Assembly: GCF_009712035.1 (NCBI RefSeq)
Contig: NZ_VILB01000011.1
Span: forward strand, 695,281 to 759,280
Length of the DNA stretch: 64,000 nucleotides
Direction of reading: 5' to 3'
Source: Anabaena sp. UHCC 0187
Lineage (GTDB): Bacteria; Cyanobacteriota; Cyanobacteriia; Cyanobacteriales; Nostocaceae
Under the pieces are notes generated by a model. The model was not told where the DNA came from. It saw only the letters and a program-made list of their open reading frames with translations, and did no database searches. Each line of letters opens with the position of its first letter. Position 1 is the stretch's first letter. Position numbers and translations under genes: made by a program. Of this stretch, positions 1-64,000 are shown one piece after another.

Positions 1-1191
1 GCAATTCTTACTTTTATCATCTGGTTTAGTGTTACAGCTAATTTCACGTTAGCAATGATGACAATGGTAGGGGTTTTAATTATCGCTTGTCCCTGTGCTT
101 TGGGTTTGGCTACTCCTACTTCTGTAATGGTAGGAACTGGTAAAGGTGCAGAAAATGGCATTTTAATTAAAAGTGCTGAAAGTTTAGAATTAGCGCACAA
201 AATAAATACTATTGTTCTCGATAAAACTGGAACTCTAACTCAAGGTAAACCCACGGTGACAGACTTTATTACTATTAAGGGTACAGCCAATGGTAATGAA
301 CTTCAATTATTAAAATTAGCTGCCAGTGTAGAACACAAATCTGAACATCCTTTAGCAGCAGCAGTGGTAAAATACACTATTAATCAAGCTGTGAGTTTAG
401 CTGATGTCAAGAATTTTGCAGCTATTGTTGGTAGTGGTGTTCGAGGAGTTGTATATGATCAATTAGTCCAAGTTGGTACACAACGCTGGTTTACAGAATT
501 AGGAATTAATACTGATGCTTTCGAACCACAGCAAACAATTTGGGAAAGTGAAGGAAAAACAGTAATTTGGTTAGCAGTAGATGGTAATTTAGAAGCAATT
601 ATGGCTATTGCTGATGCCCTCAAACCCTCATCATTAACGGCAGTCAAAGCCCTGCAAAAACTAGGGTTAGAAGTGGTAATGTTAACGGGAGATAATCAAC
701 AAACTGCCCAAACTATTGCAAATCAAGTTGGGATTACTCAAGTTTTTGCCCAAGTACGTCCAGACCAAAAAGCAGCAATGATTAAATCATTGCAACAAAG
801 AAAATTAGGAAATAAATCTCAAATTGTTGCTATGGTGGGAGATGGAATTAATGATGCACCAGCATTAGCACAAGCAGATGTAGGAATTGCCATTGGAACA
901 GGCACAGATGTGGCAATTGCTGCTAGTGATATTACTTTAATTTCTGGAGATCTACAAGCCATAGTTACAGCCATTCAACTCAGTCGCGCTACCATCAATA
1001 ATATCCGCCAAAATCTATTTTTTGCCTTTATTTACAATATCATTGGTATTCCCATTGCTGCGGGTATTCTCTATCCCTTCTTTGGTTGGTTACTTAACCC
1101 GATTATTGCCGGTGCAGCTATGGCATTTTCTTCTGTTTCTGTAGTCAGTAATGCTTTAAGATTGCGTAATTTTCAACCAGGAGTTAGGTAA
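1..1191 (+). CDS. Copper-translocating P1B-type ATPase, C-terminal part (5' end outside window)
   Basis: The frame is open from base 1, so the gene starts outside the window; 396 residues are visible. It shows the CPC metal-binding motif in a membrane helix (IIACPCALGLATP), the phosphorylation motif DKTGTLT, the TGDN and GDGINDAP hinge motifs, and two closing helices carrying a YN pair and an MAFSS motif. The YN/MxxSS signature is typical of Cu(+)-exporting P1B ATPases. By family it moves Cu(I) across the plasma or thylakoid membrane; cyanobacteria usually have a CtaA and a PacS version, and the missing N-terminus prevents a choice between them. The protein ends at 1189-1191 (TAA). About 155 bases without a clear gene follow. 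Confidence 0.93.
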   Translation, partial: AILTFIIWFSVTANFTLAMMTMVGVLIIACPCALGLATPTSVMVGTGKGAENGILIKSAESLELAHKINTIVLDKTGTLTQGKPTVTDFITIKGTANGNELQLLKLAASVEHKSEHPLAAAVVKYTINQAVSLADVKNFAAIVGSGVRGVVYDQLVQVGTQRWFTELGINTDAFEPQQTIWESEGKTVIWLAVDGNLEAIMAIADALKPSSLTAVKALQKLGLEVVMLTGDNQQTAQTIANQVGITQVFAQVRPDQKAAMIKSLQQRKLGNKSQIVAMVGDGINDAPALAQADVGIAIGTGTDVAIAASDITLISGDLQAIVTAIQLSRATINNIRQNLFFAFIYNIIGIPIAAGILYPFFGWLLNPIIAGAAMAFSSVSVVSNALRLRNFQPGVR

Positions 1192-1346
1192 AAAGCAAAA
1201 GTAAAAGTAATCTTTTCGATAAATTAATCATCTAAATTAAACTAATCACACAAATCATAGTTAAGACGGTACTGAAAACAACTGTTTTTTCGAGTTGTTC
1301 ATGATAGGAATAGATCAACCGCTTCACTGCAAGTGAAACCCTAAAA

Positions 1347-2450
1347 ATGAACACAAATATAGATAATCTTAACTCGGTTCGTCAACCTAAAATTTTCAAC
1401 AAATCAACGAGTTTTGTTGAAGGTTGGTATTGGGTATTACCTTCTCAATCTTTGCTAGTAGGTGAGGTTAAAGCTGTAACTATTTTTGGCAAAGATTTAG
1501 TCGTATATCGTGGTAAAGATAGACGTGCAGTTATTCTAGATGCTTACTGTCCTCACATGGGTACGAGTTTAGCTGAAGGTAAAATTGAGGGTAATGAATT
1601 ACGCTGTGTTTTACATCGGTGGAAATTTGATGCTGAAGGTATTTGTGTTGATATTCCTAACTTAGATGAACCTGTATCCCTGAAAGCCAAAACTTGGCCA
1701 GCAGCCGAACAATATGGGATGATTTGGGTTTGGACTGGGGAAACTCCTCAACAACCTTTACCTTTTGTTTTAGATTGGGAAAATCAAGAATTTGATTTTT
1801 CTCTCGGTTCGCAATTTAGTATTGATTGTCATCCCAATATCTTACTTCTTCAAGGTATTGATACTCAACAAATTAATCTAGTTCATAAATTACCATTAAA
1901 GATGGTTTTGGAGAAACAAGAACTAAATCAAAATGCAATTATTTTTAGCACTATTACTAATATTAATGCTAAGTCATTTTGGCTAAATCTCTACCGGCGA
2001 TTTTTTAATAATTCTCTGATTTACAGTGTTTGTTATTGGTATGGAACAACCTGTATAGTTTCTTTTACTAATGAGTCTACCCATTTACATATAATATTTA
2101 CAACTCGGATATTACCAGGGGGGAAAACGGAAGGACAAACCCTATTGATGTCCAAAAAACGTAAAGGTATTTTAGGAAAATTAACTAATAAATTGATGTT
2201 AAAGCTAGGGAGAAGAATTAGCGATCGCTTACTTAAAACCAATGATAGAATTTTACAAACCATGCAGTTTGATTTAAAAACTCCCCTCAAAGATGATTTA
2301 TCAATTATGCAATTTATCAACCATTTAGAACGACAAAAACCCCTCACATGGCAAACTTGGCTATTAGTACGGTCACGGGAACGGGAAGAAGAAGTGCGTG
2401 AAGAGAGAGAGAAACGCGAAAAATGGCGAGATGAATTAGTTAATGACTAG
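1347..2450 (+). CDS. Rieske [2Fe-2S] oxygenase-like protein with altered mononuclear-iron site
   Basis: The 367-residue protein carries a full Rieske motif: C68-P-H70, then 16 residues, then C87-V-L-H90, which should bind a [2Fe-2S] cluster. This is the architecture of ring-hydroxylating oxygenase alpha subunits and of plant-type PaO/CAO oxygenases. In that family the catalytic domain holds iron with D-x2-H-x4-H. The best match here is D172-T-Q-Q175-I-N-L-V-H180, in which the first histidine is a glutamine. Activity as a normal monooxygenase is therefore uncertain. The C-terminus is a charged tail rich in Arg and Glu (about residues 345-365). No ferredoxin or reductase gene is adjacent. Substrate unknown. 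An ATG start is used; the upstream DNA shows no strong ribosome-binding site. Confidence 0.8.
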   Translation: MNTNIDNLNSVRQPKIFNKSTSFVEGWYWVLPSQSLLVGEVKAVTIFGKDLVVYRGKDRRAVILDAYCPHMGTSLAEGKIEGNELRCVLHRWKFDAEGICVDIPNLDEPVSLKAKTWPAAEQYGMIWVWTGETPQQPLPFVLDWENQEFDFSLGSQFSIDCHPNILLLQGIDTQQINLVHKLPLKMVLEKQELNQNAIIFSTITNINAKSFWLNLYRRFFNNSLIYSVCYWYGTTCIVSFTNESTHLHIIFTTRILPGGKTEGQTLLMSKKRKGILGKLTNKLMLKLGRRISDRLLKTNDRILQTMQFDLKTPLKDDLSIMQFINHLERQKPLTWQTWLLVRSREREEEVREEREKREKWRDELVND

Positions 2451-2459
2451 AAAATCTAG

Positions 2460-2650
2460 ATTTTGACAATAAAAATGAAGTGGACTCGCCACTTCATCAA
2501 TTCCCAGGTAGAACGTGACATACTCCACACACTCCCTTATGCCTTGCGGCACGCTTGCGCGAACAGGTGAATGTGGGCTTCTCGGCGACTCTTCTATGAA
2601 GACATTAACCGAGCTTTAAAGCCCTATGCCCTAGGGACTTTTTGAGATAA
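2460..2650. mobile_element. Non-coding relic resembling an IS200/IS605-type element end, with embedded small palindrome
   Basis: The 390-base gap after the Rieske gene has no convincing ORF. It begins with a short palindrome (AAGTGG...CCACTT at about 2478-2497). A structured stretch at about 2510-2650 follows, with CCACA/TGTGG arms and the wording CTTCTCGGCGACTC. That wording reminded me of sequences flanking cyanobacterial TnpB elements; this is recall and was not searched. A separate GC-rich palindromic unit (TTGCGGCACGCTTGCG, about 2540-2570) sits in the loop between the arms, which suggests a second small repeat inserted into the first. The rest of the gap (2650-2840) is AT-rich and shows nothing recognisable. 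Confidence 0.3.
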
Positions 2651-2840
2651 TTTTTAACTTTTTTGATAGGCTGCTTTTCAGCATTTAATTGAGTTACACC
2701 TACTGTTGAAAATTATCTCAAATATTTGAAAAAAAATCAAGAAAGTGTTCATTCCGTAATTCGTCACTTACGCGTATTCATCTCATCACCTAAAAAATTT
2801 TAAAATCGTATAAATACATACTAATTTTTGTGTTTCGCTG

Positions 2841-3743
2841 TTATTTGGTCTTGACACTCTGTGGAATGAGGATATTTTTCAGCAATTTAGGAATTTGAGA
2901 GGGACTATCAGCAACGGGAATTTTTGCAGATTCAAAAGCAGCTAATTTACTTTCTGCTGTGCCAAAATTAGCAGAACGGCCAATTACAGTTGCCAAAGTC
3001 CCTGTTTGTTGCCAGTTTTGTGCCGGTGGTGCGTGTCTACCAGCAATATAGGCAATTACAGGTTTATCAATGGCTTCCGTAATATATTGCGCTGCTGCTT
3101 CTTCACTTCCCCCTCCCGGTTGGCCAATTAATACAATTGCTTCTGTGGTGTCATCTTCATCGAGAATTTGTAACCATTGGAGGAATGAAGAACCAACAAT
3201 AGCATCACTACCAATACTGACACTAATTGACTGTCCCAAACCTGCTTTTGTTAATTCCCAAGCTACTTCATAAGTCAGGGTACTGCTACGGCTGACAATT
3301 CCCACAGAACCAGGGATGTAAAATTCGCGTTCATGAGTACCTAGGAGAATTTTGCCAGGAACAATAATTCCTGGACTATTGGGTCCAATAATTAAAGTTT
3401 CACAAGCTTCTGTTTTGCGAAGGAGTTCCACCATATCCAAGGGGGGGACACCAGCCGTAGTAATGATAATTTGGGGAATATTAGAGGCGATCGCTTCTAA
3501 TGCTGCATCCAAAACTTGATAAGGTTGAACACAAATAATTGTGGTGTCAATCTGTCCAAATTTCTCCACAACCTCCTCCACTAAATCAAATACTGGCAAA
3601 TTATACATTTGCTGTCCACCACGCCCAGGATCAACACCAGCTACTAAATTTGTGCCATAAGCTTGCATTTGAGCAATATGAGTTGCTGAGATAAATTCAC
3701 AAAAGCCCTGGATTAAAACTTTACTTTCTGGTGTTAAGTTCAT
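2841..3743 (-). CDS. Succinyl-CoA synthetase alpha-subunit-like protein (SucD homologue, catalytic His absent)
   Basis: The 300-residue protein aligns end to end with SucD. The N-terminal CoA-binding Rossmann domain is present (residues 1-130, including NSPGIIVPG), and the ligase domain follows. The active-site loop of E. coli SucD contains Glu208 in GEIGG and the phosphorylated His246 in GHAGA. Here the matching stretches read GQPGG (Gln208) and QQTGT (Gln246), so both key residues are replaced. The protein should fold and may bind CoA, but the phosphohistidine reaction looks impossible as drawn. It lies 82 bases downstream of the SucC-like gene on the same strand, so the two are very likely co-transcribed. 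The gap between them is filled with heptameric repeats. The family match is strong; a true succinyl-CoA synthetase function is doubtful. Confidence 0.85.
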   Translation of the reverse strand: MNLTPESKVLIQGFCEFISATHIAQMQAYGTNLVAGVDPGRGGQQMYNLPVFDLVEEVVEKFGQIDTTIICVQPYQVLDAALEAIASNIPQIIITTAGVPPLDMVELLRKTEACETLIIGPNSPGIIVPGKILLGTHEREFYIPGSVGIVSRSSTLTYEVAWELTKAGLGQSISVSIGSDAIVGSSFLQWLQILDEDDTTEAIVLIGQPGGGSEEAAAQYITEAIDKPVIAYIAGRHAPPAQNWQQTGTLATVIGRSANFGTAESKLAAFESAKIPVADSPSQIPKLLKNILIPQSVKTK

Positions 3744-3747
3744 AATT

Positions 3748-3824
3748 TGTTAGTTGTCAGTTGTCAGTTGTTAGGTGTTATTGAGTAGTTCAATTTTTAA
3801 TTTTTAATTTTTAATTTTTAATTG
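3748..3824. repeat. Heptameric tandem repeats between the sucC-like and sucD-like genes
   Basis: Two short tandem heptamer runs lie side by side: GTTGTCA units at about 3750-3772 and AATTTTT units (four and a half copies) at 3792-3824. Similar short tandemly repeated repetitive sequences are common between genes of filamentous cyanobacteria. They occupy nearly the whole spacer of this operon. Confidence 0.85.
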
Positions 3825-3825
3825 A

Positions 3826-5064
3826 TTACCTATTCCCTTTTTTAACCACAGGTATCTTCGCTAAACGAACTGCTTCCTTGACTGCTTCATCTAAATTTTC
3901 TACAACTATGATTGTTTGATTAGAGATTTTAAGTGTGGCTAAATATTCTTTGACCTGATTAAATTCAGAACCCGCTAAACGTAAGACTAACCGGGGTAAA
4001 TTTAACTGTTGCTGACTCTTGTTACCATTAGATCCTGACACCGGAGATATAATTTCACTTCTGTCTGATTCGAGAAATTTGGTAATAATTTCTGGAAATT
4101 GGTTAACTTGAGGAATAGTTCCCAAAAAGTTGATGAGAATAACTTGAATACTCCGATCCTCAGCCAAAGTTTTCAAACTGCTTACTAGGCGATCGCTAAA
4201 AGTTGTCGGTGTGGTATCACTCATAAACAAATGGCGCAAATTGATACATTTACCAGGTTTACCACTGGCATTAACAATTGCATCCAATGTTGTTAATACA
4301 GAACCTTTACCATTACCTAAGATTCCAATTTTACCGCCCATTTCCAAGCTATCCCAGTTACCCAACAAACCATTCCTTTTTTTATCACCATCACGACGGA
4401 CGATCATTTTTGCGGCCATGTCGGCTATTTCGGGATGACGGTTAATGGCTCGTTCATTCACCCTGACTTTACCATTGAGAGCCATCACTTGGCCAGCGGA
4501 GTTCACACCCAGAGGATGAATCTCTACTAAGTCCAAATCTTTTTGGATAAATAACTGGTATAGTTTCTCGACAATATCGCTCACAGACTGCATTAATGCC
4601 CCCTGTAAACCCATTTTTAAAGCCAGTCGTCTGGCATAAAATGGAGAAAATTCCTGTTCTACAACTACGTGCTGAATTTTTTCCCCTGCGGTTTCCCATT
4701 CGATATTTGCTTCTTGAGAACCCAACAAAACGGGACGACATAGCGCAGTATCTAAAACTACAGCTAGATAAAACTCCTCTTGGGCATCATACTTTGATTC
4801 TGCCAGTAACACTTCTGGCAATTGTCCCCAAATTGGCAGATTAAATATATTTTGGGCGGCGGCGATCGCATCAATCGTAGTTTCTACAATCCTGACTCCA
4901 CCAGCTTTTTCCCTTTCCCCAGCTTGTACCTGGGATTTCAGCACAATCGGGTAACGAATTTTTAACCGTTTTAAATCTGTAGGATGGTCTATTCTTTGAG
5001 ATGGTAAGACAGGAATCCCGATTTGACCAAACCATTCTTTAACTTGATACTCCAATAAATCCAT
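3826..5064 (-). CDS. Succinyl-CoA synthetase beta-subunit-like protein (SucC homologue, Mg ligands altered)
   Basis: The 412-residue protein starts MDLLEYQVKEWF, typical of the ATP-grasp beta subunit. It keeps the ATP-grasp core (VLKSQVQAGE...KAGGVRIV, residues 41-60) and a C-terminal CoA-ligase flavodoxin-like domain. In E. coli SucC the nucleotide metal is held by Asn199 and Asp213 in EINPL and LDGK. The matching segments here are E181-I-H183-P-L and A-L-N197-G-K, with exactly the same spacing, so Asn becomes His and Asp becomes Asn. The conserved GGIVRCD of the power helix region reads GTIPQVN. Both subunits of the operon are therefore altered at positions that are almost invariant in working enzymes. 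It is transcribed ahead of the SucD-like gene and divergently from the gene at 5412. Confidence 0.85.
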   Translation of the reverse strand: MDLLEYQVKEWFGQIGIPVLPSQRIDHPTDLKRLKIRYPIVLKSQVQAGEREKAGGVRIVETTIDAIAAAQNIFNLPIWGQLPEVLLAESKYDAQEEFYLAVVLDTALCRPVLLGSQEANIEWETAGEKIQHVVVEQEFSPFYARRLALKMGLQGALMQSVSDIVEKLYQLFIQKDLDLVEIHPLGVNSAGQVMALNGKVRVNERAINRHPEIADMAAKMIVRRDGDKKRNGLLGNWDSLEMGGKIGILGNGKGSVLTTLDAIVNASGKPGKCINLRHLFMSDTTPTTFSDRLVSSLKTLAEDRSIQVILINFLGTIPQVNQFPEIITKFLESDRSEIISPVSGSNGNKSQQQLNLPRLVLRLAGSEFNQVKEYLATLKISNQTIIVVENLDEAVKEAVRLAKIPVVKKGNR

Positions 5065-5175
5065 TGAAACACACCTTGTATTGACAAGTCCAACGCTCTT
5101 TTTCTGATGCTATCTGATATTCTGCACAATACCGAAAATTATAAAATTTGGCTTTGGCTAACTGAAAAATTTATT

Positions 5176-5202
5176 TTGCCATTGGATTGTCTAATTTATA
5201 AT
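5176..5202 (+). promoter_or_regulatory. Possible sigma70-type promoter for the 5412 gene
   Basis: The 347-base gap between two divergent genes (5065-5411) has no ORF. On the plus strand it contains TTGCCA (5176-5181) and TATAAT (5197-5202) with a short 15-base spacer. The -10 box is perfect and the spacing is suboptimal. The call is by eye only. The remainder of the gap is AT-rich without other recognisable signals. Confidence 0.3.
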
Positions 5203-5411
5203 CTAGCTGTATAAAAAATAGGAGTGTGAATCATCACCCCTTGTGTGTGTTTTTCGTGACAAATTTAACCTTCTGCTAGAAACTGATTCTATTGGATGTA
5301 AAACTAGGGTTTGAATCTTGCTCCCAATTTTCCTAATTCCTAGTCTCCAGTCCCCAATTCCCATGACCTTTGATAATCAAAACTATATAGAAAGAGTGGC
5401 GGTAACGCTTT

Positions 5412-7300
5412 ATGAAAGCAACAGTTCAACAAGAAGACTTACAACTTTTAGGCGATATTTTGCAGGAAAGATTAGTGGCGGAAGTGGCTGATAGTCAGGG
5501 TTTCCAGGTGAAATGCGCTGTTAAAAATGATGAATTGATGATTTTAACTCAACACCCTCCTGGGGTGACAGTTGAGACACAGCACGTTTTTGAGGTATTA
5601 GAACAAGCACTACAATGGCAATTTAACTACCAAACTCAACGGGTACAATTTTTCTTGAGAATTTCTGGAGAAAAGCTTCCCTATGCTAAACATTTCCTAG
5701 ATTTTCAGATTCCCAGTGTAGATCAAACTGACCATGGATTTCAGATTCCCACATTAGAGAGAGAAGATGAGATGGAAAGCGGAAATGAGAGAGACACTCT
5801 CTTTGTCCCTTTTGATCTGCAAAAATCATCATCTTCATTTACACAAACAGAAGACGAACCTATTGTTGATTCATTTCTCTCCGATTCTGAAAAACCTTTC
5901 TCAGATTATTCATCACCAGACTCAACTTTATACAATCTATCTCTAGATGAGGATGAATCTGAGGAACTTGAGGCAGTTGAGGAACTTGAGGAAAAGTTTG
6001 ATCCTTTTGCCAATGCCCCAGATAAACCCAAAAAAAGACAGTTATCCCTATCATTTCCGCCTTTACCAATTATTGTTGGTGTGGCTGTAGTTATTGCTCT
6101 CCTTTCTGGTGGTGGTGCTTTCGTTCTCCATCGTGGTTGTGTAATTTCTGAATGTAAAGAATTGCAAATAGCCCAGCAATTTAAGAGTGGGTATCCGCAA
6201 CAGATCAAGCGGACTAAATCGGAACAAGACTTATTAGCATTGCAACAACAACTAGATGCGGTAGTTGCCGATTTGCAAAAAATTCCTCAGTGGTCTCCCC
6301 GTTCTCAAGAATCTCAGTTATTAATTAATAGTTTTTCTGAACAGTCCACAAAAATCAACCAGGTGCTAAAAGCTTTACAAATGGCATCCTCAGTCCAGAA
6401 AACAACTCAAGCACCCGCGAAGAGCTTGGATGAGTTACGCAGTAGACAAAAGTTATGGGGACAGGCAATCACCGCACTAGAGATTATTAAACCTGGGAAT
6501 GAATTCTATGGATTGGTAAAAGCAAATTTACCAAGCTATCAAAATAGTTTAAAGAGTATTAATCAGCAGTTAATTAAAGAAGAAACATGGCTACAAAAAA
6601 TTACCAATGCCAAAACTTTAGGGGAAGACGCTACTAAATTCCAAGCTATTGCTAAATCTCTGGCTGAATGGCAAAAGGTGGAATCTGACTTCCAGACAGC
6701 AATTAGTATCTTAAAAATTATTCCTGTAGATAGTTTAGGAATTGAGGATGCACGCAAATTATTAGCAGATTACCAACCAAAAATCACTGTGGCACGCGAT
6801 CGCGCTAAAAAAGAACAATCATCAGCCACATCCTATCAACAAGCTATTAAAGCCGCCAGTCAAGCCAAAATCTATGGTAATCAAAATCAATGGCAAGGTG
6901 CAGTTAAGGCTTGGGAGCAGGCTGTACAAAGTGCTAAACAAGTGAGTCAAGATACTTTCTATTTCAATCAAGCTAAACCCCTGATTGAAACCTATACAGC
7001 ATCTCTTAAACAGGCACAAGAACAATTCCAACTCTATGGTGATTTAACCCAAACTCGCGCTGAACTCAACACCACTTGTAGTAGTACCATTAGGATTTGT
7101 ACTTTTACCATCGAGAACCAGAAAATTAATGTTCGCTTAACTCCTGAGTATGACCGATTATTTCAAGCTAATAATCCAGAAATACAAAGTCACTTCCAAA
7201 GCTTGCAAGAAGCTCTCAAAGTCATTAGTCAAAATTCTCAACTTCCCGTATTTATCTATAATTCCCAAGGACAGGAACGGTATATGCGGCAGCCGCAGTA

Positions 7301-7301
<1 letters not shown>
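5412..7301 (+). CDS. Single-pass membrane protein with acidic linker and coiled-coil C-terminal domain
   Basis: I do not recognise a named family for this 629-residue protein. Residues 1-110 form a compact, predicted cytoplasmic domain. A Ser/Asp/Glu-rich linker (about 120-200, very acidic at DEDESEELEAVEELEEKFD) follows. A single hydrophobic segment (about 216-240, PIIVGVAVVIALLSGGGAF) is bounded by KPKKR on the inner side. The remaining 390 residues are Gln/Lys-rich and mostly helical, with coiled-coil character, and should lie outside the cytoplasm. Two Cys pairs occur (CVISEC just after the membrane segment; CSSTIRIC near residue 557). The layout looks like a conserved cyanobacterial envelope protein. 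It is flanked by a divergent operon and by heptamer repeats directly after its stop codon. Confidence 0.75.
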
Positions 7302-7393
<92 letters not shown>

Positions 7394-7402
7394 CTTGAAT
7401 CC

Positions 7403-8269
7403 TCAAATTCCCAGGTGATTTTGCAATGCTTGACGCATTTCGGTGACGGGAACAGTATCTTGTTGTAACCAGATTTTTAAGGCTGCTGCACCTTGTTGGA
7501 CGAGCATTTCTAAACCATCAATAATAATTGCTCCTTGTTTTTCGGCTAGGTGCAGAAATTTTGTCGGTTTAGGGATATAAATTAAATCGTAGGCGATCGC
7601 ATCACCAGGCAAATAACTAATTTCTTGGCTACTTAATGGTGATTCTTCCACATGGGGATACATTCCAATGGGGGTTGTATTTACCAGGAGGTTAGCTTGG
7701 TGGAGTAGGTTCGGTAATTCTTGCCATTCATGCACCTGGAATTTTTCTGCAAAGGGTGAATTTTGCCAACTTTGATGAAATGCTTGTAATTTCTGTAAAT
7801 TCCGCCCGACAACGTGAATTTCTGCCAACCCAAGTTGAATACAACCAGCAACAACAGCCCTAGCTGCACCACCATTCCCTAAAATTACCGCTTTTTTCTG
7901 ACTCCAATCTTGATGATATGTGGTTTGTAAAGGGGCAATAAATCCTTCGACATCTGTGTTTGTCCCCACCCATTTATCACCTTGACGAGTTACAGTATTC
8001 ACTGCACCGATAGCTTGAGCGATAGGGGAAATTTCGGATAATAACGGTAATATTGCTTGTTTATGGGGAATTGTGATACTAAACCCGACTACACCAATAC
8101 TAGCAAACCCGGCGATCGCTTTCTCCAAATTTTCTGGTGCAATGGGAAAAGGCAAATATACATAATCTAATCCCAGTTTAGCCAAAGCCGCATTGTGCAT
8201 CAGTGGTGAAAGGGAATGTGACACAGGATGTCCAATAACTCCCAAAAGTTGCGTTTTTCCAGTAATCAT
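7403..8269 (-). CDS. aroE: Shikimate dehydrogenase (NADP-dependent)
   Basis: The 288-residue protein has the normal family length. It reduces 3-dehydroshikimate to shikimate with NADPH in aromatic amino acid biosynthesis. The shikimate-binding SHSLSPLMHN motif is near residues 14-23. The catalytic lysine lies in ITIPHK, the conserved aspartate in NTDVEGF, and the NADP-binding loop is GNGGAAR. The C-terminal helix has the usual Gln-rich LEMLVQQGAAA motif. The ATG start is followed directly by the beta-strand typical of AroE. Its 3' end faces the repeat array at 7301-7393. The upstream spacer holds another TTGTCAG-type repeat. trpE, which uses chorismate made by this pathway, is far away at 62.4 kb, so no operon link is implied. 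Confidence 0.95.
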   Translation of the reverse strand: MITGKTQLLGVIGHPVSHSLSPLMHNAALAKLGLDYVYLPFPIAPENLEKAIAGFASIGVVGFSITIPHKQAILPLLSEISPIAQAIGAVNTVTRQGDKWVGTNTDVEGFIAPLQTTYHQDWSQKKAVILGNGGAARAVVAGCIQLGLAEIHVVGRNLQKLQAFHQSWQNSPFAEKFQVHEWQELPNLLHQANLLVNTTPIGMYPHVEESPLSSQEISYLPGDAIAYDLIYIPKPTKFLHLAEKQGAIIIDGLEMLVQQGAAALKIWLQQDTVPVTEMRQALQNHLGI

Positions 8270-8361
8270 TTTTATTATTTGTCAGTTGTTAGTGGTCAGT
8301 TGTCCGTTGTTAAATAATTTAATTTACAATTATTCACAGTAACTTAATATTTCTTTGTAAT

Positions 8362-9264
8362 ATGCAAACAAGTATCGCTCCCTCCACAAATCCGATTCCT
8401 GGTCAATATTGGCAATGGCGCGGACACAATGTGTATTATGTACAAGCAGGAGAACCACACCTTCAGCGTCCACCTTTGCTATTAGTACATGGTTTTGGTG
8501 CTTCCACAGACCATTGGCGCAAGAATATCACAGACTTGAGTGCAGATTTCCAAGTATTTGCCATTGACTTGTTAGGATTTGGGCGTTCAGCCAAACCTAA
8601 TTTACAGTATAGCGGCGACTTGTGGCGCGACCAACTCCATGATTTTATCAGTGAAGTCATTGGTAAAAAAACAATTTTAGCTGGTAACTCCTTGGGTGGT
8701 TACGCTTGTTTGTGCGTTGCTTCCCAACGTCCTGATAGTGCGGCTGGTGTGGTATTACTTAATAGTGCTGGACCATTTTCTCAACCAGAAAATCAGATTC
8801 AACCTGCCATAAATCCTTTACAAAAACTTTTGGGTAAAACAGTAAAGTGGGCTTTTAAACAACGTTTATCCCAGTCTTTATTATTTCAATATACACGCCA
8901 AAAGTGGGTAATTCGTCGAACTTTAGAAAAAGTTTATCTTGATAAAAATGCAATTACAGATCAATTAGTAGCAGAAATCCAGCGTCCGGCTTTTGACAAA
9001 GGGGCGTTAGATGTATTTGTTTCTGTTTTTAGTAGTCCTCAAGGAGCGAAAGTTGACATTTTACTTAAACAATTAACTTGTCCGTTATTGTTATTATGGG
9101 GAGAAGCAGATCCTTGGATGAAAGCTAGAGAACGTTCTCAAAAGTTTCATGAATATTATCCCCAATTAACCGAATATTTTCTCACAGCCGGTCATTGTCC
9201 CCATGATGAAATTCCCGAACAAGTGAATTCACATTTACGTGATTGGGTAATTAATTTGAGTTGA
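8362..9264 (+). CDS. Alpha/beta-fold hydrolase
   Basis: This 300-residue serine hydrolase has a readable catalytic triad: Ser110 in GNSLGGY, Asp250 in WGEADPW, and His278 in AGHCPHDE. The oxyanion-hole motif HGFGAS is at residues 43-48. It has the shape of cyanobacterial and plastid alpha/beta hydrolases related to haloalkane dehalogenases and lipases. The substrate cannot be told from the sequence. There is no signal peptide, so it is likely cytoplasmic. It is transcribed divergently from aroE, with a repeat-bearing spacer of about 90 bases between them. A GC-rich hairpin (GGGTGGGCA...TGCCTACCC) follows the gene at about 9272-9295 and could act as a terminator. Confidence 0.85.
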   Translation: MQTSIAPSTNPIPGQYWQWRGHNVYYVQAGEPHLQRPPLLLVHGFGASTDHWRKNITDLSADFQVFAIDLLGFGRSAKPNLQYSGDLWRDQLHDFISEVIGKKTILAGNSLGGYACLCVASQRPDSAAGVVLLNSAGPFSQPENQIQPAINPLQKLLGKTVKWAFKQRLSQSLLFQYTRQKWVIRRTLEKVYLDKNAITDQLVAEIQRPAFDKGALDVFVSVFSSPQGAKVDILLKQLTCPLLLLWGEADPWMKARERSQKFHEYYPQLTEYFLTAGHCPHDEIPEQVNSHLRDWVINLS

Positions 9265-9417
9265 AAATAAAATGGGTGGGCATCTTGCCTACCCCACAAT
9301 ATTCTAATTATGACTTTATCTAATTGACATTTTCTTTAAGGTATATTTCTTTAGTTTTGAAGCAGGAGTCACCGAGTCAGAATGAACAAGAATTCAATAC
9401 TTGTCGGTTAAGGAAAT

Positions 9418-9519
9418 GTAGGTTGGGTTGAGCGACAGCGAAACCCAACAAAATCCTTGATAATGTTGGGTTTTGTTCCGATTGCTCCGCGAACGTTTAC
9501 GTTCCACAACCCAACCTAC
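9418..9519. repeat. Nested inverted repeat (palindromic dispersed element)
   Basis: The outer arms are GTAGGTTGGGTTG (9418-9430) and its exact complement CAACCCAACCTAC (9507-9519). Inner arms AAACCCAACA (9441-9450) and TGTTGGGTTT (about 9464-9473) form a second hairpin. No ORF is present. It has the look of a small non-autonomous palindromic element of the kind common in cyanobacterial intergenic DNA. Confidence 0.8.
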
Positions 9520-9599
9520 CATACAATAAATTTTTAGGCTTAACCGAGCAGTATTGACTCTCTATTCACTTTCTTAACTTATGCTATACTATCACCTTG

Positions 9600-9713
9600 A
9601 AGAAAGAAGATCCTAGTTTTTGGACAGATGCCTATTGCATTATTTCCGCTAGTGGAGCGCCGTTAGAAACACTAAAAGAATACATAAAATCTCAGGAAAT
9701 GCAGAAAAACTAA
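9600..9713 (+). pseudogene. C-terminal fossil of an IS200/IS605 TnpA-like transposase
   Basis: A 37-codon open stretch ends in TAA (9711-9713). It translates to a segment with FWTDAYCIISASGAPLETL followed by KEYIKSQ. This resembles the C-terminal end of IS200/IS605-type TnpA proteins, where a YFV.TVGGAPLE..K.YI pattern is usual. The catalytic HUH and Tyr portions are absent, so it is a relic. A hairpin at 9801-9832 downstream fits a remnant right end of such an element. The match is from memory of the family. Confidence 0.5.
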
Positions 9714-9800
9714 TATTTTGTCAAAAACTCAATTGTCCTCAAAATTCTTTCACTTGCAGTAAAAACATTTTAAGAACGTTTCGTTTTTAACTTGCTGACA

Positions 9801-9832
9801 TCCCCACCCTCAATGTACTCATAGGGTGAGGA
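9801..9832. repeat. Hairpin resembling an IS200/IS605 element end
   Basis: CCACCCT (9804-9810) pairs with AGGGTGAGG (9823-9831). The hairpin lies about 90 bases downstream of the TnpA-like fossil and may be the remains of the right end of the same element. Confidence 0.4.
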
Positions 9833-9872
9833 ATTACGCAAAACTGTTAAAATATAATCAGGGTGTAAAAAT

Positions 9873-10304
9873 ATGAAGATGAAATTTGCGATTTCTGCCA
9901 CATTGTTAACGACAACCTTACTGTTAACAGCAATTAACTCTAAAACGACATTAGCGGGAACTTGTGCTTCCCGTTGTGGTACTGCTCCACTTCATTTTAC
10001 CCCAGGGCAATATATCCGGGTGCAAGTTGTGAACCGCAGTTATGGTGATGTGAAATTAGAACAGTTACCAGAATTGAGAAAAACGACTTTAAAACCGGGA
10101 GAAAAATTACAATTTGACTTACAACCGGGAACATTAGAGCAATTTTCGCTGATGTTTTGGGATGATGGGGGAAGATATGTCAAAGGAGTTGTTTCCAAAC
10201 CGAATTTTGGGACTTTGGTTTTGGAAATTCGGCCAAATAGTCGGGATTATCCAGGCGATCGCTCTCTCTATATTCGCAATGATGGACAGGTAAGTATATT
10301 ATAA
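9873..10304 (+). CDS. Small exported protein of unknown function
   Basis: The 143-residue protein starts with a clear signal peptide: MKMKFAI, then a hydrophobic stretch, with likely cleavage after TTLAG near residue 29. The mature part starts with a Cys pair (CASRC) and looks beta-rich, with alternating hydrophobic strands and several Gly/Asn turns. No catalytic motif is visible. It is probably periplasmic or outer-membrane associated. I recognise no family. It is followed 37 bases later by recJ on the same strand and could share its transcript, although the functions do not suggest a link. It is preceded by IS debris, so its promoter region has been affected by transposition. Confidence 0.7.
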   Translation: MKMKFAISATLLTTTLLLTAINSKTTLAGTCASRCGTAPLHFTPGQYIRVQVVNRSYGDVKLEQLPELRKTTLKPGEKLQFDLQPGTLEQFSLMFWDDGGRYVKGVVSKPNFGTLVLEIRPNSRDYPGDRSLYIRNDGQVSIL

Positions 10305-10341
10305 ACTTATGATCTGTAGCTAGTGTAATGACCAATAACTA

Positions 10342-12408
10342 ATGACCAATGACCAATCCCCCAGACGCTTACCGAATCAACGCTGGCAAATTGCAGCAAC
10401 AAATCCCGAAGCTAGTTTAAGATTAGCAAATTTAACCAATATTTCCCCCGTTATCAGCCAATTATTAATCAATCGGGGTATGGAAACCCCAGAAGATGCC
10501 AAGATATTTTTAGAACCAGAATCTCTAATTTTACCTTCTCCCCTGGAAGAATTCCCTGATTTGGCTGCGAGTGTGGAATTATTGGAATTAGCGATAGCGA
10601 AGCGCTCCGGAGGAATCGCCAATAAAGAGAAGATAGCAATCTGTGGAGACTATGATGCCGATGGTATGACTAGTACTGCAGTACTGCTGAGAACTCTTCG
10701 GGCTTTGGGTGCTGATGTTGATTATGCTATTCCTAGTCGAATGCACGATGGTTATGGGATTAATAACCGGATTGTCGAAGAGTTTTATGATGAAGGGGTG
10801 AAACTAATTCTCACGGTAGATAATGGAATTTCTGCGGTTGAACCAATTACCAGAGCCAGAGAACTGGGCTTAAAAGTTATTATAACAGATCATCATGATG
10901 TTCCCAAAATATTACCCCCAGCTAACGCGATTCTCAACCCGAAGCTGATAGCTGAATCTTCTCCTTATCGGGGTGTAGCTGGTGTGGGTGTGGCTTATAT
11001 TTTAGCGGTTTGTTTAGCCCAACAATTAGGGGAACTGAAAGGTTTAGTGCAGCCGCTGTTAGCTTTATTTACTTTAGGAACTATTGCCGATTTAGCCCCT
11101 TTAACAGGTGTGAATCGTCGCTGGGTAAAACGGGGTTTAAAGCTATTGCCAAAATCTAATTTACCAGGGATACAAGCCTTAATTCAAATTGCTGGAGTTC
11201 AAGCTAGTGAAGGGGAAAAAAACCAAAATGCCAAATCTTTAAAACCGGAAGATATTGGTTTTCGATTGGGACCGCGAATTAATGCTATCGGCAGAATTGG
11301 TGATCCACAAATTGTGATTGATTTGCTGACAACTGATGATTTTAGTATTGCACTAGCTAAAGCTATCCAGTGTGAACAAACTAATACTCAACGTCAACAA
11401 ATGTGTGAAGAAATTGAAAAAGAAGCCATTGCCATTGTTGAAGATTTATATGTAAACTCTTTACAAAAAGACCGCGTATTAGTTGTTATCAAAGATAATT
11501 GGCATCATGGTGTAATTGGGATTGTTGCTTCCCGCTTGCTAGAACGTTATGGTGTTCCTGTTTTTATTGGTACTTATGAAAATGAAGGCATAATTCGGGG
11601 TTCAGCGCGGGGAATTCCTGAATTTCATGTATTTGCAGCTTTAGATGTTTGTCGGGATTTATTGGGTAAATTTGGAGGACACAAAGCTGCGGGGGGATTT
11701 TCTTTACCAGCGGAGAATTTACCAGCGTTCCGGTTGCGGTTATCTGCATTTGCAAATCAGTGTTTAGAACTTCAACACCTTAAACCGCTGTTGAAAATAG
11801 ATACTCAAGTTAATATTCACGAAATTAATCAGGATCTTTTCCAGCAGTTAAATATTCTCCACCCTTGCGGTATTGATAACTCAGATCCAATTTTTTGGAC
11901 TGCGAATGTCCAAGTGATTGAACAGAAAATTGTTGGTAAAGGTCACATTAAATTGACTGTAGCCCAAACTATTGACAATCAGCGTCAGGAAATTAAAGGC
12001 ATAGCATGGCGTTGGGGTGATTATTTTCCCTTACCATCAAGATTGGATATTGCTTATAAACTGCGGGAAAATAACTTTAATGGCAAAAATACCATTGAAA
12101 TGGAGTTAATTGGTGCAAAATTGCCAAATCACGTTGTGGAACTTTTCACGAATTCACTAAATCCATCACGGGCTAGTTTTGAATATAAACAGCGTCAATA
12201 CACCTGTGGAATCTATGAAAATGGGGTGAGTAGGGAATTAAGAGTCAAAAATTCTGAAGGTAAAGTTTTAGTCATGCGTCCAGAAGATAAATTTGGTCTG
12301 TTAGGTTTCAACCGCGAAAATGCTGAACAGATAAATTTATCTCAACCCATATATGAGGGGATTGTGCAAACTGCAATTCAGGCTTTGTCAACCTCTGTGC
12401 AGAATTAA
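10342..12408 (+). CDS. recJ: Single-stranded-DNA-specific exonuclease RecJ
   Basis: The 688-residue protein belongs to the DHH phosphoesterase family. It degrades single-stranded DNA 5' to 3' in recombination and mismatch repair. Metal-binding motifs are CGDYDADGMTS (Asp103, 105 and 107) and TDHHDVP (about residues 180-186), with the DHHA1-type GGHKAAGGF motif further on. An OB-fold and C-terminal extension follow, as in other cyanobacterial RecJ proteins. Residues 84-93 (AIAKRSGGIA), just before the first motif, are encoded by a GC-rich imperfect palindrome (10591-10620) that looks like a dispersed repeat inserted in frame. Start: ATG at 10342; another ATG nearby upstream is out of frame. 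Confidence 0.95.
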   Translation: MTNDQSPRRLPNQRWQIAATNPEASLRLANLTNISPVISQLLINRGMETPEDAKIFLEPESLILPSPLEEFPDLAASVELLELAIAKRSGGIANKEKIAICGDYDADGMTSTAVLLRTLRALGADVDYAIPSRMHDGYGINNRIVEEFYDEGVKLILTVDNGISAVEPITRARELGLKVIITDHHDVPKILPPANAILNPKLIAESSPYRGVAGVGVAYILAVCLAQQLGELKGLVQPLLALFTLGTIADLAPLTGVNRRWVKRGLKLLPKSNLPGIQALIQIAGVQASEGEKNQNAKSLKPEDIGFRLGPRINAIGRIGDPQIVIDLLTTDDFSIALAKAIQCEQTNTQRQQMCEEIEKEAIAIVEDLYVNSLQKDRVLVVIKDNWHHGVIGIVASRLLERYGVPVFIGTYENEGIIRGSARGIPEFHVFAALDVCRDLLGKFGGHKAAGGFSLPAENLPAFRLRLSAFANQCLELQHLKPLLKIDTQVNIHEINQDLFQQLNILHPCGIDNSDPIFWTANVQVIEQKIVGKGHIKLTVAQTIDNQRQEIKGIAWRWGDYFPLPSRLDIAYKLRENNFNGKNTIEMELIGAKLPNHVVELFTNSLNPSRASFEYKQRQYTCGIYENGVSRELRVKNSEGKVLVMRPEDKFGLLGFNRENAEQINLSQPIYEGIVQTAIQALSTSVQN
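10591..10620. repeat. Palindromic repeat inserted in frame within recJ
   Basis: The 30-base GC-rich unit has end arms GCGAT (10591-10595) and ATCGC (10615-10619) around a CTCCGGAG core. It adds ten residues to RecJ without a frameshift. Similar CCGGA-centred units occur between genes here (for example near 53950). Confidence 0.6.
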
Positions 12409-12427
12409 AGATTGAAAACTTTTTTAA

Positions 12428-12446
12428 GCGGGGATTTAAACCCCGA
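12428..12446. terminator. Hairpin after recJ
   Basis: CGGGG and CCCCG arms around an AT-rich loop (CGGGGATTTAAACCCCG) lie about 20 bases after the recJ stop. There is no clear T-run after it, so terminator function is only possible. Confidence 0.4.
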
Positions 12447-12498
12447 TGATTGCAAATGGGTAATTTGTGATTAGATAAACCATTACCCATTAACTAAT

Positions 12499-12618
12499 TT
12501 ACAGGTCGCCGTTGCGAAATGCTAGAACGAAGATTACTATAGGACCGGAAACCACAATTAGTCCCACGCAAGTTAACTGCAAGACGACTTCCCAATTGAT
12601 GTTAGCTAAAATGTCCAT
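12499..12618 (-). CDS. psb30: Photosystem II reaction centre protein Psb30 (Ycf12)
   Basis: This is a 39-residue protein, read by hand because it is short. It starts [15 protein letters not shown], continues through a single hydrophobic span ([17 protein letters not shown]), and ends FRNGDL. This matches the known Psb30/Ycf12 pattern (MDIL..NWEVV.QL, one transmembrane helix, short basic C-terminus). Psb30 is a small intrinsic subunit of photosystem II near cytochrome b559 and helps stabilise the complex. A strong ribosome-binding site (GGGAGG) lies a few bases upstream of the ATG. It stands alone between recJ and a plus-strand cysteine-cluster gene. Confidence 0.93.
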
Positions 12619-12784
12619 TTTTTCCTCCCAATTGTTTTAATGGTTTAAAAAGATTTAATAATTCAATGACAAAACCCGCAACTTATCATATCTGTTTAGG
12701 GGATCTAAAATTTAATTTACTTCACAAAATTATAAGAAAAGTCATAGAAAAGTAGAATAGCAGGAATACTAGAAGGTTAAAAAT

Positions 12785-13135
12785 ATGGCTACTTGGCAAT
12801 GTATATCTCAGTGTGGGGCTTGTTGTAACCTGACACCAGCGGATCGTCCAGATATAGAAGAGTATCTTTCACCACCTGATTTAGAACTTTATCTCAGTAT
12901 GGTCGGTGAGGGAGGATGGTGCGTAAATTATGATCATGGTACGCGAGAATGTAAAATCTATTCCACCCGTCCTTGGTTCTGTCGTGTGGAAGCAGGGACT
13001 TTTGAGGAAATGTATGGGATTGAAGCGGAGGATGTGAACGATTTTGCTATTGATTGCTGTCGTCAGCAAATTGACGGGGTTTATGGCGATCGCAGTTTAG
13101 AACAAATCCGCTTTGATCAAGCTGTGGGTTTTTGA
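12785..13135 (+). CDS. YkgJ-family cysteine-cluster protein
   Basis: The 116-residue protein has an N-terminal CISQCGACCNL motif (Cys at about 6, 10, 13 and 14) and further cysteines at C46, C57, C67 and in the CC pair near 97-98. This arrangement is characteristic of the YkgJ/UPF0153 zinc- or iron-cluster family. Family members have no agreed biochemical role; metal or Fe-S binding is inferred from the cysteines. The length is normal for the cyanobacterial form. The ATG is preceded by an AGAAGG-like ribosome-binding site. The following two genes are transporters on the same strand, with an 80-base gap. Confidence 0.85.
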   Translation: MATWQCISQCGACCNLTPADRPDIEEYLSPPDLELYLSMVGEGGWCVNYDHGTRECKIYSTRPWFCRVEAGTFEEMYGIEAEDVNDFAIDCCRQQIDGVYGDRSLEQIRFDQAVGF

Positions 13136-13216
13136 TTCAGTTAAGTTGCAATTTATGACAACAATATGAGAAAATGAAAAGAATATGAAAATAACTTAGA
13201 AACAAAACTAACGCCT

Positions 13217-13594
13217 GTGAAACTTGATACTGCACCTGTCAGCGTTGCTAACTTATCGGAAACTGAAAGCCAGTTACATCAACCTATAGTTAAGGATCAT
13301 CCCAAACCTAAAGAATCTGTATTTATGGTCTTTGGGACAACCTTTATCACCATTTTTCTCGCGGAAATTGGTGATAAAACCCAACTTTCTACCCTGTTAA
13401 TGAGTGCAGAATCTCATGCTCCTTGGGTGGTTTTTCTGGGTTCGGCAGTAGCATTAATTACTACTAGCTTGCTGGGAGTATTGTTAGGTGGTTGGATATC
13501 CACAAAACTTAGTCCTAAAACCGTCGAGAAATCAGCCGGGGTGATGTTACTACTGATTTCCGTTATGTTGGTTTGGGATGTAATTCAGGGTTAA
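13217..13594 (+). CDS. Half-size Gdt1/TMEM165 (UPF0016) cation transporter, first partner
   Basis: The 125-residue protein carries one copy of the family signature E-x-G-D-K-T (AEIGDKTQLSTLL) and three hydrophobic segments. In eukaryotic Gdt1/TMEM165 and many bacterial members two such halves are fused; here they are two adjacent genes. The family exchanges Mn2+ or Ca2+ for protons, and cyanobacterial Mnx members export Mn2+ to the thylakoid lumen. The annotated start is GTG at 13217, giving a charged N-terminal tail of about 35 residues; an internal ATG at 13325 would remove most of it and leave the membrane core intact. The next gene begins 29 bases after the stop, so the two are very likely co-expressed as a heterodimer. 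Confidence 0.85.
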   Translation: MKLDTAPVSVANLSETESQLHQPIVKDHPKPKESVFMVFGTTFITIFLAEIGDKTQLSTLLMSAESHAPWVVFLGSAVALITTSLLGVLLGGWISTKLSPKTVEKSAGVMLLLISVMLVWDVIQG

Positions 13595-13623
13595 TACTTG
13601 TAAATATTGTGAACTAGGGAATT

Positions 13624-13905
13624 ATGAACTGGCATCTTTTAGGAATAAGCTTTGTAACGGTGTTTTTATCAGAATTGGGTGATAAAAGTCAGTTAGCAGC
13701 GATCGCTCTTTCTGGACAAGGACAATCTCGCAAAGCTATATTTTTTGGTACAGCAGGCGCTTTAGTATTAACCAGTCTCCTGGGAGCATTAGCGGGTGGT
13801 GCAGTGTCCCAATTTTTGCCTACACGGATTTTAAAAGCGATCGCTGCTGTGGGGTTTGCTATCCTCGCTATCCGTCTCTTATTACCCAATAGTGACGAGG
13901 AATAA
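13624..13905 (+). CDS. Half-size Gdt1/TMEM165 (UPF0016) cation transporter, second partner
   Basis: The 93-residue protein has one signature copy (SELGDKSQLAAIAL) and three hydrophobic segments, ending in a short acidic tail. It matches the second half of a full-length Gdt1/Mnx protein. Placed 29 bases after the first half, it should pair with it to build the six-helix antiporter with two acidic motifs facing each other. Two HIP1 octamers lie inside the gene. Manganese or calcium transport is inferred from the family; the exact ion cannot be read from the sequence. Confidence 0.87.
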   Translation: MNWHLLGISFVTVFLSELGDKSQLAAIALSGQGQSRKAIFFGTAGALVLTSLLGALAGGAVSQFLPTRILKAIAAVGFAILAIRLLLPNSDEE

Positions 13906-13959
13906 GAGACAGCAAATAAATAAATGATCCGCCTTTATGCTGATTACAAAAGCGATCGC

Positions 13960-15096
13960 CTACTCTAACATAAAACTGATGCTGCCAGAGGTTAATTGAT
14001 GAAATGAAGCGATGGATACAAGACGATTCGCGGACGCATCCCACAAAATAAATTGGAAACAATCAGGAATATCTGCTATTTTTAGCTTTTTTACATGGGT
14101 CAGTAAATGACTATTTTGATTGTGGCAAGCTTCCAAATTGTAATTAGGAATTCTTTCAGAAAGATGGTGAATATTGTGGTAGCCTATGTCCGCTGCAAAC
14201 CATTTGAGAACTGTGGGTAATTCTAAGTAACTACTGCCTTCTAATGCTCCTAGGGTATAATCCCAACCTTCGGTTTTATGAGCGTAAGAACCATCAAAAT
14301 TGTGCTGGACAAAGAAGACGCAGATGAAAATCGCTGCTGCAAAGGTGAGGGTAATTGAGTAAACGCTCAAGAAAAATCCAAACCCTATTAAATGACCCAA
14401 ATAAATCCAACTACTAACTACACAAATATTGTTAAAAAGGAGATCAAAAAACTCTCCCGTTGTGTACCAATTTCGGGATTTATAAGAGTAAATGATTTTC
14501 TTGATATCCATACTCGGATTTGCTTGGATGCAAGTCAGTAAATGACCGATAAATCCATATAATCCGGCGATTAGTGCTAATCTGGGCTTAATTGCTAGGT
14601 AGAAAAAACCGCCCGGAAACAGCATAAATGGATGCCTCAGAAATTCATACCACTTTTGTCCAAAAGGACTAAGTTTACTAAACTCCTCTGTGGAGATTAA
14701 TGCAGAAGGTCCGCGATATTTTTCCCAATCACCATTTGTTTTATGATGATAAGCATGACCTCTTGACCAAGGATATTGAGGAATGGCATTAATTACTCCC
14801 AACATAAATCCTACTACTCTATTTACCCGTTTCGATCTAAAGAGTGAATAATGTCCACAATCGTGCATTAGAGAAAAAGAACGGAGTGAAAATAGTGTGA
14901 TCAAAATCATGATTGGTGGCAGCAACCACAGAGAAAATTCTGCTGCTTTTACTGCTAAAATCCATAAGAGAATATAGGGAACGACTGTATTCAGGATTTG
15001 ATAAGTTGCGCGTAAGTCGTTGCTCTTCATGTGAGGAGCTAAGACAAAATCTGACTTTTTAATCATTATGATTAGTTTTACTACTATCTTTGCCAA
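13960..15096 (-). CDS. Membrane fatty-acid desaturase family protein
   Basis: The protein has 378 residues from the first in-frame ATG. A better start may be the Met at residue 11 (position 15066, MIKKSDF), which resembles the N-terminus of related desaturases. Three histidine boxes are present: H78-DCGH-82, H114-AYHH-118, and HNIHH near residue 310. They coordinate the di-iron centre of acyl-lipid desaturases. Four hydrophobic spans surround the boxes. The FSLMHDCGHYSLF and HAYHHKTNGDW pattern is closest to DesA-like delta-12/omega-3 enzymes, though other members of the superfamily (for example carotenoid ketolases) share it. The regiospecificity cannot be assigned. The last 20 residues are encoded across a HIP1-rich end and may be an unconserved extension. 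Confidence 0.85.
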   Translation of the reverse strand: MAKIVVKLIIMIKKSDFVLAPHMKSNDLRATYQILNTVVPYILLWILAVKAAEFSLWLLPPIMILITLFSLRSFSLMHDCGHYSLFRSKRVNRVVGFMLGVINAIPQYPWSRGHAYHHKTNGDWEKYRGPSALISTEEFSKLSPFGQKWYEFLRHPFMLFPGGFFYLAIKPRLALIAGLYGFIGHLLTCIQANPSMDIKKIIYSYKSRNWYTTGEFFDLLFNNICVVSSWIYLGHLIGFGFFLSVYSITLTFAAAIFICVFFVQHNFDGSYAHKTEGWDYTLGALEGSSYLELPTVLKWFAADIGYHNIHHLSERIPNYNLEACHNQNSHLLTHVKKLKIADIPDCFQFILWDASANRLVSIASFHQLTSGSISFMLE

Positions 15097-15150
15097 CAGT
15101 CTGGTGATGTTTGTTGGGAATTACTTTATAATAAGCTAACCAAAAATTGA

Positions 15151-15255
15151 GGTTTTTGGCGATTTATTAACCCACATTTCGCACACTATTTTATACTATA
15201 TCTAGTATGACAAATATTGGGTTAATGTTTAGCTAGATAGCAATCGCCAAAATCC
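15151..15255. repeat. Nested palindromic element upstream of the desaturase gene
   Basis: Outer arms GGTTTTTGGCGATT (15151-15164) and AATCGCCAAAATCC (15242-15255) pair with one mismatch. Inner arms ATTAACCCA (15166-15174) and TGGGTTAAT (15218-15226) pair perfectly. A third short palindrome (ATACTA/TAGTAT) lies at the centre. No ORF is present. The layered symmetry suggests a MITE-like element or a strongly folding RNA. Confidence 0.75.
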
Positions 15256-15309
15256 CGGACAATACCAGTGTTTATACTTTATACTGTGTATTTTCTTACC
15301 TTCTAAAAA

Positions 15310-15795
15310 TTAAGCTTCGCGCCAATACCAGTTCAAAAGAATACCCCCTGCTAGTACCTTCAAGGCTTCTAACAGGAAATAACCACTGTGCAATAGGTTC
15401 ATTGTAGCTGGAAGTGGATTACTAGCAAGTAAGCTGAAATTAGTTCCTAGAGCGCACATTTGGGGAGTTAGGAAATAAGTATCTAGTAATGCTACTGTCA
15501 AGAGAAGTCCAGATAAAACAATACTACCTAAACCCCAATGAGATTTAGTTTTGCTAATAGCTAATACAGCCGTTAAAACCACAGCAGCAGACAATAATTC
15601 TAAGCGATTAAAATTCCCAAAAATCACATAACCTGCTGTGGAAAAATTTGCTTCATTCATCATGCCAGCAAAATAAAGACTAGGCATAATTACCCAATCT
15701 AAAACCAGACTAGCACTGAGCCAAAAGCCTAACGTCAATATCATGGCAGTTTGCCAATTTGACCGTTTAAATTCAAGGTTAGAAATAGCGTTCAT
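15310..15795 (-). CDS. Four-helix membrane protein of unknown function
   Basis: The 161-residue protein has four evident hydrophobic spans (about residues 18-40, 64-84, 90-108 and 132-155) and short loops. Features include a conserved-looking FWLSASLVLDWVIMPSLY segment in the first helix and NRLELLSA near the second. It resembles DUF4149-type small integral membrane proteins, but I cannot confirm the family. No catalytic or metal motif is obvious. It is read toward the desaturase with about 210 bases between, which includes the nested palindrome at 15151-15255, so co-transcription is doubtful. Confidence 0.65.
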   Translation of the reverse strand: MNAISNLEFKRSNWQTAMILTLGFWLSASLVLDWVIMPSLYFAGMMNEANFSTAGYVIFGNFNRLELLSAAVVLTAVLAISKTKSHWGLGSIVLSGLLLTVALLDTYFLTPQMCALGTNFSLLASNPLPATMNLLHSGYFLLEALKVLAGGILLNWYWREA

Positions 15796-15951
15796 AAAAA
15801 TAATTGCTTTGTTGTATTCTTAGAGTCTAACTAAAAGAATAACTTTGACAGCAAATATCAATTAACTGTTACAAAGAAATAAAAAAATAAACTTATTAAA
15901 GGAATTTTAGGTAGGTTTGTTAACAAAATTTAAGTTTAATTAAGAAATAAT

Positions 15952-17562
15952 TTAAAACGCTTCTGCAAAGCTTAATGTCTCTGTGTCTGGAAAATCCAAT
16001 TCAATAGATTGATTATTTTGGTCTTTCTCTTCATTTTCAAAGACACCAGTTTCAACAATGGCTTTACACAATTTATCAATTACGGGGACGGAAACACTAT
16101 TGCCAATTAGTTTCATCCATCTTGCTCTTGACTCTGGTAATTTAAAATCATGAGGAAATCCCTGTATTAAACAAGCCTCACTTTTAGTGATTTTTCTAAA
16201 TTCTCTTGAGTTATAAACTTCCTTTATGAATTTGTTTTTAAAATCATGATGATTTATTGCTGCGATTGTCTTTAAAGTTATAAAGTCATTTGTATCGCTT
16301 GCGACTAAAGTTGGGAAAATATCAGAACTTGGCAAAAAGATGCGATTTACACCAAATAATCCTGTGCTGATTTTAGTATTTTTAAAATCATAGCGAATTT
16401 CGTCACACTCAATAATATCTTTTTCTTTAAGAGATTGAATTATTTTTGTAATTGACCTCTTTTCTAATTTAAACACTTTTTGGATTCTTAAACTATCAAC
16501 AATGATTTCTGCATTATTTGTAAATGAAAGTAGAAGTGCTTCATCCTTTGTCAAGTCGTTAATATTATACTCTTTAATAACAAAACGATACTCTTCAGAT
16601 TTTAAGATGTCTAATTGAATCAGTTCATCAATTTCTTCTTGTTTGATTGACGAGTCTAGACTTTGAAAATGTGCTAATGATAATGGATTTCCGTCTAATT
16701 CACCATAATTGCTTTTGCGTCTGTTTTTAAGTAATAATAAGCAAATATCTTTCTGCCGTTGAGTAGTGTCAATAATGTCCCACGAATGTATTGTTGTATG
16801 ACCATTTCTTAGGTCGTTAAATAAAAAGTAATCGTTGAATCCATTTGTATTTGAAAGACTCATATTTTTAGATTCAAGAATATTACCAAATAAGTCTCTC
16901 TGAACAATCTTATTATCTATTCGTTTCTGTGACTCAATACCTAATATATCACCAAGTTTTAGTTTGTTTTCAATGGGCTTTGGTAATGTGAAATTTTGGA
17001 AGTATTCCTGATTCTTAAATCCAATTATATATATACGAATTCTATTTTGTGGCACACCATAATCAAACGAGTTAATTACAAAATAGTTTGCATGATATCC
17101 TGCTTGTTCAATTCTTTCTAAGATATATGATAAAGCCTTTTTATTTCGAGGGTCAACCAATCCTTTTACATTCTCAAAAATAAATACCTTTGGTTGAGAT
17201 TGTTGAAGCAAATAAATTGTATCGTTCCATAGTTGCCCTCTATCATCATCAAAACCCAGATTTTTACCTGCAATTGACCAGCTTTGACAAGGAACTCCAG
17301 CAGTTAATAAATCGTGAGGTGGTAATTCTTTGATTTTGGTAATATCTCCTAAGTTAGAACTAGGTTCAATTTGAAAGTTCTCGCAATATGTATTTATTGC
17401 ATCTTTATTTATTTCACTAAAACCTAAACAATGACCACCATTATTGCTTAGTGCCATTTTAAATCCACCAATTCCAGCAAAAAGGTCAATAAAAGTAAAT
17501 CGGATCTTTTGCATTTTATGTCTCTGATTTAAATCAATTATTTTCAAACCTCTATGGGACAA
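15952..17562 (-). CDS. DNA (cytosine-5) methyltransferase, apparently without a restriction partner
   Basis: The 536-residue protein shows the ordered C5-methyltransferase motifs. Motif I is FIDLFAGIGGF (24-33), motif IV is GVPCQSWS (catalytic Cys92), motif VI is FENV (129-132), and motif VIII is PQNRIRIY. Motif IX-like (RKITKSEACLIQGFP) and motif X (LIGNSVSVPV) sit at the C-terminus. Between motifs VIII and IX lies an unusually long region of about 240 residues, which holds the target-recognition part and probably a helical insert. The sequence is more AT-rich than its neighbours. The first 16 residues may not be translated; a second ATG at 17514 (MQKIRFTF) fits the family start better. Neither flanking gene looks like an endonuclease. 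The target sequence is unknown. Confidence 0.9.
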   Translation of the reverse strand: MSHRGLKIIDLNQRHKMQKIRFTFIDLFAGIGGFKMALSNNGGHCLGFSEINKDAINTYCENFQIEPSSNLGDITKIKELPPHDLLTAGVPCQSWSIAGKNLGFDDDRGQLWNDTIYLLQQSQPKVFIFENVKGLVDPRNKKALSYILERIEQAGYHANYFVINSFDYGVPQNRIRIYIIGFKNQEYFQNFTLPKPIENKLKLGDILGIESQKRIDNKIVQRDLFGNILESKNMSLSNTNGFNDYFLFNDLRNGHTTIHSWDIIDTTQRQKDICLLLLKNRRKSNYGELDGNPLSLAHFQSLDSSIKQEEIDELIQLDILKSEEYRFVIKEYNINDLTKDEALLLSFTNNAEIIVDSLRIQKVFKLEKRSITKIIQSLKEKDIIECDEIRYDFKNTKISTGLFGVNRIFLPSSDIFPTLVASDTNDFITLKTIAAINHHDFKNKFIKEVYNSREFRKITKSEACLIQGFPHDFKLPESRARWMKLIGNSVSVPVIDKLCKAIVETGVFENEEKDQNNQSIELDFPDTETLSFAEAF

Positions 17563-17658
17563 AAAGCTGAAAGTTCCTGTATATTTTCCCTATAGAGAAT
17601 AATATCCAGAAACTTTCTAGTACAGCACGGCGTAAATAGAAAAATTACCCAAAAATGG

Positions 17659-20247
17659 TTATTTTTCTTTAAATGTCCACACACCTTCATCCCAATCAGC
17701 ATCAGATGGGGGTGATTGTATCCAGTGCTGACAACGACTCATGTATAACATCGAGGCTTTATCCTGATTGTCAGCGGACAAGGCTTTAACAAACTCTGGG
17801 AGGGCTGAGGTAAATTGACGTTTTAGATAGTATTCACGCCCTTTGTGGTAATGCTCAATTAGTTCTAGTTTGGAGCTATTAATATTATCAGTGCGCGAGC
17901 CTATTAACTCGTAAATAGCGACTGGTTCATTGCGTCCTTTCACACGGATGTAATCTAGTTCTCTTGCCCAAACACTATCTTGGCAGATTTTATATGTATT
18001 GTCGCTGATAATAATATCGCAACCATATTGTTTGCTAACACTTTCCAATCGAGAACCAAGATTGACACCATCACCAATAGCGGTAAATTCCATCCGTTTA
18101 CTAGAGCCGATATTGCCACTAATTACGGTATCAGAATTAATGCCAATCCCAATTTTAATGGCACATTGATTAGTTAATTGACGCAGTTCATTTAATTCTT
18201 GCAAACGACCGCGCATTTCTAGTGCTGTTTGGACTGCCATAACTGCGTGTTCTGCTAAAGGTAGGGGAGAACCAAACACAGCCATAATGGCATCACCGAT
18301 ATATTTATCAAGAGTGCCTTTATGTTTAAAGACTGCTTCTACCATTGATTCAAAATATTCGTTCAGCATTCTGACCACTTCTTCAGCTTGCATATTTTCT
18401 GTGAGGGTGGTGTAGCCACGAATATCAGAGAATAAGATAGTAACTTCTTTGCGATCGCCTCCTAATTTAGCATCATCTAATTTTAGCAATTCTTCCGCTA
18501 ATTCCTGGGTCATGTAACGGTACATTGTACTCTTCAGACGCTTTTCATCACTAATATCTTCCATGACCACCAATGCGCCACAGACTTTTTTTTCGTCTTC
18601 AACATCGGAAATGCTGTTTAGTGATAAGTTAACGCTGTGTTGTTCTGTTCCTGTAGTTAATAAAGTGCGATCAGGATAATATTGCTGGCTCTCTTTAGAA
18701 TTATTAGACTCTAGAGTAATCTGAAACCATGTACTAAAGTCTCCCTCTTTAATAGTGACAATATCATTCACCATTTTGCCTTCTAAAGCTTCTTCAGTCT
18801 GAAAGCCTAGCAATAGTTTAGCACGTTCATTAGCTGTAATAATTACGCCATTTTGATCTGTAGAAATCACCCCATTGGAAAGACTTCGCAAAATATCCCG
18901 CTGCATTTTTTCTTGTTGTTTAACTTTGGCAAACAACTGAGCATTTTGCAAAGCCACCCCGGCTTGAATATTAAATGCTTCCATGAATTCTTCATCATTT
19001 TTATCAAAACTAGCTTGGAAGCATTCAGGAGCATTAGGCCAAGAAGCTGGATCATAAGCGGAAAACTCCCCAACTTTCTTTTTATTGACTAATTGGGTAA
19101 CACCAATCAATACTTGATCACTATTAAATATTGGCATACACAGCAAACTACAGGTGCGATAGCCATTACTTTGATCCATTTTTTGAGCCGTTCCGGAGTC
19201 AGAATGCTCATATAAATCAAAGGGAATATTGAGTTTTTTACCAGATGCAGCCACTATACCGACAAAGCCTTGACCCATGGGTACACGTAACTCTTTAGCG
19301 ATACCATTAGGTTGATAAATTTTTGTCCATAAATCATGACGATCTCTATCTATTAACCACAGTGTACTGCGGTCAGCATTCATCAATTCTTTCGCCTCAT
19401 TCATCACCCGTTTGAGGGTTTCTTCTAAATCGAGTCCACTTTGACTGAGGGATTTAATCGCCTTCATTAATGCGGCGGCGGCTCTTTGTTTTTGAGTAGC
19501 AATATAGAAGGAGCGAGATGATTCTAAAATCAGGCGAATAGAGGGAGCAAATTCTAGAAATACATTTTCATCAACTTCAGAAAACCCTTTCGTATCAACC
19601 CGATCTGCAAGGGGATCTTTGAGATCATGAACAGGTTTTAATTTATTTAGTAATTGGACTACCGCAACTAATTTATTATCTTCTGTATTTAACAGTGGCA
19701 ATGCCAACATTGTATAAGTGCGGTAGCCATTTCTTTTATCTTGTTCTTGGGCAAATGTTGAGCGGGGATCATCATAAAAATCAAAGGGAATATTGACAAC
19801 CCGTTTGAAAGTAGCAACTTCACCTGCAATCCCTTTATTGGCTGGAATCCGAATTTCTAAAGGGCGTTTACTTTTCCCTTCCGCTAAAATTGACCAAAGT
19901 TCTTGTTGCTCTTCATCTAATAAAAATATCGTTGTCCGATCTGCTCCCAATAATTCCCCAGTTTTGAGAGTAATTGAATGCAGCATTTCCTGAAGGATTG
20001 TTTCAAAACCTTGATAATCCAACATGGATAAGGTTTGATTAACAACCTGTAATTTCTGCTCAACCTCTTGAACTACCCCTTTGAAAGTATCCTTATTCAA
20101 GGGAGCAAGAAACTGCGAAATAGTTCCTTTTTGTGTGGTTAAAGAAACTACATTCGGAGAATTTCTTTGTCCCCTATTATTTGGTTGAGGATTCACATCA
20201 ATAATCACATCTGTGTTTACTTCAGCATTCTGTTCATGCACTGACAT
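17659..20247 (-). CDS. cyaB: Class III adenylate cyclase, GAF-GAF-PAS-cyclase (CyaB type)
   Basis: The 862-residue protein makes cAMP from ATP. Domain order: N-terminal region (1-75), GAF-A (about 75-235), GAF-B (about 255-440), PAS (about 455-575), catalytic domain (about 595-770), and a TPR-like tail. Both GAF domains carry the spaced NK...F...DE (NKFDE) motif that marks cyclic-nucleotide-binding GAFs, so cAMP feedback control is expected. The catalytic domain has the two metal-binding aspartates (FSDIRG near 605; YIGDAIM), Lys648 in LDKYIGD, Thr722 in MEFTAIGD, and the NLGSR transition-state pair. Thr in place of the usual adenine-specifying Asp marks the bicarbonate/CO2-responsive subclass. 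Length and order match Anabaena CyaB1/CyaB2 (about 860 residues). The 760-base region upstream is non-coding. Confidence 0.93.
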   Translation of the reverse strand: MSVHEQNAEVNTDVIIDVNPQPNNRGQRNSPNVVSLTTQKGTISQFLAPLNKDTFKGVVQEVEQKLQVVNQTLSMLDYQGFETILQEMLHSITLKTGELLGADRTTIFLLDEEQQELWSILAEGKSKRPLEIRIPANKGIAGEVATFKRVVNIPFDFYDDPRSTFAQEQDKRNGYRTYTMLALPLLNTEDNKLVAVVQLLNKLKPVHDLKDPLADRVDTKGFSEVDENVFLEFAPSIRLILESSRSFYIATQKQRAAAALMKAIKSLSQSGLDLEETLKRVMNEAKELMNADRSTLWLIDRDRHDLWTKIYQPNGIAKELRVPMGQGFVGIVAASGKKLNIPFDLYEHSDSGTAQKMDQSNGYRTCSLLCMPIFNSDQVLIGVTQLVNKKKVGEFSAYDPASWPNAPECFQASFDKNDEEFMEAFNIQAGVALQNAQLFAKVKQQEKMQRDILRSLSNGVISTDQNGVIITANERAKLLLGFQTEEALEGKMVNDIVTIKEGDFSTWFQITLESNNSKESQQYYPDRTLLTTGTEQHSVNLSLNSISDVEDEKKVCGALVVMEDISDEKRLKSTMYRYMTQELAEELLKLDDAKLGGDRKEVTILFSDIRGYTTLTENMQAEEVVRMLNEYFESMVEAVFKHKGTLDKYIGDAIMAVFGSPLPLAEHAVMAVQTALEMRGRLQELNELRQLTNQCAIKIGIGINSDTVISGNIGSSKRMEFTAIGDGVNLGSRLESVSKQYGCDIIISDNTYKICQDSVWARELDYIRVKGRNEPVAIYELIGSRTDNINSSKLELIEHYHKGREYYLKRQFTSALPEFVKALSADNQDKASMLYMSRCQHWIQSPPSDADWDEGVWTFKEK

Positions 20248-21006
20248 AACTATCTTCCAATATGGTATGATTTAGAACCGAGAAATGGTCAATGATAATA
20301 TTTAAGATTTATTTTAAATCTTTTTGGTATCCATACTTATTTAACAGTATTTATGTCTACTGTGCAATTGTTTTTAACCAATTGATTACTTCTGATTACT
20401 GTGATAGCTCCCCAGATCAGATCCAACAGTAGGAAGATTTACCAATCGGGAATAATGCAATTGTCGCCACATCTTCAAATATAGTTATGAATTGGATGAT
20501 ATGCCCACAGTAACATTAGCAGATGATTTGGATATCTTCACATCCTAGGTTTGGAGATAGGAAAGTTAAACAAGTCAGTTCAATTATAAGGTATAGTCGG
20601 CAATTTAAGACTACCAATTGTGCAGTTTATCACATAGATACATTAAGTTTGTCAGTTTTAGATATAAAAGTAACATCTTGATTCTCGTCAATGAACTAGA
20701 GAATAAGACAACTTCAGTATGAACCCTTTTTCAGCCTATTTTAGTATCAATAACTGCAAAATTATCAGTATCTTAAAGGTTGAGTTACGCTTTATTTATA
20801 CCTCGGAATACATTTTCCAGTTTTCATAAATAATTTCTTGATCTGTTGTCTTTCCTGTATATTCCTGCACTAGTAAAAATCCTGAATAGTTTAAATATAT
20901 ATTTAAGTATTTTTAATGATTTATTAATAATTCTTGCTACGGAACTGATGGTATTTTCATGTAGAATTAGCTTTGATATAAAATTCAAAGTACCCAGTGA
21001 TTAATC
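20248..21006. other. Long intergenic region between cyaB-type gene and exported-protein gene
   Basis: This 759-base AT-rich stretch separates two divergent genes. I found no ORF with a plausible start and length, no strong inverted repeat and no tandem repeat. It should hold both promoters and possibly regulatory sites for the cyclase gene. Confidence 0.6.
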
Positions 21007-21888
21007 ATGAAAAATTGGCAGCATAAATTATTTGTCGGCTTACTTTGTTGTGCATTTTTAGTTTTCGGATGGCAAAATAGGGTATTAGCTGAGGAAATGA
21101 CTAGTACAGCCGCAGTAAAAACCCAATTAGCGCAATTAGAAGTAACTCAAAATGTCTATGATTATCTATTGCAATATCAACCGGAAACTTATAATCTGCT
21201 GACAAAAAGATTGGCAGAAGGTATTGAAGATGCGAAACAACCATTAGCAGATGAAGTAGTTAATAATCTCTTGGCTTTATCTAGAATTAATCCACAAGTT
21301 AAATCGAGATCAAATAATGGGAAAATAGAATATTTGATGTCAACTTGGAAATATACAAATAACCCAAATGCAGATTGGCCAATAGGTACAAAGAAACTGC
21401 TACCTTATCAAACTTGGTTTACCGCAGTACCACAAGTGAAAGAATTTTGTCAAAAGTATCAAGCCATTGATAGCAATATTCCTGATAATGTTGAACTTTC
21501 ATTGCGGTTACAACAGTATTTGGGGTTAATCTTAAATAAATATTCCACCAAAACCCATTTTGTAGAAATGTGGGTAAAAGCCGAAGATATAACTAGACCA
21601 TGTATTGATGGAGAAATTAACGATTCTAGCTGTGATCTTTTACCTGTTCCTGTTCCTGATAGTAGTCCTGTTGTCAAGGCAATATACACCAATTCCTACG
21701 CCAATGCCAAACAAGAATATTATCCTTGGTCTGGTTTAGGTTATACCTATGACTGGGGAAATCCTCAAAGACCCCATGAAGGGGCAAGTGAGTTTATTAT
21801 TAACCCCACTCCGGAAAAACCTGTAGAGGTGGAAGTTGCTTCTGTGACACCAACGCAGGAATACTGTCGGAATCAGATTGTACAGTAG
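21007..21888 (+). CDS. Exported protein of unknown function
   Basis: The 293-residue protein has a signal peptide (MKNWQHK, then a hydrophobic core, with likely cleavage after VLAEE near residue 30). The mature part is rich in Gln, Asn and aromatic residues. It contains distinctive segments such as WPIGTKKLLPYQTWF and YPWSGLGYTYDWGNPQ, plus several cysteines (FCQKYQ, RPCIDG, SSCDLLP, YCRNQ) that could form disulfides. There is no catalytic motif that I recognise. It is probably periplasmic or secreted. It is convergent with the alpha-2-macroglobulin gene that ends 85 bases away; a dispersed repeat (21920-21946) lies between them. Confidence 0.7.
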   Translation: MKNWQHKLFVGLLCCAFLVFGWQNRVLAEEMTSTAAVKTQLAQLEVTQNVYDYLLQYQPETYNLLTKRLAEGIEDAKQPLADEVVNNLLALSRINPQVKSRSNNGKIEYLMSTWKYTNNPNADWPIGTKKLLPYQTWFTAVPQVKEFCQKYQAIDSNIPDNVELSLRLQQYLGLILNKYSTKTHFVEMWVKAEDITRPCIDGEINDSSCDLLPVPVPDSSPVVKAIYTNSYANAKQEYYPWSGLGYTYDWGNPQRPHEGASEFIINPTPEKPVEVEVASVTPTQEYCRNQIVQ

Positions 21889-21919
21889 GATTTTTGCACT
21901 CTGTGGTTTGGAGGAAATT

Positions 21920-21946
21920 TATCGAACCACAGAGGACACGGAGAAA
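21920..21946 (-). repeat. Copy of a dispersed CTCTGCG/GGTTCGATA-type repeat
   Basis: Read on the minus strand the unit is TTCTCCGTGTCCTCTGTGG followed by TTCGATA. It closely matches the units at 27709-27746 and 35636-35674 and more loosely the one inside the pbpC reading frame (27871-27898). Confidence 0.65.
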
Positions 21947-21972
21947 AGAGAATTAGTTCATCATAAAAAAAC

Positions 21973-24900
21973 TCACTTTTCTAAGATATCTAATGTGGAG
22001 TCTGCACTGCGTCCAAACTCTTCTGGTGCATATTGAAGATGTATTTCTGCACCTGGCCAAAGGAATGTTCCTGGAGTCACAGAACGGACTAAATAATGTA
22101 AACTATAAACTCCTGGGTCGAGATGATTTGCATAGGAAATAATCCGATCTTTATAGATTGTTTTATATCCTAATTGCCAATTATCGGCTTTTGCTTGTAA
22201 TGCTGGTGTCGCAGTTTGAAAACTATCATCTACAGCTTCAAATCCTGCGGGTAATGGGTCTTTAATGACTACATGATCTACAGGATGATCTGTAATTAAT
22301 TCTAATCCAATATCAAAGACTTGTCCAGGTTGTAATGTTAATGGTTTATCAAGGGCATACATACCGACTTTTTGGATAATTTTCTCTTCATTGACTTTAC
22401 TAATTTCTCGCGTTACTCGTAAACCGTTGAATCTTCCTGGTTGATTTCCTTGCAAACGATATTTGTAAGCCACTAAATAATGTAATTTACCTCTTCCAGA
22501 TTTTTGTAACCATAAATCATGCTTACCTTGAGGTAATTGATTCATGGGGACATTTATTTGCAAGCTGGGATTTTGATAACCATTAAATCGTGTTTCTCCT
22601 AATTTCTGATTTGCTAATTTTACTGTAGTCATAAAATTAGGTGGTGTGGGTTGGATTTGGCTATATGCAACTAAAGCTGTGAGGGCTTGGGCGTTATTAT
22701 AACTAGATTCCCATGTGCCATCTCTGCGTAAGTTAAGAAGACTTTGCAGTAATTTATCAATGATTTCGGGGTTGGTTTTTTGGTCAATAAATAACCGTAA
22801 AGCTTGGGCTTGGGTGACAGTATTTGAACTCATCCAACTCCAACTTTGAGGTAAATTTACAACTGCGGTACGTCCAGTTTCATAGATATTTTTTTGGAAT
22901 TGTACCCGCATAATTTGGGCTTGATTTTGCCATTCAGGAAATTGATAGAGATATCTTGCTAATTTGATTTGAGTAACTAGATCAAAATCATTACGTTGTT
23001 GATAAATATCTGATAGAAAACTATTGCGTTTATCTCCTAATTGTGCTAAGGCAAGTAAAGAATTTAGTTGCAGTTGAGATTTACAAAGTTTCTGTTTACA
23101 AAAGTCGTATTGTCCTGGGTTAGCGAGAACATTTTGAAGATAAGTTTTCAGACTAGAAATGATTTTACTATCAACTAAATCAGGAAAACTTTGATTAGCT
23201 TTAACTAAAGATTCTACAGCATCAGCAGAAACCCAAGGGTCAGATTTTTCTTGTCCTGGAAATGCTGCAAAACCACCATCTGCTATTTGCAGAGTTTGTA
23301 ATTGTGCAATTGCTAATTTTGCTTGTGCTTGAGGATTAAATTCGGCAAAGGTTTGATTATATTTTTGCGTGAGAGTTTGCAGATTTGCAGCAATTAATAA
23401 TTGACTTGTGGCTGGTTCTGCAAATGGTAAATCATTATTTTCTAAAACTTGTTTTGCAGGTGCTTTAATTGCTGGAATTAAGGTACTAGCTAATTGAATA
23501 TCTAAACCTCCGGCTTCACGGAAAGTATTGTTAGCAATATTCACAGGAATTTTTACCTGTTTTTCACTCACACCAGTTTCTACAACTTGTTCGGTAATTT
23601 CTAAAGATCTAATTTCCAAAGGGACAGTAAAAGCATCAGCAATATTATTTAATTGGGTGGTAAATGTAACTTTACCTTCGCCCACATTACCCGCTATCAT
23701 GGGGAAACGATAAGCTTGGGTTGCTGACTCGGCTTTTGGTTGTAATGTGGTGGTTTTGGGGTTATTTTCCGCGAAGTTGAGAGAACCGCTAACTTCACCG
23801 TTAATAGTCAGATTTCCGGTGTTTGTAGTGGTGTTGGTGACAGATAAACCTGCCAAAATGCGATCGCCTGTGCGGGCAAATTGTGGCAAAATAGCATTAG
23901 TTATTAATGGCTTTGTGGTGATAAATGTTGCTTCACCATTCCCAAACCGCAAATTTCCATCTGTACCCACCACCATTATCCGCCAAGTTGTTAAGTTATC
24001 GGGTAATTTAAAGGTGATTTTCGCCTTACCATTTTCATCACTAATTACCGAACCATTGTAATAAGCTAAAGCTTGAAAATCTTCACGAATCCGAGTATTT
24101 GCTAAACCATTTGATAAGCCACCACCATAACCCCAACCTTTGGGTAAACTTGTCGGTAATGGTGCTAATTTAACATCACGACGATTATCACTAAATCGGG
24201 TAGAAATTGATTGTTCTGCATAAACAGTATCTACCAAATTTGGCGGACGATAACCAGTTAATTGTAACACTGCTTCATTGACCACCATGACAGTAAATTG
24301 TCCTTTGGTGGGATTTCCTTGATGATCTTTTAATTCCAGTTCTACAGTTGCTTCTTTTCCTGGTTCTAAAGATTTTTCAACTGGGTTAACTTGCAACTTT
24401 AAATATTTATCTGCTAGGTTAACTTTAAAATCTGCAAAACCAATTCGGGCTAAATTTTCTAAACTTCCTGGTTCTATTTGATTCAGTGGTTTACCTTGTC
24501 TAACTAACACCGCTTGTACTGCTGCATTAGGTAACATTTCTGGCGTAATTGTAAACTGAATTTGAGGCGCACCTCCTTTAATTTTGATAACTTGTTGATA
24601 GAGAGGTTTATCTTTAATGACTGCAAAATATAATTCTCCTTCTGGGTAGGGAGATTGAATTAAAGCTGTCGCTGTATCTCCAGGTTTAAACTCTTTTTTA
24701 TTTAATTTAACTGATAATTTATCTTTTTCTTCTCCACCCCAAAATACCTGATTTTCTCCTGTTACCCAAATTTGTAAATCTGTGGCTGTAATCTCATCTC
24801 TATTATCACTAAAATTAGCCCGAATTCGATATGAACCTGATACATTAGGTTTGAAATTCACTATTTGAGAAGTATTCCCAGATGTAATATCTGTTTTTCC

Positions 24901-27678
24901 AACTGTCTGATATTCAACTTGATTTTGTGGAGTTTTACTACCTTCAACGATTTTAGTAACGCTGCTATATTTCATCTGTTGTAATTCCAGATGTATTCTT
25001 TGATTTTCTAATGCTTTTCCGGTTGCGTCAGTGACAATAAATTCTACAGGAAAATCCTTACCAGCGTCAGCGACAAAATTACTTTTTAAACCAATGATTC
25101 GATTACTGGGTAAAGCGGTAAAAGTTTGGGAATTAGCAACTGATAAATTAGAAACATCACTAATTTGCACGTCTACCCGGTAAGTCATGGGGTAGGGTAA
25201 ATCTTTAGCTACAGTTACAGTTTGATTACTTTTCCCATTCGGATCTAATTTGGTGTTAGTTTGTAAGACATCATTAGGAACATTGGGACTTTCTTCTGGC
25301 CAAAACCATTGTCTCCCAAAACTAAATTCTTCCCACCCTTTAGGAATAAAATTAGCCTGTTGACGAGTGACAAAATATTTAGCTTCTCCTCCTTCCACTG
25401 GGGAACCAAATAAATAATTACTTCCTACTTGCACATCAATTTTGTCATTAATTACGGCAAATTCTTTATTTAGCTGTAAATCAACTTTGAAATTTGGTGG
25501 TTTAAATTCTGCTACTTGAAATTCTCCTGAAATCTCTTGTCCCTTGTTACCTTTAGCTTTGATAGTATAAAAACCTAAAGGCTGATTTTTAGGAATTGGT
25601 AATTCTAAAGAAAATGTACTAAATTTATTAGTCGTCTTTGTTCCTAAATCTGTATTTTTTCCAGTAGTATTTACTAAAGTTAATTGATAGACTGTATTTT
25701 TATCTTCCTGAACTTTACCCTTTTCTAAATAATCTGCAAAAGCAGTAAAAGCAGCCTTTTCTCCGGGTTGATATAACTGTCTATCAGAAAATATTATCCC
25801 TCGTGATTCTGGTTTATCAGTTACCCAACCGGCATCAATTCCATAACCATAAGCACCACTATATTCTTCAGTTCTCGCAAATGCCCAATCTTGATTTTCA
25901 CTAGCTATTACTAATAATTGTGGTAAACTAGATTTCAATTTGGGATAACATTGTGTTAATTCATTATTCTGAATTATCAAAATTCCCTTTTCATCAGTTT
26001 TACCAGTTGCACAGGGTACAGGTTGAGGACTAGATTTATCAGCTAATTTTGATTGATAAATTTCAATATTTGCGGCTTTAACTGGGGAACCATTACTAAG
26101 ATGATGAACCCGAATTAAACCCGATTCTGGAAACCATTGAGAAAAGACACCTAAATTGGTTAATTGTACCATTCCATAGGTTGTTGGTTCTCTCCACAAT
26201 TGTTTACCGTCTTCTTGATATTTATGAGTTCGTGCTTGCACTCCATAAGCCAACATTCCCTGACTATTACCTAACTTTTCTTTGAGAGGAACATTGATAT
26301 TTATTGACTGATTTTGCTTACCCCTAATTTTAAAATCTTGCCATTTAGAAGGTTCGGGTAATAAATCATTAGCAATATTTGTATAAACTAAATCTGTCGG
26401 CTTAACAATGCGATAAGCAGCTTGATATTTTGACTCTGGTAAATTAATTGTATCAATATTAATTTGTAGATCTTTATCTGTAGGAAAAATATTCAAATCT
26501 GATGGTACAGCAATATTGCCAGCAATGTCACCAGTATCATATTTAATAGTTACTGGTTTTCCTAAACTTTGTCCAAATTTATCTTTAAGATTTCTCTCAA
26601 TATTAATTGTATAAGTAGTAGCTGGTTCTAAAGCATAAGGATTAATGCTGACAATTCTATCTTCTCCAGAAACTTGCAGTACACCATCAATATTTTTTGG
26701 TGTTGGCTGAATTTTAATATTTTCCTGAGCAGAATCTGCTAATAAGATATTATTAAATTCTAGTTGGGGACTACCTTTAATAAATCTGCCATAAGTTCCC
26801 CCTGAATCTGGTTCTCCATAGGGTTTAATTTTCACAAATCCTAAAGGTGAATAAGTCGCTAACTTACTAACAAATTCCTTTTGACTGGGTAAATTACCAT
26901 TAGCAGGAAGAATACCCGGAGAAAATGTCAACCGGTAAGATGTGGCTTTTTCTAAATTTTGCCCAGGAGTAAGATTATAAACCCAATTTCTAGCTGAAGG
27001 ATCAAATTTGTCTAAAGGATCTAAATTTTCTGGTGTTTCTTCCTTCGCTAATTCCACCTTAAACCCTACACCTTGAGTTTTACCTTCAGGAATTAACTGT
27101 AAATGCTTTTGTACAGAATCTAGATCCAATTCTAAATTAGAGGTAAATTGTAACTTTGGTTGTAAATCAATTGGTTCAACTGCGGCTTTTTCAATGGGAT
27201 TAACCCCTGGTAAATTAGTAATTTGCAGCGGTTCAGTATTAAAAGTCCAAGCCAAATCTTGACTTAAGCGATGATTTTTTAAATCTGCTAAACCAGCTTT
27301 GAGAGTAACCTTAACTCGCGTCGCTTTCGGTATAGCTTTATCAGCTTGAAAACCCACCATACGCGGAGTTAAAAAGCGAAACTGTCCCGATAAAGGAGGC
27401 CAAATAGCAAATTTAGTTAATAAACTTTGCTGTTGAGGACTATCAAGACTTTCAACAGGAATTAAAGCTTCTTTAAAACGAATACGAATTTGATTGAGAG
27501 GTTTTGCATCTCCCAAAGGACTAATTTGTTCTATCCAATCTGGTAACTTTGGCGTTATTATTGACTCAACAATTGGTAATTGTTCCTTACCTGATTTAAT
27601 ACCGATAAAATTACAGCTTGTCATTCCGAATACGAGAATAACAATAACCAGGAACTTAAAAATTTTTCTGATCTTCAT
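21973..27678 (-). CDS. Bacterial alpha-2-macroglobulin family lipoprotein, thioester motif absent
   Basis: The 1901-residue protein begins with a lipoprotein signal peptide ending ...FGMTSC, so it should be anchored in a periplasm-facing membrane. It has many macroglobulin beta domains, the family motif IREDFQALAYY with LPDNLTTWRIM (the A2M domain), and a C-terminal alpha-helical thioester-type domain plus receptor-like domain. Classical members have a CxEQ thioester in a YPYGC.EQ context. The equivalent place, near residue 1415, reads LPFAEPATSQLL, with no Cys and no Gln at the expected spots. The protein is therefore of the thioester-less type. It lies divergently beside pbpC, the usual genomic partner. 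The pair is thought to protect or monitor the cell envelope by trapping proteases. Confidence 0.92.
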   Translation of the reverse strand: MKIRKIFKFLVIVILVFGMTSCNFIGIKSGKEQLPIVESIITPKLPDWIEQISPLGDAKPLNQIRIRFKEALIPVESLDSPQQQSLLTKFAIWPPLSGQFRFLTPRMVGFQADKAIPKATRVKVTLKAGLADLKNHRLSQDLAWTFNTEPLQITNLPGVNPIEKAAVEPIDLQPKLQFTSNLELDLDSVQKHLQLIPEGKTQGVGFKVELAKEETPENLDPLDKFDPSARNWVYNLTPGQNLEKATSYRLTFSPGILPANGNLPSQKEFVSKLATYSPLGFVKIKPYGEPDSGGTYGRFIKGSPQLEFNNILLADSAQENIKIQPTPKNIDGVLQVSGEDRIVSINPYALEPATTYTINIERNLKDKFGQSLGKPVTIKYDTGDIAGNIAVPSDLNIFPTDKDLQINIDTINLPESKYQAAYRIVKPTDLVYTNIANDLLPEPSKWQDFKIRGKQNQSININVPLKEKLGNSQGMLAYGVQARTHKYQEDGKQLWREPTTYGMVQLTNLGVFSQWFPESGLIRVHHLSNGSPVKAANIEIYQSKLADKSSPQPVPCATGKTDEKGILIIQNNELTQCYPKLKSSLPQLLVIASENQDWAFARTEEYSGAYGYGIDAGWVTDKPESRGIIFSDRQLYQPGEKAAFTAFADYLEKGKVQEDKNTVYQLTLVNTTGKNTDLGTKTTNKFSTFSLELPIPKNQPLGFYTIKAKGNKGQEISGEFQVAEFKPPNFKVDLQLNKEFAVINDKIDVQVGSNYLFGSPVEGGEAKYFVTRQQANFIPKGWEEFSFGRQWFWPEESPNVPNDVLQTNTKLDPNGKSNQTVTVAKDLPYPMTYRVDVQISDVSNLSVANSQTFTALPSNRIIGLKSNFVADAGKDFPVEFIVTDATGKALENQRIHLELQQMKYSSVTKIVEGSKTPQNQVEYQTVGKTDITSGNTSQIVNFKPNVSGSYRIRANFSDNRDEITATDLQIWVTGENQVFWGGEEKDKLSVKLNKKEFKPGDTATALIQSPYPEGELYFAVIKDKPLYQQVIKIKGGAPQIQFTITPEMLPNAAVQAVLVRQGKPLNQIEPGSLENLARIGFADFKVNLADKYLKLQVNPVEKSLEPGKEATVELELKDHQGNPTKGQFTVMVVNEAVLQLTGYRPPNLVDTVYAEQSISTRFSDNRRDVKLAPLPTSLPKGWGYGGGLSNGLANTRIREDFQALAYYNGSVISDENGKAKITFKLPDNLTTWRIMVVGTDGNLRFGNGEATFITTKPLITNAILPQFARTGDRILAGLSVTNTTTNTGNLTINGEVSGSLNFAENNPKTTTLQPKAESATQAYRFPMIAGNVGEGKVTFTTQLNNIADAFTVPLEIRSLEITEQVVETGVSEKQVKIPVNIANNTFREAGGLDIQLASTLIPAIKAPAKQVLENNDLPFAEPATSQLLIAANLQTLTQKYNQTFAEFNPQAQAKLAIAQLQTLQIADGGFAAFPGQEKSDPWVSADAVESLVKANQSFPDLVDSKIISSLKTYLQNVLANPGQYDFCKQKLCKSQLQLNSLLALAQLGDKRNSFLSDIYQQRNDFDLVTQIKLARYLYQFPEWQNQAQIMRVQFQKNIYETGRTAVVNLPQSWSWMSSNTVTQAQALRLFIDQKTNPEIIDKLLQSLLNLRRDGTWESSYNNAQALTALVAYSQIQPTPPNFMTTVKLANQKLGETRFNGYQNPSLQINVPMNQLPQGKHDLWLQKSGRGKLHYLVAYKYRLQGNQPGRFNGLRVTREISKVNEEKIIQKVGMYALDKPLTLQPGQVFDIGLELITDHPVDHVVIKDPLPAGFEAVDDSFQTATPALQAKADNWQLGYKTIYKDRIISYANHLDPGVYSLHYLVRSVTPGTFLWPGAEIHLQYAPEEFGRSADSTLDILEK

Positions 27679-27708
27679 ATTAAATAAAATGTAAACATCT
27701 CATTTCCC

Positions 27709-27746
27709 TCTTCCTCTGCGTTCTCTGCGCCTCTGCGGTTCGATTA
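27709..27746 (+). repeat. Copy of the dispersed CTCTGCG/GGTTCGAT-type repeat
   Basis: Three CTCTGCG-type units lead into GGTTCGATTAA. The block lies in the spacer between the alpha-2-macroglobulin gene and pbpC. Confidence 0.75.
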
Positions 27747-27834
27747 AAAAAAATATCATTACACTAGGATTGATATATAGATAACTAATCTAGCCTGACA
27801 ATTCCCAATAAACCATACAATTCTTAACATTGTT

Positions 27835-30195
27835 ATGAATTTACTAACTCACTTCCTCAAAACTCTTACTCTCCGCGACTCTGCGACTCTGCGTGAGATA
27901 AAATCATATAAATTGCAGATAAACCGCAACCACAAACTGAAGAAAATCATTTTCTCCTGCATATTAATCTGTTTATTAATCAGATTATGCCCTTACTTTG
28001 TCCCTATTCATAGTATAGATATTGCCCAACATCAATTAGCAATAGAGTTTACAGATCGTAATAATTTACCATTAGGAACTGTATTAACCAGTGATCAAGA
28101 AAATACATCAGTTATCAAATTAAATCAAGTTTCACCCCAATTTATCAAAGCAATATTAGCCGCCGAAGATGGGAGTTTTTATCAACATGGGGCGTTAGAC
28201 TTAAAAGCAATTTTTCGCGCCATAAAAATAGCCATTGAAAATAAAAAAATTGTTTCCGGTGCTTCCACAATTACCATGCAATTGGCGAGAATGTTGGATA
28301 ATTCACCGCGAACAATGACTGCAAAATTAAAAGAGGTTTGGTTATCGTGGCGATTAGCTGCGGGAATGACCAAAGATGAAATTCTCGCTGCTTATATTAA
28401 TCGTCTACCTATGGGGGGAAATATTTATGGTGTAGAAGCTGCGGCGCGAATTTACTTTTCTATTCCTGCAAGTGATTTAAATTTAGCCCAAGCTTCTATT
28501 TTAGCAGCAATTCCTAATAATCCTACTTATTTTAATCCTTATCAACATCGAGAAAGATTACAGCAACGACAGAAATATGTTTTAAACAGAATGGTGCAGG
28601 AAAAATATATTTCTGAAGTAGAAGCGCAACTTATATATAAAGAGAAAATAATATTTAACCCCCGTCAACAGGGAATTATTGCTGCACCACATTTTTTATT
28701 TTGGTTAGCAACGAAAAACAATCCATCTAACCCAGAATCATCACCTATTCGCACGACGATAAATCGCCCTTTACAGCAATTCGTGGAAGCACAAGTCCAA
28801 CAAGTAATTTCTTCTTTAAAGGCTAATAATGTTCATGATGCAGCAGCGGTGATAATTGACAACTACTCTGGGGAGGTTTTAAGTTATGTCGGTTCGCCTG
28901 ATTATTTTAATGATGTGCAATTCGGGCGAAATGATGGAGTTCAAGCTTTGCGTCAACCAGGTTCTACTTTAAAACCGTTTGTCTATGAATTAGCTTTAGA
29001 AAAAGGAGTAATTAGTCCCCATACTATTTTGCCAGATGTACCAACTCATTATGCAATTCCGGGAGCAAAATTATATAGTCCTACAGACTACACCAACAGC
29101 TTTCTTGGTCCAGTGCGGGTAAGAATTGCTTTGGCAAATTCTTTAAATATACCTGCGGTAAAAGTATTAGAAAAAGTGGGTGTAGAAACTTTTTTAAATC
29201 GCTTGCATAAATTGGGATTTGCACATCTAAATCAAGATGCAGAATATTACGGTTTAGGTTTGACTTTGGGTAGTGGTGAAGTGAACTTATGGGAACTGGC
29301 TAAGGCTTATTTAACTATGGCTAACATGGGTAAAATCACCCCATTAGTGACAATATTAAATAATTCCCCAATACCCAGTCCCCAATACCCAGTCCCCAAT
29401 CCCACAAATTGGCGATTAATTATTGATATGTTAAGCGATCGCTATGCCAGATCAACCGCTTTTGGTGTAGACTCGGTGTTAAATTTGCCCTTTCCCATCG
29501 CTGTCAAAACTGGTACTTCTTCCAATTATCGTGATACCTGGACAGTAGGCTTTAGCCGTGATTATACTGTGGCTACGTGGGTAGGTAATTTCAACGGTGA
29601 ACCCATGCGTCAGGTTTCCGGTGTCACAGGGGCTGCACCCTTGTGGAACAGAATTATGTTACATCTGCATGAACATCAAACACCGGCTGATTTTCCACCT
29701 CCAGAGGGCATGGTAAAACTACCCATCTGTGCCACTACAGGGTTAAAACCTACACCTGGCTGTACTTCCGTAGTCCAGGAATACTTCTCTTTACGAGATA
29801 AAATTGCCTATGAAAAATCTACGGATTTCCATTTATCACCTGTGTATGATGAATGGTTAGCAAAACAGCCACAATTGCATTCTAATCCTGATAATTTCCG
29901 AATTATATCTCCTCGTAATGGGGATTTATTTCTCCTGTATCCATCTAAAGACGGACAGCAAAAATTAGAATTTAAAGCTAGTAAAACATTAAATCAGTCT
30001 GTAGACTGGTGGCTAAATGGTCAGCATTTATCTACACAATCAACTAATGGGATATTTTGGCATTTACGCCCTGGTAATTGGCAGCTAGAAGCCAGAACTG
30101 GTAAGCTACACGACCAAATTAACTTCCAAGTAAAGTTAGGAAATATCCAACCTAGAAAACAAGGTTTTTCTGTAGCAAATCCCACTAAATTATAG
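27835..30195 (+). CDS. pbpC: Penicillin-binding protein 1C (bifunctional transglycosylase/transpeptidase)
   Basis: The 786-residue protein has one N-terminal membrane helix (about 43-62), the family-51 glycosyltransferase domain with AAEDGSFYQHG (catalytic Glu) and SGASTITMQLARML, and the transpeptidase domain with Ser377-T-L-Lys380, SLN and KTGTSS (near 558). The C-terminal domain (about 640-786) is the PBP1C-type extension. It polymerises and cross-links peptidoglycan at the outer face of the plasma membrane. Residues about 13-22 (RDSATLRE) are encoded by a CTCTGCG-type dispersed repeat at 27871-27898, so either a repeat has extended the N-terminus or translation starts later, for example at an in-frame TTG near 27913. 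The adjacent divergent alpha-2-macroglobulin gene is the typical partner. Confidence 0.93.
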   Translation: MNLLTHFLKTLTLRDSATLREIKSYKLQINRNHKLKKIIFSCILICLLIRLCPYFVPIHSIDIAQHQLAIEFTDRNNLPLGTVLTSDQENTSVIKLNQVSPQFIKAILAAEDGSFYQHGALDLKAIFRAIKIAIENKKIVSGASTITMQLARMLDNSPRTMTAKLKEVWLSWRLAAGMTKDEILAAYINRLPMGGNIYGVEAAARIYFSIPASDLNLAQASILAAIPNNPTYFNPYQHRERLQQRQKYVLNRMVQEKYISEVEAQLIYKEKIIFNPRQQGIIAAPHFLFWLATKNNPSNPESSPIRTTINRPLQQFVEAQVQQVISSLKANNVHDAAAVIIDNYSGEVLSYVGSPDYFNDVQFGRNDGVQALRQPGSTLKPFVYELALEKGVISPHTILPDVPTHYAIPGAKLYSPTDYTNSFLGPVRVRIALANSLNIPAVKVLEKVGVETFLNRLHKLGFAHLNQDAEYYGLGLTLGSGEVNLWELAKAYLTMANMGKITPLVTILNNSPIPSPQYPVPNPTNWRLIIDMLSDRYARSTAFGVDSVLNLPFPIAVKTGTSSNYRDTWTVGFSRDYTVATWVGNFNGEPMRQVSGVTGAAPLWNRIMLHLHEHQTPADFPPPEGMVKLPICATTGLKPTPGCTSVVQEYFSLRDKIAYEKSTDFHLSPVYDEWLAKQPQLHSNPDNFRIISPRNGDLFLLYPSKDGQQKLEFKASKTLNQSVDWWLNGQHLSTQSTNGIFWHLRPGNWQLEARTGKLHDQINFQVKLGNIQPRKQGFSVANPTKL
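27871..27898 (+). repeat. Dispersed CTCTGCG repeat within the pbpC N-terminus
   Basis: The sequence CTCCGCGACTCTGCGACT continues with CTGCGTGAGA. It is the same family as the intergenic copy 125 bases upstream. If the annotated start is right, it is translated. Confidence 0.65.
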
Positions 30196-30309
30196 AATTT
30201 TATAGATTGATAAATTTTTAATAATAACCTCAATCTTTTGTCCGGGATTTAATAAATAAAGATTGATAATGTAAATAGGATTGAAAGTTTTAAGGAAGTG
30301 AAAATAGTC

Positions 30310-30456
30310 ATGAAGAATACACAAGAACGCAAGTCTACTAAAAAGAAACAGTCGTTTCCTCCTGTTGATATTGGGACTCCTAAAGTACCAGTTCGTAAAA
30401 CCCAAGCTAAAAATAAACAGTCTGAATCACTCAGCGACTGGGAACACGCTAGTTAA
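30310..30456 (+). CDS. Small basic protein of 48 residues
   Basis: The ORF starts MKNTQERKSTKKKQSF and ends LSDWEHAS. A good ribosome-binding site (AAGGAAGTG) lies about 10 bases upstream of the ATG. The N-terminal half is rich in Lys and Arg; the C-terminal end is acidic to neutral. No family is recognised. The clear ribosome-binding site, the clean start and stop, and the location 115 bases after pbpC make it a plausible real gene. Its product could bind nucleic acid, judging only from charge. Confidence 0.5.
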   Translation: MKNTQERKSTKKKQSFPPVDIGTPKVPVRKTQAKNKQSESLSDWEHAS

Positions 30457-30482
30457 TTTATGAGATGCTTTCCCTATCAACT

Positions 30483-30575
30483 GTCTGAACTATGATTTAC
30501 ACTGATTTTTGCGATTATGATGATTTAATATAGTAATCATTGAATAAAAATCATCGAAATAATCACGGTTCAGAC
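30483..30575. repeat. Hairpin repeat on the 5' side of the GxxExxY gene
   Basis: The left arm GTCTGAACTATGATT (30483-30497) pairs imperfectly with AATCACGGTTCAGAC (30561-30575), with GATT/AATC units spaced through the stem. The left arm is repeated exactly at 31006-31020. Confidence 0.75.
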
Positions 30576-30616
30576 GATAATCCAATAAGGTAGGGTAGAA
30601 TAGGGCAAAGATAAAG

Positions 30617-31018
30617 ATGATCAATGAAAAGTACAAATACTCAGAACTGACATCCAAAATCATTGGATGTTCTATGACTGTGCATAAAACATTGGGTAAT
30701 GGTTTTCAAGAAGTTATTTATCAAAGAGCATTGGTAATTGAAATGCAATTAGCAGGTATTTCTTTTGCTAGAGAATTTGAAATGCCGATTTTTTACAGAA
30801 AAGAACAAATAGGAACACGACGAGTAGATTTTTTAGTTGAAGGTGTTATTTCAGTGGAAATAAAAGCAGTAACTAAATTAGAAGACGTTCATTTTGCACA
30901 AGCCATTAACTATTTAGAAGCATATAACCTTGAGATTGGGTTGCTAATCAATTTCGGTGAAACCAGTTTGAACTTTAAAAGACTTACTAATAAGAAATAT
31001 AAAACGTCTGAACTATGA
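30617..31018 (+). CDS. GxxExxY protein (PD-(D/E)XK nuclease fold)
   Basis: The 133-residue protein contains the signature G-N-G-F-Q-E-V-I-Y (GxxExxY) near residues 26-34. The core RRVDFLVEGVISVEIKAV fits the D...(E)xK pattern of the PD-(D/E)XK nuclease superfamily. GxxExxY proteins are widespread and often multicopy; their biological role is unknown to me. The gene is bracketed by two hairpin repeats. The last codons (T-S-E-L-stop) and the stop codon lie inside the repeat arm GTCTGAACTATGATT, so coding sequence and repeat are physically joined. ATG start at 30617, with AAAGATAAAGATG upstream. It may move or spread together with its flanks. Confidence 0.9.
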   Translation: MINEKYKYSELTSKIIGCSMTVHKTLGNGFQEVIYQRALVIEMQLAGISFAREFEMPIFYRKEQIGTRRVDFLVEGVISVEIKAVTKLEDVHFAQAINYLEAYNLEIGLLINFGETSLNFKRLTNKKYKTSEL

Positions 31019-31135
31019 TTCTTCTGATTTGGATGATTCTTATGATTTAGAGTCACACCTATAAAAATCACATTCAATTACATCATACAACTTCATCACA
31101 TAAATCACATAAATCAAAAAAATCATAGTTTAGAC
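31006..31135. repeat. Hairpin repeat on the 3' side of the GxxExxY gene
   Basis: The left arm GTCTGAACTATGATT (31006-31020) and right arm AATCATAGTTTAGAC (31121-31135) pair with one mismatch. Between them are alternating GATT and AATC units. The left arm overlaps the stop codon of the GxxExxY gene. Confidence 0.85.
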
Positions 31136-31178
31136 TATGCTACAATTTTAGGATTGGTAGAAAATCAGGGTTATAAAA

Positions 31179-31889
31179 ATGCAAAATGGTGACCAAAATC
31201 TGATTATTTTAATGATTTATATACTTACCGTCTATTGGACAATCAATCGCATGATTGAATCTATAGACGATATAGTAAAAGTTGATTTCCAAAAAGGTGC
31301 TGTTGATGATCAATTGAAAGAACAAAATCTCCAAGACACCGTGGGTATTTCTTTCAAAACAGGTACTTATGGCTTAGATAAAGTGGAAACTGATCTGAAA
31401 GAATTATCAATGAGTGTTGAAAATAAATCAGATAGTATTGCCATATATGTTGACTGGGATAATAGTTCTTTCGTCGTTGAACATACCCAACAATCCCGGA
31501 GAGTGATTCGCAAATCTCCAGATTTGACCCGCGATTTAGCCATACCCCAAGTTCCCACAATTATTGCTCCTAAAAAGACAATTTCTGAAAATGTCACCGC
31601 AGAAGATGTTTTTCAAAGAGATAAAGATTCAGGCATTTATCAACCAGCTTCACCTTTAATTAATATTGCTGCCATCAAAAAGGATGATAAGAAAAAGAAG
31701 TTATACAAAGACTTTATAGATGGCAAAAAAGACTTAGAATTTTCATTACAACTGGTACTGCGAATTTCCGAAATGAGAGTCGGGATTGCTCCAGGAATAA
31801 ATGTTCCTCCAGTATCAATTATTAATTGTCCTTTTACTATTAAAAAGCTCCCTTGGACTTATGCTTTACCGTGGAACAAAAAAAAGTAA
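31179..31889 (+). CDS. Protein of unknown function with N-terminal hydrophobic segment
   Basis: The 236-residue protein starts with a hydrophobic stretch (about residues 7-22, LIILMIYILTVYWTI) that could anchor it in a membrane. The remainder is soluble-looking, with many Lys and Asp residues, a short Lys/Asp-rich run (KKDDKKKKLYKD, about 167-178) and a Pro-rich middle. It may contain a beta-sandwich (AIYVDWDNSSFVVEH). No known domain is recognised. It ends 47 bases before rnpB. The start ATG follows a run of the GxxExxY flanking hairpin by about 40 bases, so its promoter may lie within or just after that element. Confidence 0.65.
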   Translation: MQNGDQNLIILMIYILTVYWTINRMIESIDDIVKVDFQKGAVDDQLKEQNLQDTVGISFKTGTYGLDKVETDLKELSMSVENKSDSIAIYVDWDNSSFVVEHTQQSRRVIRKSPDLTRDLAIPQVPTIIAPKKTISENVTAEDVFQRDKDSGIYQPASPLINIAAIKKDDKKKKLYKDFIDGKKDLEFSLQLVLRISEMRVGIAPGINVPPVSIINCPFTIKKLPWTYALPWNKKK

Positions 31890-31936
31890 TTTGCAAAATC
31901 ATTACAGAGAATGCAATCAAAGGTAAAATAGGACAA

Positions 31937-32304
31937 GAAGAGAGTAGGCGTAGGCAGTTGCAGATTAGTCATTAAGACTGGTTTGAGGAAAGTCCGGGCC
32001 CCCGAAAGACCAGACTTGCTGGATAACGTCCAGTGCGAGTGATCGTGAGGATAGTGCCACAGAAAGATACCGCCAGTCAATTTATTGGTTGGTAAGGGTG
32101 CAAAGGTGCGGTAAGAGCGCACCAGCAGCGTCGAGAGGCGTTGGCTCGGTAAACCCCGGTTGGGAGCAAGGCCACAAGGAACTACGGTTGGTCTTTTACC
32201 AGTTCCGCTGAAAAAGAGCCGCTAGAGGTGTTTGGTAACAAGCATCCCAGATAGATAACTGCCCTCGCAAGAGAACAGAACCCGGCTTACTACCGACTCT
32301 CTTC
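31937..32304 (+). ncRNA. rnpB: RNase P RNA (bacterial type A)
   Basis: The conserved core elements are present: GAGGAAAGTCCGGGC near the 5' end, ACAGAAAGATACCGCC in the middle, GGTAAGGGTGCAAAGGTG, AGAGCGCACCAGCAGCG, and AGATAGATAACTGCCC with ACAGAACCCGGCTTAC at the 3' end. The first helix pairs GAAGAGAGT (31937-31945) with ACTCTCTTC (32296-32304), which sets the ends. The RNA is the catalytic subunit that cuts the 5' leader from pre-tRNA. A strong hairpin terminator follows directly. Confidence 0.97.
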
Positions 32305-32305
32305 T

Positions 32306-32346
32306 AAAACGAATTATGGATATTTTATTTTCCATAGTTCGTTTTT
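32306..32346 (+). terminator. Rho-independent terminator of rnpB
   Basis: The stem AAACGAATTATGGA pairs with TCCATAGTTCGTTT around a TATTTTATTT loop and ends in a run of T. It begins just after the 3' end of rnpB. Confidence 0.85.
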
Positions 32347-32523
32347 TGAATTTAAGGCTCTTGGTTAGGGATTGAAGCTAACATCTGTTTGATCCAATTT
32401 TGCATAGTTGAAGTTGTGAAAATACTCACACAGTAAGTTTTTGAACAAAAAACAACTTGCATTTATACTTGATAATTTAATGCTAAGTTAAGAGTTATTA
32501 GCCCTTTTTTCCACACTTACCTA

Positions 32524-33246
32524 ATGTCCAGCGTTTATCCTCGTCGTCAACGGCAGCTTGAAAGTTTAGTCCAAAAGTTTGGCTTGTCACTAGATTCACC
32601 GATAAAGTGGCAATTATTGGACTTGGCTCTAACTCATCCTACCGTCTCTGATACCGCCAATTATGAACAACTAGAGTTTGTGGGCGATGCGGTGGTACGT
32701 CTCGTGGCGGCTGTGGTATTATGGGAACATTACGCTGATTGCTCAGTCGGTGATTTTGCGGCTATTCGTTCAGTCTTGGTGAGCGATCGCATTCTCGCCC
32801 AACTAGCAAGAGAATATGGTTTAGAATTATACTTATTGGTGGCTGGTAGTGCCACGGCTGATCATGTTGGCCAAGAATCACGATTAGCAGATTCTTTTGA
32901 AGCAGTTCTAGGGGCGCTTTACCTTAGCACCAACAACCTCAACCTCATTCGTCCTTGGTTAGATCCTCATTTTCAACAGCTAACCACAGAAATTCGCCTT
33001 GATCCTGCCAGACTCAATTATAAAGCGGCTTTGCAAGAGTGGACTCAAGCACAATTCAAAGTTCTACCAGAATATCGAGTTTTGGAAGTGAGTCAACCCC
33101 ACCGCACTCATGAACGCTTTTTTGCTGAAGTTTGGCTACATGAAAAAATGTTAGGACAAGGAAAAGGACGCTCAATTAAAGCCGCTGAACAAGCTGCTGC
33201 AAAAGTTGCTTATTCAGCAATTAACGCCCAAGTAACAGATGGGTAA
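32524..33246 (+). CDS. rnc: Ribonuclease III
   Basis: This 240-residue double-stranded-RNA endonuclease acts in rRNA and mRNA processing. The signature segment LEFVGDAVVRL is near residues 49-59 and the second acidic motif DSFEAVLGALYL near 122-133; together they hold the catalytic Mg2+ ions. A C-terminal double-stranded-RNA-binding domain (about 163-236, NYKAALQEW... and KAAEQAAAKVAYSAI) is complete. It lies about 180 bases after the rnpB terminator on the same strand. The ATG start has no strong ribosome-binding site. Cyanobacteria often carry more than one RNase III-like gene; this is a full-length version. Confidence 0.95.
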   Translation: MSSVYPRRQRQLESLVQKFGLSLDSPIKWQLLDLALTHPTVSDTANYEQLEFVGDAVVRLVAAVVLWEHYADCSVGDFAAIRSVLVSDRILAQLAREYGLELYLLVAGSATADHVGQESRLADSFEAVLGALYLSTNNLNLIRPWLDPHFQQLTTEIRLDPARLNYKAALQEWTQAQFKVLPEYRVLEVSQPHRTHERFFAEVWLHEKMLGQGKGRSIKAAEQAAAKVAYSAINAQVTDG

Positions 33247-33308
33247 TTAATTCAAAATATACGTCTACAAAATCTAAAAAAATTCTACCTCCACTGACAA
33301 CTAAACAA

Positions 33309-34355
33309 ATGACAAATATTAAAATTGTAATTATTGGTGTGGGACGTTGGGGAGTGCATTTGCTACGCAATTTTTTAGCACATCCTGATGTAACTGTAAT
33401 TGCGGTATTAGATCATCATTTAGAAAGATTGGCAGCAGTTAAACAGCAATTTAACTTAGACGAAAATGTATTATTAACAACTGATTGGCAAGCTGTTAAG
33501 CAAATTCCAGAAGTAACAGCAGTAGTAATTGCTACACCTGCCATAACTCATTATAGCTTGATTAAAGATGCTCTCCAACAGGGTTATCACGTCTTAGCAG
33601 AAAAACCCTTAACTCTTGAATCAGAAGAATGTCGGGAACTTTGTCACTTAGCAGAACATGAGAATTTAATACTCATGGTTGACCAAACTTACTTATTTCA
33701 CCCCGCAGTAGTCCGAGGTGAATCTGTAGTGCAATCAAGTAAATTAGGTGATTTACGTTATGGTTATGCTACCCGTACTCACTTAGGTCCTGTGCGTCAA
33801 GATGTTGATGCTCTTTGGGATTTAGCAATTCACGACATTGCCATTTTTAATAACTGGTTAGGTAAATTACCCGTACAAGTTCAAGCCACAGGTACGGTGT
33901 GGTTACAGGGAGGAGAGAAAGAATTAATACCTTCATCTCCTGGTTTGGCTGATTTAGTTTGGATAACATTGACATATCCAGATAATTTTCAAGCCTATAT
34001 TCATCTGTGTTGGCTAAATCCTGATAAACAAAGAAGATTGGGAGTAGTGGGTAGTAAAGGGACTTTAATTTTTGATGAAATGTCTTCATCATCACCTTTA
34101 ACTTTAATACATGGTGAATTTGAAAAACAGGGTAATTTATTTATTCCTATTAATCAAAAACAGGAAGTATTAGAAATTGAAAAAGCAGAACCATTAAAAC
34201 AAGTATGTGATGGCTTTATAAACTGCATTTTAACTAATACCCCTTCTTTGATTTCCTCCGGTTGGGTAGGTAGAGAATTAGTAGAAATTCTCGCTGCTTT
34301 AACAGCATCTTTGAATCAAGGTGGAAAACCTATAAAAATTAGCAATAGCTATTAG
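33309..34355 (+). CDS. Gfo/Idh/MocA-family NAD(P)-dependent oxidoreductase
   Basis: The 348-residue protein has an N-terminal Rossmann fold (IVIIGVGRWGVHLLRNF, residues 5-21) and the EKPLTL motif (about 97-102) that carries the family's conserved Lys-Pro. The C-terminal alpha/beta domain is the substrate-binding and dimer part. Family members oxidise or reduce sugars, inositol or related compounds at a hydroxyl carbon. The neighbours do not reveal the substrate. It begins 62 bases after rnc on the same strand. No signal peptide, so cytoplasmic. Confidence 0.9.
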   Translation: MTNIKIVIIGVGRWGVHLLRNFLAHPDVTVIAVLDHHLERLAAVKQQFNLDENVLLTTDWQAVKQIPEVTAVVIATPAITHYSLIKDALQQGYHVLAEKPLTLESEECRELCHLAEHENLILMVDQTYLFHPAVVRGESVVQSSKLGDLRYGYATRTHLGPVRQDVDALWDLAIHDIAIFNNWLGKLPVQVQATGTVWLQGGEKELIPSSPGLADLVWITLTYPDNFQAYIHLCWLNPDKQRRLGVVGSKGTLIFDEMSSSSPLTLIHGEFEKQGNLFIPINQKQEVLEIEKAEPLKQVCDGFINCILTNTPSLISSGWVGRELVEILAALTASLNQGGKPIKISNSY

Positions 34356-34445
34356 ATTTTAGCTGGTAAAAACACTGTAAAAATCTTTTTGTTAGGGCTA
34401 GGAGTCAGGAGGAAGAATTAGAAGGAGGGAAGGAGTTTGAGGTTT

Positions 34446-35324
34446 TTATTCTACATTTACCCAAAAATCTGCGGTTTTTATTTTACCATTGCGGTTAAAT
34501 TGCATCCACATTTTATATGTTCCTGATTTGGGGAATTTGGTATGAAATTCTATTTTTCCATCAGGAGTATTTTTCATTGCGTGTGCGTGGATATAGTCGG
34601 CTGTTGTCAGCGGAGATGAACTTTTAATAATTACTAAATGACCTTTTTCTCCTAAATATGGTTGTAAATCTTTAATTGGTTGATTTTGATTATTTTTGAC
34701 ATCAAAAGATAAGTTAATATCTTGACCGGCTTTGATTTTTGGTTCAGATATATTGAGATTTACTTGAGTATCTGAGATGGTTTTAGTTTTGGTGAACTTT
34801 TCTAAATTTTTGGGTAGGGGAACTGAACCGGGAATTGTGATATTCATTAATGAAATATTTTCCTGATTTCCCGCAGGTTTATAATCGCTAAAAAGTGTAT
34901 ATCCTCCTGATTCTGGAAAATTTGCAGTTACTTGAAAGCGGCCATTTTCTTTGTATTCTGGGTGAATATGCTCGAAAGATCGCAAATCATCACTAACAAC
35001 AATTAAGTGCATGATTTTTTCCTGGAAAATGTCAAATTTATTCACAGGTTTTCCAGTAGAGTCTTGAATATCTATTACTAAGTTAATCGGTTGATTTGGA
35101 GCTAAGTCCTTAGGAGCAGTTAATTTAACTTTAGTAGTTATTTGTGAATTATTTCCATGATTCATATTTCCCATTGAATGTCCCTCATGTCCATTCATAG
35201 AATCTCCATCATGATTCATCATACTAGGTGAAACCTGTGTTTCAGTAGATTTAGTAGTTGATGAACAACCAGGAGCAACTAATAATGTTGTGGCTACAAA
35301 AATTCCTGTCAAAATCCTTTTCAT
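34446..35324 (-). CDS. Lipoprotein with His/Met-rich metal-binding segment
   Basis: The 292-residue protein has a lipoprotein signal (LLVAPGC, Cys near residue 20). The mature N-terminus is a His/Met-rich stretch (MMNHDGDSMNGHEGHSMGN, about 35-53) typical of copper- or silver-handling proteins. Two beta-sandwich domains follow, the first with MHLIVVSDDLRSFEHIHPEY (about 106-125). They resemble FixH/YtkA- or CopC-like immunoglobulin folds in periplasmic metal proteins. A role in copper handling or efflux is inferred; no partner efflux gene is adjacent. The upstream gap contains a truncated coding-like fragment and a palindromic repeat, which suggests that a neighbouring gene was lost. Confidence 0.78.
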   Translation of the reverse strand: MKRILTGIFVATTLLVAPGCSSTTKSTETQVSPSMMNHDGDSMNGHEGHSMGNMNHGNNSQITTKVKLTAPKDLAPNQPINLVIDIQDSTGKPVNKFDIFQEKIMHLIVVSDDLRSFEHIHPEYKENGRFQVTANFPESGGYTLFSDYKPAGNQENISLMNITIPGSVPLPKNLEKFTKTKTISDTQVNLNISEPKIKAGQDINLSFDVKNNQNQPIKDLQPYLGEKGHLVIIKSSSPLTTADYIHAHAMKNTPDGKIEFHTKFPKSGTYKMWMQFNRNGKIKTADFWVNVE

Positions 35325-35440
35325 TTATCTTATCCTCTAATAAAAATCTAGCGTTTAAATGAAAATATACCGTTTATCTTTTCACCAAGCATTTAGATAA
35401 TATAGGAATCATAAATGATATTTGAAAAATTTTAAGTAGT

Positions 35441-35493
35441 GTAGGGTGGGCAATGCCCACCAAAACCCCCTACGGTGGGCATTGCCCACCCTA
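35441..35493. repeat. Perfect-armed palindrome
   Basis: GTAGGGTGGGCAATGCCCACC is followed after a short loop by GGTGGGCATTGCCCACCCTAC. The arms are 20 bases or more and complementary. It lies in the 484-base gap upstream of the His/Met-rich lipoprotein. A related shorter hairpin follows the hydrolase gene near 9280. Confidence 0.9.
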
Positions 35494-35500
35494 CGTATAT

Positions 35501-35615
35501 TTCAAAAATCAAATATTAGTCCTATAGATTGAAAAATCCCAATAGTTACAACCATTGCCCCCATCATAACCAACCAACGCCGAGAAATCGCCCACTTAAT
35601 TAAAACACTTAAAAT
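35501..35615 (-). pseudogene. Possible C-terminal fragment of a membrane protein
   Basis: A 37-codon open stretch reads VLIKWAISRRWLVMMGAMV followed by another hydrophobic run, ending FDF-stop. It looks like a terminal membrane helix and has no start codon or body upstream (a stop precedes it). It may be the tail of a lost gene that once preceded the His/Met-rich lipoprotein gene. The identity is unknown. Confidence 0.3.
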
Positions 35616-35635
35616 TTATCACCTCACACCCTCCA

Positions 35636-35674
35636 ACCTCTTCTCTGCGTCCTCTGCGTCTCTGCGGTTCGATA
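35636..35674 (+). repeat. Copy of the dispersed CTCTGCG/GGTTCGATAA repeat
   Basis: TTCTCTGCGTCCTCTGCGTC is followed by TCTGCGGTTCGATAAA. It is nearly the same as the block at 27709-27746. Confidence 0.8.
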
Positions 35675-35809
35675 AAGAACTTCTTCTTCCCACCCATAAA
35701 GAAATGGAGGGGTTGTAGCTTTCTTCTGAGAATGAAATCTTAACCAGCTTTACATACAAAAATGAAATCAAGATGAAATTTCCGCAGATTGTAATTTTCA
35801 ACTTGTAAT

Positions 35810-37732
35810 TTACCGGAGTAATTGACTTCTAACTCCATTAGTGACAACATCTTTTTTTTCTGTATTAGGTAATAAAGCAATATCAATTAAAGGTAATTTG
35901 ATAATTACTGTTGTTCCTTGATTTAAACCCAAACTCTCTAAGGTAATTTTACCACCCATGAGTTCAATTAAATTTCGAGAAATTGCTAAACCCAATCCAG
36001 TTCCTTCAAACTTGCGGGTAGTTGTGCCATCAACCATGACAAAGGGACGAAATAGTTTACCCTGTTCTCCAGGATCAATACCAATTCCTGTATCTTTAAT
36101 AGACACTAAAACATGAGGTTGGTAATCATTTTGATTAATACTTGTGGTGACTTGAATACTACCTTCATCGGTGAATTTAGTGGCGTTACCAATAATATTA
36201 ATTAGCACTTGCTTTAGTTTTCCAGTATCAGCTTTAATGGGAATAGGTTTATCACCTATGTCACAAATTAATTGCAGTCCTTGATGTTGAACATTAACTG
36301 ATTGTAAGTTAATTACTTCTAACAATAATTGCCGTAAATCTAAAGGGACTGTAATTACAGAAAGTTTACCAGCTTCTATTTTAGAAATATCCAGTAAATC
36401 ATTAATAATACCTAATAAATGAATTGCTGTATCATCGGCTTTTTTCAGAAATTCTAATTCTTCTTCTCTGTCATCACATAAACCATCCCGCACCAAGCGC
36501 ACACAGTTAATAATGATATTTAGTGGGTTTCTTAATTCATGAGAAGTTGTGGCTAAAAATTGACTTTTTACTTGATTAGCTGATTTAGCTTCTTTCCAGG
36601 CCATTTCTAATTCTTCAGCCCAATCTTTCAGTCTTTCTACCATTTGATCTAATGCTTGTGCTAGTTGGTTAAATTCCCGAATTTTGAAGTTGCGCGGAAT
36701 GGGTTGGGCTGCGTGGTGACTATGAAGATTAATAGCATAGTCGCGGAGTTCTTCCACAGGACCTGCTAAATAAGGAACTAAATACAATGATGCTAATAAA
36801 CTTGCACCAATTAAACCAACTGTTAAGACAATGAGAATTAGTTTAATTTCTTCTAAACCAAATAGGGCATTTTCTACAGTTGTAACTGCTAGTACAATCC
36901 ATCTTTGTGATGGTTTTGTAGTTATAGGTTTAACAGTAGCTGTATAACCTGCAACCAGTTCTTGACCTTTTGAAAAGGACAAATCACTAGAATTATTATG
37001 TCCCTCCATAGCACTTTTAACTATGGCTTGTAGTCTTTCTACATCGGAATAGTTTTTGATATTAGTCCCGATTCTTTCTGGTGATGGGTGAGCTAAAACT
37101 CTACCATCTTCAGCAATGACTACCAAAAAACCAGTCAGTGATCCTGGATGATTGGGATTTTGTTGATACAATGTAGTTTTAATACTTAATCGGTAAGCTA
37201 AATTACCACGTTGATTAGAAACCGGAATTGATAAAAACAACTGGAGTTGACTTTGTTTGTCTTTTTTGCCAGTTTTTCCAGGTTGGGATGGTAATATAAA
37301 TTGAATATCAACGTTGTCATTGGTAGGAGATAATCCTGATGGGGTAATTTCTTGATCACCACAACTACTAGCAATTATGTCACCTTTTTTAATCCGGGTA
37401 ACTTGTAGACAATCAATTTGAGTTGGTAGTTGTTTTTTTAGTTGGTTAAGAAATTGTTGAATTTGAATAGATGAACCAGACTGAATTACTTTTGTCTGAC
37501 TGGCTGTAATTAAATTAGAACGTAAAGCTGCAATATCATCACTAATTTTTTCTCCTTTATTAACCGCACTTTCTGTTAAATTTTGTCGAGCCGTATTTAA
37601 CAAACTAGAACGGGCTTTATTCAGGGCGACTATTTCCCCTGTCAATAAAACTGGGACAAATACTAGCAGTATTCTTGTTACTAAAATTCTTCTAAATGAC
37701 GATTGACGAGATTTAGCCATTGTTTGTCTCAC
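35810..37732 (-). CDS. Membrane sensor histidine kinase with extracytoplasmic Cache-like domain
   Basis: The protein has 640 residues from a GTG start; the ATG at residue 5 (37720) is an equally good start. Two membrane helices (about 16-34 and 297-320) enclose an extracytoplasmic sensor of some 260 residues with double-Cache-like strands (GFLVVIAEDGRVLAHP). A HAMP linker (about 320-375) follows. The HisKA helix pair has the phosphoacceptor His near 398 in TTSHELRNPL. The HATPase domain has N, G1 and G2 boxes ([23 protein letters not shown]). There is no receiver domain, so phosphate must pass to a separate regulator. No response regulator is directly adjacent. The signal sensed is unknown; the sensor type usually binds small organic ligands. 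Confidence 0.9.
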   Translation of the reverse strand: MRQTMAKSRQSSFRRILVTRILLVFVPVLLTGEIVALNKARSSLLNTARQNLTESAVNKGEKISDDIAALRSNLITASQTKVIQSGSSIQIQQFLNQLKKQLPTQIDCLQVTRIKKGDIIASSCGDQEITPSGLSPTNDNVDIQFILPSQPGKTGKKDKQSQLQLFLSIPVSNQRGNLAYRLSIKTTLYQQNPNHPGSLTGFLVVIAEDGRVLAHPSPERIGTNIKNYSDVERLQAIVKSAMEGHNNSSDLSFSKGQELVAGYTATVKPITTKPSQRWIVLAVTTVENALFGLEEIKLILIVLTVGLIGASLLASLYLVPYLAGPVEELRDYAINLHSHHAAQPIPRNFKIREFNQLAQALDQMVERLKDWAEELEMAWKEAKSANQVKSQFLATTSHELRNPLNIIINCVRLVRDGLCDDREEELEFLKKADDTAIHLLGIINDLLDISKIEAGKLSVITVPLDLRQLLLEVINLQSVNVQHQGLQLICDIGDKPIPIKADTGKLKQVLINIIGNATKFTDEGSIQVTTSINQNDYQPHVLVSIKDTGIGIDPGEQGKLFRPFVMVDGTTTRKFEGTGLGLAISRNLIELMGGKITLESLGLNQGTTVIIKLPLIDIALLPNTEKKDVVTNGVRSQLLR

Positions 37733-38068
37733 TTCGCATCTTCAAACCACAATAACCAAGATATGCAATTACACTAGCCAAAGGAGACATTTTATAACTC
37801 TGATGATAAATTTACTATTAAAGTAATTTGCTAAGGAAGAAACGAGGAAACAGGTAAGAATTAAAAATTTTAAAAAAGTTTCTACCAATTATCAGTTCAT
37901 GGAGTTATTAGTCTTTCGTAAGAATAAACATGATATACCAAAATTCATAAAATGTAGATTAAATAATGACTGTTGTTGCATATCAATATTGATGGTGTAA
38001 AATTTATCAACATTGTCTTGCAGCTAGAGATTCTTGGTAAATTCACACACTAACAAAACAACCCAATC
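37733..38068. other. Intergenic region without recognisable gene
   Basis: This 336-base AT-rich stretch lies between divergent genes. I see no ORF, strong hairpin or repeat. It should hold the promoters of the kinase and of the RibD-like gene. Confidence 0.6.
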
Positions 38069-38764
38069 ATGGAACATCGTCCTCATACCACAGTAGTTTT
38101 AGCCATGAGTGCTGATGGCAAAATAGCAGATGTCAGCCGATCACCGGCTCGGTTTGGCTCAGTGGCTGATAAAGCCCACCTGGAGAAACAAATTGCTGCC
38201 TCTGATGCCGTTTTATTTGGTGCTGGTACTCTTCGTGCTTACGGTACAACAATGACCATATCAAAGCCAATACTCTTGCAACAAAGAACAATAGTAAATA
38301 AGCATCCCCAGCCAGTTCATATAGTGATTTCCCATTCTGCCAACCTGAATCCGGACATTAAATTTTTTCAACAACCAGTGAGACGTTGGCTCTTGACAAC
38401 CTCTTTAGGATCTGATTTTTGGCAAAAAAGATCAGAGTTTGAGCAAGTTTTAGTATTTGAAACTCCTACAGGAGAAATTGACATTCTGGCAGCTTTAAAA
38501 TATTTAACAAGTTTACAAATTCACCGTCTAGCTATTTTGGGAGGAGGACAATTAGTGGCATCTTTCCTAGAATCTGATTTAATTGATGAAATCTGGCTAA
38601 CTATTTGTCCACTAATTTTAGGAGGTAATACCGCTCCCTCACCTGTAGCCGGGACAGGATTTTTATCTAATCTTGCGCCTAAGTTACAATTATTAGAAGT
38701 ATCTATGGTAGAGCAAGAAGTTTTTTTGCACTATCGCCTGCAAAAAGATGCTGAGATAGATTAA
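38069..38764 (+). CDS. RibD C-terminal / dihydrofolate-reductase-like reductase
   Basis: The 231-residue protein corresponds to the reductase half of RibD. It begins TTVVLAMSADGKIAD, the usual RibD_C start, and has the NADPH-binding stretch LAILGGGQLVASFLE with the LTICPLILGG motif. In riboflavin synthesis this domain reduces the ribosyl side chain of the pyrimidine intermediate. The deaminase half is absent, so the protein is either a stand-alone pyrimidine reductase or a paralogue with another substrate. The next gene starts 45 bases later on the same strand. The ATG start is clear. Confidence 0.85.
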   Translation: MEHRPHTTVVLAMSADGKIADVSRSPARFGSVADKAHLEKQIAASDAVLFGAGTLRAYGTTMTISKPILLQQRTIVNKHPQPVHIVISHSANLNPDIKFFQQPVRRWLLTTSLGSDFWQKRSEFEQVLVFETPTGEIDILAALKYLTSLQIHRLAILGGGQLVASFLESDLIDEIWLTICPLILGGNTAPSPVAGTGFLSNLAPKLQLLEVSMVEQEVFLHYRLQKDAEID

Positions 38765-38809
38765 CCTAGTTAAAGCTTTTGCTCATTTTTAGATATTGAC
38801 AACCACACA

Positions 38810-39979
38810 ATGATAAAAGAACACAAACCTCACTATTCTCTTGTTTGGACACACACAATCGCCGATATTCCCCAATCAGCTTGGGATGCTTTAGCGATGC
38901 CATTAAAAACCCCTTTTTTAGAATGGGATTGGTTGCACAATTTGGAAATATCTCACAGTGTTACCGCCAATGCAGGTTGGTTGCCAAATCACTTGATTAT
39001 GTGGCGAGATAAAACTTTAATTGCCGCCGCTCCATTATATTTAAAAGGACATAGCCAGGGAGAATTTGTCTTTGATCAGCAGTGGGCAGAATTAGCATCT
39101 CGCTTAGGAATAGAGTATTATCCAAAACTCTTAGGAATGACACCATTTACCCCTGTGGAGGGCTATCGGTTTTTAATTGCTCCCGGAGAAGATGAAGAAG
39201 AAATTACAGCCTTGATGCTCCATGAAATTGATAGTTTTTGTGTGAAAAATCGCATTTCTGGCTGTCATTTTCTCTATACTGATCCGCAATGGCGACCGAT
39301 TTTAGAACGACAGGGTTTTACAACTTGGTTACATCATAGTTATATTTGGGAAAACGCTAATTTTCAAACTTTTGATAATTACTTAACTGGATTTAATGCC
39401 AATCAAAGACGCAATATTAAACGGGAACGCAAAGCTGTAGAAAAAGCAGGTTTAAAAATACAAGCATTAACAGGGGAGGAAATTCCTAACTCTATGTTTC
39501 CATTAATGTATGATTTCTATGCTGATACCTGCGATAAGTTTGGTTGGTGGGGTAGTAAGTATTTAACAAAGAATTTTTTTGAACAGTTACACCATAATTA
39601 TCGTCATCGGGTCGTGTTTTTTGCCGCTTACAACGAACAAGATCAACGTCAACCTGTGGGAATGTCCTTTTGTTTATTTAAAGAAGATCAACTATATGGC
39701 CGTTATTGGGGGAGTTTTCAAGAAATAGATTGCTTGCATTTTGATGCTTGTTATTATGCACCAATTGAATGGGCGATCGCTCACGGTATCCAAAATTTTG
39801 ATCCTGGTGCTGGTGGTAGACATAAAAAACGCCGGGGTTTTCCTGCGACCCCTAATCACAGCCTCCACCGCTTTTACAACAACCGTTTAGGACAAATTAT
39901 TCTGCCTTGGATTCGGGAAGTAAATCAAATGGAACAACAAGAAATAAATACCATTAATGCAGAGTTACCTTTTAAGTAG
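38810..39979 (+). CDS. FemAB-related / GNAT-fold acyltransferase (COG3146-like)
   Basis: The 389-residue protein resembles the group described as peptidoglycan-biosynthesis-like acyltransferases of the FemAB/GNAT fold. The conserved signs are TPFLEWDWLHNLE (about 33-45), NANQRRNIKRERKAVEKAG (about 198-216), YGRYWGS, FDACYY and the C-terminal FDPGAGGRHKKRRGF. These are positions typical of the family. The acyl donor and acceptor are not known; an aminoacyl or acyl transfer is inferred. It lies 45 bases after the RibD-like gene and may be in the same transcript. Confidence 0.85.
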   Translation: MIKEHKPHYSLVWTHTIADIPQSAWDALAMPLKTPFLEWDWLHNLEISHSVTANAGWLPNHLIMWRDKTLIAAAPLYLKGHSQGEFVFDQQWAELASRLGIEYYPKLLGMTPFTPVEGYRFLIAPGEDEEEITALMLHEIDSFCVKNRISGCHFLYTDPQWRPILERQGFTTWLHHSYIWENANFQTFDNYLTGFNANQRRNIKRERKAVEKAGLKIQALTGEEIPNSMFPLMYDFYADTCDKFGWWGSKYLTKNFFEQLHHNYRHRVVFFAAYNEQDQRQPVGMSFCLFKEDQLYGRYWGSFQEIDCLHFDACYYAPIEWAIAHGIQNFDPGAGGRHKKRRGFPATPNHSLHRFYNNRLGQIILPWIREVNQMEQQEINTINAELPFK

Positions 39980-40164
39980 TGAGGAAATAGATCCCCGGCT
40001 TCTTCAAGAAGTCGGGAATCTAGATATTATAAATAATCTCCTGCCACCAAAAAGAAAGAATATCGTCTGACTAAAAATATTAGGCAAGCAATATTTGAGA
40101 AAAATGCGATACAACAATTACACTAGAGATGTAATTTAAAAATACCGTCTCCATAAATTTACTT

Positions 40165-40560
40165 TTGACAACGCGTATGGATTTACTGCTTGAAGATTTG
40201 ACAGCAATTGATGATAAACTTTCTCACCGTCATATTGATCTTGACCCCAAAGGCTATTTCATCATTTACATAGACCACAATGAAAGATTAATTTATGCAA
40301 AGCACTTCACTAATGTCATTAATGAACGTGGTTTAGCAGTAGATCCTGAAACAGGTCAGGTGATTCCTGTCCGTGGTAAGGTAGAAAGAACCTACACAAC
40401 AGTATTTAGTGGCCGTACAGCCAAAGAACTGTGTATTAAGATTTTTGAAGAAACTCCAGATTGTCCTGTAACTTTCTTAGATCATGCAGCCTACTTAGGT
40501 AGAGAATTTGTTCGCGCTGAAATGGCTTTAGTCTCAGGTAAAGAGTACATTCAAGATTAG
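40165..40560 (+). CDS. DUF4346-type cyanobacterial protein
   Basis: The protein has 131 residues from a TTG at 40165, or 127 from the ATG at 40177 (MDLLLEDL), which I prefer. The sequence has a compact alpha/beta character with DPKGYFIIYIDHNERLIYA and FLDHAAYLGREFVRAEMAL. I recognise it as the DUF4346 family, which is found largely in cyanobacteria and has no assigned function that I know. It is not linked to its neighbours by spacing: 185 bases lie before it and 167 after it. Confidence 0.8.
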   Translation: MTTRMDLLLEDLTAIDDKLSHRHIDLDPKGYFIIYIDHNERLIYAKHFTNVINERGLAVDPETGQVIPVRGKVERTYTTVFSGRTAKELCIKIFEETPDCPVTFLDHAAYLGREFVRAEMALVSGKEYIQD

Positions 40561-40727
40561 ATAGAGTATTGGTGATTAGGAATTGCTCGGTTATTAACTA
40601 CCCAATCCCTACTTACCTTTACCTGAAAGAAGAAAAAAAATAATACATTTCCATATTTTTAATTTTTTTCAAAAAGCTGATTAAAGCTAGAAAACCGTCT
40701 TGATTAATTAAGTAACAAAATTGCAAC

Positions 40728-43700
40728 ATGAAAGAACCATTGCATAATGATGAAGCTGCAAGAATAGAAGCACTTTTACAGTACAAAATTCTTGATACTG
40801 CACCAGAAGCCGCCTTTGATGATTTAACTCGTTTAGCTGCCTATATTTGTGGAACTCCTATAGCCTTAGTAAGTTTAATTGATACAAACCGCCAATGGTT
40901 TAAATCTAAAGTCGGTTTAGAGGCACTAGAAACACCTCGTGATATTGCCTTTTGTACCCACGCTATTTGCCAAAAAGATGTTTTTATTGTTCCCGATGCT
41001 AGTATTGACGAAAGATTTGCAACTAACCCTTTGGTGACATCCGCGCCTAATATCCGGTTTTATGCAGGTGTACCTTTAATTGATGCTGAGGGTTATGGAT
41101 TAGGAACATTGTGTGTAATTGATGATGCCCCCAGGGAACTCACGGCTGAACAACTGGAAGCTTTAAAGATATTAGGTCGCCAAGTCATTAAGCAGCTAGA
41201 ACTGCGACGCAATTTAAACAGCTTACTCCTGGCAAACAAGGAACGTCAACAACAACAAAAATCCCATAAACAATTTTTTATTAAAATTACCTGCTGCTTT
41301 GGTTTGGCATCATCAATTTTAGCAATGATTGGTATATTTTCTTATCAAAATATTAAAGGATTTATTAATATTAGCAATCAGCAAAAACAAACATTAGAAC
41401 GAATTAATACTCAATCAGATTTATCATTCTATATTAAGCAAGCTGAAAATGAACAAAAGAATTATATGCTGAGTGGAGAACAAGTTCATTTACAGACTTA
41501 TAACCAAGCAGTTATTAAAATTAATCAAGAAATTGAAAATCTGAAAAAGTTAAAAGTAACCGAACCAAAAGCAAAAAAACAAATTGCCATCATAGAATCA
41601 CAGATAGCAATAAAAATCTATAAAATCAAGGAAAATATTGATTTACGCCAGAAGAATACTCCAGAAATAGCCTTGCAAATTTTCCTTACTAATCAGAAAA
41701 AAAATAGCACTAATTATATATATAATCAAATCAATGATCTTAATAAAAATGACAAAAAACTACTTCAACAACAGTCTATAGAATTAACTACTCATACACA
41801 CAACATGATCCTTGCATTAGCGATAGCTATCAGTTTGTGTGTGATGATTCTCATCATAATTTACTACCTAATATATCGTGAAATCACTACTCGCAAATTT
41901 ATAGAAGCATCTCTGAAAAAAGAGCGGAACTTTATTTCTAGTGTTCTCGATACAGCCAATGTTTTAGTTATGGTTCTTGATTCCCAAGGGCAAATTGTCC
42001 GCTTTAATCGAGCCTGTGAACAAACTACTGGTTACACCCTAGATGAAGTTCTAGGACGATGTTTTTGGAATCTATTTTTAACCGATCAAGATAAGCCATC
42101 AATTCAAGCTATTTTTGAGCAGATAAAATTAGATAAAAGACCAAAAGAATATGAAACTTGCTGGATTACAAGAGATGGAAAACCGAGACTAATTGTTTGG
42201 TCAAATACCATTCTCCTTGATAATGAAAAGCAAATAGAATACATTGTGAGTACAGGGATAGATATTACTGAGAGCAGGCAGGCTGAAGATTCTCTACAAC
42301 AACAACTAACAGCCATAGAAGCAGCAAGCGATGGTATCAGTATCATTGATAATGATGGTAAATATATTTATTTAAATAGCTCTTATCTAAAGATATTTGG
42401 ATATAGTCATAACTCCGAACTTATGGGGAAAATATGGGAACATTGGAAAAATCAAGCACAGATTACATGGTTTGATACTCATGTACTTCCCCTACTAATA
42501 GAAAATGGTTATTGGCATGGTGAAACAACAGCTAAAAGAAAAGATGGCAGTATATTTACCCAAGAAATTTCTTTAACACGGCTCAAATCTGGGGGCATGA
42601 TTTGTGTCTGTCGTGATATTAGCGAACGCAAACAAGCTGAACAATATCTCAGTTTTCAATATGCTGTGACTAGTGCTTTAGCAGGATCTAAAAATATTCA
42701 GAATGCCAGTCATCGCACCTTAAAAGCAATTTGTCAAACTTTGGATTGGGATTGGGGGGAAATTTGGGTTATAGACAAGTCAGAAAATATTCTGCGATGT
42801 CTAGATATCTGGTATGAATCATCTTCAGAATTTAACCAGTTTGAAGATATCACCAGACAAACCACTTTTACCCCAGGGATTGGACTACCTGGAAATATTT
42901 TATCTAAATTTAAGCCAGTGTGGATTACCAATATTTGTAATGAGGAGAATTTTCTGCGAAGGGAAATTGCTACTCAAATAGGATTACAAACAGCTTTTGG
43001 TTTTCCTATTCGTGGTGGTAATACAAACATTGGTGTCATGGTTTTCTTTAGCAAAAATATTCAGAAAGAAAATGTAGATTTGCTGACGGGAATGATGTCT
43101 ATTGGCAACCAAATAGGCCAATTCATTAAGCGGAAGCAGGCAGAAGAAGAACTAAACCTGCAAAACTTACAATCGCAATTATTATCCGATATCACCCTCA
43201 AAATCCGCGACTCTTTACAAATTGACGATATTCTCCAAACTAGCGTTACCGAAGTTCAAAGGCTGCTAAAATCTGATCGTGTCCTCATCTTAGAGTTTGA
43301 AGCTAATGGCTCTTTAACTGCATTAAAAGAAGCATTGGTTCCCGGTATCCCTGTTGTCATGGGAGAAAATATTGTTGATACTTGTTTTGCAGAAGATCAT
43401 GCTCAAAAATATCGGCAAGGATGGATAACTAGTATTAATGATATTGAAAAAGCCAACATCGAACCTTGTTACCGAGAATTATTAGAAAGATTTCAAATCA
43501 AAGCTAACCTTGTGATTCCTATTTTTCTCAAAGATGAATTTTGGGGATTGTTGGTTGCTCATCAATGCACTCAAAGCCGTAATTGGAATAGCTGGGAAAG
43601 AGAATTATTGCGATCTCTTGCTGATCAAATAGGTATTGCCTTAGCCCAAGCTAAACTACTAGAAGCAGAAATTATTCAACGTCAAGAACTAGAAATAGCT

Positions 43701-45683
43701 CGACACCAAGCTGAATTAGCATCTCAAGCTAAAAGTAGTTTTTTAGCAAATATGAGTCATGAAATCCGTACCCCAATGAATGCTGTTTTGGGCATGACTG
43801 GCTTACTATTAGAAACTCCCCTTAATCCAGAACAACAAGATTTTCTGGAAACAGTACGGATTAGTGGTGATGCTCTTTTGTCCCTGATTAACGAGATTTT
43901 GGATTTATCCAAGCTAGAAGCCGGGGAAATGATGCTAGAAACCCTAGATTTTGACCTATCTACTTGCATTGAAGAAATTTTAGAATTGTTAGCACCCCAA
44001 GCCCATAATAAGGGATTAGAAATAGCTGCTTTTATTCCTCGGAATATCCCCATTCACATTCAAGGAGATGCTAGTCGTCTTCGCCAAATTATCATGAATT
44101 TGATGAGCAACGCTATCAAGTTCACCAGCACAGGAGAAGTAGTTGTCCGCGTCAAATTAATCTCAGAAACCCATGATACAGCGACAATCCAATTTGCCGT
44201 TACAGATACAGGAATTGGGATTACTCGTGAAGATCAAAATAAACTTTTTCAACCCTTTACCCAAGTTGATGCTTCTATTACTCGCAAATATGGTGGCACA
44301 GGTTTAGGATTAGCAATTTGTCAAGAATTAGTAAATTTGATGGGTGGAGAAATTGGCATCACAAGTGAGATCGGCAAAGGATCTAAATTTTGGTTTGAGC
44401 TACCTTTTACTAAACAGTCTAAAGCTATTTCCGAAAATCAAGATTATCATATTCTCCATCAACGCCGCTTGTTAGTAGTAGATGACAATGCTACCAATCG
44501 GAAAATTCTCCACCACCAAGCTACCCGTTGGGGAATGGAAGTAGATGAGGTTGATTCCGCAATGGCAGGACTGGCAGCTTTACAAACAGCCGCCCAACAG
44601 CAAATTCCCTATGACATTGCCGTGATTGATATGCAAATGCCCGATGTAGATGGATTGACTTTAGGAATACAAATTAAGGAAAATCCAGCTATTGCTAATG
44701 TCCCTTTAATTATGCTAACTTCTACCAATCAAAGAGATGAAATAAAAAGGTCATTAGATATAGGATTTATCAGTTATTTAGTCAAACCTGTTAAGCCTTC
44801 TCGACTGCTTGACACTATCATGAGTATCCTAGGTAATCAATCAAAAATTAATAATTCTCAGATTCCTCTAAATGAATCACAACCACTAATAAACAATCAA
44901 AATAAATCTAAATTAAAATTACTATTGGCAGAAGATAATCTAGTTAATCAAAAAGTCTTCCTTAAACAACTGCAAAATTTAGGATATCAAGCTGATGCCG
45001 TAGCCAATGGTCAAGAAGTATTAGAATTATTAGATAAAATTCCCTACGACTTAATTTTTATGGATTGCCAAATGCCAATTCTCGATGGATTGGAAACTAC
45101 AAGAGAAATTCGTCGTCTGCCTCTAAATTCATTTGCTAAACATCAGCAACCTGTAGTAATTGCTATTACTGCTAATGCCATGAAAGAAGACCAAAAAATT
45201 TGTTTAGATGCAGGTATGGACGATTATTTAAGTAAACCAGTAGCTAAAGATAAATTAGCTGCTATATTAGAACGCTGGAGTCAGATCATATTGAAATCAC
45301 AGGAAATAATTATGGCTGAAGAAACAGATTTGATCACAGATAGCAGTAACTTTAATCTCCCCATTGACTGGAATTACCTACATAATATCTCAGACAACAA
45401 TACAGAATTTGAATTTGAGCTATTAGAAATGTTTGCAGATACTAGCCAATCTCATCTAGAAGCAATTAAAGCCGCGATTGCTACTAATGACTTCCAAAAA
45501 ATTGCTTGGGAAACCCATTATATCAAAGGTGCTAGTGCTAATATTGGTGCTACAACTATGCAGCAAGTAGCAGAAAAACTAGAAAAACTTAGTCAAGAAC
45601 AGAATTGTCAAGGTGCATCTGAGTTATTAACAGAATTAGTTGAATTCGTAAAGCAAATTCAAGCATTTTTAAATAACAAATAA
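40728..45683 (+). CDS. Very large hybrid histidine kinase: GAF-CHASE3-PAS-PAS-GAF-GAF-HisKA-HATPase-REC-REC-HPt
   Basis: The protein has 1651 residues. Order: N-terminal GAF (about 20-165); membrane helix (about 182-204); helical CHASE3-like extracytoplasmic region; second membrane helix (about 362-385); two PAS domains (about 400-640); two GAF domains (about 655-970). The kinase core follows, with the phosphoacceptor His near 1011 ([11 protein letters not shown]) and ATP-binding boxes (GTGLGLAI). Two receivers come next, with aspartates in [11 protein letters not shown] and [11 protein letters not shown], and then a C-terminal HPt domain with His1597 (THYIKG). It has all parts of an intramolecular His-Asp-His phosphorelay, including the exit HPt that could feed the regulators downstream. 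The GAF before a membrane region is an unusual N-terminal arrangement. The ligands are unknown. Confidence 0.93.
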
Positions 45684-45766
45684 TTCTGATTTCCTAGTCA
45701 GGTCTTTTCCTCACTCTTACTTTTGACTAAAAAATTTGTTCCGCAAACCCTAACTAGGATATGTGA

Positions 45767-48700
45767 CTATTCTAATGGTATTAGGGAATACTCAACACAT
45801 AACTGGACAATTTTATCAAAGTGAAAATTATGAACTAAATCTGTTAAAGCCTTGGCCTGGTTTTTTTGTAGTTCAGGAATTTGAGATATTAATTCCATAG
45901 TTTGACTTTTGCTACATCTATTAGCAGACTTATATAATTGGAGAATCCATTCATTAGACATCATCTCTAAAGATAAAGATTGTTCTTCTTTTTTCTTCAT
46001 ATCTTTTGTCTTTTCTTCGTAAATATAACTAAGGTTCAAATGTTCAGCCAGTTTATTTAATAAAAATTCTTCTTGAAAAGGCTTATGAATAAAATCGTCG
46101 CAGCCTATAGATAATATCTCATTTCGCTGTTCCTCAAAGGCACTAGCAGTCAAAGCAATTATTTTAGTTGGTAACTGTGAAGATGAAATATTTTGCTTTT
46201 CTAAAGTGCGAATTTGCTTCGTTGCTTCGTAACCATCCATAACAGGCATCTGCATATCCATCAAAATTAGATGGGGTTGGTAACTCATCCATAAAGCAAT
46301 TCCTTCTTGTCCATTTTCAGCGTGATCAACATCAAATCCTAATGGTACAAGTAACTCCACTAAAAGTTGTCTACTATCACCATGATTTTCTACAATTAAT
46401 AATCGGTAATTTGGTTGTTCAGGTGCTAGGCTAATAATACGATTCTGAGGCAATTGGGCAGGAATATTTACTTTTTCAGTACAATCCACCTTGATATTAA
46501 ATCGAAATATACTTCCTTGATCAATAATACTCTCAATTGTGATCTCACCGCCCATCAACTTGACAAATTTTTGACTAATAGTTAATCCTAGTCCCGTTCC
46601 TTGGTGGGACTGAGCTATTTTAGTTTGCACAAAAGCATTAAATAATTGTGGAATATCTTCTGGGAAAATACCAGGACCTGTATCTTCTACTTCAAATGAT
46701 AAGGAAGTAGAAAGCATATCTTTTTGATCTTGATTTCCTGCTGTTCTGACACGGAGTGTTACTTGTCCTTGTTCAGTAAATTTAATGGCATTTCCTAGCA
46801 AATTTAGTAAAATTTGGCGAAGTTTGACTTCATCTGCGATGATATATTTGGGAAGATTTAGATCATAATCAAAAATGAGGTTTAATTGTTTTGATGCAGC
46901 TTTTAAACTTAATAAATCTTCCAAGTTTTTCAGTAAATAACATAAATCAAAACTTGCCGGATTGAGTTTAATTTTACCTATTTCAATCTTTGACATTTCC
47001 AATACGTCATTAATAAGTTTTAATAGGTGTTGTCCACTCTGGTTGATGATTTCCAGATGGGCCTGATTTTTTGGATTTAAGAGTGAATCACGACTCATTA
47101 ATTGAGTAAAGCCCATAATGGCATTGAGTGGAGTCCGCAGTTCGTGGCTCATATTAGCCAGAAACTCACTCTTAGCTTGGTTAGCTGATTCCGCAGCATC
47201 TTTGGCTTTTTGTAATTCTATTGATTGTTGTTGAATTTGATTAAATAACTTTGCTTGATGAAGTGCTATTCCCAATTGGTTACTAATTTGTGCAACAAGA
47301 TTAATTTCATTTTGTTTCCAAGAACGAGGAGCAGAGTTTTGATAAACTGCCAACAGTCCCCACAATTTGTCAGCCTTAAAAATTGGCACAACAATATATG
47401 CCTGAGCTGCAAATTTCTCGAATATATCTATATAGCAATTAGGAAAACCAGATTTGTAAATATTTTCAACGACAAATTTAGATTGATAAGATATTTCACT
47501 TACCTGAGTTTGTTGGAGATGAGCATCCGTAAACCAGTTATTTTTTAACTTATTCCAATCATCATTATAAATATTTTGTTGCACAACAACATCATGGCAT
47601 AATAAGGATTTCCAATCAGAACCAACTGCTTCAGAGACAAATTCACCACTCCAGTCAGAATGGAAGTAGTAAATAGCAACGCGATCACATTTTAATAATT
47701 CTCTAACTTCTTCTGTCGTAGCCCGGAATATTTGTTCAATATCCAACGTCTGCCGCATTCTTTCCACCACTCGCAGGGTTGCTCGTTGCTGTTGTAAACT
47801 TTCTTGTAAAGCAGTTTGTTGACGTTTGCGATCAGTGATATCTTCAGCTATACCTAGTAGGTATTTAAGATTTCCAGCTTCGTCAAAAATTGGTAATTTC
47901 TTAGTATGTAGAGTTCTGATTCCTTGATATCTGGTATGAATCACTTCTTCGGGAATATCTACAATGTTTTTCTTGGCTAATACTTCCCGATCTTTATCAT
48001 TAAAAAAATCTGCTTGCTCTGATGGAAAAAATTCATTATCTGTCTTACCGATTAATTCTTCTTGGGAATAGCCTAGTAGCTCTGCACCTGCTTTGTTAAG
48101 ACGAATAAATTTTAAATCATCTGCATTTTTAACAAATATCATATCAGGAATATTTTCAATAATAGAATCTAGAAATACCTGAGTTTCTCTAATTTCTTTT
48201 TCACTTTTTCTTAATTCTTCTTCTGCCTGTTGACGTTTAATCTCTGTTTGGTAGGCACTGATAAATTTACCAATACTTTGAGCCATTAATTCAATAATTT
48301 GTTGTTCATGACTTTCAAATTTTTCAGGTCTGGCATGAGTAGAAAAAAAACAAAGTGTACCATAAATTTTTCCATTTACCCAAATGGGCGTACCAATATA
48401 AGATTCTATTTTTAGGCTTTGGTAGAGTGAATGACAACGCATTTCTTCTATTTGTTGTACATGATGAAATGCAACTGTTTTTTGTTGATCAACTACTTTT
48501 CCACAATAAGCATCTGATAGATTGATTTGTAACCCAGTAACTAAGGAATCAAAGTCAGATTTAACAGCCAGAAATGAATAAATTTGATTATTAATTTGAC
48601 CAACTGCTCCTGCTGAAAATTCTAGGACTTGACAACCTGTATCTAAATAGTCGGTAAATAGTTCTTCAACATTATTAAAGTCAGCGATATTGATGCGATG

Positions 48701-49183
48701 TAATTGCTTAAGACTGGAACTGAAATTTGCTAAAGCTTGAGTTTTTTGTAGTAATTCTTGGTTCTGCTCAACTAACCTATGTTGTAAGCGTCGAAATCTC
48801 AGTTGATTTTCGATTCTGGCAATTACTTCCTCCGCTTGAAATGGTTTAGTAATATAATCAGCACCACCAACATTAAATGCTTTTACTTTATCAAAAGACT
48901 CATCTAATGCACTAATAAAAATAATGGGGATATCATGAGTGCTTTCATTAGCTTTCAGCTTTTGACAAAGCTCATAACCATTCATATCATTCATGATAAT
49001 ATCCATTAAAATCAGATCTGGTAAATTAGTTTCCACTGATATTAATGCTGAATTAGCATCTATAGTTGAGCAGACTTGATAACCTGATTTAGAAAGTACC
49101 TTGGAAAGCAAAAGTAAATTTACCTGATTATCATCAACTACTAAAATATTTGCAGGTAATTGTGATTTTTGTATCTTGCTCAT
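45767..49183 (-). CDS. Hybrid histidine kinase: REC-GAF-PAS-GAF-HisKA-HATPase-REC
   Basis: The 1138-residue, fully soluble-looking protein has an N-terminal receiver (aspartate in [13 protein letters not shown]), a GAF (about 170-310), PAS (about 335-455), GAF (about 475-640), HisKA with the phosphoacceptor His near 680 ([10 protein letters not shown]), HATPase, and a second receiver ([13 protein letters not shown]). A helical tail of about 90 residues follows that has no clear HPt histidine. The N-terminal receiver can take phosphate from another kinase and tune this one. It is convergent with the 1651-residue kinase (84 bases between stops) and reads away from a receiver gene upstream at 49241-49621, with a 57-base gap. 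That receiver is probably co-transcribed ahead of it. Confidence 0.93.
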
Positions 49184-49240
49184 ATTTTTTATTTAAATTA
49201 ATTTAAACAATCTTAATTTAGTAATTGATTGGAAACTAAA

Positions 49241-49621
49241 TTATTCACTCCAATCTAACGCTACTAACAATTGTTCAGCTAATTGAGCAGGCTTAAAGGG
49301 TTTGCTAATGACGGCTTTAATACCCAAGCTTGCAAAGCGACGTTGATCTGATAACTGTATTTTAGCAGTAAGTAAAATTACTGGTATATGCTTTGTCCTG
49401 GGATTGGACTGAAGTTGCTCAAACGTTATTAAGCCATCCATGTCAGGTAACATCACATCCAGCAAAATTGCATCTGGTTGCTCGGTTTCAGCTTTTTGTA
49501 TGCCTTCCTGACTTGTTGCCGCGACAATTACCTTGAATCCAGCCATGATTTCTAAACTAATTTGAGCAACTTCTCGAATATCATCTTCGTCATCAATGAC
49601 TAAAACTTTTTTAATTTTCAT
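49241..49621 (-). CDS. Single-domain response regulator (CheY-like receiver)
   Basis: The 126-residue protein consists of a receiver only. It has the acidic pair DDEDD near residues 10-14, the phosphoacceptor Asp in LLDVMLPDMDG (near 55), the Thr in LLTAK and the conserved Lys in SKPFKP. No output domain is present. It is read into the 1138-residue hybrid kinase on the same strand with 57 bases between, so the two are likely in one operon. It could shuttle phosphate between the hybrid kinases and HPt domains of this cluster. Confidence 0.93.
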   Translation of the reverse strand: MKIKKVLVIDDEDDIREVAQISLEIMAGFKVIVAATSQEGIQKAETEQPDAILLDVMLPDMDGLITFEQLQSNPRTKHIPVILLTAKIQLSDQRRFASLGIKAVISKPFKPAQLAEQLLVALDWSE

Positions 49622-49785
49622 ATCTTAAATTTTATTTAGTGTTCTGTATATGTATTACTATAAGACTTACTCTGTCAATTATCATACTTAACTCTTGTTA
49701 ATCCTCCCAGTTCTTTATCCTTCTCTATTACTGAGATGGAGTTTAGTTATCATGTATTATTTAATAATAAAATATATTAAAGCTG

Positions 49786-51291
49786 ATGAGAATTTTGATA
49801 GTAGATGATGATGAAACCATAGCAAAGGTATTAACAGAGCTTTTATTAAAACAAAACTATGTTGTTGATATTGCTAAAGATGGTGAAGTTGGTTGGGAGT
49901 TTGTGGAAGGCTTTCAATATGATTTAATTCTATTAGATGTGATACTTCCCAAACTAGATGGAATTAGCTTTTGTCGTCGCTTAAGAGAACAAAAAAATCC
50001 AGTGTTAGTCATGCTATTGACTGGTCGTGATACTACCACGGATAAACTTATAGGCTTAGATAGCGGAGCAGATGATTATGTGGTGAAGCCATTTAATTTC
50101 CAGGAACTAGCTGCTCGAATTCGGGCTTTAATCCGTCGTGGCAGTACATCTATTTCTACTATTCTAGAATGTGGTGATATCAGACTTGATCCAAATATGC
50201 ACGAGGTAAGTTATAAGTCATACGTGCTGAAACTTAGCCGGAAGGAGTACCTTCTAGTCGAATTGTTTCTTCGTAACCAAAAACGGGTTTATAGTCCCAG
50301 CGAAATTGTTGATCATCTGTGGTCTTTTGATGCTGAACCACCTCATGAATCTACAGTCAGATCCCATATTAAAAATCTGCGCCGAATTTTCAAAGCAGTT
50401 AAGGCAGATGATTTTTTAGAAACAGTTTATGGACAGGGATACAGAATTAATCCTGCTTTTACCTTACCCAAAACTAATTCAAATCTCAGCAATACAAATA
50501 AACAAGAAATTTTAGATGTATCTCTTACCAAAATCTGGAAACAGACAAAAAACTTAAGTTTTGAACGATTAATTGCTATAGAAGAAGTTCTATCTTCTTT
50601 ATTAGTAGGTATTTTTGATGAGAATTTATGCCAAAAAGCTATTGAAAATGCTCATAAGTTGGCAGGATCTTTGGGTATGTTTGGCTTTGAAGAGGGAACT
50701 ATTCTCGCTCGAAAAATAGAAGTTTTATTTCAGTCAGAATTTAAGTTACCATCAGAGGTTACACAAATTCATCAATATAAATTTGCTCAAATATTAGAGC
50801 CGTTGGTGAGAAATTTACGTCAGCAATTAGAACGGACTGCTCAAGAAGTAAGTACCTTACCTAGTATCAATGATAAGTTTATAGCCAATGAAAAAATTAA
50901 TGCCAAAATCATCGCAGTTGATGATGATCCACAAATTTTGATCATCCTCAAAAGCATACTTGAACCCTTAGGAGTTGAGCTTACTTGTTTAGAAAATCAG
51001 GATAATTTCTGGGAGATATTAAAATCAATTCATCCAGATTTTCTGATTCTTGATATTAATATGCCTAGTGGAACAGAAGGTTTAGATTTATGTTTAGCTG
51101 TCCGCCAAAATCATGATTGGAATTGGCTACCAATTCTATTTTTGACTAGCTGCAATGATGTAGAAATGTTACAAAAAGCGTTTGTCATGGGTGCGGATGA
51201 TTATCTAACTAAACCCATTGTGGCGCAAGAACTATTAATTAGAATTATCAATCGTCTCCAGCGCATTCGCACAATCCGAACTCACATTTAG
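49786..51291 (+). CDS. Fused regulator REC-wHTH-HPt-REC
   Basis: The 501-residue protein begins as an OmpR/PhoB-type regulator: a receiver (aspartate in LILLDVILPKLDG, about 43-55) followed by a winged-helix DNA-binding domain (about 125-225, ending ETVYGQGYRINP). An HPt domain follows with His290 in AHKLAGSLGMFGFEEG. A C-terminal second receiver (about 365-495) has aspartate in FLILDINMPSGTEG. The fusion lets one polypeptide accept phosphate, pass it on and bind DNA. It is divergent from the single receiver at 49241, so the shared spacer (49622-49785) probably holds promoters for both. It is followed 60 bases later by a REC-kinase on the same strand. Confidence 0.93.
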   Translation: MRILIVDDDETIAKVLTELLLKQNYVVDIAKDGEVGWEFVEGFQYDLILLDVILPKLDGISFCRRLREQKNPVLVMLLTGRDTTTDKLIGLDSGADDYVVKPFNFQELAARIRALIRRGSTSISTILECGDIRLDPNMHEVSYKSYVLKLSRKEYLLVELFLRNQKRVYSPSEIVDHLWSFDAEPPHESTVRSHIKNLRRIFKAVKADDFLETVYGQGYRINPAFTLPKTNSNLSNTNKQEILDVSLTKIWKQTKNLSFERLIAIEEVLSSLLVGIFDENLCQKAIENAHKLAGSLGMFGFEEGTILARKIEVLFQSEFKLPSEVTQIHQYKFAQILEPLVRNLRQQLERTAQEVSTLPSINDKFIANEKINAKIIAVDDDPQILIILKSILEPLGVELTCLENQDNFWEILKSIHPDFLILDINMPSGTEGLDLCLAVRQNHDWNWLPILFLTSCNDVEMLQKAFVMGADDYLTKPIVAQELLIRIINRLQRIRTIRTHI

Positions 51292-51351
51292 AAGTATTTT
51301 TAAACAGCATATAAATTTTGGTTTTTACGTTCTACTAAAGTAAATTAAATT

Positions 51352-52506
51352 ATGAATAACATTCCATCTAAACCATATAAAGGTAATATTTTAATAGTTG
51401 ATGATACACCAAACAATCTACATTTACTCTCCAATATGTTGGAGGAGCAAGGATATGATGTGCGCTGTGCAAATAGTGGTACAATCGCACTTAAGGCAGT
51501 AGTAATAGAGCATCCAGATATTATTCTCTTAGATATTAATATGCCTAATATCAATGGCTATGAGGTCTGTGAGCGATTAAAACTAGATCCCAATACCTGT
51601 GAAATCCCAGTCATTTTTCTCAGTGCATTAAGCGAAACTATAGATAAAATTAAAGCTTTTCGCATTGGTGGTGTAGACTACATCACTAAACCATTTCAAG
51701 TAGAAGAAGTTCTGGCTCGGATTGAAAATCAGTTGAGCTTACGACGGATGCAATTAGAACTGCAAGAAGCAAAAGATCAAGCTTTAAAAGCTTTAGAGCA
51801 AGAACAAGAACTCAACCGGATAAAATCAGAGTTTGTTTCCATGATTTCCCATGATTTTCGCAATCCGCTGACCAGTATTCAGGGTTTTGCCGGATTACTT
51901 GAATGTGGTGGCAATATTCCTCCTCCTGAAACAATTAACCGTTATATTGGCAAGATTAATAACGCTGTGGATCAACTGCTTTTGTTATTAGATGAAATAC
52001 TGATTATCGGGAATATGGAAGCAGTTAAAATGCAGTATGAATCTGTGCATATCAACTTGAAAGAATTTTGTCAGGAAGTTATTGATACGCTCAAATATAG
52101 TGTAAATAATCAACATCAGATTTGCTTTACTTGCTCTGAAGAACCTACAGACGCAGATATGGATTCTACACTACTTCAACGAATCCTGATTAACTTACTC
52201 TCGAACTCAATTAAATATTCTCCACCGGGATCAGAAATTTATTTTGATTTAGAATGTCACAATCAGATTGCTACATTCCGAATCCAAGATCAAGGAATTG
52301 GTATTCCATTAGAAAATCAATCAAAATTGTTTGAAGCTTTCTATCGTTGTAGTAATGTTGGGAATATTAAGGGAACAGGTTTAGGATTAGCAATTGTGAA
52401 AAAATGCGTGGAAGTCCATGAAGGAACTATTTCTCTAGTAAGTAAAGAAAAGCTAGGCACAACATTTATTATATCCTTACCTCGTTATCCTCATCAAAGA
52501 TTGTGA
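51352..52506 (+). CDS. REC-histidine kinase (receiver fused to HisKA-HATPase)
   Basis: The 384-residue protein has an N-terminal receiver (aspartate in IILLDINMPNINGYE; conserved Lys in TKPFQ), a coiled linker (about 128-155), HisKA with His167 in ISHDFRNPLTS, and HATPase with NLLSNSIKY, DQGIGI and GTGLGLAI boxes. No membrane helix. In this family the receiver controls the kinase. It starts 60 bases after the REC-wHTH-HPt-REC gene and is very likely co-transcribed with it, which makes that regulator its most likely target. It ends 5 bases before the convergent PatA-like gene. Confidence 0.92.
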   Translation: MNNIPSKPYKGNILIVDDTPNNLHLLSNMLEEQGYDVRCANSGTIALKAVVIEHPDIILLDINMPNINGYEVCERLKLDPNTCEIPVIFLSALSETIDKIKAFRIGGVDYITKPFQVEEVLARIENQLSLRRMQLELQEAKDQALKALEQEQELNRIKSEFVSMISHDFRNPLTSIQGFAGLLECGGNIPPPETINRYIGKINNAVDQLLLLLDEILIIGNMEAVKMQYESVHINLKEFCQEVIDTLKYSVNNQHQICFTCSEEPTDADMDSTLLQRILINLLSNSIKYSPPGSEIYFDLECHNQIATFRIQDQGIGIPLENQSKLFEAFYRCSNVGNIKGTGLGLAIVKKCVEVHEGTISLVSKEKLGTTFIISLPRYPHQRL

Positions 52507-52511
52507 GATAT

Positions 52512-53711
52512 TTAATAACAATAGGTAAAGTTAGAAGGATGATCAGCAGTTTTTTTAAATTCCACATACTTATATACTATCTTCATGACTTTATCTGTAG
52601 CTACAGGTTTGTTGATAAAATCCGTAGCTCCAAATATATTACACCGCACTCTATCGAAACTACCATTACTAGCTGTCAATATCGCTATGGGTGTTTTAGC
52701 AAAAACAGAAGTATGTCTTAAATTTGCACAAAGTTCATAACCATTTATTCCCGGCATAATTAAATCCAAGAAAATTAAATCTGGCTTATTCTCTATTAAA
52801 ATTGGTAAAGCTTCTAGAGGATCTTCAATCTTGATGAATTTCATCCCATTTGAGGTAATAATCTTCTCTAACATTTGACAGATTTGAGGGCTATCATCAA
52901 CACAAGCTATAACTGGAATGGTAGGATTTTCTGTTCTTGGTATACTGCTATAGTTATTTTGAATTTTTGCCTTTACTAAAGGTAAATCAGCTACTTCTAC
53001 TAATGCTACAATTCCTTGTTTAATATAAGGCAGCAATGAACGAGAAACTGATAACACACTCTGCTTCATTTTCACAGCCAAATCACACAGAGTATATTTA
53101 CCATTGATTAAACGTTCAAGGTTTTTATAAACACCTGGACTAACTCTTTGTTGGATGATTTCAGGTTTGATGATAACTGGTGCTAAGTCAGGAGATAAAC
53201 CTTCTAAACCTGCTTTTGACCAACTATTCCAAGATGCTTGTGTTTGCTGAAAAAATATATTTTTAGTGCTGGAAGTTATAATTGCTTCTAAGATGACTTT
53301 TTCGTCATACTCATAACTCAAAGATTTAAAATTTACTTCTTGAGCTAAATCAAAGAAAATTTCTGATATTGTACTGTTAATAATTGCGTTAATTTGTTGA
53401 GATTCAATTTTCAGGTTTTGATATAAATTTTCTAGCAAATAATAATCCCAGTAATCTAGTGATGTATTTGCTAAAAATGGCTGTAAGTTATCAATATTAA
53501 TCTGGGGGCAAAATAGAGTTATATTTCTGCGTAAACGACGAAATGGATGAGTTCCTCCTGTTGCCCAAACCATCTGTCCCAGACAATAATAGAAAGTCCA
53601 TTCTTTCCCCTCTAAATTCGTAACTTTTAACTGGCGGTTATACCGCAATTGTCTACAAATCTTGAATTCATGAAATAGATCATTGAATTCTACCATTTTT
53701 AGATTATTCAT
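52512..53711 (-). CDS. PatA-like response regulator (PATAN domain + receiver)
   Basis: The 399-residue protein has a long N-terminal PATAN-type region (about 1-250, with the FYYCLGQMVWATGG segment characteristic of this domain) and a C-terminal receiver (about 268-385). The receiver has phosphoacceptor Asp in LIFLDLIMPGINGYE and Lys in NKPVATDK. PATAN-REC proteins are common in cyanobacteria. The founding member PatA controls heterocyst patterning and others control phototaxis, so a more exact role cannot be given. It is the last gene of a minus-strand series with a Roadblock protein, a V4R-like protein and a DUF4388 protein. The 323-base gap upstream holds a palindromic repeat. Confidence 0.88.
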   Translation of the reverse strand: MNNLKMVEFNDLFHEFKICRQLRYNRQLKVTNLEGKEWTFYYCLGQMVWATGGTHPFRRLRRNITLFCPQINIDNLQPFLANTSLDYWDYYLLENLYQNLKIESQQINAIINSTISEIFFDLAQEVNFKSLSYEYDEKVILEAIITSSTKNIFFQQTQASWNSWSKAGLEGLSPDLAPVIIKPEIIQQRVSPGVYKNLERLINGKYTLCDLAVKMKQSVLSVSRSLLPYIKQGIVALVEVADLPLVKAKIQNNYSSIPRTENPTIPVIACVDDSPQICQMLEKIITSNGMKFIKIEDPLEALPILIENKPDLIFLDLIMPGINGYELCANLRHTSVFAKTPIAILTASNGSFDRVRCNIFGATDFINKPVATDKVMKIVYKYVEFKKTADHPSNFTYCY

Positions 53712-53914
53712 GCTTAATTTAAAAAATTATCTGTTTCGTACCGTTACAGTTTTACTTTAGATAAAAATTGTGTAGAACTTGTGAAGAATTTTTATCTAAA
53801 ATTACTTGATTTTGGAAAAATATGTTGTAAATAAATATATAAAAATTATTAGAATACTAATTCATTCACCCCAAAAACCCAGTTTATCTAAGGTGGAAGC
53901 ATAAAACAGATTCT

Positions 53915-53994
53915 GTTCCCTGCATACCCAAATAAATATGGCTACGTCTCCCGGAAGAGGTACAGAAATCAAAACGGATTACTATACAGGGAAC
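53915..53994. repeat. Inverted repeat between PatA-like and Roadblock genes
   Basis: GTTCCCTGCATA (53915-53926) pairs with TATACAGGGAAC (53983-53994) with one mismatch. The centre holds a CCCGGAAGAGG unit. The element occupies the middle of the 323-base gap (53712-54034), which otherwise shows nothing. Confidence 0.7.
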
Positions 53995-54034
53995 TTTTTA
54001 TCGAAATTTGATATTGAATTAAATTCACTATCAA

Positions 54035-54406
54035 TTAGATCAAAATCAGTTTTAATTCGGATATGACGCGCTTAACTTCTAACATCAAAACTCCTTGTTT
54101 AGCGGTTTCACTAGCTAAAACTAATAGAACGGCATCGTCACCACAACCCATCAAAATCCCAAACCCCTTATTTCCTTCTACAAAGATGCGCTCAATTGTG
54201 CCTCTAGCCAGTTCCATCCCAATGCGTTCACCTAAAGATAGCATGGAAGCTGACATTGCTGATACTCTTTCTTCATCCATATTACCGGGTAAAGTCCCAC
54301 CTAAAGGCAAACCATCAGGGGTTACAAGGGCTGCTCCCTGGACATCAGAGGTAGCAGTTACAAAGTTTTGCAAAATCATGCTGAGTTTTTCAGTGTTGAT
54401 TGCCAT
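54035..54406 (-). CDS. Roadblock/LC7-domain protein (MglB-like)
   Basis: The 123-residue protein consists of a single Roadblock/LC7 fold, with GAALVTPDGLPLGG and the hydrophobic GILMGCGDDAVLLVLASE strands. Such proteins bind small GTPases; MglB is the GTPase-activating partner of MglA in gliding polarity. No small GTPase gene is in the window, so the partner must be elsewhere or the protein acts differently. It follows the V4R-like gene by 98 bases and is likely in its operon. Confidence 0.88.
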   Translation of the reverse strand: MAINTEKLSMILQNFVTATSDVQGAALVTPDGLPLGGTLPGNMDEERVSAMSASMLSLGERIGMELARGTIERIFVEGNKGFGILMGCGDDAVLLVLASETAKQGVLMLEVKRVISELKLILI

Positions 54407-54504
54407 TTTGATAATTCTCTATTACTGTCAGTGCGAATTGAAAATTGGAATAAAAGCCTGAATCCCAAAGCTGGATTCACTTACATATATATTTATATTC
54501 GTTA

Positions 54505-54969
54505 CTAGAAAGGAGTGAATTCAAACACATCATGAGTACCACCTCTGAGAACTGATTCAGTATGTGTGCCTCTTAAACGCTTACCAATTACCTGCTCAAC
54601 CGCACCCCAAACTGCACCCATAGTAAAAGTGCATTTTCGGGTTGAATTTAGTTCTTCACCAGCAGAACATAAGGTTTCAGAAGTATAGACTTTAATGATG
54701 TCTCCTTCAGTAACGATTTTCTCAATTATACATAAACGTGTGCCGTCCTTACCTAAAGCCTGTCTTAATTTATCCACTGCATCATCTAATACAGTTAAAG
54801 CTCCGTCTAGACCTAATTCCTCAGCTAACTTTTTACCCCTAGCACGACCGGCTGTAGTTAGCGCAATGGCTGTAGCTTTTTCTCCCAAAGCTTCTTCCAT
54901 GCCCGTAATCGCTGCCTTGAAGCAAGTAATACTGTTAAAATTGCCGAGTTCTTTTCGTAATTCTGACAT
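54505..54969 (-). CDS. Small cyanobacterial protein, possibly V4R-like
   Basis: The 154-residue alpha/beta protein shows the late pattern CSAGEELNSTRKCTFTMGAVW with a following helix, and a final GGTHDVFEFTP strand. This recalls the V4R (4-vinyl-reductase) small-molecule-binding fold, where a Cys-rich stretch and a closing strand are common, but I cannot confirm it. The cysteines at about residues 107 and 119 could bind metal or form a disulfide. It is placed between the Roadblock and DUF4388 genes on the same strand, so a signalling role is likely. Confidence 0.7.
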   Translation of the reverse strand: MSELRKELGNFNSITCFKAAITGMEEALGEKATAIALTTAGRARGKKLAEELGLDGALTVLDDAVDKLRQALGKDGTRLCIIEKIVTEGDIIKVYTSETLCSAGEELNSTRKCTFTMGAVWGAVEQVIGKRLRGTHTESVLRGGTHDVFEFTPF

Positions 54970-55215
54970 AGTTTGAACTTCTAGTTAGAGGATTGTGGAA
55001 AGTGATACTGAAATAATCACAGTGAACGTATCTTTAAATATATATAATAATTGTGCAAAACTTGTGAAAATAAGTTAGGTTGGCATAGATAAGTAGATGC
55101 ATACGGAATCTTTTACCACAAAGCTTAGACTACCCCAAAAATCAAAGAATCAAATAGGAGTCTTGTAGTTCTAAAATTAGCCCTACAGGTCAGTTATTTT
55201 TAACTGAAAACTTAT

Positions 55216-56070
55216 CTATTTATTCTTCAGAAAACCAACTAGGCTTTGGAGAAAAGACTTACTGATAGTGACTTCTTTTTTGCTTGGTGCAAATTCTATG
55301 TCAAGCATTGTGGATTCTAGTTCATATAGCTGTTTTGGCACTTCTGAAATAATCGGAATTTCTGCTAATATCCCGACAACTATGAGTCGAAATGCGACTT
55401 GTTGAATCTTTTCTACAGGTATTCCTAACTGTTCAGCAATCCCGCTAATTGAGACTGTCCCTTTAGTAAATTCCCAAACTTGCCATTCTAGTTGATTTAA
55501 TCGGAATTGAGGCTTGTGATTAATTATGCTGACTAACGCAAAAGTTGGATCTGGTAATTTGTCTTCAAGCATCTTCCAATTACGCATAGCTCTTAGACCC
55601 ATGAGTATAACTTCTTTAGGTATAGCAGCTAAACCCGTCATTTCTGAAATAGGTAGAGGCGTTGTATTATCAAAATGAAACCTTCCATCTTGTAACTCAA
55701 ATAATTGGCAAACTTGATTTAATACTTGATAATTAAATAACATTTTTAATTGTTCTGCTTCCAATACCCCTTGGGATTTGAGACACAAACCTACTGGTTG
55801 ATTAGTTGCACAAACATTTGTAATTCGAGTTGCAGCCCCAATACTCAGCCAACCTCTTTGTTGGATGATGGATAATAATTCTTGTCCATTCAACCTATTA
55901 GCCGCAGCAACAATACGTCCTTGTTTAAACCAAATATAAAAATTTTTTTCTTGTTGAGATGAATACTGTGGTTGTGATTTAATTGTTAGCCGACCAGTTT
56001 TATTACCTTGCTCAAGTAGTTGAAATATTTCTGCAAGGGAAAGTTCAGAGAGAAATCCTGAAATAGCCAT
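55216..56070 (-). CDS. DUF4388-domain protein
   Basis: The 284-residue protein opens with MAISGFLSELSLAEIFQLL, followed by GNKTGRLTIK. This is the characteristic start of DUF4388, a domain that is related to PATAN and often sits next to receiver or Roadblock proteins. The middle (about 60-150) has a second repeat of the fold, and a winged-helix-like segment (about 205-235) follows. No enzymatic motif. It is the first gene of the minus-strand series that leads to the V4R-like, Roadblock and PatA-like genes, with gaps of 246, 98 and 323 bases. The close functional kinship of the four types suggests one pathway, even if they form more than one transcript. Confidence 0.85.
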   Translation of the reverse strand: MAISGFLSELSLAEIFQLLEQGNKTGRLTIKSQPQYSSQQEKNFYIWFKQGRIVAAANRLNGQELLSIIQQRGWLSIGAATRITNVCATNQPVGLCLKSQGVLEAEQLKMLFNYQVLNQVCQLFELQDGRFHFDNTTPLPISEMTGLAAIPKEVILMGLRAMRNWKMLEDKLPDPTFALVSIINHKPQFRLNQLEWQVWEFTKGTVSISGIAEQLGIPVEKIQQVAFRLIVVGILAEIPIISEVPKQLYELESTMLDIEFAPSKKEVTISKSFLQSLVGFLKNK

Positions 56071-56186
56071 AGCTTACCTTTTGGTGATTAACATATTTCA
56101 AATATAGAGACTAAATGTGGAAAACTTGTGCAAAATATATACTTACGTACGTATAAACCATTAAGAACTTCTAAATAAAAAATATC

Positions 56187-56296
56187 GGGTGCATCCCAGT
56201 TTGGACATCAAGTAATTATACTCAGTGGCTAAAGGCTGGAAATTTAAGACTTAACATCAGATCGTATTTACCAGGTTGCCCAAGTGGGATGCACCC
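56187..56296. repeat. Inverted repeat with GGGTGCATCCCA arms
   Basis: GGGTGCATCCCA (56187-56198) and its exact complement TGGGATGCACCC (56285-56296) bracket about 86 bases without an ORF. It lies in the gap between psb32 and the DUF4388 gene and has the size and form of a small non-autonomous repeat. Confidence 0.85.
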
Positions 56297-56337
56297 AAAA
56301 TATCTCCATAAACATTCTCCCCCCAATCCCCTATTCT

Positions 56338-57108
56338 CTATTCCTCAGACTCCTTAGAAGGTGGTTGTTGAAACACTTGATAAATGTAATATGTTGCCAT
56401 AGGGATTACAGTAGCCGCAATTAACAGCCCGACAACCCAAGCCGTAGCATTACCTTGATCTGTTTCTTCCGCTTTGGTAAATGTTCCTTCTACCTTGACC
56501 GTTTCTATTACCTGTGGTGGACCTGGATCTGGTTTACCAGACAAAACAGCAACCAAGCGATCGCTCACATCCAAAAATCCTTGGTTATATTTATTACCAC
56601 CACGTAAGGCTGCACCCAATGTTTCTTCAGCCACACTTTGGGCGATAGAATCAGTCAACAGAGACTTAACTTTATCCCCACTAATCACAGCAGTACCATT
56701 ACTAACAGTGTCAATCAGTAATAATGCTTGGTTAGCTTGCTCTGCTGCTGTGGGAAACCATTTACTAAATAATCCCTTCGCAAAACTTTCCGGTGTTTCC
56801 CCGTAGTCGAGACGGTGAATAGTCACAATTCTGGCTTCATTACCAGTTTCCTGAGCCAAATCCTTGAAAGCCTTACTAATCTGACCTTCATTCAATCGGC
56901 TAATCACATCAGCTTGATCTAAAATCCAAGTATCTGCCGTCAGACCGGGTATTTGGTATACACCAGTAGCAGAAGCAGGTAAAATAAACAGTGAAGTCGC
57001 CATCATCATTACCAAGACAGGTAAAATGAGACGAATAAGGTATCTTTGGTTACTAAATAATTGCTTGAGTAACTGTTGCATGGGATGAATCCTTAAACAG
57101 ACTTGCAA
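56338..57108 (-). CDS. psb32: Photosystem II-associated TPM-domain protein Psb32
   Basis: The protein has 256 residues. An N-terminal hydrophobic signal/anchor segment (about 21-47) is followed by a TPM (YgcG-type) domain (about 60-200, with DVISRLNEGQISKAF and VTIHRLDYGE). A C-terminal membrane helix (about 225-247) and acidic tail (SKESEE) complete it. This order is that of cyanobacterial Psb32, a thylakoid protein that protects photosystem II from photodamage and helps it recover. The start may be the Met at residue 9 (MQQLLKQLF), which gives a more usual signal region. It is divergent from cysH, with heptamer repeats in the spacer. Confidence 0.88.
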   Translation of the reverse strand: MQVCLRIHPMQQLLKQLFSNQRYLIRLILPVLVMMMATSLFILPASATGVYQIPGLTADTWILDQADVISRLNEGQISKAFKDLAQETGNEARIVTIHRLDYGETPESFAKGLFSKWFPTAAEQANQALLLIDTVSNGTAVISGDKVKSLLTDSIAQSVAEETLGAALRGGNKYNQGFLDVSDRLVAVLSGKPDPGPPQVIETVKVEGTFTKAEETDQGNATAWVVGLLIAATVIPMATYYIYQVFQQPPSKESEE

Positions 57109-57127
57109 TCAAAATACTACAGAATTA

Positions 57128-57160
57128 GGGAACAGGGAACAGAGAACAGGGAACAGGGAA
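57128..57160. repeat. GGGAACA heptamer tandem repeat
   Basis: Four to five GGGAACA/GAGAACA units lie between psb32 and cysH. Confidence 0.85.
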
Positions 57161-57283
57161 GAATTATTATCAGTTTCTTTACTTCCTAGTTGGATCTCCT
57201 CTATCATCGGGCGGGATATGTGCCTTGATGCGATAATATGAAATTTAATAAAAGTAAAAAAATCTTTGTTTTAGAGAAAGATC

Positions 57284-57988
57284 ATGACAACTTCTACTGC
57301 CTTTGACTTAGTAGCACTAAATCAGCAATTTGAAACCGCAAGTCCTACAGAAATCTTAGCTTGGTCTGTTCAGAATATCCCCACCGGACTGGTACAAACT
57401 AGTGCCTTTAACGTTGATGACATCATCTTGACACACATTTTCTATAGCGAACTCAAGCATCCTGTTCCTGTCATTTTCCTGGATACCCTCTATCACTTCC
57501 CCCAAACCCTAGAATTGGTTGCTAAAGTCAAAGAAATCTATAACCTAGATTTACAAACCTATAAAACACCAGACGTAGATAGCCGTGAAGCCTTTGCTGC
57601 TAAATTCGGTGAAGCCCTCTGGGATACAGATATTGCTAAATTCCACGACATTACCAAAATTGAACCACTTTTACGAGGTTTAGACGAACTCAACACCGTC
57701 GCTTGGATTACTGGTCGCCGTCGTGATCAAGCCGTGACTCGTGCTACCATGCCTGTATTTGAATTAGATGGTAAGGGAAGATTAAAAATTAATCCCCTAG
57801 CTACCTGGACACGCAAACAAAGCTGGGCCTATGTAGCCGAACATAAAGTAATTTACAACCCTCTCCATGACCAAGGTTATCCCAGCATTGGCGACGAACC
57901 CATTACCACCAAAGTAGCTGACGGTGAAGACGAACGCGCTGGACGTTGGCGCGGTAGTGAAAAAACCGAGTGTGGAATTCACATTTAG
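57284..57988 (+). CDS. cysH: Phosphoadenylylsulfate (PAPS) reductase
   Basis: This 234-residue enzyme reduces PAPS to sulfite with thioredoxin in assimilatory sulfate reduction. It has the PP-loop-like opening, the WITGRRRDQAVTRA motif, INPLATWTRKQ, and the C-terminal KTECGIH motif that contains the catalytic Cys. The paired cysteines that hold a [4Fe-4S] cluster in the APS-reductase branch are absent (the matching place reads IGDEPITTK), so PAPS is the expected substrate. Length normal. The ATG is preceded by an AGAGAAAGA stretch. HIP1 is absent from the gene. The following 270 bases are mostly repeats and a small broken ORF. Confidence 0.95.
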   Translation: MTTSTAFDLVALNQQFETASPTEILAWSVQNIPTGLVQTSAFNVDDIILTHIFYSELKHPVPVIFLDTLYHFPQTLELVAKVKEIYNLDLQTYKTPDVDSREAFAAKFGEALWDTDIAKFHDITKIEPLLRGLDELNTVAWITGRRRDQAVTRATMPVFELDGKGRLKINPLATWTRKQSWAYVAEHKVIYNPLHDQGYPSIGDEPITTKVADGEDERAGRWRGSEKTECGIHI

Positions 57989-58045
57989 TTAGTTGTCAGT
58001 GGTCAGTTGTTAATGGTCACTTGTTAATGGTCACTTGTCAGTCAG
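57989..58045. repeat. Degenerate TTGTCAG/TGGTCAC heptamer repeats
   Basis: Units of GTTGTCA, GTGGTCA and TTAATGG alternate after cysH. The same family appears at 3748-3772, 8281-8310 and 59725-59740. Confidence 0.75.
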
Positions 58046-58085
58046 GATAATCGCCGTTTCGTTAGGATAGCGAGAGGTTCTTTAA

Positions 58086-58243
58086 ATGAAACTAGACATT
58101 AGTTACGAAGAGCTTATATACGAAATCTTTTAACCAGCAAAGAAGTAAATAAGCTCAAACCAATCATTGATGAACTTTCTCCCAAGTTAAACGCCTATCT
58201 TAACTCCATTGGCAATATTTCACAAAAAAACTCTGACAACTGA
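58086..58243 (+). pseudogene. Frameshifted small ORF
   Basis: ATG at 58086 opens a 15-residue frame (MKLDISYEELIYEIF, stop at 58131-58133). A shift near 58115 enters a second open frame, reading RNLLTSKEVNKLKPIID and then more helix-like sequence up to TGA at 58241-58243. Joined, it would be a small helical protein of about 52 residues. The family is not recognised. The break may be real or a sequencing error. Confidence 0.3.
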
Positions 58244-58256
58244 CAACTGACAAATT

Positions 58257-59513
58257 ATGAAAATCCTCCATCTTTCAGATATCCATATTGGTAGCGGTTT
58301 TTGTCACGGACGGATTAATCCAGCCACAGGATTAAATACCCGGTTAGAAGATTTTATCAAGACATTATCTTTGTGTATTGACCGGGCGCTGGCCGATCAT
58401 GTAGATTTAGTTTTATTTGGTGGTGATGCTTTTCCCAATGCCACACCTGCACCTTATGTGCAAGAAGCCTTTGCTAATCAATTTCGCCGTTTAGTTGATG
58501 CAGATATCCCCACGGTGTTATTAGTGGGAAATCATGACCAGCATTCCCAAGGTTGGGGAGGTGCTAGTTTAAATATTTATCGAACTTTAGGTGTACCAGG
58601 GTTTGTGGTTGGTGATACCTTAACTACTCATCGCATCTCTACCCGAAATGGAGACATCCAAATAATTACACTCCCTTGGTTAACCCGTTCCACTTTGATG
58701 ACTCGTCAAGAAACGCAGGGTTCTTCTCTAGCGGAAGTTAATCAATTACTAACAGAACGCTTACAGATAGTTATAGAAGGAGAAATTCGCCGTCTTGATC
58801 CAGAGATACCCACGGTGCTGTTAGCCCATTTAATGGCTGATAATGCCACTTTAGGAGCAGAACGTTTGTTAGCAGTGGGGAAAGGGTTTACTTTACCTTT
58901 ATCTTTATTAACTCGATCATGCTTTGATTATGTGGCTTTAGGTCATGTTCATAAACACCAAAATTTAAATAAATCCAATGATCCACCAGTGATTTATCCA
59001 GGTAGTATTGAACGGGTGGATTTTAGCGAGGAGAAAGAAGACAAAGGTTATGTAATGATAGAATTGGAAAAGGGGAAAGTGAATTGGGAATTTTGTCCCT
59101 TAGCGGTGCGGGTATTTCGGACAATTGAGGTAGATTTATCTAAACAGGATGATCCTCAAAAAGCATTATTAAAAGCGATCGCTAAACATGATATTCAAGA
59201 TAATGTGGTGCGATTGATTTACAAATTGCGGTCAGAACAATTGGATTTAATTGATAACTCCTCCCTCCACCATACTTTAAGCATAGCGCACACTTATACC
59301 ATTCAAGCCGAACTAGTTAGTCAGTTAGCCAAACCCCGCATTCCTGAATTAACAGCTAGTAGCAGTATTGACCCCATGGCAGCTTTGAAAACTTATTTAA
59401 ATAATCGAGAAGATCTAATAGATATTGCCCCATCTATGTTAGAAGCAGCCCAAAATTTATTAACAGATGATCAAGAAACTTTGTTAGTATTACAGGAGAA
59501 AATCAAAAATTAA
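58257..59513 (+). CDS. sbcD: SbcD/Mre11-family DNA exonuclease (metallophosphoesterase)
   Basis: The 418-residue protein has the five metallophosphoesterase motifs in order: LSDIHIG (6-12), FGGDAFPNAT, GNHDQHS, LLAHLMADNA, and YVALGHVHKHQ. These bind two Mn2+ ions. SbcD works with the SMC-like ATPase SbcC to open DNA hairpins and process breaks. No sbcC gene is in the window, so the partner is encoded elsewhere. The C-terminal 140 residues form the usual capping domain. It directly follows repeats and the broken ORF, with GACAACTGACAAATT leading up to the ATG. Confidence 0.9.
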   Translation: MKILHLSDIHIGSGFCHGRINPATGLNTRLEDFIKTLSLCIDRALADHVDLVLFGGDAFPNATPAPYVQEAFANQFRRLVDADIPTVLLVGNHDQHSQGWGGASLNIYRTLGVPGFVVGDTLTTHRISTRNGDIQIITLPWLTRSTLMTRQETQGSSLAEVNQLLTERLQIVIEGEIRRLDPEIPTVLLAHLMADNATLGAERLLAVGKGFTLPLSLLTRSCFDYVALGHVHKHQNLNKSNDPPVIYPGSIERVDFSEEKEDKGYVMIELEKGKVNWEFCPLAVRVFRTIEVDLSKQDDPQKALLKAIAKHDIQDNVVRLIYKLRSEQLDLIDNSSLHHTLSIAHTYTIQAELVSQLAKPRIPELTASSSIDPMAALKTYLNNREDLIDIAPSMLEAAQNLLTDDQETLLVLQEKIKN

Positions 59514-59546
59514 GATAGCAGATTAGACTAATATTTTTATCTTAGG

Positions 59547-59693
59547 CTAAAACTCTCTTTGCACAAACTGTACAACTTCCCAGCGGTTTAACGAAATCAT
59601 TGTTCTCAAAGCCCATTCACCCGGCTCTGGTATTTTGGCTTTAGTTGCTACCAAAGCTATATTAAGGTTAAGAAAATAGATAAAATTTGCTTT
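59547..59693 (-). pseudogene. Coding-like fragment on the minus strand
   Basis: The frame, with no start codon, reads IYFLNLNIALVATKAKIP, continues EPGEWALRTMISLNRWEVV, and ends QREF-stop (59547-59549). A stop precedes it (59694-59696). The sequence looks like the C-terminal end of a real protein (folded, Trp-rich), but I do not recognise it. The gap 59514-59808 holds nothing else apart from GACAACT repeats. Confidence 0.35.
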
Positions 59694-59808
59694 CTACTGG
59701 GAATGGGTAAGATGTGTTTAATAGACAACTGACAACTGACCAGTTTTAAATTGTACAATGCAACTGTGACGTGAATCTTGTCTAGATTGGGCGTTTAAAT
59801 ATATATTC

Positions 59809-61797
59809 ATGAGTATTTCCACTTCCGTGCTGAGTGATTTACTAAAGTCACTTCCCCATCTGCGACCCCAGTTATATTTTAAGGCTTCACTAACCGCGCT
59901 CTCCCATGCCATGGAAGATCAAGTGTTGGCGGCTACCTTAGACCGTCCCCTGATCATTGCTAGTTTCCAAAAGGAGCGATTTTATCGGCAAGAAGCCCAT
60001 CGCTATCAACGACTTGCGGAAAAAAGTAATCAAATATATGTATTATCTGCACCGGAAACGGAGTTTGCTAATAGCTCGGAATACTATGAAAAAGTCGCTT
60101 TTGAGCCTGATGACGCTTTAACTCAAGAATGGCATTTACTAGTATTAGCTGAAAATTATGCTACTTGCTTGATATGTCGAGAAAGCCTGAGTTCTCTGTC
60201 CAGAAATAAACATATCCCAGAGATGATCCCTAGTTTGGATATGGATACAGCGCGAAGATTTGAGGGAATTTGGACATCGGAAAAAGGGGTATGCTTAAAA
60301 GCCGCACAACTTTTATTAGATAGAATTCATGTTTATCGGCCAGATTTAGCGGGTAAAGTTGCTGAAGTGAAGCAGCGATTTAAGATTGAGGAATCAATAA
60401 ATAAGTCAAGAGTGAATTCTAGTCATGAATATGTTGGTGATATTGATACAGACCCATTTGTGCAGAGGTTGGTGACATATCTGCAAGCTAGTCAGTATAA
60501 GCTGCATAAAGCCTATCGTTCCATTACGGCTCAAGCCCGGAAAGAACGGTTGGTAAATTCCATTAGTACAGCAATTAGGCGATCGCTTGATCCACGAGAA
60601 ATTCTCCAAGTTGCGGCTCAGGAGTTAGGAGAACATTTAGAAGCCTGTCGGTGTCTGATTTATCGCGCCCAAGCTACAGATGCGAAAGCCATCATTGAAC
60701 ATGAATTTTTGAACTCTCATGTCACATCTGTACTGGGGCAAAGTTGGGAGTTAGAAAATAATCCGCTATTTCAGCAGGTACTAAAACAGCTTGAGGGGGT
60801 ATGTGTAGACGATACCCTGGTAGACTATAAGGTCAAGAAATCACCAGCCTTATCGTCAATTGTGAAGCAGTTTGGTGTGCGTTCTTGGTTAATCGAACCT
60901 GTATTATATCAAGGGCGACTACTGGGAATTGTGGAGTTACATTATTGCTATTTTCCCACTCATGAATGGCAATCTGGGGAGTTAGACTTAGTAAAAGCGA
61001 TCGCCACCCAAATTGGTGCAGCCCTGATTCAAGCGGAATCTTTTGCCAATTTAGAAGAATTAAATCAGCAACTAGAAGCTTTAGACCGCACCCGGAGTAA
61101 CTTAATTGCCATTACTGGCCATGAACTCCGCACCCCTCTATCCACCATTCAAGTTTGTTTAGAAAGCTTGGCTACTGAACCGGATATGCCTTGGGAATTG
61201 CAACAGGTAATGCTGAGTACAGCCCTTTCCGACTCCGAAAGAATGCGGAAACTGGTACAAGACTTTTTAACCCTTTCTAACTTAGAAAGTGGCCGGGTAG
61301 AATGGCATCCTGAATCATTAACCATCCAAGAATGTATAGATTTATCCCTCAGTCGCTTACGGACACGTTCTAGCCAAGAAAAGATCCCTAAAATCAAAAC
61401 TCAAATTTCCGCAAACTTACCCTTAGTCAGGGCTGATGGTGATTGGTTAGTGGAGGTATTAGCCAAACTTGTCGATAATGCTTGTAAATTTACTCCCTCT
61501 TCAGGAGAGATTACTATTAAAGCCATTACCAATGGTCAGGAGATGCTAGAAGTCACCGTATCCGACACAGGGCGAGGAATTGAACCCAATCGCCTAGAAA
61601 TCGTTTTTGACCGCTTTTACCAAGAAGAAGGGGCATTACGGCGAACAACCGGAGGTACTGGATTGGGTTTAGCAATTTGCCGGCAAATTGTCAATGGCTG
61701 GGACGGAAAAATTTGGGCTGAGTCTACAGGTAAAGATCAAGGCAGTCAGTTCCATTTTACAATTCCCATTGTGCATGGCAGCCAGGAAAATAATTAA
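59809..61797 (+). CDS. DICT-GAF sensor histidine kinase
   Basis: The protein has 662 residues. The N-terminal region (about 1-190) is the DICT sensory domain found in cyanobacterial kinases and diguanylate cyclases (LPHLRPQLYFKASLTALSH). A GAF domain follows (about 255-405), then HisKA with His438 (ITGHELRTPLST) and a HATPase domain with KLVDNACKF, DTGRGI and TGLGLAI boxes. No membrane helix and no receiver. The signal is unknown; DICT is commonly linked to light or redox signalling by its gene company. It ends 112 bases before psaD on the same strand. Confidence 0.9.
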   Translation: MSISTSVLSDLLKSLPHLRPQLYFKASLTALSHAMEDQVLAATLDRPLIIASFQKERFYRQEAHRYQRLAEKSNQIYVLSAPETEFANSSEYYEKVAFEPDDALTQEWHLLVLAENYATCLICRESLSSLSRNKHIPEMIPSLDMDTARRFEGIWTSEKGVCLKAAQLLLDRIHVYRPDLAGKVAEVKQRFKIEESINKSRVNSSHEYVGDIDTDPFVQRLVTYLQASQYKLHKAYRSITAQARKERLVNSISTAIRRSLDPREILQVAAQELGEHLEACRCLIYRAQATDAKAIIEHEFLNSHVTSVLGQSWELENNPLFQQVLKQLEGVCVDDTLVDYKVKKSPALSSIVKQFGVRSWLIEPVLYQGRLLGIVELHYCYFPTHEWQSGELDLVKAIATQIGAALIQAESFANLEELNQQLEALDRTRSNLIAITGHELRTPLSTIQVCLESLATEPDMPWELQQVMLSTALSDSERMRKLVQDFLTLSNLESGRVEWHPESLTIQECIDLSLSRLRTRSSQEKIPKIKTQISANLPLVRADGDWLVEVLAKLVDNACKFTPSSGEITIKAITNGQEMLEVTVSDTGRGIEPNRLEIVFDRFYQEEGALRRTTGGTGLGLAICRQIVNGWDGKIWAESTGKDQGSQFHFTIPIVHGSQENN

Positions 61798-61909
61798 TTG
61801 ACAACTAACAACCAACTAATTACTAAAAACTGTTACAGTCTATAACGCGATCGCAACATAAATCCAGTTCCAATGTTAGTATGCCCTAAAAACCTCCAAG
61901 AGACAGTTT

Positions 61910-62326
61910 ATGGCAACTTTGACTGGAAAAACCCCAATCTTTGGTGGCAGCACTGGCGGACTACTCAGCAAAGCTGATGTAGAAGAAAAGTACGCTATCA
62001 CCTGGACTAGTCCCAAAGAGCAAGTGTTTGAAATGCCCACTGGTGGCGCGGCTAAAATGGTAAAAGGCGAAAACCTACTTTACATTGCTCGCAAAGAGTA
62101 CGGTATTGCTTTAGGCGCACAACTTCGCAAATTCAAAATCACCGATTACAAAGTTTACCGCATTCTCCCCGGCGGCGAAACCACCATGATTCACCCTGCT
62201 GATGGCGTATTCCCTGAAAAGGTAAATGCTGGACGTTCTATGGTGCGTCACGTACCCCGCAGAATCGGTCAAAACCCCAATCCTGCACAAATCAAATTCA
62301 GCGGTAAAGCTACTCACGACGCTTAA
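61910..62326 (+). CDS. psaD: Photosystem I reaction centre subunit II (PsaD)
   Basis: The 138-residue protein is almost the textbook PsaD sequence: [56 protein letters not shown] and [20 protein letters not shown]. It sits on the stromal side of photosystem I, binds PsaC and guides ferredoxin docking. The basic C-terminal tail is present. It is followed by TAATGGG heptamer repeats and trpE. Confidence 0.98.
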
Positions 62327-62341
62327 TCGTTAAATAGTAGT

Positions 62342-62370
62342 TAATGGGTAATGGGTAATGGGTAATGGGG
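62342..62370. repeat. TAATGGG heptamer tandem repeat
   Basis: Four TAATGGG units lie right after the psaD stop, before a CCCCTTACCCATGAC stretch that can pair with them. The resulting hairpin may act as a terminator between psaD and trpE. Confidence 0.8.
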
Positions 62371-62447
62371 AAAAAGGACAAACTTTGCCCCCTTACCCAT
62401 GACAAAAAACTTGTTCTTAATTTTTAAGTGTTAATTTTTAATTATTT

Positions 62448-63959
62448 ATGATTTTCCCCGATTTCAACCAGTTTCAAAAGCTTGCTGTTCAAGGTAATTT
62501 TGTGCCAGTGTATCAGGAATGGATAGCCGACCTGGATACACCTGTATCTGCTTGGTATAAAGTTTGTGCAGATCAACCTTATAGCTTTTTGCTGGAATCG
62601 GTGGAAGGCGGAGAAAAGTTAGGACGTTATAGTTTATTGGGTTGTGATCCTTTGTGGATTTTGGAAGCCAGGGGGGATAAAACTACCCAAACCCATCGAG
62701 ATGGTGATCAACAAGTTTTTACAGGTGATCCGTTTACAGTTTTATCTGAATGTTTAGCACCTTATCACCCAGTAAAATTACCAGAATTACCTTCAGGAAT
62801 TGGCGGTTTATTCGGGTTTTGGGGCTATGAATTAATTAATTGGATTGAGCCGCGTGTACCAATTCATCCTCAAGATGAGCGAAATATCCCTGATGGGTTA
62901 TGGATGCAGGTAGACCAATTATTAGTTTTTGACCAGGTAAAACGGAAAATTTGGGCGATCGCCTACGCAGATTTACGGGATACAGCCGGGTTAGAGGTAG
63001 CATATCAAAAGGCGAGCGATCGCATTCAGGAAATGGTCAGGAAGCTATCTTTACCCCTAGCACCAGAAAACACCAAATTAGCTTGGAAAGCCCCCGGAAA
63101 CAAGCCTAAAGCGGGAATAGAGGACTATATCAGCAACTTTACCCGCCCAGAATTTTGCGCCAGTGTGGAAAAAGCTAAAGCACATATCAAAGCTGGTGAC
63201 ATTTTCCAAGTTGTCATTTCTCAACGCTTATCCACAGAATATACAGGTAATCCCTTCGCCCTGTATCGTTCTTTGCGGCAAATCAATCCTTCGCCTTACA
63301 TGGCTTATTTTAACTTCCAAGACTGGCAAATTATCGGTTCTAGTCCCGAAGTCATGGTCAAAGCTGAATGCAATGATGAAGGGGAAATTATCGCTACAGT
63401 CCGTCCCATTGCGGGAACTCGACCCAGAGGAAAAACTACAAAGGAAGATGCAGCTTTAGCCGCTGATTTACTCCAAGACCCCAAGGAAATCGCCGAACAC
63501 GTCATGTTAGTAGATTTAGGACGCAATGATTTGGGGCGGGTGTGCAGTAGCGGTAGTGTGAAGGTTGATGAATTAATGATTGTTGAACGCTACTCTCATG
63601 TAATGCACATTGTGAGTAATGTGGTGGGTAAGTTAGCACCTGGTAAAACTGCATGGGATTTACTTAAAGCGTGCTTTCCTGCGGGGACTGTCAGCGGTGC
63701 GCCTAAAATCAGGGCGATGGAAATAATTAATGAAATAGAACCAAGTCGCCGGGGTGTATATTCTGGTGTGTATGGATATTATGATTTTGAAGGACAATTG
63801 AATAGTGCGATCGCCATCAGAACTATGGTATTACATAATCAGACGGTTACTGTCCAAGCTGGTGCAGGTTTGGTGGCTGATTCTGACCCGGAAAAGGAAT
63901 ATGAGGAAACTCTGAATAAGGCTAGAGGTTTGTTGGAAGCTATTCGTTGTTTAAGATGA
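62448..63959 (+). CDS. trpE: Anthranilate synthase component I
   Basis: The 503-residue enzyme converts chorismate to anthranilate with ammonia supplied by the TrpG amidotransferase, the first step of tryptophan synthesis. The tryptophan-feedback motif LLES is present (FLLESVEGGEK). The chorismate-binding domain shows PSPYMAYF, IAGTRPRG, DLGRNDLGRV and FPAGTVSGAPKIRAM. Length and motifs are complete, and feedback control should be intact. TrpG is not fused and not adjacent. HIP1 sites occur three times inside it. The last 40 bases of the window (63960-64000) hold no gene. Confidence 0.96.
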   Translation: MIFPDFNQFQKLAVQGNFVPVYQEWIADLDTPVSAWYKVCADQPYSFLLESVEGGEKLGRYSLLGCDPLWILEARGDKTTQTHRDGDQQVFTGDPFTVLSECLAPYHPVKLPELPSGIGGLFGFWGYELINWIEPRVPIHPQDERNIPDGLWMQVDQLLVFDQVKRKIWAIAYADLRDTAGLEVAYQKASDRIQEMVRKLSLPLAPENTKLAWKAPGNKPKAGIEDYISNFTRPEFCASVEKAKAHIKAGDIFQVVISQRLSTEYTGNPFALYRSLRQINPSPYMAYFNFQDWQIIGSSPEVMVKAECNDEGEIIATVRPIAGTRPRGKTTKEDAALAADLLQDPKEIAEHVMLVDLGRNDLGRVCSSGSVKVDELMIVERYSHVMHIVSNVVGKLAPGKTAWDLLKACFPAGTVSGAPKIRAMEIINEIEPSRRGVYSGVYGYYDFEGQLNSAIAIRTMVLHNQTVTVQAGAGLVADSDPEKEYEETLNKARGLLEAIRCLR

Positions 63960-64000
63960 GTTTCGCGCAATCTCTCTTAGAGATCCCGAAGGGTAGGCGC

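Follow-up and report, generated by a model that had tools for sequence, protein, structure and literature searches.

The SucC/SucD-like pair encoded in the window (the whole stretch of 64,000 nucleotides analysed here, from Anabaena sp. UHCC 0187) has lost catalytic residues of succinyl-CoA synthetase in both subunits, and its Nostocaceae homologues are nevertheless under purifying selection, the combination to be looked for in a SucCD pseudo-enzyme. Classical succinyl-CoA synthesis by the Nostocaceae pair is unlikely on the residues present and, since catalytic residues have gone while selection remains strong, its job probably differs from that of its name. On balance, we favour the reading that the pair is a succinyl-CoA synthetase without a phosphoryl relay, kept as a pseudo-synthetase.

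The locus and its genes

The two genes and the protein encoded divergently next to them are:

2841..3743, minus strand: SucD-like alpha subunit, 300 aa, with CoA_binding and Ligase_CoA domains
3826..5064, minus strand: SucC-like beta subunit, 412 aa, ATP-grasp
5412..7301, plus strand: 629-aa protein, divergent from sucC, no Pfam family above cut-off

Homology to succinyl-CoA synthetase spans most of both subunits, which align at length with 3ufx (alpha 4-292, beta 1-334), and the gene order is that of SucCD in E. coli and Thermus. The pair differs from these enzymes in that His246, Glu208, Asp213 and Asn199 are replaced, CoA-site residues, including the CoA loop and Cys123, are changed, and both scores fall below the NCBIfam cut-offs (alpha against TIGR01019, 278 bits, cut-off 353.2; beta against TIGR01016, 177 bits, cut-off 375.6). 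Residues are numbered after E. coli SucC and SucD from NC_000913 (L094), with pairings also taken from HMMER; the coordinates and residues named in the initial annotation proved exact.

That annotation had also described an intact operon. The genes are adjacent, with a gap of 82 nt, and an operon is likely rather than certain, the gap ranging from 39 to 682 nt over 30 Nostocaceae loci (window included). The window holds this pair only, and a search of the genome for a second, canonical SucCD found none. Another superfamily protein of the same genome (L002, 912-922 aa) keeps the His of SHTGAL, as well as PNC and SQSG, when aligned with E. coli SucD, and serves as an internal control.

The 629-aa protein is linked to SucCD by position only. 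Of 114 loci with 900 nt or more of upstream sequence (some genomes counted twice), 31 have a divergently oriented homologue upstream of sucC, one of them a weak match (E 3e-4). Since it occurs in His-keeping and His-less lineages alike and matches no Pfam family above cut-off, gene neighbourhood was rejected as a functional clue.

For the comparisons that follow, 113 places gave SucD matches above 80 bits, and 89 were compared, the window's own included; loci with a BLAST score below 110 (below 90 for the last 16) were left out. The wider search confirmed at least 347 relatives, and the best 80 of 347 were used. Betas are those adjacent to an alpha, identical rows were removed before counting, and it was we who sorted the rows into Nostocaceae, Chroococcales-like and other oxygenic groups, by family codes and organism names.

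Replaced residues of the alpha subunit

His246, which is phosphorylated, Glu208 and Glu197 have roles in succinyl-CoA synthetase, according to the accessible part of one source (PMC10342173). The window alpha carries the following replacements, as aligned with E. coli SucD:

3120..3122, minus strand: Gln208 for Glu208 (GQPGG for GEIGG)
3006..3008, minus strand: Gln246 for the phosphorylated His246
3696..3701, minus strand: Cys15-Glu16 for the Thr-Gly of the CoA loop (GFTG to GFCE)

The first two, reported at the outset for the window, extend to the family: position 208 is Gln in all 43 distinct Nostocaceae alphas, and position 246 is Gln in 38, Glu in 2 and Asn, Thr and Lys in one each, but His in none. 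With such variation, the position has not settled on a new catalytic residue. A conserved His and Glu elsewhere in the active site had been named as grounds for giving up this reading. As to His, no conserved substitute was found across the loop span among the 43 Nostocaceae alphas: 26 lack any loop His, 17 have some His within the span and 6 of these 17 have it directly before the H246 position (residue 245), while the nearby position 237 is His in 23 of 43. Misalignment of the loop is unlikely given this search and a sister sequence that aligns without gaps up to the H246 position (GKHWGHTGT, against AQNWQQTGT in the window), and a pseudogene or sequencing error is ruled out by the 43 distinct sequences and by dN/dS.

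For the CoA site, we assume the roles of E. coli alpha residues T17, G18, K43, E98 and C124, of the GFTG loop and of Cys123. The residues aligned with the first five (ORF numbering) are retained in 0, 0, 1, 0 and 0 of 43 Nostocaceae; the Gly position of the CoA loop is Glu in 43 of 43, and the T and G of GFTG and Cys123 are each found in 0/43, versus 11/11 each in non-photosynthetic relatives. Judged by the alignments, erosion of CoA-site residues is wider than Nostocaceae. Because these residues are lost while those of the beta nucleotide site are kept, CoA or acyl-CoA binding becomes the weakest of the jobs initially suggested for the pair; the broader suggestion of a different job keeps its force, the pair being maintained with classical synthesis unlikely.

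Replaced and retained residues of the beta subunit

We take Asn199 and Asp213 of E. coli SucC to be Mg ligands, and we likewise presume the nucleotide-site roles given to beta residues in E. coli. Aligned with E. coli SucC, the window beta has:

4516..4518, minus strand: His183 for Mg ligand Asn199
4474..4476, minus strand: Asn197 for Mg ligand Asp213

Both replacements, as first annotated, are real, but only one is general. Position 213 is Asn in 42/42 Nostocaceae betas and Asp in 103/103 other betas of the phylum plus E. coli, whereas position 199 is Asn in 33 of the 42, His in 8 and Ser in 1, the His being carried by part of the window's genus and by one other genus. A joint origin of N199H and D213N is rejected on account of this patchiness.

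In addition, the window beta retains the equivalents of K46, R54, E99, E107, E197 and N264 (K43, R51, E89, E97, E181 and N251). The first four are kept in 41 of 41 non-gapped Nostocaceae betas and Glu197, a feature of a catalytic synthetase that is still in place, in 42/42. The GG motif of beta has one Gly changed, and G55 is retained in 0/42.

Retention and selection in Nostocaceae

The SucD-like gene is present in 31/31 Nostocaceae genomes listed, a count resting on the order of a match list from which 45 genomes without a match are absent and in which the first genomes without a match to appear are at class level. Among the Nostocaceae loci, alpha is found in 31/31 and beta in 30/31, some being truncated where the sequence taken for the locus ends and no beta being found on L026; one alpha match (G089, L030) crosses a TGA near its end, and its open frame alone was used.

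Median NG86 dN/dS in Nostocaceae is 0.094 for alpha (394 pairs) and 0.143 for beta (280 pairs), with pairs of dS above 2 skipped (71/465 alpha and 154/435 beta Nostocaceae pairs) and named loci excluded; within the window's genus the beta value is 0.171. His-keeping families give 0.106 (alpha) and 0.134 (beta) in f6 and, below Nostocaceae, 0.049 and 0.051 in f2 (3 pairs each) and 0.058 and 0.103 in f22 (1 pair each). Alpha in f5 stands higher, at 0.179 (13 pairs). The Nostocaceae pair is under purifying selection. The initial view that it is maintained rather than decaying as a pseudogene is upheld by dN/dS far below 1, clade-fixed residues and presence in the 31 listed genomes, in all of which, if our reading is true, the pair would be without known function.

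Erosion across oxygenic cyanobacteria

An alignment across cyanobacteria, initially proposed as a check on whether the replacements are conserved in a clade, places Q208 (43/43) and N213 (42/42) as fixed in Nostocaceae, a pattern far removed from chance. In the sister lineage of Gloeocapsopsis, Gloeocapsa and Chroococcidiopsidaceae, E208 and H246 are present in 3/3 rows. In Synechocystis, Microcystis, Crocosphaera and Picosynechococcus, alpha lacks H246 in 33/33, with beta N199 and D213 present; the Chroococcales-like betas retain N199, D213 and R54 in 26/26 each and G55 in 25/26. In two Picosynechococcus alphas (G058 and G081, congeners of PCC 7002), H246 is replaced by Asp and E208 by Arg, and that of G081 has a His one residue ahead of the H246 position.

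On a quick 171-row tree, H246 losses amount to 8 unordered changes and 10 H-less clades, two of which contain rows gapped at this site. The tree does not include L088-L090 (f8), and both trees are quick and have many weak branches; collapsing these altered no count, which is not to be taken as a robustness test. The forms in f8 and f12 are strongly divergent, and one oxygenic pair (G301) is close to canonical. Class-wide, SucD exceeds the NCBI cut-off in 1/242 genomes, and a SucD-like match above 100 bits is absent from 146/242.

The coordinated loss in both subunits, initially singled out as the striking point, is thus special to Nostocaceae among the rows compared, but many other cyanobacteria have lost H246 from alpha alone; because of this, the deeper story, as the alignments tell it, is erosion across oxygenic cyanobacteria. 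The members compared from the Synechocystis, Microcystis, Crocosphaera and Nostoc groups are without the residue that defines the succinyl-CoA synthetase mechanism, and with the intermediates from the near-canonical G301 to Nostocaceae, the route by which an enzyme became a pseudo-enzyme can be tested.

A proposed mechanism and its alternatives

We propose that the alpha-beta complex still assembles and that its beta site, to judge from the residues, would still bind nucleotide. Phosphate could not pass from ATP via His246 to a carboxylate, so no acyl-CoA would be made by the complex. It would instead act by binding (nucleotide, perhaps a metabolite or a partner protein) on C4-acid metabolism, in a regulatory or scaffold role. 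What allowed the erosion may be that the citric acid cycle of oxygenic cyanobacteria bypasses succinyl-CoA. If the pseudo-synthetase reading is true, the reaction is to be removed from many metabolic models.

A broader scenario, plausible but tentative, is that oxygenic cyanobacteria turned a citric-acid-cycle enzyme into a non-catalytic complex stepwise and repeatedly. The CoA and succinate sites would have lost residues first, and the phosphohistidine would have followed in several lineages. In Nostocaceae, a switch to amides in both subunits (Gln for Glu, Asn for Asp and, in most cases, Gln for His) would have left a regulator of C4-acid and carbon balance that binds nucleotide but is inert towards phosphate.

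The conserved neighbours of the active site in Nostocaceae (SRSsTLTYE, GPNSPG and GQPGG) could mark a live but different catalytic site. A live enzyme with changed chemistry that dispenses with phosphohistidine, such as direct acyl-phosphate formation or acyl or carbamoyl transfer, would also suit the fixation of Q208 and N213 with no drift and the N199, D213, R54 and, in all rows but one, G55 kept by the Chroococcales-like betas. There is a precedent in FdrA/AllF, which is related to SucD and had been annotated as an acyl-CoA synthetase but turned out to do something different, having been recruited into an oxamate transcarbamylase (PMC11326118, accessible part); the window alpha, however, scores 33 bits as FdrA (cut-off 433) and 278 as SucD. 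The Asn at position 213 and the loss of G55 in Nostocaceae speak against phosphoryl transfer in beta, and the variable position 246 offers no replacement catalyst. We regard changed chemistry as rather unlikely.

Decay of an unneeded enzyme heading for loss, its active site drifting first, would fit the repeated loss of H246, the many genomes of the class that lack the gene, the very divergent f8 and f12 forms, the higher alpha dN/dS of f5 and Nostocaceae values exceeding those of the His-keeping f2 and f22. Against it, the Nostocaceae values lie far below 1 and near those of the His-keeping f6, alpha and beta are retained in nearly every Nostocaceae locus, and Q208 and N213 are invariant. Decay is accordingly improbable as an explanation, and what the alignments describe does not look like simple decay.

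Published work treats the cyanobacterial pair as an enzyme. In the accessible parts of these sources, SucCD is "probably" succinyl-CoA synthetase in an account of Synechocystis metabolism (PMC7133116), SucC/SucD are listed as such for Synechocystis (PMC4295605), and the Synechocystis protein is detected and changes along with other TCA enzymes (PMC9175036). Deletion of sucCD in Picosynechococcus 7002 alters succinate and malate, an effect that its authors put down to succinyl-CoA synthetase working in the ordinary way, whereas succinate is wild-type-like in a quadruple mutant that has sucCD among its mutated loci (PMC5160925, accessible part). As two congeners of this strain lack H246, we count the phenotype in favour of the pseudo-synthetase reading. 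That deletion was made in a lineage with beta N199 and D213 kept, the residues given here being from congeners and not from PCC 7002 itself. No report of lost SucCD catalytic residues was found in the open-access literature, seen mostly as titles and starts of abstracts. A synthetase that is slow or carries phosphate on another residue, to which the annotations, co-varying protein, deletion phenotype and loop His of the 17 Nostocaceae rows would lend some support, is very doubtful, given that no substitute His is conserved, that E208 and D213 are lost as well, that CoA-site-aligned residues and a Gly of the beta GG motif are changed, and that none of the succinyl-CoA producers and consumers sought in the genome (2-oxoglutarate dehydrogenase E1, methylmalonyl-CoA mutase, HTS, DapD N-domain and CoA_trans) gave a match.

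Comparison with related systems

A synthetase-like domain that works by binding has been described within the SucCD superfamily. In Pat-type protein acetyltransferases, an acyl-CoA synthetase-like domain is said to act by ligand binding and not by catalysis, although there it is fused to the acetyltransferase in a single chain; the large homologue in the window genome (L002) still has the His. ATP-citrate lyase and citryl-CoA synthetase, which use phosphohistidine, are detected by profile comparison as members of one superfamily with the window pair and are farther from the window alpha than SucCD is (E 8e-29 versus 5e-65).

Catalytic residues of the SucC/SucD-like pair

The window genome (5.1 Mb, 57 contigs) encodes the pair and a divergent neighbour as follows:

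2841..3743, minus strand: SucD-like alpha subunit, 300 aa, 82 nt downstream of the beta gene; Pfam CoA_binding, Ligase_CoA and Succ_CoA_lig
3826..5064, minus strand: SucC-like beta subunit, 412 aa; Pfam ATP-grasp_2
5412..7301, plus strand: 629-aa protein, function unassigned; 31 of 114 loci have a homologue upstream of sucC in divergent orientation

In a structure-sequence search, the top solved-structure matches of both subunits were bacterial succinyl-CoA synthetases. Alignment with E. coli SucC and SucD (NC_000913) recovered, at the residues named, all four replacements reported in the initial annotation: Gln at E208 and at the phosphorylated H246 of alpha, and His and Asn at the Mg ligands N199 and D213 of beta.

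Across the phylum, 291 genomes were searched and 113 places gave a SucD-like match above 80 bits (own count), 89 of which were taken with their flanks into the residue comparison. With 80 named loci, of at least 347 confirmed relatives, and 16 more class members added, and identical rows dropped, 174 alphas and 146 betas were available for counting; group labels are our own. The clade-wide conservation that the initial annotation had proposed to check held in Nostocaceae for Gln208 (43/43 distinct rows), Asn213 (42/42) and the loss of H246 (43/43: Gln 38, Glu 2, Asn 1, Thr 1, Lys 1), but not for His at N199, seen in only 8 of 42 rows (Asn 33, Ser 1). Betas from the rest of the phylum have Asp at D213 in 103/103 rows, as does E. 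coli. H246 is retained in 72/86 other oxygenic alphas, 0/33 Chroococcales-like alphas and 11/11 non-photosynthetic relatives.

Other combinations were also found. Four cyanobacterial SucD proteins (L107, L108, L166, L169) have His246 with Ser or Lys at Glu208, and three loci (L122, L183, L185) have Glu208 with His246 gone, L183 showing a gap at the site in the 171-row alignment; judging from these residues, the order of loss in the former is the reverse of that in the latter. Two Epithemia diatom endosymbionts (genomes of ~2.8 and 3.1 Mb; L067 = L103, L068 = L104) each have an alpha without the His and, next to it, a beta with N199 and D213. Three extremely divergent SucD-like proteins of family f8 (L088, L089, L090; 28-34% identity to the window alpha over the BLAST match) lack His246, and no beta was found in the flanks of these loci.

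Origin and retention of the altered pair

In a quick tree of 157 alphas, built with loop columns excluded, the 43 Nostocaceae alphas form a single clade (SH-aLRT 100). Its neighbours, Gloeocapsopsis, Gloeocapsa and a Chroococcidiopsidaceae MAG, have E208 and H246 in 3/3 rows, and their betas retain GRG, N199 and D213. Because the clade is single and its neighbours retain all three residues, E208, H246 and D213 would most simply all have changed on the branch to Nostocaceae. In the 171-row tree, the presence of the His changes 8 times, or there are 10 His-less clades if it was never regained; these counts are rough, given poorly supported branches and two clades in which the site is gapped.

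The SucD-like gene is present in 31/31 Nostocaceae genomes among the matches listed. The dN/dS values, compared with those of other families, show that the Nostocaceae pair is clearly constrained, but less so than some His-keeping families.

Table. Median Nei-Gojobori dN/dS over sequence pairs (number of pairs)
Group; alpha; beta
Window's genus; 0.087 (36); 0.171 (36)
Nostocaceae-wide; 0.094 (394 usable); 0.143 (280 usable)
f6, His-keeping; 0.106 (13); 0.134 (11)
f2, His-keeping; 0.049 (3); 0.051 (3)
f22, His-keeping; 0.058 (1); 0.103 (1)
f5, His-less; 0.179 (13); 0.216 (1)
f9, His-less; 0.066 (1); 0.041 (1)

Since 134/300 alpha and 117/412 beta columns are invariant in Nostocaceae, one invariant column is by itself unremarkable. 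What stands out is a fixed Gln208 and Asn213 next to a variable residue at the old His site.

Possible function

Nostocaceae betas retain K46, R54, E99 and E107 in 41/41 rows without a gap there, and all 42 of 42 have E197 and N264; alpha retains SRSsTLTYE and GPNSPG. Another superfamily protein of the window genome retains PNC, SQSG and SHTG. His22, which aligns with an E. coli His, is the only His of the window alpha broadly conserved in Nostocaceae (39/43). Loop position 237 is His in 23/43 alphas, no His occurs anywhere in the loop span in 26/43, and the residue just before H246 is Arg in 27, Gln in 10 and His in 6.

We favour, with modest confidence, a pseudo-synthetase: alpha-beta assembly and the nucleotide site would be kept, the phosphoryl relay lost and the role exerted through binding. 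The replacement by amides of three groups, each charged or nucleophilic (Gln for Glu, Asn for Asp and mostly Gln for His), would be compatible with a site whose geometry is preserved while its chemistry is lost. Our confidence is slightly lowered by the lower dN/dS of two His-keeping families and by the adjacent His in some rows. The main rival, altered but live chemistry, seems unlikely to us, even with a precedent for such a change in FdrA, as described in part of PMC11326118.

The sections of PMC5160925 on sucCD deletion in Synechococcus (Picosynechococcus) PCC 7002 report succinate and malate down to ~60%, and ~40% in dark aerobic conditions; no growth of the mutant was achieved with 2% CO2 sparging, and a quadruple mutant including sucCD had wild-type-like succinate. 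Two of the three congeners found (G058, recognised as Picosynechococcus PCC 7117 because its plasmid sequence is identical, and G081) carry Asp in place of H246 and Arg in place of E208, a beta retaining N199 and D213, and Tyr (G058) or His (G081) one residue before H246. A pair that, going by these two congeners, would lack His246 in PCC 7002 thus matters in vivo. There the phenotype is attributed by its authors to the normal activity of the enzyme, so the deletion supports "functional", not "non-catalytic".

Metabolic context

Searches of the window genome for 2-oxoglutarate dehydrogenase E1, methylmalonyl-CoA mutase, HTS, the DapD N-domain family and CoA_trans gave no match; run on a control set of 14 genomes, the same searches each picked up between 3 and 8. 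Excerpts of PMC7133116 describe conversion of 2-oxoglutarate to succinate via a decarboxylase and semialdehyde dehydrogenase, and state that SucC/SucD "probably" converts succinate to and from succinyl-CoA, described as necessary for methionine and lysine; another review holds that succinyl-CoA synthetase is missing and that its absence is compensated (PMC11546870). According to similar excerpts, SucC/D protein is detected in Synechocystis and drops under light-activated heterotrophy (PMC9175036), the sucD transcript rises in early light (PMC4959675), and nitrogen depletion lowers the transcripts of both sucC and sucD (PMC4295605). The sucD primers given in the last source match exactly a Synechocystis salina locus whose alpha has Asp at H246.

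Erosion outside Nostocaceae

One oxygenic pair (L175, G301:C15:53800-60700) has almost all of the canonical motifs (GMTG, ITEG, PNCPG, SRSGT, GEIGG, GHAGA, LDGK and LGGI), with Arg replacing the Lys of PGKGG. Of the 242 class genomes, only the one carrying this pair has a SucD that passes the TIGR01019 cut-off, and the pair is useful as an ancestral-like control. Four of four further oxygenic pairs scored fell below the NCBIfam cut-off; a non-photosynthetic pair cleared it by a wide margin. Other oxygenic alphas retain the CoA-loop Gly in 3/86 rows, the preceding Thr in 52/86, E97 in 46/86 and Cys123 in 21/86; in beta, 29/70 rows have the second Gly of the GG motif. By our own count, 146/242 class genomes have no SucD-like match above 100 bits (66 with no match, 80 with weaker matches only); among the matches listed, the weaker ones sit in frames of ~500 to 1000 codons.

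Genomic neighbourhood

Loci with a homologue of the 629-aa protein upstream of sucC span Nostocaceae, Chroococcales-like and Oscillatoria-like lineages. Inspection by eye suggests a membrane segment around residue 220 of the protein. On the other side of the pair, convergent with sucD, lies a Rieske-domain protein (1347..2450, plus strand) whose C-terminal part passes into a low-complexity tail rich in Glu, Arg and Lys, EEEVREEREKREKWRDE; its end is perhaps shifted or extended.
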